Shown here: positions 1 through 64,000 of the stretch, in pieces
Layout: every line of letters begins with the position of its first letter
Numbering within the stretch: position 1 is the stretch's first letter
Assembly (NCBI GenBank): GCA_961205875.1
Contig: OY540812.1
Coordinates: forward strand, 24,623,098 to 24,687,097
Source of the DNA: Sialis fuliginosa
Taxonomy: Eukaryota; Arthropoda; Insecta; Megaloptera; Sialidae
DNA: 64,000 bases
Reading direction: 5' to 3'
Position numbers and translations under genes: made by a program
The notes under the pieces: generated by a model
The model's database searches: none
Told to the model about the DNA's origin: nothing
What the model saw: only the letters and a program-made list of their open reading frames with translations

Positions 1-870
1 GTTTTTTCTCAGAAAAATATAAAGAATTTAATAAAATCATTTTTAGCCACTAGAACGTCGATTGGTTGGTTAGTGTACTCGAAATAGCTGTAATCCGCTC
101 GCCCTATTATACGAAATGGTATTTTCAGTACTGACCAACATCAAAACAAAGCCGCGCTCACTCATCACATTAAATTTAATTTAAAATATTTTAAGTAAAC
201 TCAATTAGTTAGTTAAGTTAATGTCGAAAAATATACAAATAATATTTTGTTCAAAGATGTACTCGAGATAAGTTATTAACTTGTTATTAATTATTATTGA
301 TATTAAATTTCGCTATTAATCACAATTATGAGTGATTCAATTCAAAAAGTTTGAGAAATACTGGTATAGAACATAGTTTCATGTGAACGCGCTGGCGGAA
401 GGGGTAAATTTTGTTACATTTTATTTTCTCACGATGCTAAGCTACTGCGTATGAGCAATAATACGATTTTTGAACAGTCGTTATTAAAAATTTGTTGTGT
501 AAAGATTGATGCTGCTACAAGTGATTTTTTATAATTCTGTTGTTTAATCCAATAATTGTTTTTAACGTTTATTGAATATATATCTGTTATAATTCAGGTA
601 ACTTTTTCACCTACTTACATCTTTAAGCTGTAGCCATTTGTCTAAACAAATGATTTTTATTTTTGGAGTTAAAATTTTAAGGCAAAAGAAATATTTTCTT
701 GTTTCAAATAATTTTTTTCCAAAACTAAGATTTTAATATTTGAAATGTGTAATCAAATTTTGATCAGTGTTTTAAAATTTCACGACAAATAAGTATAACT
801 TCTAACGCGTGTACATAAGTACACATACCCACTTTTTGTTTTGTTTTTTATAGACATGGATCATAAATAT
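1..870. other. AT-rich upstream region, no gene recognised
   Basis: No open frame with family resemblance was found on either strand. The stretch lies directly upstream of the DUF4806-like pseudogene and could hold its old promoter or first exons, but I see no motif that shows this. Short poly-T and poly-A runs are common. Confidence 0.5.
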
Positions 871-874
871 CGTC

Positions 875-899
875 TTATATTATATTATATTATATTATA
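875..899. repeat. (TTATA)5 microsatellite
   Basis: Five perfect 5-bp units lie just before the first recognisable coding segment of the DUF4806-like pseudogene. Confidence 0.85.
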
Positions 900-905
900 T
901 ATACA

Positions 906-2262
906 TGGCTTCATTTTGAAGAAGATTCTGATAAGGTATATTGCAAATATATGCCAGGCCTGCTTGATGATCCAAATGTATGCGAAGAACTGCAAGAAAT
1001 GGTGAAAAATTTAGAACCACCCAAATCTACATAGCCAACATTTCTAGTGGATATTCGCGGAAGTGCTCGTAAGTAATGATATGTTATTTTAAAATAAATT
1101 CTTTACCACAATATTAATTTTTTTACATTTTATTAATTTTTGATGAGCAAAAAAAATATTTTGACATATTATTAATCAATTTTTTAGATACTTATAAAGA
1201 AGCTGAAAATAAAATCGTTGAGTTAGAAACAAAACCATATGTATACTCGACAGCAAATGAAGAATCTGCAAAAAAAAAGCAGATACTGATAAGAAGGCTC
1301 TGAAGCGCAAATTTGTTGCAAAGAATAAAGAGCTCATTAACAAACAATTTAGTCAAGCAGCATTGAAATGGACAGACGATCTTGGTATAAAAATTCGTAA
1401 GTAGTTTTAATTTTTTTTGGTAAAATTTTTTGTTATAAATATGCAACAAATATATTTTTTTTAATGTTAGATTCATCTAATCCTAAAAGTCAACACACAA
1501 AAAGAAAAAAATTGAATTCTAAATCGATTTCAATCCCAAGTTGTCACCCATCTGATGACACTGACATTAAGTCAACTTCAACGGAATTTTCCAGTGATGA
1601 AGACAACACTAACGGATTAGATCCAAACAATATATTAAATCCAAAAAGGATTGTAAAAAAAAAACGCTGAAGAAAAACTCGAGACCAGTGCAAATCAACC
1701 AATGACAATAGGTAAAAACATACATCGTTTTTTTTTTCTTTAATGTGTATTGGAAACGTGATTTTTTTTGTTACAGAAGATCTGCATCAATTCATATCGA
1801 GCTGTTTTGTAAGCATCGGCAAACGTTTGTCAAATTTAGGAAGTCAATTAACCAATTATTCAACCAGATTACAAAGCCTTGAAAATGTCATTGAAAAACT
1901 TCATAATTCAACAAGCATTTTGAGTGACGAAATCAGTAACTCTGAGAGTGAATTTGACATGATTCTTCCACTACAAAATGAAGAAAGTTTTATTAAATTT
2001 AATGATAAAATTAAAAATGATGTTGATTTTAAAAAAAAATTGGTAAGTAATCACAAATAAAATTATTATTTTTTTATATAAGCCCTATTTTATATAATTC
2101 GTTTATAAGACATGAATAATAATTTTCTTTTTTTAGATTTACAAATTGTTATGCTAAATAAACAAGACAGTAGATATAACCAAGAATATTGGAAAGATAC
2201 TCCGTGCCTACATTACTCGTGATTTGGCAATTAATTATGTGGCAATCAAAACGTCAGAATAA
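906..2262 (+). pseudogene. DUF4806-like gene, five exon remnants, broken
   Basis: Five coding-like segments are separated by short introns with good splice signals: about 906-1068, 1188-1396, 1471-1711, 1777-2042 and 2137-2262. Each donor is GTAAGT-like or GTAAAA and each acceptor is a T-run plus AG. The fourth exon ends with LPLQNEESFIKFNDKIKND and the fifth reads IGKILRAYITRDLAINY; together they resemble the C-terminal DUF4806 domain, whose function is not established. The third exon is Ser/Thr/Asp-rich, suggesting a disordered linker. The frame is broken by a TAG in exon 1, a TAA early in exon 5, and frame changes at two A-runs (near 1269-1277 and 1657-1666). Homopolymer shifts could be assembly errors, but the two stops argue for a pseudogene. 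Retained introns mean it is a DNA duplicate or decayed gene, not a retrocopy. The true 5' end is not identified. Confidence 0.6.
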
Positions 2263-2527
2263 TCTTCAAAAAAAATTTAAAATTTGTGTTAGCATTAAAT
2301 TATGTTATTATTTTCATAATATAAATTATTGATAACACTGTTATAATTAATGACATATGTTTAATTGTTAATTAAATAATTAATAAATTAATATTTAATA
2401 AATATTTTATATTTAACACTAAAATACGCTGTTGTAGCATTCATTGATTTAACAATTTTTTTCAGTAAAATTACAGTCTGATATTGAAATAAAGCTATGC
2501 AAGTTATATCCCGATGCATAGTAATAT

Positions 2528-3288
2528 TGCAACGAGCGGTTTGTATTTTTTTCAAATTGACTTGATGTAAGTTGGGTAGTAAAAATTCAATACTGCAACA
2601 AATAGTTTGTAATTTTTCGAAACTAAATTGGTATTAGTTGGGTTGAAAAATTACGATATATGGTTGTAAAATTACTAAATGTATTTAATCTAATTTGTTT
2701 AGTAAAATTCCGACTATTGTATTGTAATATTACTAAACAATTTTTTAATAAAGGTTAGTAATATTGCAACAAATAGTTTGTAATTTTTCTAAACTAAATT
2801 GGTATAAATTGTCTAGTATTATTACAATAAATTTTTGTAAAATTACTAAAATTATTAGAAACATTTGGCTTAGTAAAATTACGAATAATGTACAGTAATA
2901 TTACTAAACATAAGTCTAGTAAATGATTAGTAATTTTGCGACAGATGATTTGTAATAGTTTAAAATTGAGTTGTGATAAATTGTATAGTAAATTTACAAA
3001 ACTGTGTTCCATAATTCCGAAAATTGTGGTGCGTAAAAACTTCCTACACATTTTTGTAAAATTACTAAAATTATTAGAAACATTTGGCTTAGTAAAATTA
3101 CGAATAATGTACAGTAATATTACTAAACATAAGTCTAGTAAATGATTAGTAATTTTGCGACAGATGATTTGTAATAGTTTAAAATTGAGTTGTGATAAAT
3201 TGTATAGTAAATTTACAAAACTGTGTTCCATAATTCCGAAAATTGTGGTGCGTAAAAACTTCCTACACATTTTTGTAAAATTACTAAA
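2528..3288. repeat. Degenerate repeat array with a perfect 219-bp tandem duplication
   Basis: A motif with the core TTTGTAATTTTTC followed by an AAATTGG-type tail recurs near 2528, 2597, 2767, 2938 and 3157. Spacing is about 170 bp in the middle copies. From 2831 the sequence becomes an exact tandem duplication of period 219 bp (2831-3049 and 3050-3268), followed by 20 more bases of a third copy. No difference is visible between the two 219-bp copies. Because 219 is a multiple of three, a minus-strand frame reads through both copies as a duplicated 73-residue segment, but this is a by-product and not evidence of a gene. Confidence 0.85.
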
Positions 3289-3901
3289 GAAATTTTTGAC
3301 AGTGTAGAGAAATGCAAAAACCTCGAGAAATACATAAGGTATAATAAATTAAGAAAAATATATAATACATTACATAATTATAAATCCATAAGTAATATAA
3401 TATTAAATATAAATACATAAGTAATACATTTATAAGAAGTCGCCATAAACAGAAGAAAAGAAAAACATTTGAATCTGAAAATACAAATGCCGAAAACTGT
3501 TACAAATTCAGTATTATTTCTCATAAGGCAAATATGTACAGTCACCTTCATTAATGGTCTTGCAGTTTGTATTCATTTTCGTTTATCACAAACTTAGTAG
3601 GCTCCCCCCATTTGATTATTATAATATTTAAATCATTTCTCCATGTATCAAACAAAGACCGATATTATGAAATTCATTTGCTAGATAAAGAACTACTCTT
3701 CGTTTATAGTACTCATATAAATTTGTGCAATTAAATTATTACGTAATCTATTGAAAATTGTACCTATACGTAAATTTTGTGGCAATAAATATTTAATATT
3801 CCAAATTTTAGTATTTAAATATATTAAACTTGATAGAAAAAGATAACCGATGATGTTTGTCTTTAAATTTGGAATCTGTTGTAAGCGATTCTAGCCTTTA
3901 G
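3289..3901. other. AT-rich spacer, nothing recognised
   Basis: No repeat arm, coding remnant or RNA gene could be identified by reading both strands. Confidence 0.4.
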
Positions 3902-4144
3902 GGTGCCAGACAAGTTCTGCAGGCGACTGTACATACATTTTTAAATGCAAAATTTTGTGGCCAGAACGGACATATACAAACGGGTAGTTTTAAATCTCAG
4001 AAACAAATTATTAGTTTTCAAAATAATGATGGTAGATTGGAAGAATCAATTTATATCGTAAATTCAATATCAGACAAAAATGTAAAGCTTAATTACCGTA
4101 CAAATTCGAAATTGATGCTGTATTTAGAAAAATGTGTCCATTAA
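3902..4144 (+). other. Possible coding remnant, family unknown
   Basis: A stop-free frame of 80 codons with no ATG start runs between a TAG and a TAA. It contains the residues FCGQNGHIQTGSFKSQKQI and later KLNYRTNSKLMLYLEKC. The composition (mixed polar residues, few runs of F/K/N/I) is less random-looking than most AT-rich frames here, so it may be a decayed exon. I do not recognise the family. It ends directly before a foldback element that may have truncated it. Confidence 0.25.
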
Positions 4145-4191
4145 AACAAATGTTATCTATATTTGTCAAGCTGAAGAGTATTATTACTTAT

Positions 4192-5401
4192 AGACAAGAT
4201 TAATTGCGGAAAAACGGTCGCTGTGCGAAAAAACCCAAGTGAAGTTACCGAGATTATCTTTATTTGGGCATAAGAAATAACGTGTGAAAAGTCCATTGCG
4301 AAATCGTGTGCGCAAAAAAAGTTATTCAAGGTCAAAAGTTGCGAAAATCGTTTTTTTCAAATATCTCGTAAACTATTGGTTTTACGGCAATTTTGTTAGT
4401 ATAAAATTTATTCTTTAGCTAATTTTACATAAAAAAGTCACATAGAAAATTTCCGTAGGACCAATAGTACTCGAGATATACGATTGAGAAGAATTGGAGT
4501 AAAGCGCTTACTCCACTACATGTTATGTACAGTAGTGTATACTAATATACTTATAATGTAAGGCTTTTATGCTTAGGAGAGTTTAATTTACACATTTATA
4601 TTTTTACATTACATATTGTTATAAAGATTGTCTAGTTAATAAATTAAATATTGTCATAAACCATAACCCATGAACTAAGTACAGGGAAACCATATAAAAC
4701 AAAATGCGTCTTGTATTGTATTGTAAATGTGGTGGGGAATTGAATGTATCACAACGTTTAACTTTTCTCAGTCGTATATCTGAAGAACTATTGATCCTAC
4801 GGAAATTTTGTATAGAACCTTTTTTGTGTAAAATTAGTTGTTTTATAATTACGATCAACAGTCACGATCTGGCCACTCTATAAAGTTTCACTACAAATCA
4901 AACAAGAATTATTTGCTATTATAATAGTAATACAAAATATTTCTATATGAAACACCACAGACAAAAAAATATGAATATGTAAATTAAACAACTCTCCTAA
5001 GCATAAAAGCCTTATATTATAAGTATATTAGTATACACTACCGTCCTACTGTACATAACATGTAGTGGAGTACGTGCTTTACTCTAATTGTTCTCAGCCG
5101 TATATCTCGAAAACTATTGGTCCTACGGGAATTTTGTATAGAATTTTTTTTGTGTAAAATTAGCTAAAGAATAAATTTTATAATAACTAAAATTGCCGTA
5201 AAATCAATGGTTTACGAGATATTTGGAAAAAAAAAACGATTTTCGCGACCTTTGGCCTTGAATAACTTTGTTTACGCACACGATTTCGCAATGGACTTTT
5301 CACACATTATTTCTTATGCTCAAATAAAGATAACCCCGGTGAGAAAACTTCGCTTGGATTTTTTTCGCTCAGCGATCGTTTTTTCGCCTTATTTTCCTGG
5401 G
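4192..5401. mobile_element. Foldback element, CCCAGGAAAATAAGG family, copy 1
   Basis: The left part (about 4192-4560) and the right part (about 4985-5401) are imperfect inverted repeats of each other. Both include a block around AAGTCCATTGCGAAATCGTG and its complement, and both include a sequence around ATATCTCGTAAACTATTGG. The right end is intact (CCTTATTTTCCTGGG), and the left terminus has decayed. The spacer holds a third partial copy of the arm (about 4690-4860). A second copy of the family lies at 29707-30387. There is no transposase. Confidence 0.7.
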
Positions 5402-5895
5402 CTAATAATAAAGAACATTTTGGCAAACTTTATATACTACACGATAATGTTATATCAATTCTTGGCTGAGTGGTTATATCAAATACAATTCAATTTGGTT
5501 AAAATTTACAAAACTGTAGCTTTTATAATGAAAATTTAGACCAAATTAAATGAGAACGTAATTGTATCATACGTTCTAAAAGATCAAGTTGAAAAAGAAA
5601 TTCATCATTAAGAAAACGACTTATTCAGCATGGTAGCATGGTGGGGCACTCCTGTTGCTCCTGTTATTAAAAAAATGACCGAATATGATTAGGGGAAGAT
5701 GGAGAGCGTTCATACAGGTGGAATAATAAGTATACTAACTATATTTGCTATTCAGTCGTTACAATATGTTTTTTTTGTTTTTATTTTAAGATTTAATTTA
5801 TTGTATTTTTTGTTTTGTTTAATTTTCATTTTTTGTTATAAAGATATAAGGCCTGGCGCATATTGAACCCAGCCCAGACCCACGCTAGTTCCACG
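5402..5895. other. Spacer between foldback and HARBI1-like remnant
   Basis: AT-rich. It probably contains the untranslated or terminal part of the Harbinger-type element that follows, but I could not identify its end. No other feature is seen. Confidence 0.35.
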
Positions 5896-6305
5896 ATGGC
5901 TGCGAAAGAGCAATAATTTATCGATTTTGAATTTGAATCTGAGAACGAGGAAAGATTGTTTTACTCATTTACTATATTTACCTAATAGAAAAAGAAAAAA
6001 AAGAAACTCCATATTTACAAAAAAGACAATCATAATGAGTTTATTAAATTATGTAGTGAAGTTACAGACAATGTATTTAAAGAGTCATTTCGATTAAATA
6101 GAAGACAGTTTAATGAAGTTAATGAATTAATTAAAGAGCGCATTACTGGTAAATAGTGCAATGCGCAAATACCTATTGAAAGTGAAGAATAACTAGCCGT
6201 ATGTCTGAGGTAAATATCTTGAATAAATTAAATGATAAATTTAAAAACTCGACCAACACGAACTTTTATATTATTACAGAGATTTAACACGGTACGTGTT
6301 TCCCA
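5896..6305 (+). pseudogene. PIF/Harbinger (HARBI1-like) transposase fragment
   Basis: The frame includes RLNRRQFNEVNELIKERIT followed by a degraded IPIESEExLAVCLR. This matches the helical N-terminal part of HARBI1-type transposases, which in relatives reads roughly as a YLRM-x-QF-x-L-x-LI stretch followed by a PSEERLAVTLRFLA motif. A GT donor at 6210 and a TTACAG acceptor at 6277-6279 bracket a short intron inside the LAVCLR/YL motif. There are in-frame stops in the first exon and one in place of the arginine of the ERLAV-type motif, and the catalytic DDE region is absent. A copy of the GCCATGGG-family repeat begins at about 6300 and cuts it off. An ATG at 5896 is plausible but is followed by a stop after six codons. 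Confidence 0.65.
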
Positions 6306-6480
6306 TAGGTACCATGGGACTTTCTTATACGTAATACTGAAAGTGAACAGTGTGGGTGAGTCTAAATAATTTTTTTTTAATTCTTTCTGGCTACATCATA
6401 AATGTTGGAAAAAAATTTATGGGGAATAAATTATAGATAATAACATGTTCACTTTTTTTATTTCAAAAATAATTCGAAAA
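6300..6480 (+). repeat. GCCATGGG-family repeat, one end only
   Basis: The sequence around ATGGGACTTTCTTATACG matches the termini of the palindromic element at 57236-57609 and the end at 55982. Only one terminus is visible. It directly follows the Harbinger-like fragment. Confidence 0.55.
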
Positions 6481-6519
6481 TATAAAATAGTCTTTTTCAG
6501 AAGTGTTTCTGAAACACTT

Positions 6520-6553
6520 CAGAAGAAGACTCCGACATGAGAGTCGAAACGTC
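6520..6553 (+). other. Degenerate hammerhead-like motif
   Basis: The order is a CAGAAGA block in place of CTGATGA, one base, a 5-bp hairpin (GACTC 6528-6532 with GAGTC 6541-6545), then GAAAC and GTC. This is the layout of the two better candidates at 36306 and 47542, but a core residue differs, so it is probably not active. A perfect hairpin (AAGTGTTTC/GAAACACTT) lies immediately upstream. Confidence 0.25.
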
Positions 6554-6770
6554 AAGTAGTATAATACGACAACGTGGACAACAGCCCGGAAAGTAAGTTC
6601 TTATGGACAACGGTCACGAAAACCTACAGAAGAAAAAATTTCTACCTCGCATAAATGTAATTTTTATCATTAAATGCTAAAAAAGAAATACCCTCAGATG
6701 ACCCAGATTTAATTTTCCGCAATTATCTAATCAACGGACCAAAAAATATATGCCATATACATTAGAGTGT

Positions 6771-7407
6771 TTTTTAAATTTTTTTTATTTTTTTTTTCGG
6801 TCCCACAGGCCTATGTTTTAGCTTAGGATCAAAAGTTCATTGTCCCAAAATGTCAGACTCATAGATCAAACCTGTGGACGGCACAAACCGAGTCTTTTTT
6901 CCATTTGATTAACATGGGAAAAATTACTTTTTTACTTACGCGTGAATATCTCGTTGAAAATTTTTTTTTTTTTTAATTTCTCGGGGGAATATTTTGTAGA
7001 GAATTAAGTGCTCAATTCATAAATCCAATAAATTTTATGAAATGTTTGTTTAAAAAATACCATAAAAATTGGATTTTACTTTTTATAATATTGTTTAAAC
7101 AAACATAGTTACCTTTAAAAATATTCGATCTATGAATTGAGCACTTGGGATCTTTTTTGTAAGAAATTTAATTCTCTATGATATGCTGTAAGAAATTAAA
7201 ATAAATAAATTTTTCAACGAGATATGCACGCATAAGTAAAAAAGTAATTTTTCCCATGTTAATCAAATGGGAAAAAGACTCGGTTTGCGCCGTCCACAGG
7301 TTTGATCTATGAGTCTGAAATTTTGGGATAATTAACTTTTGATCCAAAGCTAAAACATAATCCTGCGGGATTGAAAAAATAAAAATAAATTTAAAAAACA
7401 CCCTAAT
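6771..7407. mobile_element. Foldback MITE, ATTAGGGTGTTTTTTAA termini
   Basis: The arms at about 6771-7065 and 7105-7407 are inverted copies. Outer ends ATTAGAGTGTTTTTTAA and the complement of ATTAGGGTGTTTTTTAA agree except for one base. Inner landmarks such as TGAATTGAGCACTT appear in both arms. The loop is about 40 bp. There is no coding capacity, and one minus-strand frame of 77 codons lies entirely within an arm. Confidence 0.8.
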
Positions 7408-7650
7408 ATATGTACATACTTGCTTTAAATGTTGTCATACGCGTGAAATCTAGACGAGAATTAGGGGGGAAGGATGCATTTTATTTCTGTAAATAATTTA
7501 TGAATGACTGTCTTTTTGTTACACGTAACTGAAATTGAGAGTGTAACAACTATCATTATACTTTTGTTTTAAAAAAAAATTATTAAAATATAAGTAAGTT
7601 TTCTTAATACGTGCCTAACGTAATCAATATATTTTGTTGTCTTTTCATTA

Positions 7651-8319
7651 CATACTTGCTAATGATTACAAAATGGTAAGTACTACGACACATAAGTTAT
7701 AATACAAAAAATTATAAAATATGAAACAATGTAAAGCAGATGTATGATTAGTGCATTCTTGTTTATAATTAGTGTATTTATTGTGTAAGCTGTGATTTAG
7801 GCCAAGCTTGTCCAACCCGCGGCCCGCGGGCCACATGCGGCCCTCGAGGGTCCTCGGTGCGGCCCACGAGGATAATATAAAAAAATTTAATTAAATAATT
7901 AATAAATTTATATTGAAAGTAGCATGAATAAAAAAAAAAAGGTCTTCAGTTTTATATTCTGGCTTGCGGCCCTTTGTAAACGAAATTAATAAAAATTTCT
8001 GCTATGCGGCCCAGAAGGTTAAAAAGGTTGGACACCTATGACTTAGGCTATCAATGTAAGTCAAATCTAAATAGAAAAATTGGAATTTAGAAATATATTT
8101 TTTATATATTTGTATACATGTACGTTTCGGCACCCTAAGGTCTGTTCCAACCTTCCAATTAAAGGTAAAATGAACAGTTTAAAATTAATTGCAAAAACGT
8201 TACAGTGTTATGATTCAGTAATGGCAGTAATTAAATATCAACAAATATTTGTAATTTAGTACATTTAATTTAAAAAATAATCCAACACTAGGCTATGATC
8301 CAAGACTGATGCCAGTACC
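7651..8319 (-). mobile_element. GGTACTGG-family element, minus-strand copy, interrupted
   Basis: The complement of this stretch matches the element at 17103-17667. The shared blocks are terminus GGTACTGGCATCAGTCTTGG, the TTTGTTGATATTTAATTACT block, TGTGTCGTAGTACTTA and TTTTGTAATCATTAGCAAGT. The far terminus beyond 7651 is not found, so the copy is truncated. A hAT-type MITE (7803-8040) is inserted in its middle. Confidence 0.65.
7803..8040. mobile_element. hAT-type MITE with 8-bp target duplication
   Basis: The ends CAAGCTTGTCCAACC and CATAGGTGTCCAACC (complement) form a terminal inverted repeat beginning CA. The flanks ATTTAGGC (7795-7802) and ACTTAGGC (8041-8048) differ at one base and form an 8-bp duplication, as expected for hAT transposition. 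The interior is unusually GC-rich at both ends (GCGGCCCGCGGGCC), in contrast to its surroundings. A second copy is at 24052-24352. Length is 238 bp, with no coding capacity. Confidence 0.8.
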
Positions 8320-8867
8320 TTATTATTATTTATTACTTTCATTATTATTATAACTATAGTAAGTATATTATAAAGGTAAATGAACACAATCTTATTGTTA
8401 GACGTCATGTCATCAAAGATCTATTAAAAAAATTGTAATGTGTACAATTGATTTTATGGTACGGTTATGTAACTTTTAGAATGCAGAAACCTAACAAATG
8501 TCATATTAAACTTTATTTTATTTTATGATATGAAACAGTAGTAATTCAACATGAGTAATAAAAGAATTTTTTTCGCACTATGATGTGTAAACATCTGTTC
8601 CGCATTTGTTTTGCACATTAAAATGATTCGTGATAAATGTACTATTTAAATCTGAAAATCGATTTTATGTAGTTTATAGTATACCGTTACTGTGATAATG
8701 CATGTTGATAATAGACTTTATGCGTGGCGTTGCCCGCATTTTATATAAATAAAACGTCTGCACTAACATAAATAATAAAATTAAATTTATAGTCTCGCGG
8801 ATTTTTATGTAAAATTAATTGAACTGTAAAAAACCTCCATACATTATTTTGATGTATCTCTTATTCA

Positions 8868-9140
8868 GTGTTTAGACTGAAAAACAAAACAGTAACATCG
8901 TGTCTTTTTGACAAAAGTGCAACAGACTCTATACATTTTTAAATACGAAGTATTTTAAAACACCGTGTTGCTGTTTTGTTTTTGTCTAAACAAGGTATTA
9001 CGCAGTGAGTGTTTATACCAAAATGACAAAACAACAAGGTATTTTTAAAACAACTCGTAGGTATTTAAAAATGTATAGGTTTTGATGCTATTTTGTCAAA
9101 AAATCACCGTGTTGCTGATTTGTCTTTTTGGTCTAAACAC
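8868..9140. mobile_element. 273-bp palindromic MITE, GTGTTTAGAC termini
   Basis: Almost the whole element is self-complementary. Outer GTGTTTAGACTGAAAAAC pairs with GGTCTAAACAC at the right end, and inner blocks such as CTATACATTTTTAAATAC pair with GTATTTAAAAATGTATAG. The central loop is only about 20 bp. There is no gene. Confidence 0.8.
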
Positions 9141-9189
9141 GGCATTAGTTAAACCAGAGTACGGGGTAAATATTTCGTACGTTATTTTT

Positions 9190-9490
9190 GCTTCCTCACA
9201 ATATCGAAGATATGAGAAGCTTTGTGATCGTTTTAAAATGACACAAAATAATTGTCCTCCGATTTCAAAATTTTAAATTGATCTTTCCGTTTCAGGTCAA
9301 GACAAACACTTTTCGTTCCGTGTCTGTCCTCTGAATCCTTATCACACGCATAATTCATAATGATGAATGAAACTTGGTTGGGTCTGGCTTGAGGACGGTC
9401 CCATTTCAAAATTGTGTGTAAGGGGGACAAGTAACAACCCAAAATATTTATTTTTTCAAAATATCTCAAGAACGACACATGTTACGTAAA
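9190..9490 (+). repeat. Dispersed repeat with ATATGAGAAGCTTTGTGATCG
   Basis: The block CGAAGATATGAGAAGCTTT followed by TCCGATTTCAAAATTT and a CTTTCCGTTTCAGGTCA block also occurs around 29570, at 30850-30925 (minus), 31260-31285 (minus) and 31365-31443. At 30850-31443 it forms the arms of a palindrome, so this locus is probably a one-armed remnant of that family. Confidence 0.55.
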
Positions 9491-11994
9491 AATTTTATAG
9501 ATTCTTTTTTATAGAACTATTCTAGAAATATTCCCTTACAAAGATTTATCTCAATTTGCTTCAAAAAATCGTCATTTGATTTTTTTTAAACTGATATTTA
9601 CTTTGACATATTAAATGTCATTTTGACGTTTGCATAAATTTAGATTTAGATTGAAATTGTCAAAAAATTAAAAATATACGTAAAAATAATCAGGTGCGTC
9701 AAGAAAAATTTCGAATTAATATTTTGTTAGTAAAATTGTATAAAAATTTAATGGTTAATCAATGCCAGGCCATTTATCTGAACACTTGATCGGGTTTATT
9801 TAAATTGTTCAATAATTAACTACCTTTGGTGAATTTAGCACGAGGAAGCACTCTGCATTTACTTGGCAGATGTTTTTTTTACTTGCGCGGCTAACTTATT
9901 CACTGCTTAGTTTTTTTAGTGATAGCGTGGTTATATGTATATTAGCAGAGATCCAACACATGCATCTATAAAACATTTGTCCCATGGGACAGTGTCACAT
10001 CTGACAAATGTCACCCTAAACTACGATTTTGCATTAGTACGCATAAAAAATGCATACTAATACAGACGCTGGAGGTCATTTCGTTTGAAAAAATTAAGGT
10101 GACGCAATTTTTTTCCAGAATATAAAATGTAAAAATTGTGACCTCGAGATCAATCTAATATAAGATGTATAGCATTTCAAATTGAGTGAAAAATTACCTG
10201 AAGATTTTCCTATTATTGCATATTACATATTATTTTCACGAACTTTGATGTAGTGTATAACTTATACTTACTAGATTTAACTAGATTGATCTCAAGACCA
10301 CAATTTTGATAGCATGTTGTATGACTATTTTACCATAAGCTGCCTTCATATCATTTTTTTAAAGTGTCTTACAATTAGATGAGAAATTCGACATCAAAAA
10401 TTTCTAATTTTCATTTTTGAAAGGACGTAATTTTTATGAGCCTAGAGATAAACAATCAAAATTTTAACTGTGGGTATTTTAGACCTAACTATAAAACTAC
10501 AATTAATATAAATTTCGAAAAACTTTATTAACATGAAAATTTTGGGGCTTAAAATTATAATTTTTCATATCTAATTGTTACTTATAATAATTAGGTATGT
10601 CAAAAGAAATGTACTATTAGAGAAAAATATAGTTTAATTTTTTTTAAATGCAATGATTTTTAGTATTTTTACCCGAAATCATTATCTTTTATTGACTCTT
10701 ATCCTCCAACTTACAAATCTGACTGAAACATTGTTTCGAACTGCTAATTAATAAGGTAAATAATATACAAAATATAAAGACAATAAAAAAAGTTAAGCAA
10801 TCAATTTTCTTAGAAGGGTAATTTTTGATGGAATTACAATGCACCTTCTCATTGCTAAAGGGTCAATAAAATATATTCTGAAAAAATAATTGCGTAGCTC
10901 TAATTTTCAAACCAGCGGTGCCCAGTCTATACACAACAAAAACAAAAATAACAATTTCTAGGATTTTTTCGAACCTGAATCCAAAAAAAAATCGGATATT
11001 GTTAAATATGAACAAACAATTATATATTACAATACAATCAAACCAAATACGAACTATAAATAAATTCTTCTACCAGAAATTCAATGAAAACGTTTGATAG
11101 CTTGTTCTTTTCTCTTGAAAATATGTTTTTTTTTCATCCCCGTACGATTGTTTTTGACCACGTTATTTACTGTCAAAGTAAAAATAATACTTTTAACTTT
11201 AAAACCTGTATATCCTGAAATAATGAGCGCACAATAATCGGCTTGATATCATTAAAAAGCTGAAAGTGTCCTCTTTAAAATTCTGACATACGATTTTGTA
11301 AAAAAAAATATTCCTCTAATGATTTTTGTTTTTAAAACATGTAAAAAAAACGATATTTTCTCATTTTTTAGTTATCTGGCCGCCAATTTGTTAAAAAGCC
11401 AAAAGTTTCTCTGATTTTTTTTCTTCATGTTCACAGCTGTCAAATGTTTTATTTAATTAAAGCATATGTATTTTATCATTTTCAGCTTTGAAAAACGATA
11501 GGAAATGGAAAATTTTCAAATTACCGTATCTCCACGAAAAATAATTCAATTTTAATGAGCCAGGGCTTTTATTGAAACTGACAGTTTCTAGTTTTTAAAT
11601 AATAAACTAAAAAAAAATAATCTCTTCCCCACCAGGCTTTCAAAGAAAAACAGTTGTTTTTTTAATGATTTATGGACTTTAAGAGGGTCTGTAGAGTTAA
11701 AAAACAAATTTTGAAAAAAAATTGAATAAAATCATTTTCAAAGGTGTTCTTTTCCCTTCAATATCCTTTTTTTAATCTCTACGAATTTCAATTAAGGAAG
11801 AAATGGGCAGGCCGCTAATAAAAAATATGAGGTTAACTCCTTAAACTCTAAAATTATTTAAATATTCACAACTTGCAAGGGTAAAAAGGGTGCTAAGGAC
11901 GTTATGGCTGTATGAAAGCAGGTGTTTCGTATTTCGTCTTTTTAAAGAATGGTATAATTATGGAGGATGATGACGAATTTCAAGTAGAGGTATT
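9491..11994. other. AT-rich region with one small inverted pair
   Basis: No gene or RNA gene was recognised. One inverted pair is visible: AATTGTGACCTCGAGATCAA (10133-10152) against TTGATCTCAAGACCACAATT (10284-10303), enclosing about 130 bp. The rest contains poly-T tracts and ATATCTC-type motifs typical of decayed foldback arms, which I could not delimit. Confidence 0.4.
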
Positions 11995-12317
11995 TTCTTC
12001 ATTATTATAAAAAAAATGCTTTGGAACAAAAACTAAGCTAATGCTATCTGCGAGTTATAAATATAAATGACAGCTCACTGACAGTTATAATCTATAGTAT
12101 GGTTTATATGAATGACCTTGCTTGACGCATGCGCGTTAAAATTAGCGATTAAGAAGCAGTGGTGGCAAGTACACCTCATAAAATGAGTAAAATTTACATT
12201 ACTATACATTTATTACCACTAATTAAAAACCCAAGCAACTTCATAACGATTTGACACCTTACAGATAGCGTTAACTTAGCTTCTGCTTTAGAGCAAGTTC
12301 TTTAGAATACCCGACAT
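11995..12317. mobile_element. ATGTCCGG-family foldback, short copy
   Basis: The right end reads the complement of ATGTCGGGTATTCTAAA followed by GCTAAGTTAACGCTATCTG. The left end carries ATTATTATAAA and GCTAATGCTATCTG in the opposite orientation. Interior GTTTATATGAATGACCTT is shared with the copy at 27596-28265, in inverse orientation. About 320 bp, non-coding. Confidence 0.65.
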
Positions 12318-13707
12318 TGATCGGTTTGCGCACACCTAGCGATTAAAAATCGGACCACTAAATAATCAAAAGAGTTTCGAATCTCATTTGATTAAAAAGT
12401 CGAGCAACTATCGGCCGACTAGCACTCAACTAAATTGTTGAATCGGGAATAAATCGGTTTGTAGCTCGAACCCGATCAAACTATTAGTCGACTAAAAGTC
12501 TGTAGTATGTTAGTGATCTTAAGGGTAAACAAATCATATAGGTCATACAATAAATAACTACAGATTTTTTTGGTTGTTGTTAAAAACTTCATTTTTTATA
12601 TTTTATAATGCGATTTTTCAGTGTGATTAAAAAAATAAGTCAAATATGGTTGCCGACAGTTGAATTAAATCACAAACGTATGATAATCGCGAATTCGGTG
12701 GTTTCAGTGTGTTATAAGAGGAAAGCTAATGTTATATCTGCACTTACCGACAGTTCAGTCTACGTCTAGTATCAGACCGTTAACGTTCAGCGTAGATCAC
12801 GCTCACAGTACAAAGCATGCTTAGTTCCATGTTTATATCAATTTCATCTATTTTTTATTAAAATAAAAGGCATGTAATAACTAATATGTAATTAATATAA
12901 ATGTGATTAAGTAATGCTCAAGTAAGCCTCGATCAAACAGTATTTGATGTCAACCATATTGTTAATAATATGATCCTTAATCTCAAATAAATATCAAGCT
13001 CGTGTGGTAATGACGAACGAATAAAATGGGGGTAATTACGAATGTTGTAAAAAAAATACTGATGAAAATTAAAACTAGAAAATGTGCGAGGAATTGTAGT
13101 AATTTTAAAGAGAATACCCAAATGAAGAAGACAATAAAATACCAAGTAAAAAAAAAAAAAAATCTAAAAAAATATCTATTTTTATTATTGTAATGGAAAA
13201 TATTAAAATCCTCCTGTTGAAGGCTAGGTAATGTGGTACACGTGCAATTTATGGACACATGATAAGTGTACTAATGGTAAAAGTACATTCAGAGGCTTTC
13301 GCTGCGACTTTTGTACCAATTGGGTTTAATTATTCCACTATTCGTGATTACCCCCATGCTAGTTGAGTAATCACGTTTTGTTTTTTTTTTATTAATGTTA
13401 ATTTTGTTCCTATATTTTATTAAAACTGATAGTTATAACTAATGGAATATACATATAATAATAAACAATACATCTATTGATTTAGGTGTTCGTAACTACC
13501 CCTCTTCCCTACTGATTTTGTTTTCAGATACAACCAATTTATATACCCATTGTACTCAATTGAGTACAGAGAACACAAAACGATTCTACTGATATCTATG
13601 TCAAATATTTGAATTCAATCGATCATTTGTGTTCCCATAAATGATCTGTTATTATTGCCCCAAAAATGCTGTGTTGTAATTATTTTTCTAGTTTATTTTA
13701 GTTATTT
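12318..13707. other. AT-rich spacer
   Basis: No gene recognised. A 13-bp A-run lies near 13150. Between about 12350 and 12500 several short CGATTAAAAATCGG and TTGATTAAAAAGTCG words suggest another decayed element without clear ends. Confidence 0.35.
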
Positions 13708-13715
13708 GTTATAAT

Positions 13716-13766
13716 CAGGACTGTGGACTCGGTACAAAAACCTACGATTCCGACACCACAGTTCTG
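13716..13766. mobile_element. 51-bp hAT-like MITE with perfect 8-bp target duplication
   Basis: GTTATAAT (13708-13715) and GTTATAAT (13767-13774) are identical. Between them the ends CAGGACTGTGGACTCGG and CAGAACTGTGGTGTCGG (complement) form a terminal inverted repeat that starts CAG, typical of hAT elements. Only about 15 bp separate the two inverted repeats, so the element is little more than its termini. Confidence 0.75.
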
Positions 13767-13774
13767 GTTATAAT

Positions 13775-14780
13775 ATTGAACATATCTGATTTTTATTGAT
13801 ACTTCTACTTTTTAATCAATAGTGTGACATTATTTAGGGACCAGAAATTGTAACTGAATCATTCCATGGTGACGGGTGGGACGTTATAGACACATTTTTG
13901 ACAAACATTCAAATATTTAAAGATGTAAATAAAGCACATAATACAAACAGTACTTATGATAGCATTTCTTAATATATTTTTTAAGATAAAGTAAAGTGAA
14001 AAACGTGAATATCTGCCCTAACCTTGTCAAATTCATAGATTTGTATATGTAACAGGTGAGACACGAATTACCCTCTTTTCTTTAAATACTTGTACTTGAC
14101 GTTGAAATTTAGATCAAATAGGTCATCTAGAGCCCTAATTTTATTTTAGTACTCTACTTGAATAATGTCGCTAATTGTTTTCTAAAGAGGTGAATGAAAA
14201 ATCAATACAAATATTTTTGGGAAGCTTAAAATATTGTGACGGGTAGGACGAGTAAAAAATTGCACAAGAAATACACGAATTTAAACTTACTTTTTTTATA
14301 ATTTTTATGTTATTTGTTACTTTTGTTAAGTTAGCAAATTATAGCTCTTATAGTGTATGGTTAAATTCAACTCACTGATGTTTTCGTGTGACACAAGAAA
14401 CAGATATTTTCAAATGACAGTAAATTTAAAACTAACATCAATGGTAAAATTTTCGGTCGCGTGTTCGATTGTAACGAAAAAAAAAGAGAAGCCATTCGGG
14501 TTTTGAATACGGAACGCCTGGATGAAAGTCCTGAGTATTGACCGCTCGTCGATATGTACCATCGTTTCAATGCAGCAGTTTAATACTTATACAGATTTCT
14601 CGCAAACGGGGACGAGTTGGCACTCAAGTCTAGCGGGGATTAATTAGTACCTGTCTCAACTATAACCACGCGGAGTCTCTACTCTACCCGTAACTCGATG
14701 CACTTCTGTGACTGTCCCCTTGTGAGTAAGTACGTATTCATTATTGAATATCGTTAAGCGGGTGGAGTTAAAGGAGACTT
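13775..14780. other. AT-rich spacer with a short direct repeat
   Basis: A GTGACGGGTGGGACG motif at about 13870 recurs as GTGACGGGTAGGACG at about 14236. Nothing else could be assigned. A 67-codon minus-strand frame at 14367-14570 has no recognisable family. Confidence 0.35.
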
Positions 14781-15612
14781 ACAAGGGGAAGCAACAGCAC
14801 GGTTAATGAGAATTTGAATGAGCTTGTGGTATGTCAAACTAGAGCAAAAATAAAAAGACACGTGTCCAACAATTTGATCTCATAGGCCTTAATTACAAAG
14901 ATAATTAACTTTGAAAATTTGTGTATTCAATATAACCGTGTATTATGTTCGCTCGAAATATGTGTGTTGGCCCTACGGTCAACGCGCTGGCGTCTCGCCT
15001 GGTTTTAAGATTTTGATTTTAATTTTTATTTACAATTATTTTTTTGTACACATTACCTCTCCCACTTGCGTAAAAATCGATAAATTAGACATAAATAAAA
15101 CATATATTATTATTGACAATGAAAATATTGATATATACGCCAGTACATAATTATTAATTTGTTTTAAAGTAAATTTAATTTATAATTTATTATTGACACA
15201 ACTCATTAGTTTTTAATTAATAAATTGAAAAGTTTTAATAAAAAACAAACATGAAAGAAACCACAAACATCTATTGTCAATAATAATATATGTTTTATTT
15301 ATGTCTAATTTATCGATTTTTACGCAAGTGGGAGAGGTAATGTGTACAAAAAAATAATTGTAAATTAAAATTAAAATCAAAATCTTAAAACCAGGCGAGA
15401 CGCCAGCGCGTTGACCGTAGGGCCAACACACATATTTCGAGCGAACATAATACACGGTTATATTGAATACACAAATTTTCAAAGTTAATTATCTTTGTAA
15501 TTAAGGCCTATGAGATCAAATTGTTGGACACGTGTCTTTTTATTTTTGCTCTAGTTTGACATACCACAAGCTCATTCAAATTCTCATTAACCGTGCTGTT
15601 GCTTCCCCTTGT
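14781..15612. mobile_element. Near-perfect 340-bp-arm foldback, possible tRNA-like head
   Basis: The arms 14781-15120 and 15273-15612 are nearly identical inverted copies around a 152-bp loop. The outer ends read ACAAGGGGAAGCAACAGC and its complement. Because the arms match so well, each strand shows the same 70-residue frame; this is a mirror effect and not a gene family. Inside each arm, GGTCAACGCGCTGGCGTCTC resembles the A-box region of a tRNA-derived SINE, but no matching B box or tRNA fold was found. The words AAAAAGACACGTGTCC also occur at 50645 in another palindrome. Confidence 0.8.
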
Positions 15613-16480
15613 TAGTTAAGGGGGCAGACCCAATTAGAATTTTGAAAAAAAACATTTTTTTTGCATTTTCTCAAAGAAGAATATTTCAAAAGTATTTTCT
15701 GAAAATTTCAGACAAATATCCTGTCCATAGACGATTCAGTGTAAGTTCTAAAATAAATTTTTTATCTGCATGCAAATCGTACTCAAAACTTTAAACGCGT
15801 TTCTCTCGAAACCATGTTTTCGAAGTCGGTTATCACTGTAACTTGGGAACGGTTTTGCCGATTGGTTTGAAATTTTTCTCACTTATTCTATACATAATTG
15901 TCCTCCGGATGGACGAAGGATTTTTTTTGACGATTATTATTTTTTTTATAGCCGAAAATGCGAGTGAAATTTTAGTCGAATAAAGAACTTTGACTTTCAA
16001 TATCCGCCATTTTGTGAAAATTCAAAAAAAATTAAATTTTTTTGGTATATCCGGAGTATTATGTCATTAGCTAATGATCCCTTTTGTTTTTTTCAGTTGG
16101 CAGCACTGTGCTTTTTCATTGAACTTCTTATAAATATAAATATATTTGTTTTCCAATAAAAACAAAATTTATTTGTTATACGCTAAGAAACCATCGCTCC
16201 TAGCGCCGCCACGTGGAATAAATAAACACTTTTGGGTTTCTGTCAAACGTAGAGAAATTCAAACTGTCATAAAATTATTATTAAAAAGTCGATATAATTT
16301 ATTGTGATTAATCAATATAACGAATATTTTTGTGACTCTCACGAATTTGTATTCCTTCGAGTAATGGATAAAAATAAAAGTAGCCGCATTTGTTGTGTAG
16401 ATATTATTTAACACAAAAAGTCGTTTTAATCGAGTTTATATTTACGCATTATGAGTTCTTTTCTACTTATTACATAATGC
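15613..16480. other. AT-rich spacer
   Basis: No gene recognised. The words TTCTCAAAGAAGAATATTTC and ATTGGTTTGAAATTTTTCTC resemble interiors of decayed elements, without a partner arm in the window. Confidence 0.35.
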
Positions 16481-16540
16481 AATGTATTCGAGTACACTAA
16501 AATGTATCCGAATACACAAAAATGTACCCGAATACACGAA
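16481..16540. repeat. Three tandem 20-bp units
   Basis: Units 16481-16500, 16501-16520 and 16521-16540 follow AATGTAYYCGARTACACNAA with a few substitutions. Further GAGTAC words follow at 16616-16665. Confidence 0.8.
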
Positions 16541-16721
16541 AATTAAGATTCTATTTTTGCGGTTTAAAATGTGCCAAGTACAAGTACAAATACATTTAAA
16601 AAATTAATCATGGATCGAGTACATTAAAAGTACTAAGAGTACAGAACACGAGTACTTGTACTCTAGTACTGCACAATTCTGTGGATAATAATATATGTTT
16701 TTTTGAAGTTATACTTCTTTA

Positions 16722-16802
16722 GGCGTACCGCGACACATTTTTGCTGGGCATTGAAAAACATTTTTTAGATAGGCAATTCAACGAACGTGTTCCGCGATAC
16801 GA
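16722..16802. mobile_element. About 80-bp palindromic MITE
   Basis: CGTACCGCGACACATTTTTG at the left matches the complement of the right end, CGTATCGCGGAACACGTTCG, at most positions. No target duplication is apparent. Confidence 0.5.
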
Positions 16803-17102
16803 GAGATGCCAACTCAAAATCTATTCAAGTCAAAAGTACTAAAGTTTCGAGCTTGACATTAAAGAAAAGTTAAGGGGGCTACTAAGACATTTAATTTATA
16901 GTTTAAAAAGGAGAAGAGTGTAATTATTAAAAGAAAGAAACTTTATTATCAATTTTAAAAATCACGCATAAGAAACAATAAACAGTACTTCTGTCGCCAA
17001 TATTTTATACAACTCATTAATAACAATAAAAGAGTACGGCTCAGGGACAGATAACGCGTGCGTGTGCAACACGAGAGTTATCGAAAGGTATATTAACTAT
17101 AA

Positions 17103-17667
17103 GGTACTGGTACCAGTCTTGGATATGACCCCAGTAATGGCTATTTTTTAATTAAATGTACTGAATTAGAAATATTTGTTGATATTTGATTACTACCATT
17201 TCTGAATATTAATCTATATACATTTAACTGTCTTACAGCGTGAATTGATGACAATTGGTCAATAGGTGTCAAAATGGTCGACATTTAAACTAATTATTAG
17301 TATAATTTATTTATTAATTATTATACTATCATAGCAACTACTTGACATTGTTTCAAATTTGACGATTCTTTCTTTTATATCTTTGTGTCGTAGTACTTAT
17401 CATTTTGTAATCATTAGCAAGTTTCCATCACTGCGTGCTCATTAGTGGTTTTACTTTATCCATTAGCAGAGAAAACACAAACAAAATAAAAGACTATAAT
17501 TTTAAAAAAAAAAACTTTATTTACGCACTTTGGTAATTAAATTGATTAAATAAAGAGATACTTGTTTTATTAGTAACATGAGTTCATGAGAATTACAAAA
17601 AATAAGCCCATCAAACACAAAAACAGTAAACCTTGCTCTTATAGCGGCCATAACTGGTGCCAGTACC
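17103..17667 (+). mobile_element. GGTACTGG-family element, best full-length copy
   Basis: Terminal inverted repeats GGTACTGGTACCAGT and GGTACTGGCACCAGT (complement) bound 565 bp. The interior is shared with 7651-8319 (minus), 53570-54078 and 54133-54363, including TTTAACTGTCTTACAGCGTG and ACTTGTTTTATTAGTAACAT. No reading frame of note is present. The flanks here do not form an obvious duplication. Confidence 0.75.
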
Positions 17668-17819
17668 TTATGTACTTATGAGATTCACTTATGTGTGCTA
17701 TTAATTTTATTACTTACATATAGCAGTACATTTTGTTACTGTTAGATATTATATTTATGTTTTATGTTTATGTTAATGGTTATTATCAGAATTATTTGTG
17801 CTATATGCTTATTACTTTG

Positions 17820-18307
17820 AGATGATGATGAGATGCATTTCTTGTCGGCTGGATTGCTCCTTTTCCAACAGCTCAGTGGTGTTTTATCATTTCTGTGCAA
17901 TTAGTTTTATTTTATTAATACTATTGTTTCACAAGGGATGTCTGACGGAGTAGGAGTTTGCTGATGGGCCCATCATCACAGGATAATAGGTATAGGGGGC
18001 CTGGAACATGGGATTTGAGGTTTAGGGACACTTTGGTGTATGAGTGAAAAGGTTATTTTTATTTTTACTTTTATAGTTTTAAATTGCAGTTTCTTGTGAA
18101 TTCTATAATGTGTGAGTAGGCCGTTTTGTTACTTATTAGTTCGCTGTACTCTATTTGCCAGGTGATGTTTTTATCCTGTAGGTTTTGTTTTAACTTTTCT
18201 CTCTCTTTGTTGTATAATGGACATTGAATTATCAGGTGCTCCGCATCGCATAAAGATTTTTTATCACATTGGCAGTAAGGGGTTGTCGCTATCCCTATTC
18301 GGTACTT
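17820..18307 (-). pseudogene. 3' end of a non-LTR retrotransposon, reverse transcriptase C-terminus
   Basis: The complement from about 18307 to 18071 reads a frame containing YRIGIATTPYCQC, then CDAEHLIIQCPLYNKERE, ending with a TAA at 18071-18073. The spacing of C-x-C, then H and C in an AEH-x4-C arrangement, is the zinc-knuckle-like tail typical of Jockey- and R1-like LINE polymerases. About 78 residues remain, and everything upstream (endonuclease and polymerase core) is missing, consistent with 5' truncation during reverse transcription. From 18070 down to about 17820 the sequence would be the 3' untranslated region, ending in a short ATC-rich tail. Confidence 0.7.
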
Positions 18308-18507
18308 TGAGATAATTTTACAAAATTAAACCAACCGAACAATTGTATTTTTCAATAATTTTATAATGTTACATACATATTTTGATAATCGAAGATTACT
18401 AATAAATAATATGCCTAAAACATAATAAAATATTTATTATATACGTGTTCAATGATTATTTATTAGATTATTATTTGTAGTTGTTTTTCAGTCACGCCAA
18501 ATAAGTA

Positions 18508-19082
18508 GGGTCGAGTGGGGTAAATATGAAACACGAAAAAATGGGGTAAAAGTGAAACAAGCTTGCAACTAAAAAACTAATTTGTTTATAGGAGAATTAT
18601 AAAAACTGACATCATCATTAAAGGTTAGTTGAAGCGACCTGAAAATATGAATCGCCTAATAAGTGATGTGTCACCCCTACAGATTTCCCTGTTAATCGAT
18701 GTCAAAACGTGTGAATTAAATTTTAATTTTTTGCACATAACTTTCTGTATAGCTCAGATATTAATTAAAGTTACAATTTCACATTGATATGCCACAAAGA
18801 AGATAAATCAAAGTTGCCTTTGTAGCATTTCTTTTAATTTTTCGAGAAATATTTTCCATTAGAGGCCTGTTTCACATTTTTCCAAATTCAAGGTTAAAAA
18901 TGAAACACACTTTTTTCATTTTCAAAGTCCGTGTTGTATCGTACAATTCAAATGACGTAAGTATTTAAAATGGTTATTCATAAGCGCATCTAGTAGAAAA
19001 AATTAATGTATGAATTTGTATCGTTATCTGTCAAAAAACATGAAAGATTTGTATTTTGTTTAACTTTTACCCCAGTTGACCC
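18508..19082. mobile_element. Palindromic MITE with TA target duplication
   Basis: GGGTCGAGTGGGGTAAA at the left and GGGTCAACTGGGGTAAA (complement) at the right form the termini. TA flanks both sides (18506-18507 and 19083-19084), as in the mariner/Tc1 group. Repeats of GAAACA near both ends reinforce the inverted structure. 575 bp, non-coding. Confidence 0.75.
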
Positions 19083-19160
19083 TATAACTTCTGACGACGC
19101 GTACATAAGTACTAAGTACACACACCCTCTTTTTTTATTTCCATTGACTTACAAGTCAAT

Positions 19161-19672
19161 AAAGGACCTCGCCACTTTCTTATGGAAATTGGGTTTCGGC
19201 CAAATTGGTCCAAATTTTTGATATGTTGTAGCTTTTGTCATTCCGAACAAATGTCTCAATGGGTTGACTCTCAAAAATCAATACCACACACATATACACA
19301 CACACACACAGTAGACTAAAATACATTAGGTTTACTCCCACCTATTGGTCAAAATATCTTTACCCCTTACAATTAGTCAAAATACTCTCCATTCTTTGGT
19401 CAGAGTAGCTCCCCAATTGATCAAAATACCACACCCCCCACTTTAACATCTCCTCAAATGAATATCGAACCAGATATTGTGTTTGTTCTGTCATATATCG
19501 TCCGTAAATGATTGAGACCTTATTACGCCTTATCATACTTACTGACGTGTATCTCCCGTAGGATTGATTTTTGAGAGTCATGCCCATTGAAACATTTATT
19601 CAGAATAACAAAAGTTACAGCATATCAAAATTTAGACTAATTTGGCCGAAACCCAATTTGGCGGGGTCCTTT
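19161..19672. mobile_element. Palindromic MITE, AAAGGACC termini
   Basis: AAAGGACCTCGCC pairs with the complementary end AAAGGACCCCGCC, and GGGTTTCGGCCAAATT appears in both arms. The loop contains a CA microsatellite and several ATTGGTCAAAATA-like words spaced about 30-40 bp apart. Confidence 0.75.
19289..19310. repeat. CA microsatellite
   Basis: A nearly pure CA run with one TA interruption inside the loop of the AAAGGACC element. Confidence 0.8.
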
Positions 19673-20413
19673 CTTGCGATGAAAAAGTTTACGATTATTA
19701 TCACTAAATAAAATATTATTTTTATTTGATCATTAACTTAACTTTAATTAACTAAAATAGTAATGTTAAAATTATCAACGTACATTAATGTACATACGAA
19801 AATAAATTGTAAACCGAGAGTAAAACATAGCCAAGCAAAGCTTGCTTGTGGTGTGCAATAATGTTTCAATCATAGTATATAATACAGTAATTACTAATTA
19901 ATAGTTTGTCATTAACAGTTCAAGTATAAATTTACTTATTATATTATACACAAGATTATAACATGTATTAAATTTAATAATAATAAATCATTATTTTTCA
20001 CACCAATCTTAGACAAGGAAAGATATAGGACTCATAACCTAGCGATGTTACCATATCGCTCCACGAGTCATTGGTGTATCATTCAGAATTTCAAATAAAA
20101 ATCAATTGTTTAGAATTTGTTTAGCATTTATTAATAATAAATGTTTTATATTACGTTTAAAAGAATTTAAGTGATAAATCGTTAATAGAGAAACATCTGC
20201 TTGCAACCATCATCTCTCTTACTGAACAAATTCAATTGTAATTTAAAGCTTATTTGAATATTATAAATTTTTAACTGACGCCACTAGGATAATATGCATG
20301 GAAATTACGAAAGTAACAATTCAAATTGACCGCTATGGAATTTTGATAACAGTTTCATATACGGACTAGCATTCGTTGTTATGTGTCCATAATATTTTCC
20401 GTTAGTTTTAAAA
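19673..20413. other. AT-rich spacer
   Basis: No gene, RNA gene or clear repeat recognised. Confidence 0.4.
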
Positions 20414-21519
20414 TTGTGTCCATGCACTCTTAGTAGGGTTTAGAATAAGAGTCCGAAAAATTTACACTTAAATCGAGGATGGAACATCCCCTTTCACGTG
20501 AGAAACAACCCCCCGATTGGCCTTTTTCAGTTTTTCTCATTTTTCTTCCTAACCGCCGTCCGGAGAAAAAATATTACAAGAATTAAAGATTCTACGTAAA
20601 AAATGTCATATGCACTATTCGATTAATCCCCAACCTACTCTCGCAATCGATGCTCAAAGTGAAGGGTCGTTTTGGGAACGCAGCGAAAAATCGGCATAAC
20701 ATGATTTTTCACCATAAATATTTCCAAAACGGGTGATTTAACGTAAAAAATTATTATGATAGAAATTGTAGAACTTAATCTCATCTATTAGATCCATGTG
20801 CCACATTTTTTATTTCAAACGTTTTTCATTGATTTTTGTTTTTTTTTTACAAATGTACATTTTCTTACAAGATATAATACAATTTAAACAAAAGATGCGT
20901 CGTTTTTGAGATATTTTGAAAAAATACCGATTTTGGGGTACCATTTCCTTAACCTCCACACAATGTTGATTTTTATATGGTATCATCTACTAGTCAAAAT
21001 TAACAAAGATAGTTTCATTAAAATCGGTTCATTGGTTCAAGAGTTATGCGTGCAACAAAAATTCAGGGGACAGGTACACATAAACACATAGACAACGTAT
21101 TTTACCATATTTTGATGATAATTTTTACTAAAAAAAATCTTCTCCATGTAAAATAATAGAATCCACGTTTGTGAAAATGGGCAAAAAATCAAAAAACGTT
21201 TGAAAAAAAAATCGTAGTACATGGATCTCATAGAGGAGACTCAGTTCTACAATTCTTTTTATAATCATTTTTTACGTTATGGAAATATTTACGGTGGAAA
21301 ATCATACTATGCAGATTTTTTGCTTCGTTTTCAATAGAATAGAACACATGACATTTTTGACGCAGTATTTCATGTAGAATCTTTAATTCCTGTTATATTT
21401 TTTTTTCTAAACAATGGTTCGTATGAAAAATGAGAAAAACTGGGATAAATTCCACTCCTGGGGTATTTTTTACGTGAAAGGGCTCTTATTCCGAACCCTA
21501 CTGAGAGTTCGTGGACAAA
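20414..21519. mobile_element. Foldback, GTGTCCATGCACTCT termini
   Basis: The left end GTGTCCATGCACTCTTAGTA is matched in inverse at the right end around TACTGAGAGTTCGTGGAC. Both arms carry GGGTTTAGAATAAGAG or its complement, and AATTAAAGATTCTACGT or its complement. The loop (about 20870-21100) contains TTGAGATATTTTGAAAAA and TCAAGAGTTATGCGTGCAAC, words that recur in other foldback elements of this window. Confidence 0.75.
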
Positions 21520-22060
21520 GTATCAAAACTTTAAATTTTTTTCTTCTATTTGGCAATTAGGTTCAAATCAAACGAGCCGGTAATTAAATAACATGCAATC
21601 ATATGGAAACGCGTGATTCCAACTCACTTGGACTACAAACTGGGGTCGAGTTTTCACTCGGTGCAATCACTCGTTGTTAATTAATTTTTATATTGATAGT
21701 CGATACTAATTACAAGCGACTGAGTTTGATGTCGAATTTCACTTTAATCCTTGCTCTAAGACCTAAGAAAAAATGTGTTATTCAGAATATGGTTTAAAGT
21801 TTTATGAAATAAAAAATATACCATTCCATTAAAAAACGAGCGCGTGAAGGTATATAAATCTTCCTTTTAACATGAAAACATTGGAAATATTTTTTATTTG
21901 ATTTTTTTATGATATAAGTCAAGCAATAGTTATTGAAATAAATGCATAGTCCTATAATAATACAACATCCTGCATACAATAGCACGAATGTTGATGCACT
22001 TGTTTGTACAATGGGTATATCCGTATATCATTATGCTTTAGTATTTTTTTTTGTATTTGT
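21520..22060. other. AT-rich spacer
   Basis: No gene recognised. A polypyrimidine stretch ending TTTGTACAG at about 22065 could be a splice acceptor for the remnant that follows. Confidence 0.35.
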
Positions 22061-22064
22061 ACAG

Positions 22065-22330
22065 AAAAATGACAATGGATTCAAACCTATCAGTATAGAT
22101 AATAAAACAGATCCTGTAATAGATTGATAATGAACATAGAGATGTTGGCATTATTCCACCTAGAACAGATTATGAAGACTACATTTACAAAGATGATCTC
22201 CTTTTGCTACACAATATGCCAGTGAAATAGAAGCAATAAAAATGTTTACTCGGGATGATGATGAATGAGACCAAGATAATATTAATTTAATGAATTTATG
22301 TTGTACTGTTAAGCTACAAAAAAAATGTTG
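22065..22330 (+). pseudogene. Decayed coding remnant, family unknown
   Basis: After a T-rich tract and CAG, frames with non-random composition follow in three overlapping pieces: NGFKPISIDNKTDPVID, then RDVGIIPPRTDYEDYIYKDD, then YASEIEAIKMFTRDDDE. They need two frame changes and end in stops. The acidic, Asp/Glu-rich character resembles a linker of a larger protein, but I do not recognise the family. It sits just upstream of the mariner/pogo fragments and might belong to the same element. Confidence 0.3.
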
Positions 22331-22582
22331 AAACATAGGGGACAGGTTTGTAAGATGGACACCTTACTACATGGGTTGAAAAGCCATTGGCCTGACATAC
22401 AAATGGCAACATAAACAAAAAATGTTTATGCTTCCTGTAGAGTACTATCCTTAACTAGAATACTGTCAAAATTTCATTACATTTCATGTACACTTGTTTA
22501 AGTTACAGCCTTCGAAGTGACGCTATTTTTGTTTTTCTTTTAATCATGAAAAAAATTAATTTCGTATTTTGATTAAACATTG

Positions 22583-22843
22583 TTTTTTGATGGGAAAAAA
22601 TACAGCACAACTGCCCAAGCTAATTTAACCGTAAAATATTGGTTTGCTGAGTTTAGTCGGACCGTACGACCACAAATGATGCACCACAGTCAGGAAGGTC
22701 AAATGAGGTAGTTACTTCAAAAAACACTCGAAAAATTCGTGAAATTCTGTTGAATGACCGCAAAGTGAAAGTGAGTGAGCTAACTAACACCATAGGCATA
22801 TCAAAGGAACGTTCTGGTCATATCCTTCATAAATGTTTTTATA
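22583..22843 (+). pseudogene. Mariner transposase N-terminal fragment
   Basis: The first frame reads AQANLTVKYWFAEFSR. After a one-base shift near 22655 the next frame reads TTTNDAPQSGRSNEVV, then NDRKVKVSELTNTIGISK and HILHKCF. This matches the paired helix-turn-helix DNA-binding region of mariner transposases: the WFAEF block, the DAPQSGRS linker and the second helix-turn-helix. The catalytic domain with its aspartates is missing. Transposase of this type cuts DNA at its own inverted repeats and inserts at TA; this fragment cannot. Confidence 0.75.
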
Positions 22844-23252
22844 CATAGATGGAGATTATGTCGAAGAATAAAATAATTTTTCAAATCATAATATTTGTCA
22901 TTTCTGACATTAACAAGACCGGTATGTTTACTGTCGTCGTAATTGTTTTCATAGACTAATTTTCAAGTGGGTCAGAAACGAAAAAAGTCACATCACATAA
23001 AACTCCGTCAAATATCGTGTTAACAAAATATTGAAAAAATTAAAATAGTGTTTTTTTATTTTGTTCAAAAAGCTGTGCTGAACTCATTTTCCATTGAATT
23101 TTAATGACGTAAAGAGATTTCCTACAGCTATCGTGCAAACAAAAATTTTTGTTATGACTTTTTGACGTTTGGAATCGTTTATTGAATTAACTTTAAAGTG
23201 TTTATACGGTGTTATTTTCGAACTTTTTGTTATTTTCTTTTTAATTTTTGTA

Positions 23253-23408
23253 ATGGCAAGCCGTAGACCGAGAACAACCGAACGTGGTGTAAAGGATCAT
23301 GGTGCATTACTCGCCGCAATCACAGCAATCAAAGTCGACAAAAAATCCTTGAAAGCTACTGCCACGGCATATAATATCAAGCCAACACAAAAAATGAAAA
23401 ATCAATAA
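23253..23408 (+). pseudogene. Pogo-like transposase N-terminus (pipsqueak helix-turn-helix)
   Basis: Starting at the ATG, the 51-residue frame contains KKSLKATATAYNIKPT. This resembles the pipsqueak-type helix-turn-helix of pogo/Tigger transposases, where a Leu-x-x-Ala-Ala-x-x-Tyr-x-Ile-Pro pattern is usual. The normal serine-threonine-leucine end of the recognition helix is altered, and a stop follows immediately, so the centromere-protein-B-like and DDE domains are gone. An upstream in-frame ATG at 23169 adds a hydrophobic stretch and is less likely to be the true start. Short, so the family call is tentative. Confidence 0.45.
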
Positions 23409-23541
23409 AATATCGTAAATTTTGTAAATCAGGCAGTTTCACTCAAGCTATTCTGATTTTTCTGTGGTTTTGTAGGGGGTGTCCATTTTACATGCCAAAA
23501 TTGCTAATATTTATTTGTGTTATTTTTGTAGTATATTAGTA

Positions 23542-23745
23542 CACTAGACTCTCGCTAGTCCGTCCTCTCAAAATCCGGCGTACCCATACATTCGTTAATT
23601 CGGCCACTCAACAGTCCAGCGTACCCCATTCAATAAAAATATAAAAAAATAATGGAACTACTGGTCATGTCTCATGATGTCTGCCGGATTATTGAGAGTA
23701 ATCCGGCCATTTTTGTGCAATAGCCGGATTAGCGAGAGTCTACTG
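23542..23745. mobile_element. Tigger/pogo-type MITE with TA target duplication
   Basis: CACTAGACTCTCGCTAGTCCG and CAGTAGACTCTCGCTAATCC (complement) are the inverted ends, flanked by TA at 23540-23541 and 23746-23747. The ACTCTCGCTAATCCGG type of terminus and the TA duplication are known of pogo/Tigger elements. CCGGCG and CCGGAT words make it richer in G and C than its surroundings. 204 bp. Confidence 0.8.
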
Positions 23746-24051
23746 TATTTATAGTTATAATAAAAAATTAATCGTTTAATTCAATTCTAAAACCGAATTT
23801 TTATTGTCATTCTAGCAAAAAGAAAATAGTGTCTCTCCGTATTTTACTCGACATTAATCCTGCGAATCAAGTAAAACTTCGCTCTAAAGAACATAAAAAC
23901 TAGATGTGTCTGGACCTCGGTTACATGCATAATAATATAATGGGAAAGGTAAATCTTTTAGATCAAGTTGTAAATAACTAAGAATAAGTACCCAGAGTAA
24001 TAAATGGTTATGGTGGTCTCTTGTTAAATGTAGCTGTAAATTCCTTTAAAC

Positions 24052-24352
24052 CAAGCTTGTCCAACCCGCGGCCCTAGAGGGGCCTTGGTGCGGCCCGCGA
24101 GGATTATATATTATTTATATAGTAATAAACTGACATTTAAATTACTTAGTACGACTAAAAAAAAAGGTCTTCAGTTTTTATTTTTCCTAATGTAACTCGC
24201 TATTTATTCAATAAAAATTAGGAATTGGAATTGACGCGACTAAAAAAAAAAGGTCTTTAGTTTTATATTCTGGTCTGCGGCCCTTAGTAAATTATTTAAT
24301 TTAATTTACTAAAATTTCTGCTATGCGGTCCAGAAGGTTGAAAATGGTCATG
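24052..24352. mobile_element. Second copy of the hAT-type MITE, internally duplicated
   Basis: CAAGCTTGTCCAACCCGCGG at the left matches the copy at 7803. The right end (CTATGCGGTCCAGAAGG) is also shared. An internal block beginning AAAAAGGTCTTCAGTTTT is present twice, about 90 bp apart, which is not so in the first copy. The right terminus has decayed and no duplication is visible. Confidence 0.7.
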
Positions 24353-24388
24353 TCTATTTGTTTATTTAAAAATATTTTCCTATAAAAA

Positions 24389-25210
24389 TTATAGACCAAT
24401 CAAATTAGATTTTTAAATGAAATTAATATTCGTCTCAATTATTTTAGCGTCAATCGATGGCAAATGATACCCTAATAAAATATAAAAAATGCAAGGCTGT
24501 AGGCCCCCGGGAAATACACTAAAAAAATAAAAACAAAAAAAATGATTTGCGGGTTATACTTAAATCGTCAATGCAGTGAAAAGGATGTAAGATAGAGCAA
24601 AAATGAACAGAATCAATTTTACAGATAAAAAAATTTCCTATAAATAGTACTCCGGTTTATACCTAAAACTAATAGTTGAGGAGTGAGAGTCGTTCAAAAC
24701 TCGAGACCAAATTGTAGTTTTTTGAAAATGTCACAATTTGCCTCGGTTTTCTATAAAATTTAATATCGGTAAACAGTTAATAAAAATTTCCAAAAAATTC
24801 ACGGTTTAACTAGACACTATTGGAAAGCTAGTTACGAGTTTAAAACTTATTTTTACTTTAAATTGTAGCTACAGGGGCTGTACTAAGAAATAATTTATTG
24901 TATTTTATTGCCTGTTATGCATGTTAATTTTTACATAATCTACTAATCGCCGAATAAAACAAAAATATTTGTTTTAAAGATAATTTTATCCTCTTCAAAT
25001 TCAATCTCTTGATATTAAATCGTAACTCCCGTTTACTTACAGTTTTTAAATAAAAACAAAATTAAAATTATATTAAAATAAAAATAGCTGGGTATAGCAA
25101 TTTACTTGATTTAAAATGCTACACAGCCATTGATTGGCGCTAAAATAATTGAGGCGAATATTAATTCCATTTGTCACCTGTAGGAAATTTCTAATTTGAT
25201 TGGACTATTA
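24389..25210. mobile_element. Foldback, TAGACCAATCAAATTAGA termini
   Basis: The left arm (about 24389-24470) contains AATTAATATTCGTCTCAATT and ATTTTAGCG. The right arm (about 25124-25210) contains their complement, GGCGCTAAAATAATTGAGGC, and ends ATTTGATTGGACTA. The 650-bp interior is non-coding. Confidence 0.65.
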
Positions 25211-27595
25211 ATATATTCAAGATGTCGTAATACATGCAAGCAAGATGGATTGTTGTAGCCAGGCCAGACTATTTTATTACATTTCATTCACAGTTATATA
25301 CTACATAACTATGTGTAATTATGAGAATTCAATATAAAAATAATGATAGTTTAGTGTAGATAAGATAAGGTCCCAATGTACTCACATTAGTATAGATATT
25401 TTTTGGTTTATTACTATTATCATTATTATTATTTTCACAATATAAATAAGCAATTTAAAAATAATTTCATCTGGTTTGTCCAAAAATTAGCGCAGAAACA
25501 AGTGGATTAATTATGATTAAAGTAGTCAGACGCATGTACTTTTTAGTACAGTACTGTAATCAGTACAAGACAATAGAATGAAAGTATGAAAAACCAAAAT
25601 TATTGGTGCTATTCTTTTACATTTATTATATTCATATCCTATTAGCGTGGACAACTTGAAATTTAATTTTTACATCCTACTACATAGTATCGACAACGTT
25701 GGATAAACTTGAAAAAGAGAAAAAATGTACCGATTTCACCTTCAGAAAATCTACTCACTTTAATTATGATACAATAGTTTTACAATTTAAAACGTATTGC
25801 ACACGTATGTTTAAAATAATTAAATACATTCACAACAAATAAATTATAAAATTTGACATACAATATTATTTTAAAATACCTAAGTGATTTTTATGTAAAA
25901 ATGCTTATATCAAAAAAATTGATGGAAACAGGAAATAAAAATAATTTTGAATAAAATACGCTTTTTAAAAATAATATTACCTATAGACGGTTAGAGCTGT
26001 CAACATTTTAAGTAAAAAAAATTTTAAGTAAAAATAGTAATACTTGATTTTAACAAGTAAAGAACTTGGAAGTACTTACTACTTACTTCATTTATTGGGT
26101 ATCTTTACATAACTCTACTACAGTGAAAATTTATATTATGATTCATTAAGTATTAAATATTATTTACACAAAATATTAATTGTGTAAGTTATAATCAATG
26201 TATAACATATATAAACATAAACCATTAATCAAAAATACATAAGTGCATATATTAAAATTTTGTCAAAAAAGTATAATAACATAATATGAAAATACTTGTA
26301 AAAAAGAGCGGTTGCCCTGTGTGCTCCTCCCTCTTAAATCCAGCAGTATAAGTGCATTCTTACTGTAATATATACTTAGGTATAACTATTAGAAAACCTA
26401 CATTTTACATTATTCCACAGCAATTAAAACTTTTAATTATTGCTTATTGCCAGTCATTAATAACACAAAATAAAAAAGATAATTATTTAAAAATCTATAT
26501 CATAAATCTATTAATAATGAATACGATAGCATCAATCAACAATATAAAACGTACACAAGTGTATTTCAATTTTGTAAATTTTGAAATGGCTGTACTTTCA
26601 AAATATAGTGCGCTATAAGTACTAGCTGATAATATGTAGCCATAATAATGTTGAACTTTGAATCATATTTGTAACAAATTGTCACATAAGTTTTAATCTT
26701 TTTAAATAAAAATATAAAACTCATAACTCATAATACTGTTAAATACAATTTTGTAGTTTAATTTGACCTGAAATGATGATTATCAAGTAAATACTTGTAT
26801 GTGGGGGGTTAAGGGAAAATATATCATTAAAGGGGTTGTCAAGTTCCGTGTGTATTCACGTTTAGGAAATTGTACTGTACATTAATTCAAAAAGTACTGA
26901 TATATTTACTGGTCGATTGGAATCAGTTGGGTACAGCTTCACGAACCCCGGCTATCATCCTCCCACTTCACCTCGGCACAGCGTTGCCACATCGTACGAA
27001 TTTTAGATACAGCAGACCAGTTGCGTGCGACGTGTGACTGACTATACTAGCACGAAAAACGTTTGTAGCTAATTCAAGGCTGTCCCCTTTATGTATGTAC
27101 TAGGCACATACCGGATGAATAAATAAAAACATCTTATTTTTGGCGACATAGTACTCTATAAATATTAGTCACACAAAGTACAAAAAAAAAATCTTAGTCG
27201 AGGAATATAAAAAAACATGTCAAATATTTTTGAACACTGAATATTTGCACTTTTCAACATTGTCTGTAAACTTACACTTTCAAAAGCTTTATTATTATTA
27301 TTACCATTACTGATAAAAGTGTTTTAATTGTTAATATTTCACCTAAGTAGCGTTAAATCGGATTTAGGACATTAAAAAGAGTACAACTCAAATGAAACAA
27401 ATGACGTATTTATAAATACCCCCTCCCGAAATTTGTGTTAGCAATACATTTTTTTAAACCTGTATCTACAATATAAGTAATAAAATACATACACTATTTT
27501 CTAACATTACTTTTTTTAAATGAGCTAATTCCTTATTTCCAACTTACTACAAAAGCAGCTGACTACCAACTGAACTAATGTTATTATGTCTGATA
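25211..27595. other. Long AT-rich region without recognised features
   Basis: No coding remnant, RNA gene or repeat arm could be supported. A more GC-balanced segment lies at about 26920-27070 (with GTTGCCACATCGTACG) and could be an exon or regulatory region, but there is no frame or motif to show it. An 88-codon plus-strand frame at 26352-26618 has the composition of random AT-rich sequence. Confidence 0.35.
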
Positions 27596-28265
27596 TTATA
27601 AAGTATTTGCTTAGAGCAGTGATTACGAAAGTGTGGTACGCGAATGTTTTTCAAGGGGTACTTCTTTGAATTTTTATTGAATAATTTTGTGTTTTAAACA
27701 ACAAATGTTGTATACATGCGATTCTTTAACAATTTTTTTTTTTTTTTTCGTTGTGCGATTTGATTTTTTTACATGAAAACAACTTTAAAATTACAATATG
27801 TTATGCATTTTTCAAAAATTTTCTGACCCCTCCCCATCTGGGTAACATTAAACTCTTAAAAGGGGTACATGGTAATTTTGAACAATGCTTTGTACGCCAG
27901 TAACACTTAACTTTCAAAAGGGGTACATAGGGATTTTAACTTTTGTAAACACTGCGCTAGAACGAAAGCTAATATAATGGCATTTACGAGTATAAGGTGT
28001 CAAAATCGTTATGAATTTGCTAGGGATTTTAGAACAGTGGTAATAAATATATAACTAAGGTAAATGTTACGCATTTTATGATGCACTCTTGTCACCACTG
28101 CTTTTTTATGTCGCTGATTTCTACTTAAGGGGAAAACTTCAAGGTCATTCATACAAACCATACCATTGATTAGAACTGTCAATGGGTTGTCATTTATATT
28201 TAATACCTCGTAGATACCGTTAGATTACTGTTGCTTGAGAGTAAATTCGTTATAATATTGGACAT
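27596..28265. mobile_element. ATGTCCGG-family foldback carrying a nested hAT-like insertion
   Basis: The left end ATGTCTGATATTATAAAG and the right end ATGTCCAATATTATAACG (complement) bound the element. Interior blocks GGTGTCAAAATCGTTATGAA and CAAGGTCATTCATACAAACC match the copy at 11995-12317 in inverse. After removing the 27617-27954 insertion about 332 bp remain, close to the 323 bp of that copy. Confidence 0.7.
27617..27954. mobile_element. hAT-like element nested in the ATGTCCGG-family foldback
   Basis: CAGTGATTACGAAAGTGTGG and CAGTGTTTACAAAAGTTAAA (complement) are the ends; CAGTG termini are typical of hAT elements. Blocks with AAAAGGGGTACAT occur twice in the right half. The expected 8-bp duplication is eroded: the flanks are GCTTAGAG and CGCTAGAA. 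A lone end of the same kind (CAGTGTTTCTTAAACTTTG) is seen at about 52815. Confidence 0.6.
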
Positions 28266-28835
28266 TAGAGTTTCTAATACTTATAAACCAATTATTCAAT
28301 GTCTATTAATTTATTAAATTCTTAAATTAACAAAATCCAACAAATGAAGATATTTAAACCTATTTGAAATTAACTAAATTCCTTCCTACTTTACTTTTGA
28401 AATTGAATATACCTTAAATAAAATATTTTTACGTAACTATACAAACAGAATTTAAGTATATAGTATATACACAGTTTAAGTCCCGAACAACTATTTAAAT
28501 CAAGGCCATTCCTGGCTAATTACATACCTATAATAAGTTTAACTACAGTATATTTCAGAATAAACGGTCGAGCTAATAATCTTCGATTTTATCTGAGATG
28601 GCTATATATGAACCTTTTATACTTTTTTTTATATATCAAAAACCACAAGGAGTCAACGTGAAAATTTTAAATGGACACCTACATAGACCAGTCGAATTAG
28701 ATACGAGTCGATTTTTGAATCAAAATCGATAGGTAAGAAAGAAGTGCTCCGATTATAACTATAATAATAATAATGGATAATTATTGTAAATACATATAAT
28801 ATAGTAAACCTTTAATGATGTTTTCTTTTTTTAAA
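28266..28835. other. AT-rich spacer
   Basis: No gene or repeat arm recognised. Confidence 0.4.
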
Positions 28836-29075
28836 TATCTTGAAAATGCTAGAGTAACGTCAAGAAAAGACATCAATGATTTATACAAAATTATATTTTC
28901 TATAAGAAAGGTTTTACAACTGTCAGTTTCGGCTCTACGTGGTTGTCACTTTGTATTTTTTGAATGTGAAATTCTGCGATTTTCACTTATTTGATGGCTT
29001 ATACTCAATTAGTTATTCCAGTACGTTCTTATAAAATTATCGAACTGTAAAAATAAATACGTTATTTATACATAT
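28836..29075 (+). repeat. Dispersed repeat, copy 1 (partner at 47650)
   Basis: Shared landmarks with 47650-47935 in the same order are GAAAATGCTA/GAAAACAAAA, CTCTACGTGGTTGTCA/GCTACGTGGTCGCCAT, and a tail ATTATCGAACTG...AAATACGTTATTTA. Divergence is high. No termini are identified. Confidence 0.5.
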
Positions 29076-29706
29076 CGAGACATTGTATATGAAAAATGTA
29101 TAACATTTCCCAAATTTTATGTTACAGTACAGGTATGCAAAAAAAAAATAAAGAAAAAATCGCCCGTTTTTCATGTTTTCTTGAATTTTGATTATTTTTT
29201 TTGCATGAAATAATTTGAAAAGGTTTTTATAGAAGACAAAATTGTCTACACAAAATTAATTTTATCATTATATTATTGAAATAATAGTTTCAATGCAAAG
29301 TTTTAGTATTTTTTAGAATAAAATTATCAGTTTTAGTTATATTTACAATAATGACTATTAATAAACTCACACAACAGGTATAAACGGAGCGTTTTTTTTC
29401 TGTAGTATAGGATCAGCCTATTTATCAATTTTGGTGGTTTTCATTTATTCTAAAAAATTTCAAATCTGAATTCAAACAATATAATAAAAATACTGTAAAA
29501 ATTTCATATTATATGAATGTTCAGATAAAATACTACACTAGTAGCTCATTTTGCTTTCCAAAAAAGTTCTCCGATTTCAAAATTTCCATTTGATCTTTCT
29601 GTTTCGGGTCCCCTGAATCCTTGTCACAGGCGTAACTCATGAACCACCAAACCAATTATAATGAAACTGGGTTTTATATGGAGGATAGAAGTAGTATCTC
29701 AAATAA
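29076..29706. other. AT-rich spacer with a repeat fragment
   Basis: From about 29565 the TCCGATTTCAAAATTTCC repeat seen at 9190 recurs and leads directly into the next foldback. Upstream of it nothing is recognised. Confidence 0.4.
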
Positions 29707-30387
29707 CCCAGGAAAATAAGGCGAGAAAACGGTCGTTGTACGAAAAAAATCCAAGTGAAGTTTTCTTATTATCTTTATTTGGGCATAAGAATTAAAGTGT
29801 GAAAAGTCCATTGCGAAATCGTGTGCGCAAAAGAAGTTATTCAAGGTCAAAGATCGCGAAAATCGGGTTTTCCCTAATATCTCGTAAACTATCGGCTTTA
29901 CGGTAATTTTAGATATTATAAAACTTGTTCTTTAGCTAATTTTACACAAAAAAGGTCCTATACAAATTTTCCGTAGGATCAATAGTTCTCGAGATATACA
30001 GCTGAGAAAAGTTAAACGTTGCGATACATTCGATTCCCCACCACTTTTACAATACAATGCAAGGCGCGTTTTGTTTTATACGATTTATAATAAGGAGAAT
30101 CACTCATACGACGTAACTTGCATGAATCAATATTAAATTTTTTGGTATAATTTTTACAATACTCGACATGAAGAGCATAGTAGCTAAAATTGCCGTAAAA
30201 CTAACAGTTTAGCAGAGATATTTGGAAAAAACTGATTTTCGCGACCTTTAACCTTGAATAACATTTTTTGCGTACACAATTTCACAATGCACTTTTCACA
30301 CGGTATTTCTTATGTCTAAATAAATATAATCACGGAGAGAAAAATTCACTTGGATTTTTTTCGCAGAAAAATCCTTATTTTCCTGGG
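29707..30387. mobile_element. Foldback, CCCAGGAAAATAAGG family, copy 2
   Basis: Both termini are preserved: CCCAGGAAAATAAGGCGAG and the complementary right end CCTTATTTTCCTGGG. The arms carry AAGTCCATTGCGAAATCGTG and its complement with differences, and GCGAAAATCGGGTTT. This copy defines the ends that are partly lost at 4192-5401. 681 bp, non-coding. Confidence 0.8.
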
Positions 30388-30664
30388 CTAAAAGTTATTA
30401 TATATATTTTCTAAATATCTCAAAAACAACGCATGTTACGTGGACATTTAAGATTTTTTGAAGAGAATTAAATTTTCTCTAAAATGACCGTTACAACTTT
30501 TCTACTAAAATATCCTCTTTCGAATATATACAGAAACTTGTTTCCTAAAATTCTAGCTATCGTCATTGTTCGAGTACACGTGCTTTTTGTTTGACATTTA
30601 AATACTTAATGTTTAACCTGTACATATAGATATATTACTGTATACAGGTATATATTATTGTATT

Positions 30665-32436
30665 CAGGTGGAACAAACTTTAACAGTAGATCGAGAGAAA
30701 TAATTCAATAATATAATAAATGTTCATATAAACATGTATCCGGAAATTCTTCGTGAGGGAGCTACAGATCTCCAAAGAATAAGCTTAAAATTAGTTTTTA
30801 TTTGATATTTTGAGAACCCATTGTGATACAGATTATAAAATTTGTGTGTATCTTGACCTGAAACGGAAATATCGAATGAAAAATTTGAAATCGGATCGCA
30901 AAGCTTCTCGTATCTTCGATAATAAAACAACCCATAACAAAAATACAATTTTATTCATTTATTGAATAAAAATCACAATTGCCATGAAAAACTAAAATAT
31001 ATTTGTAAGTCAGCCAAAATTATACTCGAGTGCAATATTAAGAAGTCAAGTGGGCTTTGGAAAAAAGAATGGTTGATGTTTGAAATTTTTATATTTAGTA
31101 AAATTCGTTGCTTATTTTGTTAATGTATAACAGCAATGTCGGCTTTAAGGATGGAGGCTGAGCGACCGCCCGGAGTGCCAGTTCAGAAGGGGCGACGGTC
31201 AGCCACATGGAGAAAAGCTTAAATTCTAGTAGAATTTTTATTCTCTTTAAAAAACGATCACAAAGTTTCTCGTATCTTCGATATGACGAGGAAGCAAAAT
31301 TTATAATTTTTAATAAGTAAGTGGAGAATATATATGAGCAATTTGGGAGCAATAAATATCGAATATATGAGAAGCTTTCTTTTATAAAAAAATATTCTCC
31401 GATTTCAAAATTTTCATTTGATATTTCCGTGTCAGGTCACTTTTGATTTTTATTCCATTTCTACAGAACTCATTTTGATATAGTTATGAAATTAAATGTT
31501 CGGTTTAGTATTAATACGTATTATCGATTTTCAGTATCAACTAATGATTATTTAGACCAAGCAAATATGGAGCCAGTGGAATCTTTGATTTTTATCTAGT
31601 ATTTTTTGTTCTTAAATTTGTTCCTATGTTTCGAACTTTTATAAGGTCGTATGCTACAAAATATACAAAAATAATTTTTTAATTGTCATAAGATCAACCG
31701 TTTACGAGAAATACAACAGTAAATATAGTATTGTAGAATTATACTTAATATGGATACTTCAAATTACACAAAATAAAGTAATATTCTTGTTCTAAAATTA
31801 AAAATAAGAAAAAACTTAATGTACATAATATATATATTCTTCTTAATATGAGTTCTCAAAGACCTATAGCCAGTTGTATTGTTATACGAGTAATACCTAC
31901 CTACATTTAATAATTTGACTAAAAAAAGAAACTAAAAATGGCTATTTGTTGATAAGGATACATTTTTTGAGGTATATCAACATAAACATTTATTTTTAAT
32001 CCTAGAACAAGAATATACATTTTGGATATTTTGAAGCATCCGTATTAAGTCAAATTTTGAAATACTATCATTACTAACGAATATCTCGTAAATGGTTAAT
32101 GTTTATGAGTATTTATGACAAATAAACAAAGTATATTTATGTGTATATTGTGTCATATGACCTTAGAAAAGTGCCAAGCATGATAATAAATTTAATAACA
32201 AAATAAATACTAGATAAAAATCAAAGGGCCCACTTTCCCCATACATATCTGGTCTAAATAATCATTAGTTGATACTGCATCACAATCAGTTCTCAAAATA
32301 TTAAATGAAAAGTAATTTTAAATAAAATATTTCAGAGTTTGTAGTTCCCTCGTAAAGAATTTCCGGACACATGTTCATTTGAACTCTTATGCTTGAAATA
32401 TTTTTCTGAATCAACTGTTCAAGTTTGTTCCACCTG
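30665..32436. mobile_element. Large foldback, CAGGTGGAACAAACTT termini, with nested insertion
   Basis: CAGGTGGAACAAACTTTAAC and CAGGTGGAACAAACTTGAAC (complement) are the ends. Both arms continue with TCCGGAAATTCTT, TTTGATATTTTGAGAAC-like blocks, CAACTAATGATTATTTAGAC and TTTGATTTTTATCTAGTAT. The left arm is interrupted between about 30840 and 31465 by another palindrome. The centre of symmetry is near 31850-31900. 1.77 kb, non-coding. Confidence 0.75.
30850..31443. mobile_element. Palindrome nested in the CAGGTGG foldback
   Basis: TTGACCTGAAACGGAAATAT at the left matches, in inverse, the right end ATATTTCCGTGTCAGGTCA. Inside, AATTTGAAATCGGA and GAAGCTTCTCGTATCTTCG-like words are repeated in both orientations. 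It belongs to the family of fragments at 9190 and 29570. Confidence 0.6.
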
Positions 32437-32853
32437 ATATGATATAGCAGAAAAGTTTTATTTAGAAAATAATTAATAAGAAAAATTAAGAATTACTATT
32501 TTTCTAATGAAACTTTATAAAACTGTAAAAAAATGAACAGTAAAAAAGGTTTTTTATCAGAATTCATTATCATTAATCAGTATTTATTAAAATTATTCGA
32601 TAATTAAGTGGTGAATTTAGCACGATGAAGCACTGGAACGAAAATCTATTTTTTTTTCGAATCTTATAACGCCTATATGTGCAATATTTGCCTGAAAAAA
32701 CACATTCTAAAGAAGTTTGTAATTGGATGTCATCTTCAGGTTCTTAAACGATCATCTTTATAAAGGGAAAGAAAAAAACATAAATTTTATGGTGTTATAT
32801 CATGTTATAACAGATAGAATGATATTTAAATAATGGCTTTGAAATAATATACA
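32437..32853. other. AT-rich spacer
   Basis: A short block GTGAATTTAGCACGATGAAG (32610) also occurs at 9829 with one difference. Nothing else is recognised. Confidence 0.4.
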
Positions 32854-34018
32854 GGATGGCCCAACGAAAACGAAACAGCCGCGCTTTTGGTCAGTTAAAA
32901 TAAGATTTTGAAAAAACGTCCGAAAACGTCATTTTGTTTTCAAGGGGGATATCTTTTGCAATAAAATGTTTTCAAAAATCTTTTCAACCCTCTGCGTTAT
33001 GAGCACATTCCTTAAAATTTTAAATAGCATGATACGGCAACTGATACCTCATTTGAAATACTTTTTCATTCTAAACAAGGTGCATTTGTTTTTTTTTTTA
33101 AATCTGTTTCATTTTAGTCAAGTTATTTACGTTTTTAATTCCATGAATGCAAAAACAAAACACACATTTGCAACTAGAATTCAAAACAAAGTAGGCTTAT
33201 TTTTGATAAATCAATTAAAACAAGGTGACACATGATTTGTTATTTGTAGTTTTAATTTTTAAAACAAACTGACATTTATTCATTGAATCCTATTTTGAAC
33301 CATGGTTTACATAACTGCTAAAAGAGTGCAAATAGTTACTATTTATTTGAAAAATAATGATTAGGCTACTCTAACTGCTGCACCAGTAAGAGATTTTTTA
33401 AACATTGCTTTTCCTGAGCAATAGATCAGATATAAGGGTCCTTTAGAATGGCCAACTAGATCCCCGGAACTTACTCCACTCGGTTTTATTTTTGGGACAT
33501 TTGAAAAATCGGGTTTATGCAACCAAACCAAAAACTCGAAGAGTTGTCGCCAACTTACTCCTCAAACATTTCAACAAGTGAGATATCGTTTTGAGCATAA
33601 ATTGTATTTTTATATGGAGGCTAGCAGAGCTCAATTTGAACATTTATTGAATTAATTAAAATTTTTGATGTCAGTAAATTTTTTTGAACTATTTAGTAAG
33701 AAAATAGGCCTGCTTTGTTTTATTGATCAGAAAATAAATGCATTCATGGAATTAAAAATGTAAATAACATGATTAAAATTAAACATATTTGAAAAAAAAA
33801 TACCTTGTTTAGAATGAAAAAACCTTTCAAATGAGGTATCACCTGCCCTATCATGCTATTTAAAACTGTAAGAGTTGTGCTCATAGCGCAGAGGGTTGAA
33901 AAGATTCTTGCAAAAATTTTATTGCAAAAGATGTCCACCTTAAAAGTAAAATCGACATGTTCGAGCATTTTTTCAAAATCTTATTTAAGTGTCCAAAAGA
34001 GTTTTCGTTGGGCCACCC
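32854..34018 (+). mobile_element. IS630/mariner-type element with long inverted ends
   Basis: GGATGGCCCAACGAAAACG at the left and GGGTGGCCCAACGAAAACTC (complement) at the right are the termini. The inverted region continues for about 190 bp on each side, with GTTATGAGCACA, ATTTTAAATAGCATGAT and ACCTCATTTGAAATAC in one orientation and their complements in the other. It encloses the internally deleted transposase at 33302-33655. A TA precedes the left end at 32850-32851 but the right flank has changed. Confidence 0.8.
33302..33655 (+). pseudogene. Transposase of IS630/mariner type, internally deleted
   Basis: One frame of 118 codons from ATG to TAA at 33653-33655 is broken only by TAG at 33362 and 33422. 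The N-terminal part (RVQIVTIYLKNND, then a FPEQ-like end) resembles the DUF4817-type helix-turn-helix found at the start of many arthropod mariner-like transposases. The C-terminal part reads GPLEWPTRSPELTPLGF, then TPQTFQQVRYRFEHKLYF and a RAQFEHLLN end, matching the last third of the DDE domain. The central catalytic region is deleted without loss of frame. The residue that should be the third catalytic aspartate (TPLDF in relatives) is glycine here, and the stretch between the two C-terminal blocks looks shifted. Clearly inactive. Confidence 0.75.
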
Positions 34019-34673
34019 CAATAACAATAACAATAAAATATTTAGTGGTTAATCGTTTCAAAAACACCCTCAAACACATAAAAAGTATCATTTAAATAAA
34101 AGATCAACAAAGCAGTAAATGTTTAACTGTGATGAGGAACATTCAAATATATTATCAAAATAAGTATTCAATAAATAAAGTTACACTTTATTTATTTATT
34201 GAATACAATACAACGGACACTTGTTCATATAAACTTTTTTACTTACGATAGCTTCATCGAGCCACTGTTAAAGTTTAGCGTGCCAGTACAGATTTAAACA
34301 TAGAAAGCCTTAGTAATGACAACTTTATATTTGATAATAACTATGTTAATCATATAACTATAACCAATAGATATTACTAAAAACTAATAGCGCCTTTTAT
34401 AGCTTATAAAAAGTTATGCGTACAACAGATCGATGGGGACTTTTAGCACCGTATTTATAAAGATATAAAAGTGTATACAAAACGTTACCTCCCTTGAAAT
34501 TTTTCCGCAATGAAAAACTGAAATTACTGGACCAAAAGTTCAAGACGTATCTAAAAATGATTTTTAAAATAGAATATTTTAACACCAAATATGAAAAATT
34601 CACTGATATTTTAAATCAAGATTTCTACTAATATCCCTTTCTGTTCCTGAACTCTTCATTAGTATGTCCGGTA
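34019..34673. other. AT-rich spacer
   Basis: No gene recognised. A 20-bp near-inverted AATAAATAAAGTTACACTTT area at about 34170-34205 is symmetric by composition only. Confidence 0.35.
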
Positions 34674-34943
34674 TTATAAAGGAGCTAGTAAACACTTTTA
34701 AATGGGGTATTAATTATGTGATAATATCTATGGATTAGCTATGGAATTTAGAGCAGTGATACTTCAACTTATTGTAACACAGTTGGCGACTGAAGGTACA
34801 AAATAATTTTCATAATATCGCTACTGTTTTAATTGTCAAACACTTTATGAAACTTCAAGAGAACTGTCAGATAGGTTTGCAACCTCATTTAGAAGTGCTT
34901 GCTAGCTAGCAAATTTTATTAGCTCGTTTATAATACCGAGCAT
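34674..34943. mobile_element. ATGTCCGG-family foldback, 270-bp copy
   Basis: ATGTCCGGTATTATAAAGGA and ATGCTCGGTATTATAAACGA (complement) are the ends. Interior TATGTGATAATATCTATGGA and GAAGTGCTTGCTAGCTAGC are shared with 41834-42138, so these two form a subfamily. Confidence 0.8.
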
Positions 34944-34956
34944 TACTGTAGCAGTG

Positions 34957-35098
34957 CACGAGAACTGTATTCAGAGGTAAGGCTTGCTTGCAAGTTGATA
35001 TCATAAATCGGACACGTTCGGCTTTAGTCGTATCTTCCGATCGAGCCAACAGTTATTTGCCATACTGACTGTCTCATGACACATGAATACAGCTCGTG
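34957..35098. repeat. Small inverted repeat, possible MITE
   Basis: CACGAGAACTGTATTCA at the left pairs with TGAATACAGCTCGTG at the right, one base differing, about 110 bp apart. No target duplication seen. Confidence 0.5.
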
Positions 35099-36052
35099 TT
35101 AGTTAATAGTCATGTGGATTATTGTTTAATGGATTTTTAAACATAAAAGCAACCTTTGTGATTTAGTTTCAATTTATGGGAAAAATTAGTTTGACGTCCA
35201 ATATATTGTGAACAATATTGACTCTTTTAACAATTCTACGGCCCGCAGATTGGCTTAGCGTTGATTTAATGACCCGCGTTCATATTTCAATTTGACACCA
35301 CTGCATTCGTTGAAATTCATATTATAAAAAATATATGTTAAAATATTTTACTGGCCCGGTAAAAATAGAAATTTTTATTTAAATAATTTATAGTTTTATT
35401 GTTTGAAGATAGATACTCGTGAATAATACATAAACAAATATGTCAAGTGTATTCCTCTTTTAAATTCCAAGAAAACATCTAAATGTTTGTTAATTTTTTT
35501 GCAATTATCTAAGAAACGGTGGTTCGGACAAAAAAAAATTATATAAACTCAAATTTTAGACAATAAAATTATAAATAGAACAGATCAAATACATACTTGC
35601 TGTAAACGTTATGGTTTGTGCGCAATCTATACGAGTACATGGGGTAAAATCTAACACACTGCAAGATATTCGTTTTTTTTTTTTGCAAATAACTTTTTGT
35701 AGAAATTACACATAACTGTGAATTTGTTGAGTGCAACATATTTTGCCAGAAACAGTCAGCAGTATTATTTTCAAATAAATTGTAAAACTTTTTTTTTTAT
35801 TCGAAAAAAATCATATGCAATAATAACTAATGTAAGATTCAGAAATTTTAATTGTAAACCGACATAATGTTCTCTTCATTAGATAACCGAAAAATCAAAC
35901 CTTCGCCAACATTTAGGGATATTTTTGGGCATTTAAGAGAGCAAACTACGAGATAGAACTTTTTGGGTATTGGTTTCTGCAGTATTCACGAGTAAATACA
36001 AAAACCAACGACAAAAACGTCGAGGGATTAATGAGATAAAAAATGTCTGGAA
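35099..36052. other. AT-rich spacer
   Basis: No gene or RNA gene recognised. Confidence 0.4.
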
Positions 36053-36298
36053 CTACACGGATAGAAAAGTTAACTTGGGCCAAGAAATCCTTGTTTTTTA
36101 TATAACGAAAACAATATTTTCTTAATTTAAGAATATACTCTTAATCCAAAAAATTATTGTTTCTCTTTAAAGAAATATTGTTGAACGAAAACAATAATAT
36201 ACTTGGATTAAGAATACATTCTTATATTAAGAAAATATTGTTTTCGTTATATACAAAACAAGATTTTCTTGGTCCAAGTCACTTTTCTACCTGTGTAG
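36053..36298. mobile_element. Palindromic MITE, CTACAC termini, intact copy
   Basis: Nearly every base pairs across the centre. CTACACGGATAGAAAAGTTA matches the complement of the right end around CACTTTTCTACCTGTGTAG, and AATATTTTCTTAATTTAAG and its complement lie inside. The centre is near 36176. This serves as the empty-site reference for the interrupted copy at 53522-54564. Confidence 0.85.
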
Positions 36299-36305
36299 TG
36301 GGCTC

Positions 36306-36341
36306 CTGATGAGGACTTATTGTGAAGTCGAAATACGTATC
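36306..36341 (+). ncRNA. Hammerhead-ribozyme-like core, candidate A
   Basis: CTGATGA (36306-36312), one base, stem II GACTT/AAGTC (36314-36318 with 36325-36329), GAAA (36330-36333), stem III ATAC/GTAT (36333-36336 with 36337-36340), then C at 36341 as the cleavage-site residue. All conserved core residues of a hammerhead are present. Stem III has no loop, as in dimeric hammerheads of retrozymes and Penelope-like elements. A convincing stem I is not visible, so activity is unproven. It directly abuts the MITE that ends at 36298 and is followed by about 45 bp shared with candidate B. Confidence 0.45.
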
Positions 36342-36390
36342 AAGTGACATTGTTTTCTTGTGGTTAAGGTGTATTTAGTTTAAGTGACTA

Positions 36391-37596
36391 AATCCTGGTA
36401 TTAAAAAGAATTTGCTTGAGTGCAAATGCAAATTAGCTTCCAGCTAACGCTATCTGCTAAGTATTAAATAAAAATAACAACACACTCACAGTTGTATCCA
36501 ATGAAATCAAACATATAATCACTTTGATGCATGCAACCCACGTTACCACCTCGATTTTTTTGAATTTTTCAATTTATTTAATTATTAACGTATTCAGATC
36601 CGGTTTTTTGCTCTTTTTAGTTACTTTAGTGATTAATGTACATAAAAATGTGGTCTAATTGGAATAATTATTTATAATGTAAGATTTTTAAATAAACAAA
36701 CTAAAAAAAATGACGTTTTTTTTTGAAAAAATTCATTTTTAAAGAATCCATCCAAGGAACTAACTGAGGTCACTTATTACGAATCCGCTATCAGAATTCC
36801 GAAATTCAAGATGGCGGATTCAATATGGAGAACACCAACATTTAAATCTTCGAGACTATTGATAAAAATGTTCATTCAGGGGATTTTCGGTTCACTAATT
36901 ACAAATCCAATGTCAGATTCATGTAATTCAAAATGGTTAATCTAATATGGCTGACAGTAATACGTTAATTCGAAAAATTCGATGAGATTTCGGAAATTCA
37001 CTGTTTTTGTAGCACAAGTCGACACTTATTTCCACATAACTCTATATAACGGAAAAAATAATAAAAAAAAATGGAGCTAGAACTCTTCACGTCCTCGTCG
37101 TTAGCTCTGGATTGTGCCGAGAAAGAGTGAATTTTCAAAATCTCATCGAATTTACGTATTGATGTCAGCCATATTGGATAAACCATTTTGAATTACGTGA
37201 ATCTGACATTGGATTTGTAATTAGTGAACCCAAAAACCCCTGAATAAACATTTTTATCAATATTCTCGAAGATTTAAATGTCGGATTCCTCCATATTGAA
37301 TCCGCCATCTTGAATTTCACAAATCTGATAGCGGATTCGTAATCAGCGACCCCAAAAACCCCCAAATGAGAATTTTCACGATCATACGATCATTTAAAAA
37401 ATGTATACTTCAAAGGGTTAAAGTAAGTGCTGCCAAGTGTATCTCATAAAATGCATGGTATTTACATTATTATACATTTATTACCACTGCTTTAAAATAT
37501 CAAGCAATTACATAACAAGTTGACACCTAACAGATGGTGTTAGCTGGAAGCTAATTTGCATTTGCACTCAAGCAAATTTTTTATAATACCGGACAT
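36391..37596. mobile_element. ATGTCCGG-family foldback, large copy with nested palindrome
   Basis: The left arm contains GCTTGAGTGCAAATGCAAAT and GCTTCCAGCTAACGCTATCT. The right arm contains their near-perfect complements (about 37535-37580) and ends GGTATTATAA-like then GGACAT. The core is interrupted by an unrelated palindrome at 36766-37356. Confidence 0.7.
36766..37356. mobile_element. Palindrome with duplicated arm modules, nested
   Basis: ATTACGAATCCGCTATCAGA appears at the left and in complement at the right. Each arm also contains two diverged direct modules: one with AAGATGGCGGATTCAATATGG, the other with AAATGG and AATATGGCTG, each preceded by an ATTAC-AATCC word. So the element is an inverted repeat of a direct repeat. 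Confidence 0.7.
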
Positions 37597-38219
37597 AACA
37601 GACGCAGTTTCTCTGTTTTTCAGTAGTTACTTTTGGAGATCTATTATTTTGAGTTTTGGTGTGGCAATAGCTTATAATATCTACCACCACAGTTCATGTA
37701 GAATTAAATTGTTTTATACAGGTTGTTTTTGAATTTTTAAATAGGACGTCCTACATTTTTCTTTTAAACAGTACTTATGTTACTTTCAATACCCTTCCAT
37801 CTTTTGAATAATAAAAATGTCCTATCCTATACCCATATCATTAATTATCGTGTTATTTCTATTTATTGATTAACAAAAAAATAATATCTGCAAAATATAT
37901 TCTACTTTAAAAATATAATATGTGTGTAAAAACCATTATTAATTAACGGAGTCGTGTCTATTAACCCACTTTGGTTCCACCCAAAATTTTATCATTTGTA
38001 TCCATAGCAACGATAGCAAAAAATTTAGCTCTACATATAAATACAATGTTTTATATGGAAAATTTGGGATTACTTTTACCCCGTTGAAGAACCGTTTTCG
38101 TTATTTCGGCCATAACATTTTTTTTAAACTGAGTGAAGTAAACTTATACGAAAAATCATCCCTGTAGGGTAAGTGGGATACCTTTTTAAACGTTTGAGAA
38201 CAACACTTTTATTTATATA
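37597..38219. other. AT-rich spacer
   Basis: No gene or repeat arm recognised. Confidence 0.4.
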
Positions 38220-38610
38220 TACCGGGTGTTCCAGACCACCCGTCCACTATGTTTTACGCCCAAACTATTGAATTTTATGATAAAAGAATTACTATACATA
38301 TCGACCCTAAAGAATTTCAGGAAAATATTTAAAATTAGAATTTTTTTTTAATAAAATTTAAAATTTTCTTATCAAAAGTTGTTAATTTAAATATATATTT
38401 TAAGATAAAGTACTAATTGATATATCATCATTTCCATTTAAAATTTTTGAATTATCCCCTATTGAAGTTTTGCATTTTTGATATGTCGCGTATGCCACTT
38501 GAAATTATCCAAATCTCAAATAATCATACATCATTAGAAAGTTCATTATTTCTACTTTCAAAACAAATTTTAAAAATAAAATTTCATTAATATTTAACGA
38601 AACTATACCT

Positions 38611-38745
38611 TTTACAGTATAAATTCACACTTATGAAACATAAATTCACATTAACGAAAACTGATTTCACACAAATGAAATATAATTTCACATTAATGAA
38701 AACTTATTTCACACAAATGAAAACAGAATTCACATTTCAAGTGTG
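38611..38745. repeat. Minisatellite of hairpin-forming 21-bp units, left array
   Basis: Units of the form ATTTCACATTAATGAAAACT alternate with ATTTCACACAAATGAAATAT. Each contains TTTCA and TGAAA half-sites in inverse orientation, so each single unit can fold. Confidence 0.7.
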
Positions 38746-39236
38746 AAATTAATATCAAAAATTCAATGTAGATTTATAAGTTTTTTATTCCTTATAATAT
38801 TAAATATATATGTTAATTATATCACATTTCAATAAGGTCTTCCTGGCGCAATGATGCAGCATAATATCGTTCGACATGATTTTGCATATCCAAGATGTTA
38901 TGAAATCTCTTAAATTGCCACATTAGCAATGTTTTTTTTAAGTAGAGCTCCTTTAAACTGTTAGTAAAACGACATATCCAGGGAAGAATGCATGTATATT
39001 GAATTATACATGTGCGAACAATCAAGCACCAATCATTTTAAAATTTTGAATGCGTATTTTGGAAGACATTGCTCCATGTCGAACGATATTATGCTGTAAT
39101 ATCATTGCACCAGGACGAACTTATTAAATGTGGGATTTGGTTAACCCCTGTGTAGGATCCTAAGGTTAATATAATAGGGAATAAAAAACCTTTAAACATG
39201 TATTATTTTGTTAAAAAATTTATTTTCCTATAATAT

Positions 39237-39440
39237 GTGATTTCTGTTTTCATATGTGTGAAATCAGTTTTCATTAATGTGAAATTATATTTCATTTGTG
39301 CGAAATCAGATTTCATTAGTGTGAAATTATATTTCATTTGTGCGAAATCAGTTTTCGTTAGTGTGAAATTATATTTCATTTGTGCGAAATCTGTTTTCGT
39401 TAATGTGAAATTATGTTTCACGAGTGTGAATTTATACTGT
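39237..39440. repeat. Minisatellite of hairpin-forming 21-bp units, right array
   Basis: About ten 21-bp units (42-bp higher period) such as TTTCATTAATGTGAAATTAT and TTTCATTTGTGCGAAATCAG. Because 21 is a multiple of three, open frames of 83-93 codons appear on both strands; these are artefacts of the repeat. Confidence 0.8.
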
Positions 39441-39735
39441 AAAACCCTCAAATTTGGAAACAAGTCGCCATATTTTCTAAACAATTGAATGTATGAAAAA
39501 ATTTTTTTTACAAGTTACTTACTTTTTTATGATCTTTAAAATTATCTACTTTTGGATATACCGTTCCATTTGATTTTGCTGAGAAACGGGCATGTACTCC
39601 TCAAACTACCCCCCAAGGAGGAGTTGTAGGGGGTTGAAAATATTTTCCTGAAATTTTTAGGGTTGATATAATAATATATTTTCAATAGTTTGGGATTAAA
39701 ACATAGTGGACGGGTGGTCACCCGGTAGATACGTA

Positions 39736-41731
39736 GAGTCATTCCATGTCAAATCAACACAGGGTATAAACCTCACCATCTCAGATTTTCATGAAATTTG
39801 ACACAATTATACTATTCATTTAGACTTGGAAAAATATCAAATTTTATTGAGATATGTCTACTGGTTTTGAAATTACAGCTATGTAAAGTTTTCAAAAATT
39901 GGTCAAAAAACCGTGATGGAAAATTTTTGAAATGCTCTGGAAGCTGATCTAATTGACTTAGAGAACTGGGCGGGGTGTCATTTTACAGCATATTTCACAC
40001 CGATTCCAATGATATATAACACAATATGGGTTAAGAAAAAAAATGTTTTCAAAATCAAAGTCAAAATTTTGATTTTTAATTTCACAACAAGTACGGTTTC
40101 AAAAATTTTCAAATTAATACCAAACATAGTCATTATAGTTGTGAATCACCTGGAAAAATATAAATGTGGGATGACAATGGATTCTATGTTAAAATAATTT
40201 AAGAGTGAAGCTCGAATTTAAAAATCGCTCTGTATTTAGACTGTGAAAAATTCAACAATGCTAAAATGTATACTTGCATGAACATGAACACTAATATGAA
40301 GTAACAATACAGTACTAAATTCAAAATGGGCTATTTTTTGCCACAGAAGCATGGCCCTCGCATTACCACGGGCCCCCCAACTGGAATTGTTACGAAAAAA
40401 ATTTTACGTTTTCAAAACTTTTCAAATTAATACCAAGAATAGTCATTATAGTTGTGAATCACCTGGCAAAATATAAATGTGGGATGATAATGGGTTCAAT
40501 GATAAAATAATTTAAGACTGAAGCTCGAATTTAAAAATCACTGTGTATACAGGAAATATTTATGCTATTATAAAATTTTAGGCTTAAATTGGTAAATTTT
40601 ACACATAACATAGTAGCTAGTTCAATGTAATAAAAAGCTGTTTTGTTATATTTGAAGTACCAGTAATCCAAGTTTCAAAATTCCAATTTGTTAATGTCAA
40701 ACTAATACAATGACATGTAAGCTGTATGTGGTAACCTTATGGGATCGACTTTAGTTTGAATTAAAAATAAATAAATAAAACTATTAGCTTTCATCATTTT
40801 TGAAGTAAGTAAGCTTGTTGCAAATAAATCAACAATACTACAAAATATCTTCAGTTATAATTAAAAATATATACAAAAGTAAATCCTGTGACTGGGAGAA
40901 TTAATGTTATTCTTGAAAATGAATTATGAATTTATAAATTAAAATTTTGAATTGAAAGGCCTAAAAAATAAACTTTGATATTATTTATTTTTTCTATTTA
41001 AAGACCTTAAAAAAGGTCGTTCAAATAAACCTGTATGGTCGAAAAAAAATTTCTTAAGGGGCTCGCAACAATTCCAGTTGGGGGGCCCGTGGTAATGCAA
41101 GGGCCATGCTTCTGTGGCAAAAAATAGCCCATTTTGAATTTAGTAATGTATTGTTACTTCATATTAGTGTTCATGTTCATGCAAGTATACATTTTAGCAT
41201 TGTTGAATTTTTCACAGTCTAAATACAGAGCGATTTTTAAATTCGAGCTTCACTCTTAAATTATTTTAACATAGAATCCATTGTCATCCCACATTTATAT
41301 TTTTCCAGGTGATTCACAACTATAATGACTATGTTTGGTATTAATTTGAAAATTTTTGAAACCGTACTTGTTGTGAAATTAAAAATCAAAATTTTGACTT
41401 TGATTTTGAAAACATTTTTTTTCTTAACCCATATTGTGTTGTATATCATTGGAATCGGTGTGAAATATGCTGTAAAATGACACCCCGCCCAGTTCTCTAA
41501 GTCAATTAGATCAGCTTCCAGAGCATTTCAAAAATTTTCCATCACGGTTTTTTGACCAATTTTTGAAAACTTTACATAGCTGTAATTTAAAAACCAGTAG
41601 ACATATCTCAATAAAATTTGATATTTTTCCAAGTCTAAATGAATAGTACAATTGTACCAAATTTCATGAAAATCTGAGTTGGTGAGGTAAATTTTTCATT
41701 AAAATTGTGTTGATTTGACATGGAATGACTC
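39736..41731. mobile_element. 2.0-kb near-perfect foldback, GAGTCATTCCATGTCAAATC termini
   Basis: Arms of about 660 bp (39736-40395 and 41065-41731) match almost base for base, including a 62-codon frame that appears identically on both strands. Ends are GAGTCATTCCATGTCAAATC and its complement. A 3-bp GTA flanks both sides (39733-39735 and 41732-41734), which could be a target duplication or chance. The spacer holds a direct, diverged copy of an arm segment (about 40398-40550). The high arm identity suggests recent origin or conversion between arms. Confidence 0.85.
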
Positions 41732-41833
41732 GTACAAAAATAGAACGACATATATTACATATTAAAACATGTACATATAAATCTCCAAGAATGATAAAAT
41801 ATTTAACTGTCACTAAAATAGTTAATAACTATT

Positions 41834-42138
41834 ATGTCCGGTATTATAAAGGAACTAGCAAGCACTTTCAAATGGGGTATTAATTATGTGATAGTATCTA
41901 TGGATTAGCTATGGAATTTAGAGCAGTGTTACTTACAACTTATTGTAACACAATTGGCGACTGTAATAATTTTCATAATATCGCCACTGTTTTAATACCA
42001 TGTTTACATACCACGCGTGCGCGAAAATTATTAAACACTTCATGAAACTTTAAGAGAACTGTCATATAGGTTTGAAACTTCATTTGGAAGTGCTTGCTAG
42101 CTAGCAAATTTTGGTAGCTTGTTTATAATACTGGGCAT
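41834..42138. mobile_element. ATGTCCGG-family foldback, 305-bp copy
   Basis: ATGTCCGGTATTATAAAGGA and ATGCCCAGTATTATAAACAA (complement) bound the copy. Strong similarity to 34674-34943, with an extra CCACGCGTGCGCG-containing segment in the middle. Confidence 0.8.
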
Positions 42139-42164
42139 TAGAGAATAAATTCTAAATGTTTCTA

Positions 42165-43135
42165 TTATACACTCAGAAAAAACAGTACATTTTATCGAAA
42201 AAATACTCATTTTCAAAATAATGCCAGTAGGTCAAATATTATACTTTTTTGACTCACAGGGAGTGAAAATTGAAGGAAAATTTATCTTATTTTCGAATCA
42301 ATGGGTATTTTTATGTTATTGAATGTTTTTATGATCACACCGCGGTTGAATAAAAAATTGTAAAATGATTTATTTTTCTCAACTTTCGTTTTTTGAGATA
42401 TTCGAGTTTGTATAAAAAAATACCGAAAAGCTTTAAACAACCATAAGGGAATAATTCTGGTTATACAGAAAAAATTAAGCTTAAAAAATCAGTCTGATAG
42501 TATTTAAAAGTTATTCATTTAAACTTAACCCTTTGAATACGAAAAACAAAACAATGTTCGAGTTTAAATAATTTTGTAAAAATGACTATTTTAATCTTAC
42601 AATTAATTCTAATTACTTCTAATATTAAGAACAGATCCAGAAAAAAATCTTTATAAAAAATCATTCTATGTTTATGTGAACCAAGGTTCCAGCAAAATCT
42701 TTTATTTTGACTGAGAAATAGCATTTTGATTTTTTTAAGTTTTCTCGAAAAGCAGTCAGCACTGAAAAAATGGGGGCAAAAATTTGTTTTTGGTCAAAAA
42801 ATATTCCAAAAAAATTTCAGATGTTTTGTTACGATAACAAGTTTATTTATAATACAGTACGTTTTCATTGAAACTATATCTTAAAACCATAAATTTATTT
42901 AAAGCGTTTTATCACGCATCCTCGTGCAAACATCAAAAAGTGCAAAAATAAATCAATTTTACAATTTTTTATTCAATCGTGGTTCGGTCATAAAAAACGT
43001 TCAAAAACATTTGAAATATCAGTAGATTCGAAAATATGCCATCAATTTTCAATCTCTGTAAAGTCCAAAACAAACCATACAATGCTTTGAAAATGAACAA
43101 TTTTGTCGAAAAAATTTAGTGTTACTTTAATCTTT
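42165..43135. mobile_element. Diverged foldback
   Basis: GGTTGAATAAAAAATTGTAA at about 42354 pairs with TTACAATTTTTTATTCAATC at about 42958. Outer blocks CTCATTTTCAAAATAATG and TTTGAAAATGA also match in inverse. The arms have many substitutions, and the boundaries are approximate. A 69-codon minus-strand frame in the loop has no recognisable family. Confidence 0.6.
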
Positions 43136-44130
43136 TTCGTCTAAATTATTTTATCATTTTTGAAGCTTTTACCTATCCTACTACATAGGTAACCTTTTGG
43201 CAGTCGATTTTTGTATTGTTTTGTTTTTCAACTTTAAGGTACACAACCGTACAGGTGGAAAAATATTTTTAACTCAAAAAATATTTCCAGCCACTTTTTT
43301 GAAACAGGAAATGTGCAGTGGCTCGTCAGAGTTGAGCCTTAAAGGGTTATATCTAATGTATTGACCATGTTTTGACAATTTTTTCATTGGTTTATTAAAT
43401 GATGCATAAACAACATTTTAAAAATGATATTCAAAAGGAATTATAAGCGATTTTATTTTTTATTTTTAGAGCTCACTTTCCAAAGTGTCTCGACGAACGA
43501 AACAACCTAGATGGTGAAAGTGGTGAACAATGAGTATATGGTAATGTAAAGGGGCACCGTAATTCGGTCTCAAGTCAAAACAGAAGCAAAATAAGCAACC
43601 GAAAACCGCCAAACCGACATAGTCTCGAAAAAAAGTCGAAACTAACGTCGACGTATGCATGTAGTAAAACAGTTTTTAAACTTTATACTCATTTTTATCG
43701 AAACCACGTTTTTAAAAACTGCGAAAAACGTATCTTGGCCATTTTCCATTCATTCGACTTGAAATTTTAACTTCTTAGATAGATTTTACATCGAAGTACA
43801 CAAGTTTATTACGATTGGTTAACAATTACGGTTTTAATAAACAATTTAAGATCGTTTTTTTCGTCAAAAAAAAAAACAAAATTTGCAAAAATCGATATTT
43901 TTTAATAATCGCGTGTACTTCGATGGAAAAATAATCGAATAACGAAAAAAAAAGTTCCCATTGATTCGTTGTGAGCATTTTTTTATAGTTAATAAAAGAT
44001 GCTAACAATTAATTTTATGTAAATATCTCCGTATCTATTGGTTCTATTAATAAAATAGTTACTATCAAATATAAAGACGAGATTACATTTGCTGTTACAT
44101 TCAAGCGATTAACAGTATATTGATTCTAGC
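43136..44130. other. AT-rich spacer with one inverted pair
   Basis: CATCGAAGTACAC (43791-43803) pairs with GTGTACTTCGATG (43913-43925), and flanking sequence is loosely symmetric from about 43740 to 43990. Probably a decayed foldback. No gene. Confidence 0.4.
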
Positions 44131-44134
44131 GCCA

Positions 44135-44943
44135 GTACTTTTCTGTCTACATCTATCTATATATACTTATATAAAGCTGAATGTCTGTCTATCTGTCTGT
44201 CTGTTTGTGCCCTTATCACTCGAGAACCACTTATCCGATTTACGTGGTTTCTTTTTTAATTCATAGGTACGTTCTCTGGCCAGGTTATAGGTTATATTTT
44301 GTTACGTTAGGTAACATAACAACTAAGCAGTGATGATAATAGTAAATCAAGTAGGAAAAAAATTTGCCGTCGGCGCGCTATTTTGCAACTCGCTGCCTAA
44401 ACCGTTCAATATTGAACAAAATAATGTAGTAAACAACTGTGTACAATCAAATGATCTACAATAAAGTCAGCGACACCATATGTCTAACTAGTATATTTAA
44501 GCCACAATGACTGCTTTTATGTTACAAAGAAAATTAAAAATATTTGGGTTTTGTTTACGTGGACTTATGACCTGCAAAACATTAATCCTTATCGAAATAT
44601 ATTATTTCATCGTCATAAGTACTTAATGTAGATATAATTTACCCTTTACAGCATCCAATTTGGTCGTATAGTTTAGAAAATATCTTGAAATATATTCGCT
44701 CGATGGCGACCCGTGTCGCGGCGTGCGGTAAAGAAGAAATGTGCCGAAGACGCTGGGCAGAGTGAATGATCACAGGCCGGTATTCTTTTGATTGTCAATT
44801 GTTTATTTTGTTTTCAATAATTAAAAATTATTTTTACTTTTTGTTCTGATTTGTTAGGTAGATAATTAATTCAACTATACATTTTTTAAATCATAAACAA
44901 TAATTCCGTAGTCCACGCCAGCAAAGCCGCGCGGGCCCAGGTA
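44135..44943 (+). repeat. Arthropod-wide repeat with TCTG-rich head, possibly Helitron-like
   Basis: A head with TATATAAAGCTGAATGTCTG, a run of CTGT units and CGAGAACCACTTATCCGATT is followed after about 650 bp by a GC-rich tail CAGCAAAGCCGCGCGGGCC. Heads of this type are widespread in arthropod genomes and the head-tail arrangement has been linked to Helitron-like elements. I see no helicase frame. Related heads lie at 56602-56790 (minus) and 63745-63957. Confidence 0.45.
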
Positions 44944-44949
44944 GTTTAA

Positions 44950-46660
44950 AATATGGCAAGCATGCGTTCTTGTTTGACTATCCATTTTTATCACCTTGCG
45001 AGAATACAACTACCTGGTACATTTGTGCCTGTTCAGACTTGCTTTTGCACGCACCAGTAAGCCACTCGCATGAAAAAGTAGACCCGAATCCGAGTCGATC
45101 ACATGCGCATTATTACGTAATAACTGGTGTTGACACTTACGAGTACTCGGTCGAACAAAACATCAAATGTAAACCCCCCATTCTAGTGTAAACTCATACG
45201 AACGTTTTGAAAAGAGCATCATTCATTGAATGAAGCACTTGTAAGAGATTTATATTAATAATTCACGAAAAATAAATAGAATTTGTACGGAAGTAGTCAG
45301 AACTGTATTATCTGTCTTATAATATACCATACCTTAAACAAATTGTTAAACTCTATCGTGGAGTAGGTACTTATATTAGTTGCTGCTCTTTTTTTTATAA
45401 ATGCAATTATATATTACTCAGATTCACAATCAATTTATTTCCAAGCAGTAGGATAATACCTGTTGAATGATTTGATTTTTTAAAACTTAAATGATTTTGT
45501 ACTAACAATAAGTATAACAATTTTATAATATTTTGCAGACCCGGCAAACACCGAAAATTGTTTTAAAAGGTTCGGTTTCAGTATACATTTTTAATAGAGT
45601 TCGGTTGAAGACAGGATTATTAGGTCATTATAATGTTTCCAACTATACAACCTGACAAATAGTAACGGCCGATGGTAACTTATATGTTCAAGTTTCATCT
45701 TACATATATATTTACGATATTTGCACATGAATTATATGTCAAAATGAATTATATTTTTACCGCATTTCATTATCATTATTGCAACTTTTGCTAATAACAT
45801 TCATAACGAACAAGGTTTCATCAAGTGATATTCACGAAGTATTATCTTTTTTCATTGCGTATTTTCGAACTACAATTGATAACAATTAGTTTTTTATCGA
45901 CCGTTTTCACAGCACAACTTTAATATTTTCTACGTTGTGTATCTCATTGAATACAATTTACAATAAATAGGTTTTCATCCGCTGTTTTCACGTCTACTAT
46001 TTGTTATTAATTGTAATAAAATTAAGAACTATATTTTCTGCGTTAAATGGTGTTAAACTTCCGAATGCGTTTTTAAAACGCCATGTTAGCCAAAATTTAA
46101 AAAAAACACGTGTTTAATGTTTTTCGATGTACTACGTGTGTGCAAAGTTTCAAGAATATCAGCGAGTGGCACTTGGGTAGGTTTACTTGTCAGAGCAGCT
46201 ATCACGCTGATTTTGATCTCAATTTATAGATCTCGATTAGATCTACGAGGTACAAGAACAAATCAAATCATTTAACCTGTTTTAATAAGTGAAAAACTTA
46301 ATAATAATAAAAATTAAATCATAATGATAATACAAAAGACGCAAAGCTTTGGAATGAACGTCTCAGCAACTATCGGAAAATATACTATTACCAGTACCTG
46401 AAAGGGTGAGGAGGTACAGAGTAAGCCAAAATGCGGCTTGGTCAATCCCTTGACTGTGCATCCCGATACACGCATTTTTTTTAATTAGCAACGAGAGCAT
46501 GTATTTTTATAATAATTTTACCAACATACTTTGGTGATAAACATTTTTCTTTTATTGTCGAAGTGAACGACCAACGGTGTATTCTGTGCAACTAACAAAA
46601 ATCAAACAAAATCCTACCAAATACAATAACAAAAAAATTAAAACACATTTGTCGTATAAG
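44950..46660. other. AT-rich region, no gene recognised
   Basis: A 73-codon frame at 44970-45191 has mixed composition but no recognisable family. Two diverged direct words (ACCGTTTTCACAGC and CGCTGTTTTCACGT) lie at about 45900-45990. A perfect ATTACGTAAT palindrome lies at about 45110. Confidence 0.35.
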
Positions 46661-46661
46661 A

Positions 46662-46875
46662 AGCTGCGGTACAAAACCGGATAGATTCATTTTTGCAAAT
46701 TAAAACTTTTATAGTGGATTTGTTAGCTTTTGTTCCGCGAAACGTTTTTACAGAGGTTTTAGCAATATCTGATCCGTGACGTGATCTTTGGTCAGTCGAT
46801 CCGATGATGGTTGAAAATTCCGAATCGAAAAAAAATTCGGTTCAAAGTGGATTTATCCGGTTTTGTTCCGCAGCT
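46662..46875. mobile_element. 214-bp palindromic MITE
   Basis: AGCTGCGGTACAAAACCGGA pairs with TCCGGTTTTGTTCCGCAGCT at the right end, one mismatch in 20. The loop repeats part of the end (TTTGTTCCGCG). No target duplication evident. Confidence 0.75.
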
Positions 46876-47162
46876 CCTCATATTTCAGCGAGACGATAAT
46901 AGGTATATTCTATGCGAACAAGTAAAATATACAGTATGTACTGACTCAATGCTAAAAAAATTAATAAATCGGTATATTCAAATCAGATTTTCTTAATAAA
47001 ATGTTTCAAATTTTTATTTCCCAATAAAACTACATTAAAAACTTTTTGTTACTCGCAGTTTTGAGGGAGCAATAAACGGATATCGAGATGTTTTTTTGAT
47101 CGGTTCGGTATTCCGGCTTTGACGTTTTGATTGAATACATACACCTTCTATTGTTTATTTAA

Positions 47163-47253
47163 CCCTTTCAGACCTGAATTTTTAATATTGAAAATAAATT
47201 TCAAAAGCACGGAACAAAAGTACGAATTGGCACAGTAAGAGAGGCCGAAAGGG
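47163..47253. mobile_element. 91-bp piggyBac-type MITE with TTAA duplication
   Basis: CCCTTTCAGACC at the left and CCCTTTCGGCC (complement) at the right are directly flanked by TTAA (47159-47162 and 47254-47257). TTAA-specific insertion and a CCC-type terminus are characteristic of the piggyBac superfamily. Non-coding. Confidence 0.75.
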
Positions 47254-47541
47254 TTAAGTAAAGTTATAAAATTACTATTTACTTGAGAATAACAATAACT
47301 TCTTATTAAAGGTTTTCGGTCAATAATGTACTAAAATATATGTTATATGTTTGAAAATAATGCCATTTCAGAACAGACACACCAAATTCCAAATTAGGAG
47401 TGTTCTTTACTACCTTAGAAGTGCTTCGGTTCCGATTATATCTGTTGTAACTTGTAAGAGTCTAATAATGGACATTGCTGTAAAGAAATTGGATGATTTT
47501 TCATAAATATACACCTTAACCACAATAAAACAATGTCACTC

Positions 47542-47577
47542 GACACGTGTTTCAACTTCACAAGAAGTTCTCATCAG
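47542..47577 (-). ncRNA. Hammerhead-ribozyme-like core, candidate B
   Basis: On the minus strand: CTGATGA (47577-47571), one base, stem II AACTT/AAGTT (47569-47565 with 47558-47554; can extend by one more C-G pair), GAAA (47553-47550), stem III ACAC/GTGT (47550-47547 with 47546-47543), then C at 47542. Compared with candidate A, stem II and stem III each differ by a compensating pair, so pairing is kept. Downstream, about 45 bp (GTGACATTGTTTT then TTGTGGTTAAGGTGTAT) is shared with candidate A. Stem I is not convincing. Confidence 0.45.
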
Positions 47578-47649
47578 ACTGTCTGGAACTGTTAGGCTTT
47601 ATTATTGTTAAGATGTACATTTTTATTTGAAGTGTTTTTTTTTTTGCTT

Positions 47650-47935
47650 AAAAACCTTGAAAACAAAAATAGTAACTTCAAAAACATACGATGATCTTAC
47701 ATAAAATTATATTATCTATATTATTCTATTCGAAAGGTCATTTATAACTATCATTGTAAATTCAACCGTTTCAATGCTACGTGGTCGCCATATTATATTT
47801 GTATCTTCAGCACCCACGTAAAACTTCGCAGTTTTTTTTTCGAATTGATTAATTGTTTTAAATGATTTTCCGGTATGTTCTTATTAAATTATCGAATTGC
47901 ATGTCTAAATACATTATTTAGACATTATACTAGAA
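47650..47935 (+). repeat. Dispersed repeat, copy 2 (partner at 28836)
   Basis: Same order of blocks as 28836-29075, including GCTACGTGGTCGCCAT and ATTATCGAATTGCATG. Ends unknown. Confidence 0.5.
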
Positions 47936-48437
47936 GATAAATAATTGAAATATGATAGTATTAAGAGATTTTGTTCAATTTTGAGTAATTTTAATACATG
48001 CTTCTTCTTTCTTCTGCTGGTATCCTGCAGGAATAAGTTTTTATTTTCACTATTTTTATTTTAACGTGTTTTCACATTGATGTTACACTTTGGATTACTT
48101 ATTCTTCTTTTTCCACTTTATTTATCACTTTTTATTATTCCGTTTTTTGCACTTTATTTTACACTAGGCTTTATTAACTTTTATACACTATATTTTTACA
48201 CTACTTTTTCTCCACTTTTTGAACACTTATTTTTATTTCTTTTACTTCCGAAACGCACTACAGGAATTGGATGTTGCTGCTGTGCCTGTCAGAGTAGGAT
48301 GAACATATCTTTCGGTAGAGTTTCACGCAGAAGACTGTATGCATGCGCAGGTACTACTATAATATTTATGTTAGTCTAACATCGACTCTTAAACGAATTG
48401 TAAAATGAATTTCAACTTTTTATCTTCTAATTATAAC

Positions 48438-48859
48438 GGCGGTGTTTCACCTAAGCAAAATTACAGTTATTAATATTAAAAACAAATCTAAAACTTCATT
48501 TCCACAACACCAAAAAAAAGGTTGCTGTTTAATTTTTACCTTTTTGCGCCGCTAATATCTATCTTGCACTTATTTTTTTCATAAATAAATCTCTTTATAA
48601 ATATAATGAATACTTTACTTGAAAAACGATATGTAACTTATTTTTAATTTTTGATTCTTCGATAAAAATTGAAAATAAATTTGTATTTTGATTTGGTATT
48701 TCCACTAAACGGATATTTTTTAAAAACCGAATGAACTTACATTTTATTAAACTTATTAATAAAAAATACAAACAAAACAGCAATTTCAAAAAAAAATTAC
48801 CATTACGTGTTAAGTGTCTTTTTGACTTTTATTTTTTGTTACTTAGGTGGAAAACCGCC
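48438..48859. mobile_element. Foldback with GGCGGTGTTTCACCTAAG end
   Basis: GGCGGTGTTTCACCTAAG at the left corresponds to GGCGGTTTTCCACCTAAG (complement) at the right. The inner sequence is only loosely inverted. 422 bp. Confidence 0.55.
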
Positions 48860-50640
48860 AAAATATACGTAAATATACGTAAATTATTTGATTTAAAAAA
48901 AATTGAGACCAAATTTTGCACACCAACAATGAAAATGGTACAGCATTTTTCATTACTTCTTCACAATTCCTCATTGTGTCTAAATAATGCATTTATTTTG
49001 CAAGTAGAAAATGTAATAAGAACACATCAAAAAATGTATTTAGAAACGTATTTGAACTTACAATGATAGTTACGAGTATAATGATCTTTTTTTGTATTTA
49101 ATATATTTAAGAAAAAATCACCGAATTTAATGTTTACAATAATGCCCATAACTAGGTCTCCACCCTTAACAAGTGGATTTTCTTCCAGTCAAACATGTAG
49201 ATAAATGTTACACTTTAAAACAAATTTGTTCAATTTAACTAATGGACATTAATTCAGAAAAACCACTACATATATAACTGAATTTCAAAACCCTTATGCA
49301 ATCGGGTAAACCACAAATGCTAACGATTTGCTTATACTATATTTTATAAGGTCATGAAAAACCAGATTTCTCACTTACTTATTTATGTTTCTTAATTAGG
49401 TACTCATTGACGACATAGCATTGATTAAGTCAAATGATCCCTATGCTTGAAATTTCCATTTATGTTTTATCTATACGTACATTTATTTAAATAAATTAAA
49501 GTTATATAAATAAATCGCCCAGTTCTTATTTTCATTAAAAAAATTTTATTAAAAAATATCAATTGCAGATTTTCTTTAATACGGGTCTGTCACAAATCAA
49601 TTATCATACAACTTAAATCTAAATCAATTCAGTTGTTTTTGTGTCAATCAAATTGGCTTATATTGACTGTAAAACAAAGTGTCATTATCATTTTTTTTTC
49701 TTTATTATACCAGGTATCACAGATAACTTTTCCAGCATGGGGTTTTAAGTAATTATAAGATATACAGATTTGGTAAAGAGATGAATTATTTGTAAGGAGG
49801 TGGTTCAATTGGTACATCAAAAAAAAACTGAAAATTCTTAAATGGCTATAACTTTTTTGTCAAAGTAGATAAGTATTTTTTGTTTGCAGTTCCTTAAGGT
49901 ACTTTTTTGTGTTATATCACTTTTCGTTTTTGAGTTACAAACCCTAACTTTAGTTTTTCATTTGGGTCACTAACAAAAGTTGGCTATGGCATATTAGAAC
50001 GTGTTTTTTTACTGTACTTTTCAACGATATGTCTCCTGTAATATATATTTTCGAAAAAAAGTAAATACATTTTTTTTGTAATAGATAGATATTTTTTGAT
50101 ACTCATTTGTTATTTTTATTGTTGCTATTATGACTTTTGATTAACAAATTTTGTTTTTCATAGCAAACTTTATGTTCGAATTATTTTCGAAAATAATTTA
50201 TAATAATTTTGTAAAGTAAGTACATTAAAACATACATATAAGTATGCAATTTTATATTAAGGATTATATGAACGTCAGAAGAAAAATGACTCACTATCCC
50301 TACACACGTCCTAAACGATCGCATTAATTTAAAAAAATTGCCTAGCTTCATTTATTAAAAATTCTGTACGACATTTATCATAAATATTAAAAATAAATTG
50401 GTTTTACAAATAAATAATAGTAGGTATAAAACAAACAAAAATATAATCAATGATTTATCATTTTGAAAAAATTAATAATATCTACGGAAGAGTTTAAATA
50501 AAAACCTTATCTACAACATTTGTATAAATAAATTTTTTTATGTTACGAACTATTTCGAAATTAAAAGAAAAAATATAAAAGTTTAATCAAACCCTTTCCC
50601 AGTTGTCAGATTTCTCTCACAAGGGGTGAAAAAGGGTTAA
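48860..50640. other. AT-rich region, no gene recognised
   Basis: A CCCTTT/AAGGG pair at about 50590-50637 (AAACCCTTTCCC and AAAAAGGGTT) may be a decayed relative of the piggyBac-type MITE at 47163, without intact TTAA on the left. Nothing else is supported. Confidence 0.35.
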
Positions 50641-51260
50641 AAATAAAAAGACACGTGTCCGAGGATTCAATCTCATGTTCATTAATAATAAAGCTATTTT
50701 AATTTTGAAATTGTTATTTTTCATATAATAAATACATAATATAACAATGGTTCGAATCTCGGTTTAGGAATTTAACTTTTTATTTTTTTTTGCAATTTTT
50801 TGTTTGACTTTTTATTATTTTCTCATCGATAATGCATGTTTCTGGATTAAAATATATTATCATGAAGGTAAAGGCTATAGCCGGATAAGCATACAAAACA
50901 TGCCTTTGCATAGATTTGGCTGATTTTTTTTTTGGAGGTCACATTATATGTAACATAAAACGTGACCAAAAATTTATAGTTTTCGAAAAAAAAATTCAAT
51001 TTTCAAAAAAAAATGTTTTTTTGATAACCCGACAATCGAATTTAATAGCCCTTGTAGTATATTATAGAGGTACTTATGACTCGCCAGAGGTAGTTTTATT
51101 ATGGTCCTCTGTGCATAGTAAACCAGAAAAAAAATTAATAAAATTAATTAATTAATTTAAAAAACATCATGGCTGTATACAAGAGAATAATAAAAAGTAA
51201 ATAAAAATAAAAAGTAAAATTCCTAAACCGAGATTCAGTATATTATTGAATATAAGAATT
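50640..51260. mobile_element. Foldback with TCTCGGTTTAGGAATTTAAC inner arms
   Basis: GAATCTCGGTTTAGGAATTT (about 50753) pairs with AAATTCCTAAACCGAGATTC (about 51217). The arms extend through AAAAAGTAAATAAAAA-type runs. GGTTCGAATC at 50750 is a perfect tRNA B-box word, but the right arm has lost the TTCGAA part, and no tRNA fold or A box at the right distance was found. AAAAAGACACGTGTCC at 50645 links it to the element at 14781. Confidence 0.55.
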
Positions 51261-53260
51261 TGTTCAAAATGTTATATTTTTTTAATTTTATCATTTCCTA
51301 CAAATTGTGTGTTAAATTATTTTATATTGAAAACGGTTTGATAAATTTTCAATTTGATTTTTCAAAATTTTGAAAAAAATGTTAATCAGATAATTTATAG
51401 GAAATGAAAAAGCAGAAGAAATTTTTTTTCTAGAATGTAAAGTTCTCGTGTTTTTAACAAAAACAAAATTTTTCTTAAATTTTGAAAGTGAATTTAACCC
51501 CCTCTGCCGTATTGACAACGTTATCTTTTTAGACGATAATAGGTAAAATTATATATACATATATACTAAGGTACTAACTTGTAAATATTTCCAAAACCCC
51601 TAATCAATAAGTCTTATTAATATAAACATTTTGCAAGAAAATTATTCTAATTGGTGCATTTTTACAGAAGTTATCGCGAACGAAAGAAAATCATACATTC
51701 TGACAGACACACTCACAGCCACAATTCGGAAAACAATTTTTATTTACATTTTGAAGATAGCACAATCAAAATATGCCCTTATCTCAGACACGATTTTGTC
51801 GACGGTAATAGAATATCTTCAATTCTATGGAATATTTTAAAAATATAACTTTCTTAATTCAAAAAATTAAATTTAAAAAAAGTTCGTCTGGCTCACCTCT
51901 ATCACCCTTCAAACGGAGCAAACCAATCAAATGTATATTACATTTTTTTCACATAAATACATATATTATAGATATGAAAGTTAAAAGTCATGCTGTACCC
52001 AGCAGTTTGTATTAATTATATAAATAAAAAACGTTATTATTACTGTCAATTAAAAGGCACTACATTGTTTCTCAGCTATTGTAAATCTTTATTCAAAATA
52101 TATTTTATACAAAAAATATTAATATATTTTATTTATTATTATTAATTAATTCATTTTTACTATTTAATTATTGTACTCTAAAGAAGTATAAGAAAGTCAT
52201 GTGGTGGATATTTTTAAACGTCACACAAATATTTAATAACTAATGGTATATTTTTATATACTATTTGAAAGAATACAATTTAGTACGAATTTTTTGGCTT
52301 GAATTTTTCCTTTTACCGACATGAATCACTAACCTTTACACACGAAAAGAAAACATAAATGTTGTAAACATTATACACAATACTAAAATACTCAAATAAA
52401 AACCTATATAGTAAAAAAATACTAATAACTATGTGCACTGTACGTTTGGTTGACTGTGCGGTGTTGCCAACATGTGATATGACGTCACAAAATTGAGAAT
52501 TGTTGATTTATAGTGTGAACCCGACCACCTCGACCTTCTCCACTGAGGATGGTGTCAGTGGCGGGTTAAAAAATATGCTTATATTATATAAACTGTCTAA
52601 TTCTGATACCGGCAATGTGTAAAATTGTCAGGAATACATAATAAATAAATCTAAAAGCAAGTATTTTATTAATTTGATTGTTGAATATATGGTTATCATT
52701 TATACTACTCTTTAAAAATTACTTATGTAAGTTGGGGAAATCAACAAAATGTAACGATATAACCATATATTATGATATAATACATACTTGTCCGATTTTT
52801 AAACTGACTAGAGCAGTGTTTCTTAAACTTTGTGTTTACGGATTTATTTTTTTCATTCCAATTCTTCTTTTGCAAGTGTATATACACAGTATTGCACAGT
52901 CGTGTTTAGGTAAAATGCAATAAACTTATTTGACTGCCTTTTAGTAGTTTTGATGCTATTACGTTTTTCAGACGATTTTCTACATATTAGTCATAAAATT
53001 AATCATTAAGAATGTTATTTAAATAGAATATTAATTTTAAGTTTATCGAATACTTATATCAAATTAGTTACTATTCCAGAATATAAAAGCAGTAAAATCA
53101 TTTTTCAACATAAAAAAGCAGTAACTTTTAAACTATCACAATCATTCTAAGTTTTTATAATTTCGAAAATACAGCTTTCAAAAATTATCGACTTCAAATA
53201 AATAATACAAATTTTTTTTAAACCGATTTAGTGGCGTGTTTTGCCTAGTACTCAGAGGTT
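51261..53260. other. AT-rich region with a possible promoter-like island
   Basis: No gene recognised. At 52440-52560 base composition is more balanced. A lone hAT-like end (GAGCAGTGTTTCTTAAAC) lies at about 52812. Confidence 0.35.
52480..52487. promoter_or_regulatory. Perfect cAMP-response-element palindrome
   Basis: TGACGTCA lies in the GC-richer island 52440-52560. Without a neighbouring gene its role is speculative, and an 8-bp word can occur by chance. Confidence 0.2.
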
Positions 53261-53261
53261 A

Positions 53262-53279
53262 GGGGGGGGGGGGGGGGGG
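53262..53279. repeat. 18-base G homopolymer
   Basis: Uninterrupted G18 in strongly AT-rich surroundings. Such runs can form G-quadruplexes and are also prone to length error in assembly. Confidence 0.9.
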
Positions 53280-53521
53280 ACAGCCGGTAGTTAAACTTTT
53301 TGGATGTTGAAGAGCAAAAAAGTTTGAAATATAAAAAAATCATTAATTTTTTTTATTTTGATTAAAAAGCATAAACGACAATGATATTAACTGTTACCCG
53401 CTATAAAGAGATTGCAATAAAATATAAATATATATATATATTTAATATGTATTTACGTATTATTTATGGCTTCTGGGCATATTCACACGACTTCAAAAAA
53501 CCTCAAAGAAAGAATTCGCAT

Positions 53522-54564
53522 GTACAGGTAGAAAAGTGACTTAGGCCAAGAAAATCTTTTTTTATATAAGGTAGTGCCACCAGTCTTGGCAATATAATGA
53601 ATTAGAAATATGTATTGTTATTTTATTACTACCATTTCTGAATATTAATCTATATACATTTAACTGTCTTACAGCGTGCTTTGATGACAATCGGTCAATA
53701 AGCGTCAAAATGGTGGATATTTAAACTAATTATTAGTGTAATTTATTTATTAATTATTATATTATCATAGAAACTGTTTTACATTGTTTCAAATTTTTTT
53801 TTACATTGTTTCATTTTGTAATCATTAGCAAGTGTCTATCACTGCGTGCCCATTACTGGTTTTACTTTATCCATTACCGGAGAAAAACATAAACAAAATA
53901 AAAGGCTATAATTTAACAAACAAACTATATTTGCGGACTTTAGTAATTAAATATTTTAAATAAAGATTTACTTGTTTTATTAGGTAACACGAGTTCATGA
54001 GAGTTACAAAAAAGAAGCCCGTCAATCACAAAAACAGTAAACCTTGCTCTTATAGCGGCCATAACTAGTGCCAGTACCTTATTGACAATTTGTAGAAAAT
54101 AACTTTAAAAATATTTATATATAAACTTAATTTTGCGGGAGTTCCTTAGTCGTGCTCATTACTGGTTTTACCTTTGCCATTACTGTAGAAAAAACACGAA
54201 CAAAATAAAAGGCTATAATCTAAAAAAAGAACTATATTTGCGAACTTTGGTAATTAAATTGATTAAATAAAGAGTTACTTGTTTTATTAGTAACATGAGT
54301 TCATGATAATTACAAAAACCACGAAAATTTGCTCTTATAGCGGCCATAACTGGTGCCTTTACCTTATATAAAGATAACAACATTTTCTTAATACAAGAAT
54401 ATATTCTTAATCCAAGTATATTATTGTTTTCGTCGGACAATATTGCTTGAAAGAGAAACAATGTTATGGATTAAGAGTATATTCCTATATTAAGAAAATA
54501 TTATTTTCGTTATATATAAAACAAAAATGTCTTGGTTCAAGTCAACTTTTCTACCCGTGTAGTG
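53522..54564. mobile_element. CTACAC-family palindromic MITE split by an insertion
   Basis: The left end (ACAGGTAGAAAAGTGACTTA) and the right end (TTTTCTACCCGTGTAGTG) match the intact MITE at 36053-36298. About 800 bp of GGTACTGG-family sequence separates the first 45 bp from the rest. The intact copy has TTATATAA at the corresponding point and supplies the empty-site sequence. Confidence 0.8.
53570..54363 (+). mobile_element. GGTACTGG-family insertion, one and a half copies
   Basis: A full copy runs from GGTAGTGCCACCAGTCTTGG to CCAGTACC at 54078. After a short linker a second, 5'-truncated copy (about 54133-54363) ends GGTGCCTTTACC. TTATATAA flanks the whole (53562-53569 and 54364-54371). 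Because TTATATAA is itself a palindrome and other copies keep AA before GGTA, the true duplication could be 8 bp or only ATAT. Confidence 0.75.
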
Positions 54565-54574
54565 TCAACATGAC

Positions 54575-54710
54575 CTGGAAATTTTCCTTGCAACAACTGA
54601 ATGGTTTCCCGCGCAGTGACAGGTGTATTACACCGTTATGCGAGAACCACATGTCTTTAAGAACCAAATCAATGAATTCTGGTCAAAATTTGAAATTTCA
54701 AGAAATGCGG
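54575..54710 (-). pseudogene. Possible mariner-type DDE fragment
   Basis: The complement reads LVLKDMWFSHNGVIHLSLRG. This resembles the MWFMHDGAP-HFS block around the second catalytic aspartate of mariner/IS630 transposases, here with asparagine instead of aspartate. Downstream residues fit only after a frame change. Too short for a firm call. Confidence 0.35.
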
Positions 54711-54719
54711 GGGTATTGA

Positions 54720-55981
54720 AGTCGCATGTACATGCCAACAATAAGCTATAAATAATTCTTGAGCTTAAGGACGAAATTCAACGTCTTATTGCCACAATCG
54801 ACATATAATCCATGCAACGATGTTATGATTTTCATCACAAGAATTTAAGTAAAGCCATTTTATTCCATACATAAACGGAACATTTGTACTTTATAACGAA
54901 TTAAAAATATTATCACTTTTTGCATAAATAATGTGTTTAATTTATAAATTAAATTTGACACCCATAAGCTTGGTAAATTTCGTTGCGTAGATAAATATTA
55001 CCAAGCTGCCTTTTAAAATATTCTCTACAAATTTTCAGTAATTTAAAAAACTTAATTAAAAATTACCATTTTACTATTTAAATCTATTCATTTGTACCTA
55101 CTATACTATGTTATTTTACTATAATTTTAGAGCTCGTTTTCTCCGTATACCTGATCAAATATTAACTCTTTATTCCGTGCGTTCACGTTTGTGAGCGCGT
55201 CTGATGATGTAAGTACTGGGCACAAATATCGTCAGTTTCGCTGCTATAAATAATTACACAATAATTAGTTAAAAATCGGTTGTAAGATTTGCGTCCCCTG
55301 ACATAGTTTTGAGTTAAGTAAAAGCTTGTAATAAATCAATTTATTAGACAGGTATCATTCTTTTGAAAACTAATATATGCAAAATTTCATTTTTACAATG
55401 CAATTATTGTACTAAATATTTAAATTTGATTGTAAAAAAAAACAATTACATATAAATCAAAATGAAATTTTAAAATAAATGGTGGGACATTTAAACTGTT
55501 AGATTTTTATCTCAGAACCATCGCATAATTGAAAAAAAAATGTTACTACTAAAAATGTTTGGTTGTGAGGGGCTAATCGAACGGTAATATTTATTTTTTG
55601 CCTTCGAGGATATTTGAAGATCAACATCTTTTTTTTACGTGAAAAGGCAGGAATCTTCATTGACAACCGAAAAATTCCATGATATCTAGCAAAATAATTC
55701 GTACTTTGAACTTTCAAGAATTTTTTACTCAGAAATCATCAACTTCAGAGAAAAAGTGTAAACAAAGTTTATTTATATGTCCAAAAAATTGTACTTTTTA
55801 GTGTGGAAACGAGTTTAATTTAGTAAAATGTTTTAATCAAATTTTGAAAATTTAATTTCCATCCTGTGCTCAACTCGGGCCTTATTTCTAGGTACTGACA
55901 CAAGAGTACATTTTTGATAATAATTTTATCTTTTCTTCTTAAAACATCTTTTTTACAGTTTCAAAAATATTTTTAAAAAGC
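54720..55981. other. AT-rich spacer
   Basis: No gene or RNA gene recognised. A 72-codon minus-strand frame at 55499-55717 has no recognisable family. Confidence 0.4.
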
Positions 55982-56600
55982 TGCCATGAGTACTCATGAG
56001 TGCCACGGAACTTTCTTATACACAATACTAAGTGTACAATGTAGGTGTGGGTAATTATATAAAAGAAATATTTTTGGTTAACTGATCTCTGTAACTTTTA
56101 TTATAAACATTTTTTTCTGCTATGCAATTTAAAACATCGATTTTTAGTGTTTTTTCTAGTTCGACTAGTTTCAAAAATTCTAAAATTGACAAGAGTAAAC
56201 ATCCTTCCAGCTGACAAAAAAACATATAGAAGAAGAAGAAGTAAACATCCGTTTCTGGTTGTTATAAAACTATTTTCAATAATAGGTTTTCTTCCCAGAC
56301 GAAAATTAATTCTAAATATATAAAATTTCTCTTTTACTATTGATCGTTTTTAAGTTACAGCGTCTAGAGACAAACATTCAAATCCGCTTCCGGTTTTAGT
56401 AATCGTCTTGAAAAATAGGAAGAGCACATTACAATACAATAACATTTTTATAATTTCACTGTTTTGGCTGTAGAGCGTCACAAACCCACAGGACAAATAC
56501 ACAGCTACATAGACGTCGTTAAGATAATGGTCGTACGTGATTCAGGGACCTTTAAAACATGTAAATTCGTTGAAAACTCGAGTGATATTTTATTATACAA
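55982..56600 (+). repeat. GCCATGGG-family end and downstream dispersed repeat
   Basis: GCCATGAGTACTCATGAGTG then GGAACTTTCTTATAC is a diverged end of the 57236 element. From about 56210 a block with AACATCCGTTTCTGGTTG, AGGTTTTCTTCCCAGACGAA and an ACATAGACGTCG end follows. The same order recurs at 57770-57930, where it ends ACAGACATCATGGCG, and in part at 58640-58700. Confidence 0.5.
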
Positions 56601-56601
56601 T

Positions 56602-56790
56602 AGCTGTTACCAGCGACTTTGTCCGCGTGGAATTTGTATTTTTTCAACGAATCATTTTTCTGGGATACAAAGCCTATCCCCTTCCTCAGGATGCAAACTA
56701 ACTCCCTACCAAATTTTACCAAAATCGGTTCAGCGGTTTAGCCGTGAAAAAGTAACAAACAGACAGTTACTTTCGCATTTTTATACCTAT
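56602..56790 (-). repeat. Arthropod-wide repeat, minus-strand copy
   Basis: The complement reads GCGAAAGTAACTGTCTG, CACGGCTAAACCGCTGAACC, GATTTTGGTAAAATTTGGTA and ends with ATTCCACGCGGACAAAGTCG. The same order of blocks occurs at 63745-63957, and a related head at 44135. Confidence 0.7.
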
Positions 56791-57235
56791 ATAAAAATGT
56801 ATAAAAAGAAAATAATTATAAAATTCTGAATTGTAAGAAAAATGATTTCAAATAAAATTATACTTTAAAACTTTAAAAGCAATTACCATTTGCAATTAGT
56901 ATTAATCTTATCTGTTATAATTTATTCACGTTTTAAAAATATTGCCTCAGAAGGACCTGTGTTAGTATTTATAAACTTCATAAATAACAATATTATTTAA
57001 GGATACTACATAAACAAAAAATGACTCTTGATAGCATGACTGCGTCTTGTTCAAAAAGCAACAATGCATGCAATCGCGCCATATAAACTATCACCTGATC
57101 GCCAAGGTCTACGAATCTACACATTCAAGTGATCCATTCTATGTCTCGCTCACCAACTCATTATATTTATTTGTCAGCTCAACCAGTCACTGAACGAATC
57201 AGAAAAAAATATATAAAATGAATAAAAAAATATTT

Positions 57236-57609
57236 GCCATGGGAGCCACGGGACTTTCTTATACTTTATTCTGACAGTGAAACGTTATTCTTATTTTATT
57301 AAAACATATTTCTCTGACAAACTAATAAAAGATAGAATAAAATGAATGGGACATTTATAAACTATAGATAATATTATTCTCTACAATATCTATTAAAGCG
57401 AATGTTTGCTCTTGTCAATTTTTGAATTTTCGAATTATTTTTGAAAAAAAAAATGATGGATTAAAAATGTCAAGTATCTATAATTTATTCCCCATACATT
57501 TTTTCCAACATTTATGATTTAATCAGAAAGATTTTTTAAAAATAATTATTTAGAATCACCCACACCACTCTCAGTATTACGTATAGGAAAGTCCCATGAC
57601 ACTCATGGC
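57236..57609. mobile_element. GCCATGGG palindromic MITE with 8-bp duplication
   Basis: GCCATGGGAGCCACGGGACT and GCCATGAGTGTCATGGGACT (complement) are the ends. The flanks AAATATTT (57228-57235) and AGATATTT (57610-57617) agree at 7 of 8 positions. Inner AAATTATAGATAATA-type words are mirrored. 374 bp, non-coding. The 8-bp duplication fits the hAT or P superfamilies; the ends do not decide. Confidence 0.75.
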
Positions 57610-58440
57610 AGATATTTCTTCTTTGTAATGAACCATTTGAATTATAATTAGTTTTTTTTTTTCAAAAATTTGAGAAAAATGAATACAACATAAATTATAG
57701 ATAATAATGTTACCTACAATTTTTAACTTTACCATTTTGCTCTAATTCGAAAAATTAAAAAATCGACGTCAGTAAACATTCGTATCTGGTTGAAAGATCG
57801 TTTTCAAAAATAGGAGGTTTTCTTCCCAGACAAAAATTAATCTTAAATATAGAATTTTACCCTTCAGCGATTTGTCATATTTGAGTAACAACGCTTACTG
57901 ACCGACAGACACACAGACATCATGGCGAAAATAGTCAGAATGAATCAGAGAAGGTCGAAATCCGAATTTCGAAAAAAATCGGCTTCACTATACTTACTTA
58001 TACTATACCTATGTATATTTTATATACATGACTATAAGAAAGTAAAAATTTGTAGATAATGATATTCTTTATACATTTTATTTAAATCATTTTTTCTACT
58101 AACGTTTTAAAAATTATAACAATAAATGCTAACCGTATTAAATGATAAATATTTATTACAAAATTATGCAATATATAAAGATATAACTCACTATAATTAA
58201 GTCAACAACATAACTAACAAAATAACAACAATTTTTTTAAATATTGTACTGTAAAACACCCAAAATGTATAATAATTTGAAATAAATAAATTAACAATTA
58301 AAACTAATTATCGACACTGAAAAAAGTGGAAAACACTATTTAACAGAAAAACAAAGACTAACAATTTACACAAATAACACTTTCACGACCCTTCTTTGTC
58401 GTCGCTTCCTAGTTCCAGCTTATCAATCTATCGATATTTA
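57610..58440. other. Dispersed repeat fragment and AT-rich spacer
   Basis: 57770-57930 is a copy of the block seen at 56210-56560. The remainder is AT-rich without recognised features. Confidence 0.45.
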
Positions 58441-58442
58441 CT

Positions 58443-58470
58443 CATCGAGAGTTGGCTTCGGCTCTCGATG
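58443..58470. other. Strong 9-bp stem hairpin
   Basis: CATCGAGAG (58443-58451) pairs perfectly with CTCTCGATG (58462-58470) around a 10-base loop. It is conspicuous in AT-rich sequence. It could be a structured RNA or a MITE core; no flanking T-run suggests a bacterial-type terminator role. Confidence 0.4.
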
Positions 58471-59232
58471 CCACAAGTATTGAAATTAAATAAATTACAA
58501 CATCTGCACTTACATAACACAGAGCGAACACCATCACTATACCGCGTAACAAGTAATATTAAATTAATTTATTAATTTATTTGTAACGGTTGTATAGATG
58601 AAATGTTACAAAATAACCAAAAAAAAATTCTAAAAATTGACAAAAATAAACATCTGCTTCCGGTATAAGTAATTGTTTTCTAAAAGAAAAGGTGTACATT
58701 TACCATCCAAATTGGTTTTTGAAAATGCAGTTCTAATAACACTGCAAAATCTAAAATAAGTTTAAAAAAATGAAAGTTCAGGAAACCGCTTTAACAATTT
58801 AAAATTTTCTTATACTTCAATAGAAAAAAATATTAACAAAAATATATATCTGTTAGTGTTTTCTCGTAACTAAACAAAGGGTTTCTTCGAGGAGGGTGTG
58901 AGGAGTGATTCCGAAACAGTTTAATAAACTGAAATATAGCATTGCAGACCTATTCATTTCTAAATAAGTAGCCAATATCCTGGTGTGATATGAATACAAA
59001 AAAAGCTTGTTTTAATTCGCAAACTCAAGCCTTCACCTGTACACCATGGACTGGCAGACTCACAGTTTCGGAACCACTGGTGTAATGAATAATCTGGAAT
59101 TAATAAAAAAAATATCACATTCCAGATCCATTTTCATTTAAAAATATCAATGTGACGATTAAGTATAGATTATTTTAAATGTATGAGAAGCGAGAATAAA
59201 AATTACGAATAATATAATAAAAATAGTGTACT
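58471..59232. other. AT-rich spacer
   Basis: Apart from a 60-bp fragment of the 56210 repeat at about 58640, nothing recognised. Confidence 0.4.
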
Positions 59233-59250
59233 ATTAAAAAGGGGTTGAGC

Positions 59251-59486
59251 ACAACTCATACCAAGACAACTAATACCGAGACAAATCATACCGGGACAAC
59301 TCATACCAAGACAACTCATACCAGGAGACAACTCATACCACGACAGCTAATACCAGTAGACAACTCATACCAAGGGACAACTCATACCAGGACAACTCAT
59401 ACCAGTGGACAACTCATACCGCGACAACTCATACCACGACAAGTCATACCAGGGGACAACTCATACCAGCGGACAACTCATACCAC
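59251..59486 (+). repeat. 15-unit minisatellite, left arm
   Basis: Units of 15 or 17 bp with core ACAACTCATACC and a 3- or 5-base variable spacer (such as AAG, GAG, AGGAG, AGTAG). Fifteen units counted. The frames of 62 and 96 codons here are repeat artefacts. Confidence 0.85.
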
Positions 59487-59644
59487 CGATATTTTTTTAT
59501 TTTGTAAGATTAAGGTTTTTACGGAAAAAAAATGATATTTACGTATTAAGTAAGATTATAGGCCCGTATTGTTCAAATAACAAATTCAAATGAACTATAT
59601 AGAAACCTTGTTTATAATTTAATCAATTAAAAAACAATTGTACA

Positions 59645-60400
59645 GATGCGTATTAAGTGATATTTGAGGCCCGTGTATTAAATTAATTTATAAATTCACA
59701 ACTCGTCCCCTGTCACAGATGAAGGGTTGTATTAGGTCTCATTCGATCCGGCGGGAAAAATACTTCGGAATACCAGGGGTGTGGGGGGCAAAACTACCCT
59801 CTAACTAGCACAGCAGACGAGATATTTTCAATTTTCTGTAATGAATACAGCAAAACAGAAAAATTCAATCTTTACAATAAATACAAAATAGAAACATTAG
59901 ATAGTATCATTGAATTCATAAAAAATCCAGGCACGTATTAAGTGATATTTTAGGCCCGTATTGTTAAAATAACAAATAGACATATACTAAATAGAAACCT
60001 TGTTTATAATTTAATCAATTAAAAAACAATTGTACAGATGCGTATTAAGTGATATTTGAGGCCCGTGTATTAAATTAATTTATAAATTCACAACTCGTCC
60101 CCTGTCACAGATGGAGGGTTGTATTTGGTCTCATTCGATCCGGCGGGAAAAATACTTCGGGATACCAGGGGTGTGGGGGGCAAAACTACTCTCTATCTAG
60201 CACAGGAGTCGAGATTTTTACTATTTTCTGTAATGAAAAAGTAGAAAAATAAGAGAAAAATTCAATATTTACGATAAATACAGTATAGAAACATATGATA
60301 TTATTATTAAATTTAATAAAATGAAGACACGTATTAAGTGATATTTTAGGCCCATATTGTTAAAATAACAAATTCACATATACTATATAAAAACCATTTT
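59645..60400. repeat. 391-bp internal repeats, left arm (about two units)
   Basis: Units start near 59645 and 60037, with the marker ACAACTCGTCCCCTGTCACA at 59698 and 60090. Each contains the GC-rich block ATTCGATCCGGCGGGAAAAA and a GGGGTGTGGGGGGCAAAAC block. Confidence 0.85.
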
Positions 60401-60411
60401 TTTAAATTTAT

Positions 60412-61580
60412 CAAATTATAAACAAGGTTTCTGTATAGTGTATGTGAATTTGTTATTTTAACACTACGGGCTTAAAATATCACTTAATACGTATCTAGAT
60501 TTTTACATTTTATTAAATTTAATCATAATATCATGTTTCCATGCTGTATTTATTGTAAATATTGAATTTTTCTGTTTCGCTACTTATGTAGTATTCATTA
60601 CAGAAAATCGTAAATATCTCGGCTCTGGTGCGAGTTAGAGGGTAGTTTTGCCCCCCATACCCCTAGAATCCTGTAGTATTTTTCCCGCCGGATCGAATGA
60701 GACCAAATACAACCCTTCATCTGTGGCAGGGGACGAGTTGTGAATTTATAAATTATTTAAATACACGGGCCTCAAATATCACTCAATACGCTTCAATTTT
60801 TTTAAATTGATTAAATTATAAACAAGGTTGCTATTTAGTATATGTCTATTTGTTATTTTAACAATACGGGCCTAAAATATCACTTAATACGTGCCTGGAC
60901 TTTTTATGAAATTCAATAATAATAATATCTTATGTTTCTATTTTGTATTTATTGTAAAGATTGAATTTTTCTGTTTTGCTGTATTCATTACAGAAAATCG
61001 AAAATATCTTGACTCCTGTGCTAGATAGAGGGTAGTTTTGCCCCCCACACCCCTGGTATTCCGAAGTATTTTTCCCGCCGGATCGAATGAGACCTAATAC
61101 AACCCTTCATCTGTGACAGGGGACGAGTTGTGAATTTATAAATTAATTTAATACACGGGCCTCAAATATCACTTAATACGCATCTGTACAATTGTTTTTT
61201 AATTGATTAAATTATAAACAAGGTTTCTATTTAGTATATGTCTATTTGTTATTTTAACAATACGGGCCTAAAATATCACTTAATACGTGCCTGGACTTTT
61301 TATGAATTCAATGATAATATCTAATGTTTCTATTTTGTATTTATTGTAAAGATTGAATTTTTCTGTTTTGCTGTATTCATTACAGAAAATTGAAAATATC
61401 TCGTCTCCTGTGCTAGTTAGAGGGTAGTTTTGCCCCCCACACCCCTGGTATTCCGAAGTATTTTTCCCGCCGGATCGAATGAGACCTAATACAACCCTTC
61501 ATCTGTGACAGGGGACGAGTTGTGAATTTATAAATTAATTTAATACACGGGCCTCAAATATCACTTAATACGCATCTGTA
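60412..61580. repeat. 391-bp internal repeats, right arm (three units)
   Basis: The complement of the same marker lies near 60718, 61109 and 61500, spacing 391 bp. The unit nearest the centre is the most diverged from the others. Confidence 0.85.
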
Positions 61581-61734
61581 CAATTGTTTTTTAATTGATT
61601 AAATTATAAACAAGGTTTCTATATAGTTCATTTGAATTTGTTATTTGAACAATACGGGCCTATAATCTTACTTAATACGTAAATATCATTTTTTTCCCGT
61701 AAAAACCTTAATCTTACAAAATAAAAAAATATCG

Positions 61735-61970
61735 GTGGTATGAGTTGTCCGCTGGTATGAGTTGTCCCCTGGTATGACTTGTCGTGGTATGAGTTGTCGC
61801 GGTATGAGTTGTCCACTGGTATGAGTTGTCCTGGTATGAGTTGTCCCTTGGTATGAGTTGTCTACTGGTATTAGCTGTCGTGGTATGAGTTGTCTCCTGG
61901 TATGAGTTGTCTTGGTATGAGTTGTCCCGGTATGATTTGTCTCGGTATTAGTTGTCTTGGTATGAGTTGT
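61735..61970 (-). repeat. 15-unit minisatellite, right arm
   Basis: Mirror copy of 59251-59486 with the same unit order and the same spacer series; I found no spacer difference. Confidence 0.85.
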
Positions 61971-61988
61971 GCTCAACCCATTAAAAAG

Positions 61989-63744
61989 AGATAAATGACA
62001 TCACATCATAAAAAGAACTGCCACGGGTGGCACGAGATTTTATTGTACTTTGAACAAAACCTAAACTCGAACCAAAACCCGAATCAAACCAGTATTTTTC
62101 TTGGTCATGAACCCAATTCGGAGCGTTATATTTTATAAGCCAGCGAACCTGAATTTGAATCTAACCTTTCTATTTGTTCACTTTGATCGGTTTTATGATA
62201 ATCAAGTATAATTTAGTAATAAAAGAATCTTAAGTTAATAAATTGTCTTTAAAGAGCAAAGATACATACAAAAAATGTAAGTTTGTTTTTTTATTCTTAG
62301 TTTTTATAATTAACATTAAAAATACAAAAACATAACAGATTTCATATTCAAATATATTAATTCAATACATAATTATTATTACATAAGAATGAAAATTAGT
62401 GATTTGGATTATTCATATACGAATTTTTTTATAAATAATACAAAACTTACCTAACAATGAACACAGAAATCATTAATACATACTTATATTTGATTTCTCT
62501 TAACAAATAATCTATTAATTTACACATCATAAAAAAAAATAGCAGGAGTCGTGTATGTAGGTATAAAAGTAGCGTAATTAAAAAAATATTTTTTGGTATG
62601 ATTTTCATATGTACATTAATGAGAAAGTCTCGCTACGAATATGGCAGCTAATTTTTATGTATATGAAATGTAAAACACGCTGGCAATATACAAAAATTAA
62701 TAAATCAATAATATAATACAATACTTCCATTTATTCAGAACATGGAAGTAAAAAACAATGATAAACTATACGAAAATAAAGAACAAAAATTTTTTATATA
62801 ATCTTATTGCTTTGCTGGGTTCATTGTTCGTATTTTTCGTTATTTGTTTAATTGCTAAATTATATTCATTGCAAAAATGATTATATATAGTAACCATACA
62901 TAGTAAATTACGTAAAAAATATAATGCAATCCTCCAAGCTTCTGTGACTATCTGGGTAATCTTTATGTGATTCCGAAAAGTGCAAATCATATAGTTTTGT
63001 TCATCAACTTAATTAACCAACAATGGTCACATTGTTGAATATTACATTGATAAAATTGCTATTTAAAAATATAATAACTGTTTGAATTGCCATTTTCACA
63101 TTCCACCACAGTTTCTCTAAATAATTTTTGGTATTTTGAGAAAAAAACTTTTCATATTCAATGAGAATATGTATTCATAAATTATATAAAAATAAAGAAA
63201 AATATTATTTTTGAATCCTAAGTATTTTTTTCATATCAATATTATTTTTAAAATATTTGAAATCATCGCTAAAACTAGAAATTATGAAAAGCATATTTTT
63301 GAATAAAAATAAAAATAAGAAAAAATTGTAAAAATAGGTTACTTCCTTCAACATGAACTAAAAACTGGCCAAGTAAGAATAAAATAGGTGAGGGTGAAGT
63401 CTATAACTGTTCCAGATTTTGGCGGAATCACACATATATATGTATAAGCAAGTGAAAGAGATGCTAAAAGAAAAAGAAACCGCAACAGCTGACATAATAC
63501 ACTTACCCCTGTATCTACTCACAATCAGTATTAAATGAAAAATACAGGGGGTATCAAGTCTGCTAAATGCGGCAACAGTGACTAAAGCGACAAATGGAAC
63601 GTAGTTTTGAATATATCTTGTGAATATAATTGTGATATGTTGCAACTACGTATACATAATAATACATACATCTATTTAAATACTACATAGATGGGTTGCC
63701 CAGGTACATGACGGATTGATATACAGGTGTGGTATTAAATACGG
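61989..63744. other. AT-rich region, no gene recognised
   Basis: TGCCACGGGTGGCA, a perfect 6-bp-stem palindrome, lies at about 62020. No coding remnant or RNA gene is supported. Frames of 74 and 95 codons on the minus strand (62766-62990, 63358-63645) have no recognisable family. Confidence 0.35.
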
Positions 63745-63957
63745 AACATTTATACGAATATTATAAAAGCGAAAATAACTGTTTGTATGTCTGCTGTTTG
63801 TTACCTTTTCACGGCAAAACCGCAGAACCGAACTTGAAAAAAAAGAGAGATAGCTTGCATTCTGAGGAACGGCATAGGCTACTTTGTATACCGGAAAACT
63901 TATTAGAAGAAAAATATACCTATATAAATTCCACGCGGACGAAGTCGGGAAAAATAT
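63745..63957 (+). repeat. Arthropod-wide repeat, plus-strand copy
   Basis: AAAAGCGAAAATAACTGTTT, CACGGCAAAACCGCAGAACC and ATTCCACGCGGACGAAGTCG occur in the same order as at 56602-56790 (minus). The interior is diverged. It ends close to the window edge. Confidence 0.65.
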
Positions 63958-64000
63958 TTTTTTGGTCGGATTTACTTGAAACAAAATAAATACTCTACAA

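Follow-up and report, generated by a model that had tools for sequence, protein, structure and literature searches.

Two hammerhead-like loci

The window, that is, the whole 64,000-nucleotide stretch of DNA that was analysed, contains two hammerhead-like loci: locus 1 on the plus strand and locus 2 on the minus strand. Direct reading of the sequence bears out the initial annotation, which had described a hammerhead core at locus 1 and the same core at a second, minus-strand locus: both loci have CTGATGA, a 5 bp stem II, GAAA, and a loopless 4 bp stem III, followed by the C that precedes the predicted cleavage point (position 36341 at locus 1, position 47542 at locus 2). Both loci also have an extra G between CTGATGA and the 5 bp stem II, which was absent from that annotation. 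The features of the two loci are the following:

36306..36341, plus strand: hammerhead-like core of locus 1 (CTGATGA, extra G, stem II GACTT/AAGTC, GAAA, stem III ATAC/GTAT, C17 at 36341)
36300..36305, plus strand: surviving 5' strand of stem I at locus 1, GGGCTC; the first pair is C-A (C-G in most family copies)
36342..36345, plus strand: 3' strand of stem I at locus 1, AAGT (GAGT in the family), directly after the predicted cleavage site
36301..36390, plus strand: right arm of the locus 1 insertion, ending without a tail (family positions 17-109, 91% identity)
36044..36053, plus strand: element sequence TGTCTGGAAC upstream of the locus 1 hammerhead, interrupted by a MITE, as compared with family copies
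36052..36299, no strand assigned: MITE-like palindromic repeat inserted between TGTCTGGAAC and GGGCTC (further copy at 54364-54564, partial copy at 53524-53569)
35983..36021, minus strand: weak remnant of the left inverted arm of locus 1 (score reached by 7 of 500 shuffles and by 4% of random window stretches)
47542..47577, minus strand: hammerhead-like core of locus 2 (stem II AACTT/AAGTT, stem III ACAC/GTGT)
47505..47577, minus strand: right arm at locus 2 (family positions 22-94, 97% identity), which lacks the stem I 5' strand
47580..47622, plus strand: left inverted arm of locus 2, without the hammerhead core (score reached by 5 of 500 shuffles and by 0.6% of random stretches)

The two loci are similar over 69 nt (36306-36374 and 47577-47509), beginning at CTGATGA, with 7 mismatches and no gap (~90% alike). 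With a relaxed hammerhead descriptor (0-1 extra nt, stems II and III of at least 3 bp, A15.1-U16.1, H17), loci 1 and 2 are the only matches in the 64 kb window; 400 dinucleotide shuffles contain a mean of 0.20 cores, and of 0.0175 cores with a stem II of at least 5 bp and a stem III of at least 4 bp. Because the two loci are homologous, the descriptor match counts as one event. At locus 1, the MITE is 248 nt in length and lies just upstream of GGGCTC. A comparison with family copies shows that what is left of the inverted arm at locus 2 lies almost immediately next to CTGATGA. A search for target duplications gave none at either locus.

A dispersed family and its parent element

The search of the host genome covered 392 Mb in 20 contigs, with the window in contig C4. 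Genome-wide, the core pattern has 926 matches and its reversed control has 0; a 91-nt query returned 1174 first-look candidates (at least 51 matches, from 40 scored), and a query with the upstream piece returned 346 candidates (at least 44 matches, from 40 scored). When thirty copies are placed side by side, the hammerhead side faces the interior of the insertion, and the outer side ends near family position 104-106 or 138-139. In most copies, GGCTC upstream of CTGATGA pairs with GAGT after the cleavage site to give stem I (GCTC/GAGT). This pairing explains why the initial annotation could not draw stem I at either locus: the stem I of the family has been lost at locus 2, and its first pair is broken at locus 1.

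The longer copies have an open reading frame that ends ~50 nt before the hammerhead; in L028 and L040 the frame encodes 328 aa and ends 51 nt before CTGATGA. Direct reading of the L028 frame, which contains GIYKINCLNCDKSYIG, gives the motif GIY-10-YIG with CxxC between, and the best Pfam match of the frame is GIY-YIG (PF01541; 18.2 bits, E 0.003), below the cut-off of 22.6. A sequence search of the frame against solved structures returned nothing relevant. No reverse transcriptase domain was seen in ten longer copies, as is accounted for by the 5' truncation of all ten, on the side on which that domain would lie.

The genomic copies also decide how the two loci relate to each other. The loci are 11.27 kb from each other, in facing orientation, and the sequences outside both ends have an 11-mer in common (0.18% of random 40-nt pairs), as if the 69-nt inverted pair were the terminal inverted repeats of one 11.3 kb transposon; this reading, to which we assign a vanishingly small probability, is ruled out by the genomic copies, since the 11-mer belongs to the family sequence and is found upstream of the core in the copies examined, each locus has its own inverted partner arm, and hundreds of copies lie elsewhere in the genome. 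We conclude that loci 1 and 2 are separate insertions, not the ends of one 11 kb element.

An animal retrozyme, that is, a non-autonomous tandem unit of ~170-400 nt that spreads as circular RNA, is a further candidate: the motif is a type I hammerhead with a short stem III, and type I motifs are described for animal retrozymes in the available part of PMC7229834. A retrozyme is nevertheless very unlikely, because the copies examined are dispersed, inverted head to head, and tailed, because the longer ones are joined to an open reading frame with a GIY-YIG motif, and because there is no tandem array at loci 1 and 2. Correspondingly, the ~80 bp repeat for which the initial annotation had proposed monomer and dimer assays is one arm of an inverted insertion, not a retrozyme monomer. 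We conclude that loci 1 and 2 are, with high probability, the damaged remains of old insertions of a terminal repeat, which carries a minimal type I hammerhead and belongs to a Penelope-like element of the EN+ type.

The hammerhead motif of the family

The core nucleotides, A15.1-U16.1, and the NUH cleavage site of a hammerhead are present, with one extra purine beside stem II, which is unusual for a hammerhead; the three helices, including stem I, are present in family copies but not at loci 1 and 2. For the intact copies L026 and L040, the type I hammerhead of Rfam (RF00163) is the best of 4227 families, with 17.7 bits against a cut-off of 34, and the alignment covers model positions 4-42 of 45. 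The core nucleotides, stem I, and the loopless stem III align with RF00163, whereas the short stem I and the extra purine at stem II differ from it. In the Rfam alignment of family copies, the extra G is placed at 10.1, where it faces C, and the purine that follows is left in an unaligned insert. The check with a hammerhead covariance model that the initial annotation had proposed thus has a divided outcome: intact copies have RF00163 as best family, at a sub-threshold score, and the window loci have no match, the scan of the window giving no family at gathering score and no hammerhead near locus 1 or locus 2 up to an E value of 10.

In a predicted co-fold, two 46-nt family copies form a double hammerhead with all 8 stem I pairs, 10 stem II pairs, and 8 stem III pairs, whereas, in the same 46-nt test, locus 1 is predicted to form none of these pairs and locus 2 to fold without stem I. 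The energy of the 46-nt dimer is ordinary (58 of 300 shuffles are as stable), and the three stems form in 0 of 300 shuffled dimers, as is expected of shuffles. When 65 nt of context are included, the prediction prefers another dimer over the double hammerhead; in single-strand folds, stem II forms and the whole hammerhead does not; the folding energy of the 69-mers of the two loci is not unusual; and the predicted 139-nt fold lacks an AC-rich hairpin that is visible by eye.

The self-cutting motif looks real in the parent family. The motif is broken in both window copies, and, with stem I lost at locus 2 and mismatched at locus 1, both loci are probably dead, that is, inactive. The initial annotation had likened the motif to the minimal hammerheads of Penelope-like elements, and this likeness is supported by the open reading frame with a GIY-YIG motif, the tailed inverted repeats, the best match in Rfam, and the co-fold.

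Covariation in stems II and III

The two loci differ from each other in one pair of stem II and one pair of stem III, and the initial annotation had stated that both differences preserve pairing and had taken this compensation as a signature of selection on RNA structure. Relative to the family sequence, locus 2 differs at 2 of 69 positions, both of them partners of one pair, and locus 1 has five changes, two of them in one pair. In a simulation with seven random substitutions, two or more compensated pairs arise at a frequency of 3.4e-4, a small chance when this pattern is considered alone, which makes the two-locus pattern worth noticing and an older compensated lineage possible.

For counts of family copies, arms with the same surroundings were merged (193 arms giving 176), and 126 of the merged arms cover the hammerhead. 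Across the 13 stem pairs of these 126 arms there are 49 single changes, of which 21 keep a wobble or standard pair and 28 break the pair, and there is one double change, that of locus 1. At the two pairs named in the initial annotation, the 126 arms have 20 single changes (8 that keep a wobble, 12 that break the pair) and, again, only the double change of locus 1. A count by eye over the ~100 core-pattern matches that were listed gives single changes in ~15 cases for the stem II pair and in ~8 for the stem III pair, and double changes in none. The stem II double change is seen at locus 2 only, which, having lost its stem I strand, stands outside the 126-arm count. About half of the loci behind the 126 arms were chosen by a pattern that leaves stem I, the first two pairs of stem II, and the second pair of stem III free; the pattern fixes the other pairs, and their invariance is therefore uninformative.

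The statement that both differences preserve pairing holds in the register of the initial annotation and not in that of Rfam, in which the stem II change gives a G-U wobble beside a changed unpaired purine. With the extra G at 10.1 in the Rfam alignment, the register of stem II, and hence the 'compensated' pair, is ambiguous.

These results bear on two explanations of the paired changes. According to the first, the loci come from source elements with compensated hammerheads, and the covariation is true and reflects selection on RNA structure; the changes at locus 2, confined to one pair, the compensated pair among the five changes of locus 1, and the rarity of such patterns in the simulation are in its favour. 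We consider it quite unlikely, given the 28 pair-breaking changes and the single double change in the 126 arms, the lack of an A-T stem II double among the ~100 matches listed (by eye), and the Rfam register, in which the stem II change is no compensation. According to the second, quasi-palindrome correction, in which template switching between the arms of a small inverted repeat during replication copies one arm onto its partner, produced paired changes without RNA function. Both changed pairs do lie within short perfect inverted repeats (AACTTC/GAAGTT and ATACGTAT), but the sample of 126 arms contains one double only, and we regard this explanation, too, as unlikely.

The claimed signature of selection is thus not upheld by the family: many genomic copies carry uncompensated changes, which the initial annotation had itself named as evidence against its reading. 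Because the copies are largely dead, the covariation test addresses the claimed signature and not activity; dead copies are not expected to show selection. Covariation between two loci can mislead where the copies are dead retroelement ends.

Anatomy of the insertions

The 101 stretches examined comprise 33 with one arm inside the stretch, 1 duplicate, and 67 unique two-armed insertions; L041-L050 (of which eight overlap L040 or L051-L056, with L047 and L048 left out as well) and the window were excluded from these counts and from the arm-variant counts below. Sixty stretches were taken in order from the core-pattern list, up to 28.1 Mb of contig C1 and minus L035 and L057, and their cores are biased towards intact ones, the pattern fixing all but eight positions.

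All 67 two-armed insertions are head to head. In 54 of the 67, one arm ends at family position 130-139 and has a tail (~34 nt), and the other arm ends at 98-118 and has no tail. Two tails are found in 0 of 67 insertions and two short ends in 1 of 67 (L117); the 12 of 67 with an arm that ends elsewhere have a tailed partner arm in 8 cases and a short partner arm in 4. The tailed end is fixed, at 138-139, and the untailed ends are clustered, mostly at 104-106.

Direct repeats of 9-15 nt, read as target duplications, flank 50 of the 67 two-armed insertions and 46 of the 54 that combine a tailed with an untailed arm. A length of 12 nt is the most frequent (24 cases), and A+T makes up 79% of the repeats. 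As a control, the longest match was taken between random pairs of slightly longer stretches; it stays within 7 nt in 95% of the pairs and within 9 nt in 99%.

The two arms of the same insertion have 40 variants in common and 226 unshared (52 pairs, with one insertion included twice, as L036 and L092), as compared with 7.9 +/- 3.2 variants in common, and a maximum of 22 in 500, for re-paired arms; L076 and L098 supply 16 of the 40. The variants in common indicate either that one RNA was the source of both arms or that one arm derives from the other. Simple fold-back copying as the origin of the inverted arm is rejected: it predicts a tail on both arms, and this is seen in 0 of 67 insertions.

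Cleavage of the templates by the ribozyme would be expected to concentrate cDNA ends at G1.1. Of the 176 unique arms, only 2 start there, a frequency like that of several other positions, and the 176 arms show no pile-up of cDNA ends at the cleavage site. This agrees with the report of uncut RNA as the main template in vitro (PMC11167929). At family positions 21-23, 9 of 176 arms, including that of locus 2, start at C3 of the core, seemingly more than at neighbouring positions, an excess that is confounded by the search pattern.

Other repeats in and beyond the window

The MITE in the locus 1 element belongs to a MITE-like family with the ends ACTACACnGG ... GTGTAGT, and sub-threshold Rfam miRNA-precursor matches at locus 1 fall on this MITE. 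Elsewhere in the window, an inverted repeat at 59239-61982 has 999-nt arms that are 99% complementary and contains 392-nt tandem units and a GGTATGAGTTGTC minisatellite; two further long inverted repeats, at 39770-41688 and 14777-15616, have arms of 626 and 344 nt and are 99% complementary; and a tandem duplication with a period of 219 and 100% matches lies at 2831-3288. Similar sequences at 56630-56689 (minus strand) and 63862-63931 (plus strand), CTGAGGAA..ATAGGCT.., fit a loose hammerhead pattern, fail the descriptor with stems, and are probably another dispersed repeat. A tRNA scan found none, and a Pfam search with ten open reading frames between and around loci 1 and 2 found nothing above cut-off.

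Beyond the window, a stretch of contig C10 (L058, 3223000-3232900, with more matches to ~3253576) has five matches to the upstream piece at a spacing of ~7.37 kb and contains an integrase zinc-binding domain along with a piece of the Penelope-like open reading frame and the hammerhead end (88% identity); the region is probably a composite tandem array. Beyond this genome, viral contigs gave 0 matches to four patterns and prokaryote genomes gave 0 matches to one pattern. Two looser patterns gave nine matches in the viral and prokaryote collections (L001-L009), which we rejected as relatives after inspecting their 80-nt flanks by eye; one of the viral contigs has at ~890-919 a sequence, CTGATGAGGCT...AGCCGAAAC, with a 4 bp stem II, that is hammerhead-like by eye (L003).

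Discussion

The results settle the origin of the hammerhead-like sequences of the window: they are most probably ends of Penelope-like elements, of which the genome holds many hundreds of copies. According to the available part of PMC6155905, hammerhead motifs, mostly of the minimal kind, occur in every Penelope-like sequence available; the Sialis family resembles the published minimal Penelope-like hammerheads, as described in the available parts of PMC6155905 and PMC7229834, in having a minimal type I motif in its terminal repeats.

Two published elements are informative about the anatomy. For the Penelope of Adineta vaga, the available part of PMC3846280 describes an inverted pLTR that is 37 bp shorter than the direct ones; one inverted pLTR may also have a 31 bp tail, the target is duplicated over 8-10 bp, and the head-to-head junctions are palindromic. 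The same source proposes self-priming for the inverted ends and calls for further experiments. As far as this part of the source goes, the Sialis family is like the A. vaga element in its open reading frame, in which the GIY-YIG match is sub-threshold, its shorter inverted partner repeat, its one-sided tail, its target duplications, and its head-to-head junctions, and is unlike it in its ~12-nt duplications, in the many hundreds of short copies that give the one-of-each count of 54 of 67, and in its hammerhead, which this part of the source does not mention for A. vaga. For Poseidon PAc of Anolis carolinensis (PMC11167929), reverse transcription starts internally at two sites, with the tail between them; both target strands are cleaved and extended, the targets are A+T-rich, and an AC-rich hairpin is present; the hammerhead is protein-assisted and, in vitro, is dispensable for insertion, with uncut RNA as the main template. 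The Sialis family is like PAc in having a hammerhead near putative internal start sites, an AC-rich hairpin (here seen by eye), a tail, and A+T-rich targets, and probably also in the cleavage and extension of both target strands. In contrast to PAc, for which the start site shows no strand difference in vitro, here the two ends of an insertion nearly always differ. The individual parts of the anatomy are thus already known for Penelope, and what is added is the count, a near-strict rule of one tailed and one untailed end; such a rule as a count did not turn up in those parts of the literature that the search covered.

These observations suggest a scheme for insertion. The element would nick A+T-rich DNA on both strands, ~12 nt apart, and from each nick reverse transcription would start inside the RNA, downstream of the hammerhead. 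The start of one cDNA would be at the end of the tail, that of the other ~34 nt before it. With RNA of the same source as template, both cDNAs would run back through the hammerhead and be joined head to head. Cleavage of the parent RNA by the hammerhead, between C17 and G1.1, may take place upon pairing of two copies, as in tandem or dimeric transcripts, or with the help of a protein of the element in folding. Tentatively, then, Penelope insertion may be a two-primer reaction with a division of labour, in which the tail site is used once and the site ~34 nt upstream is used once, almost never the same site twice, on RNA of the same source and with head-to-head joining; we hold this to be possible, at somewhat less than even probability.

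The presence of one tailed and one untailed end per insertion bears on the origin of inverted ends, and with its many hundreds of short, two-armed copies the family is useful as a record of Penelope integration. If the proposed scheme is true, this genome would preserve, in its many short copies, a natural record of the division-of-labour rule.
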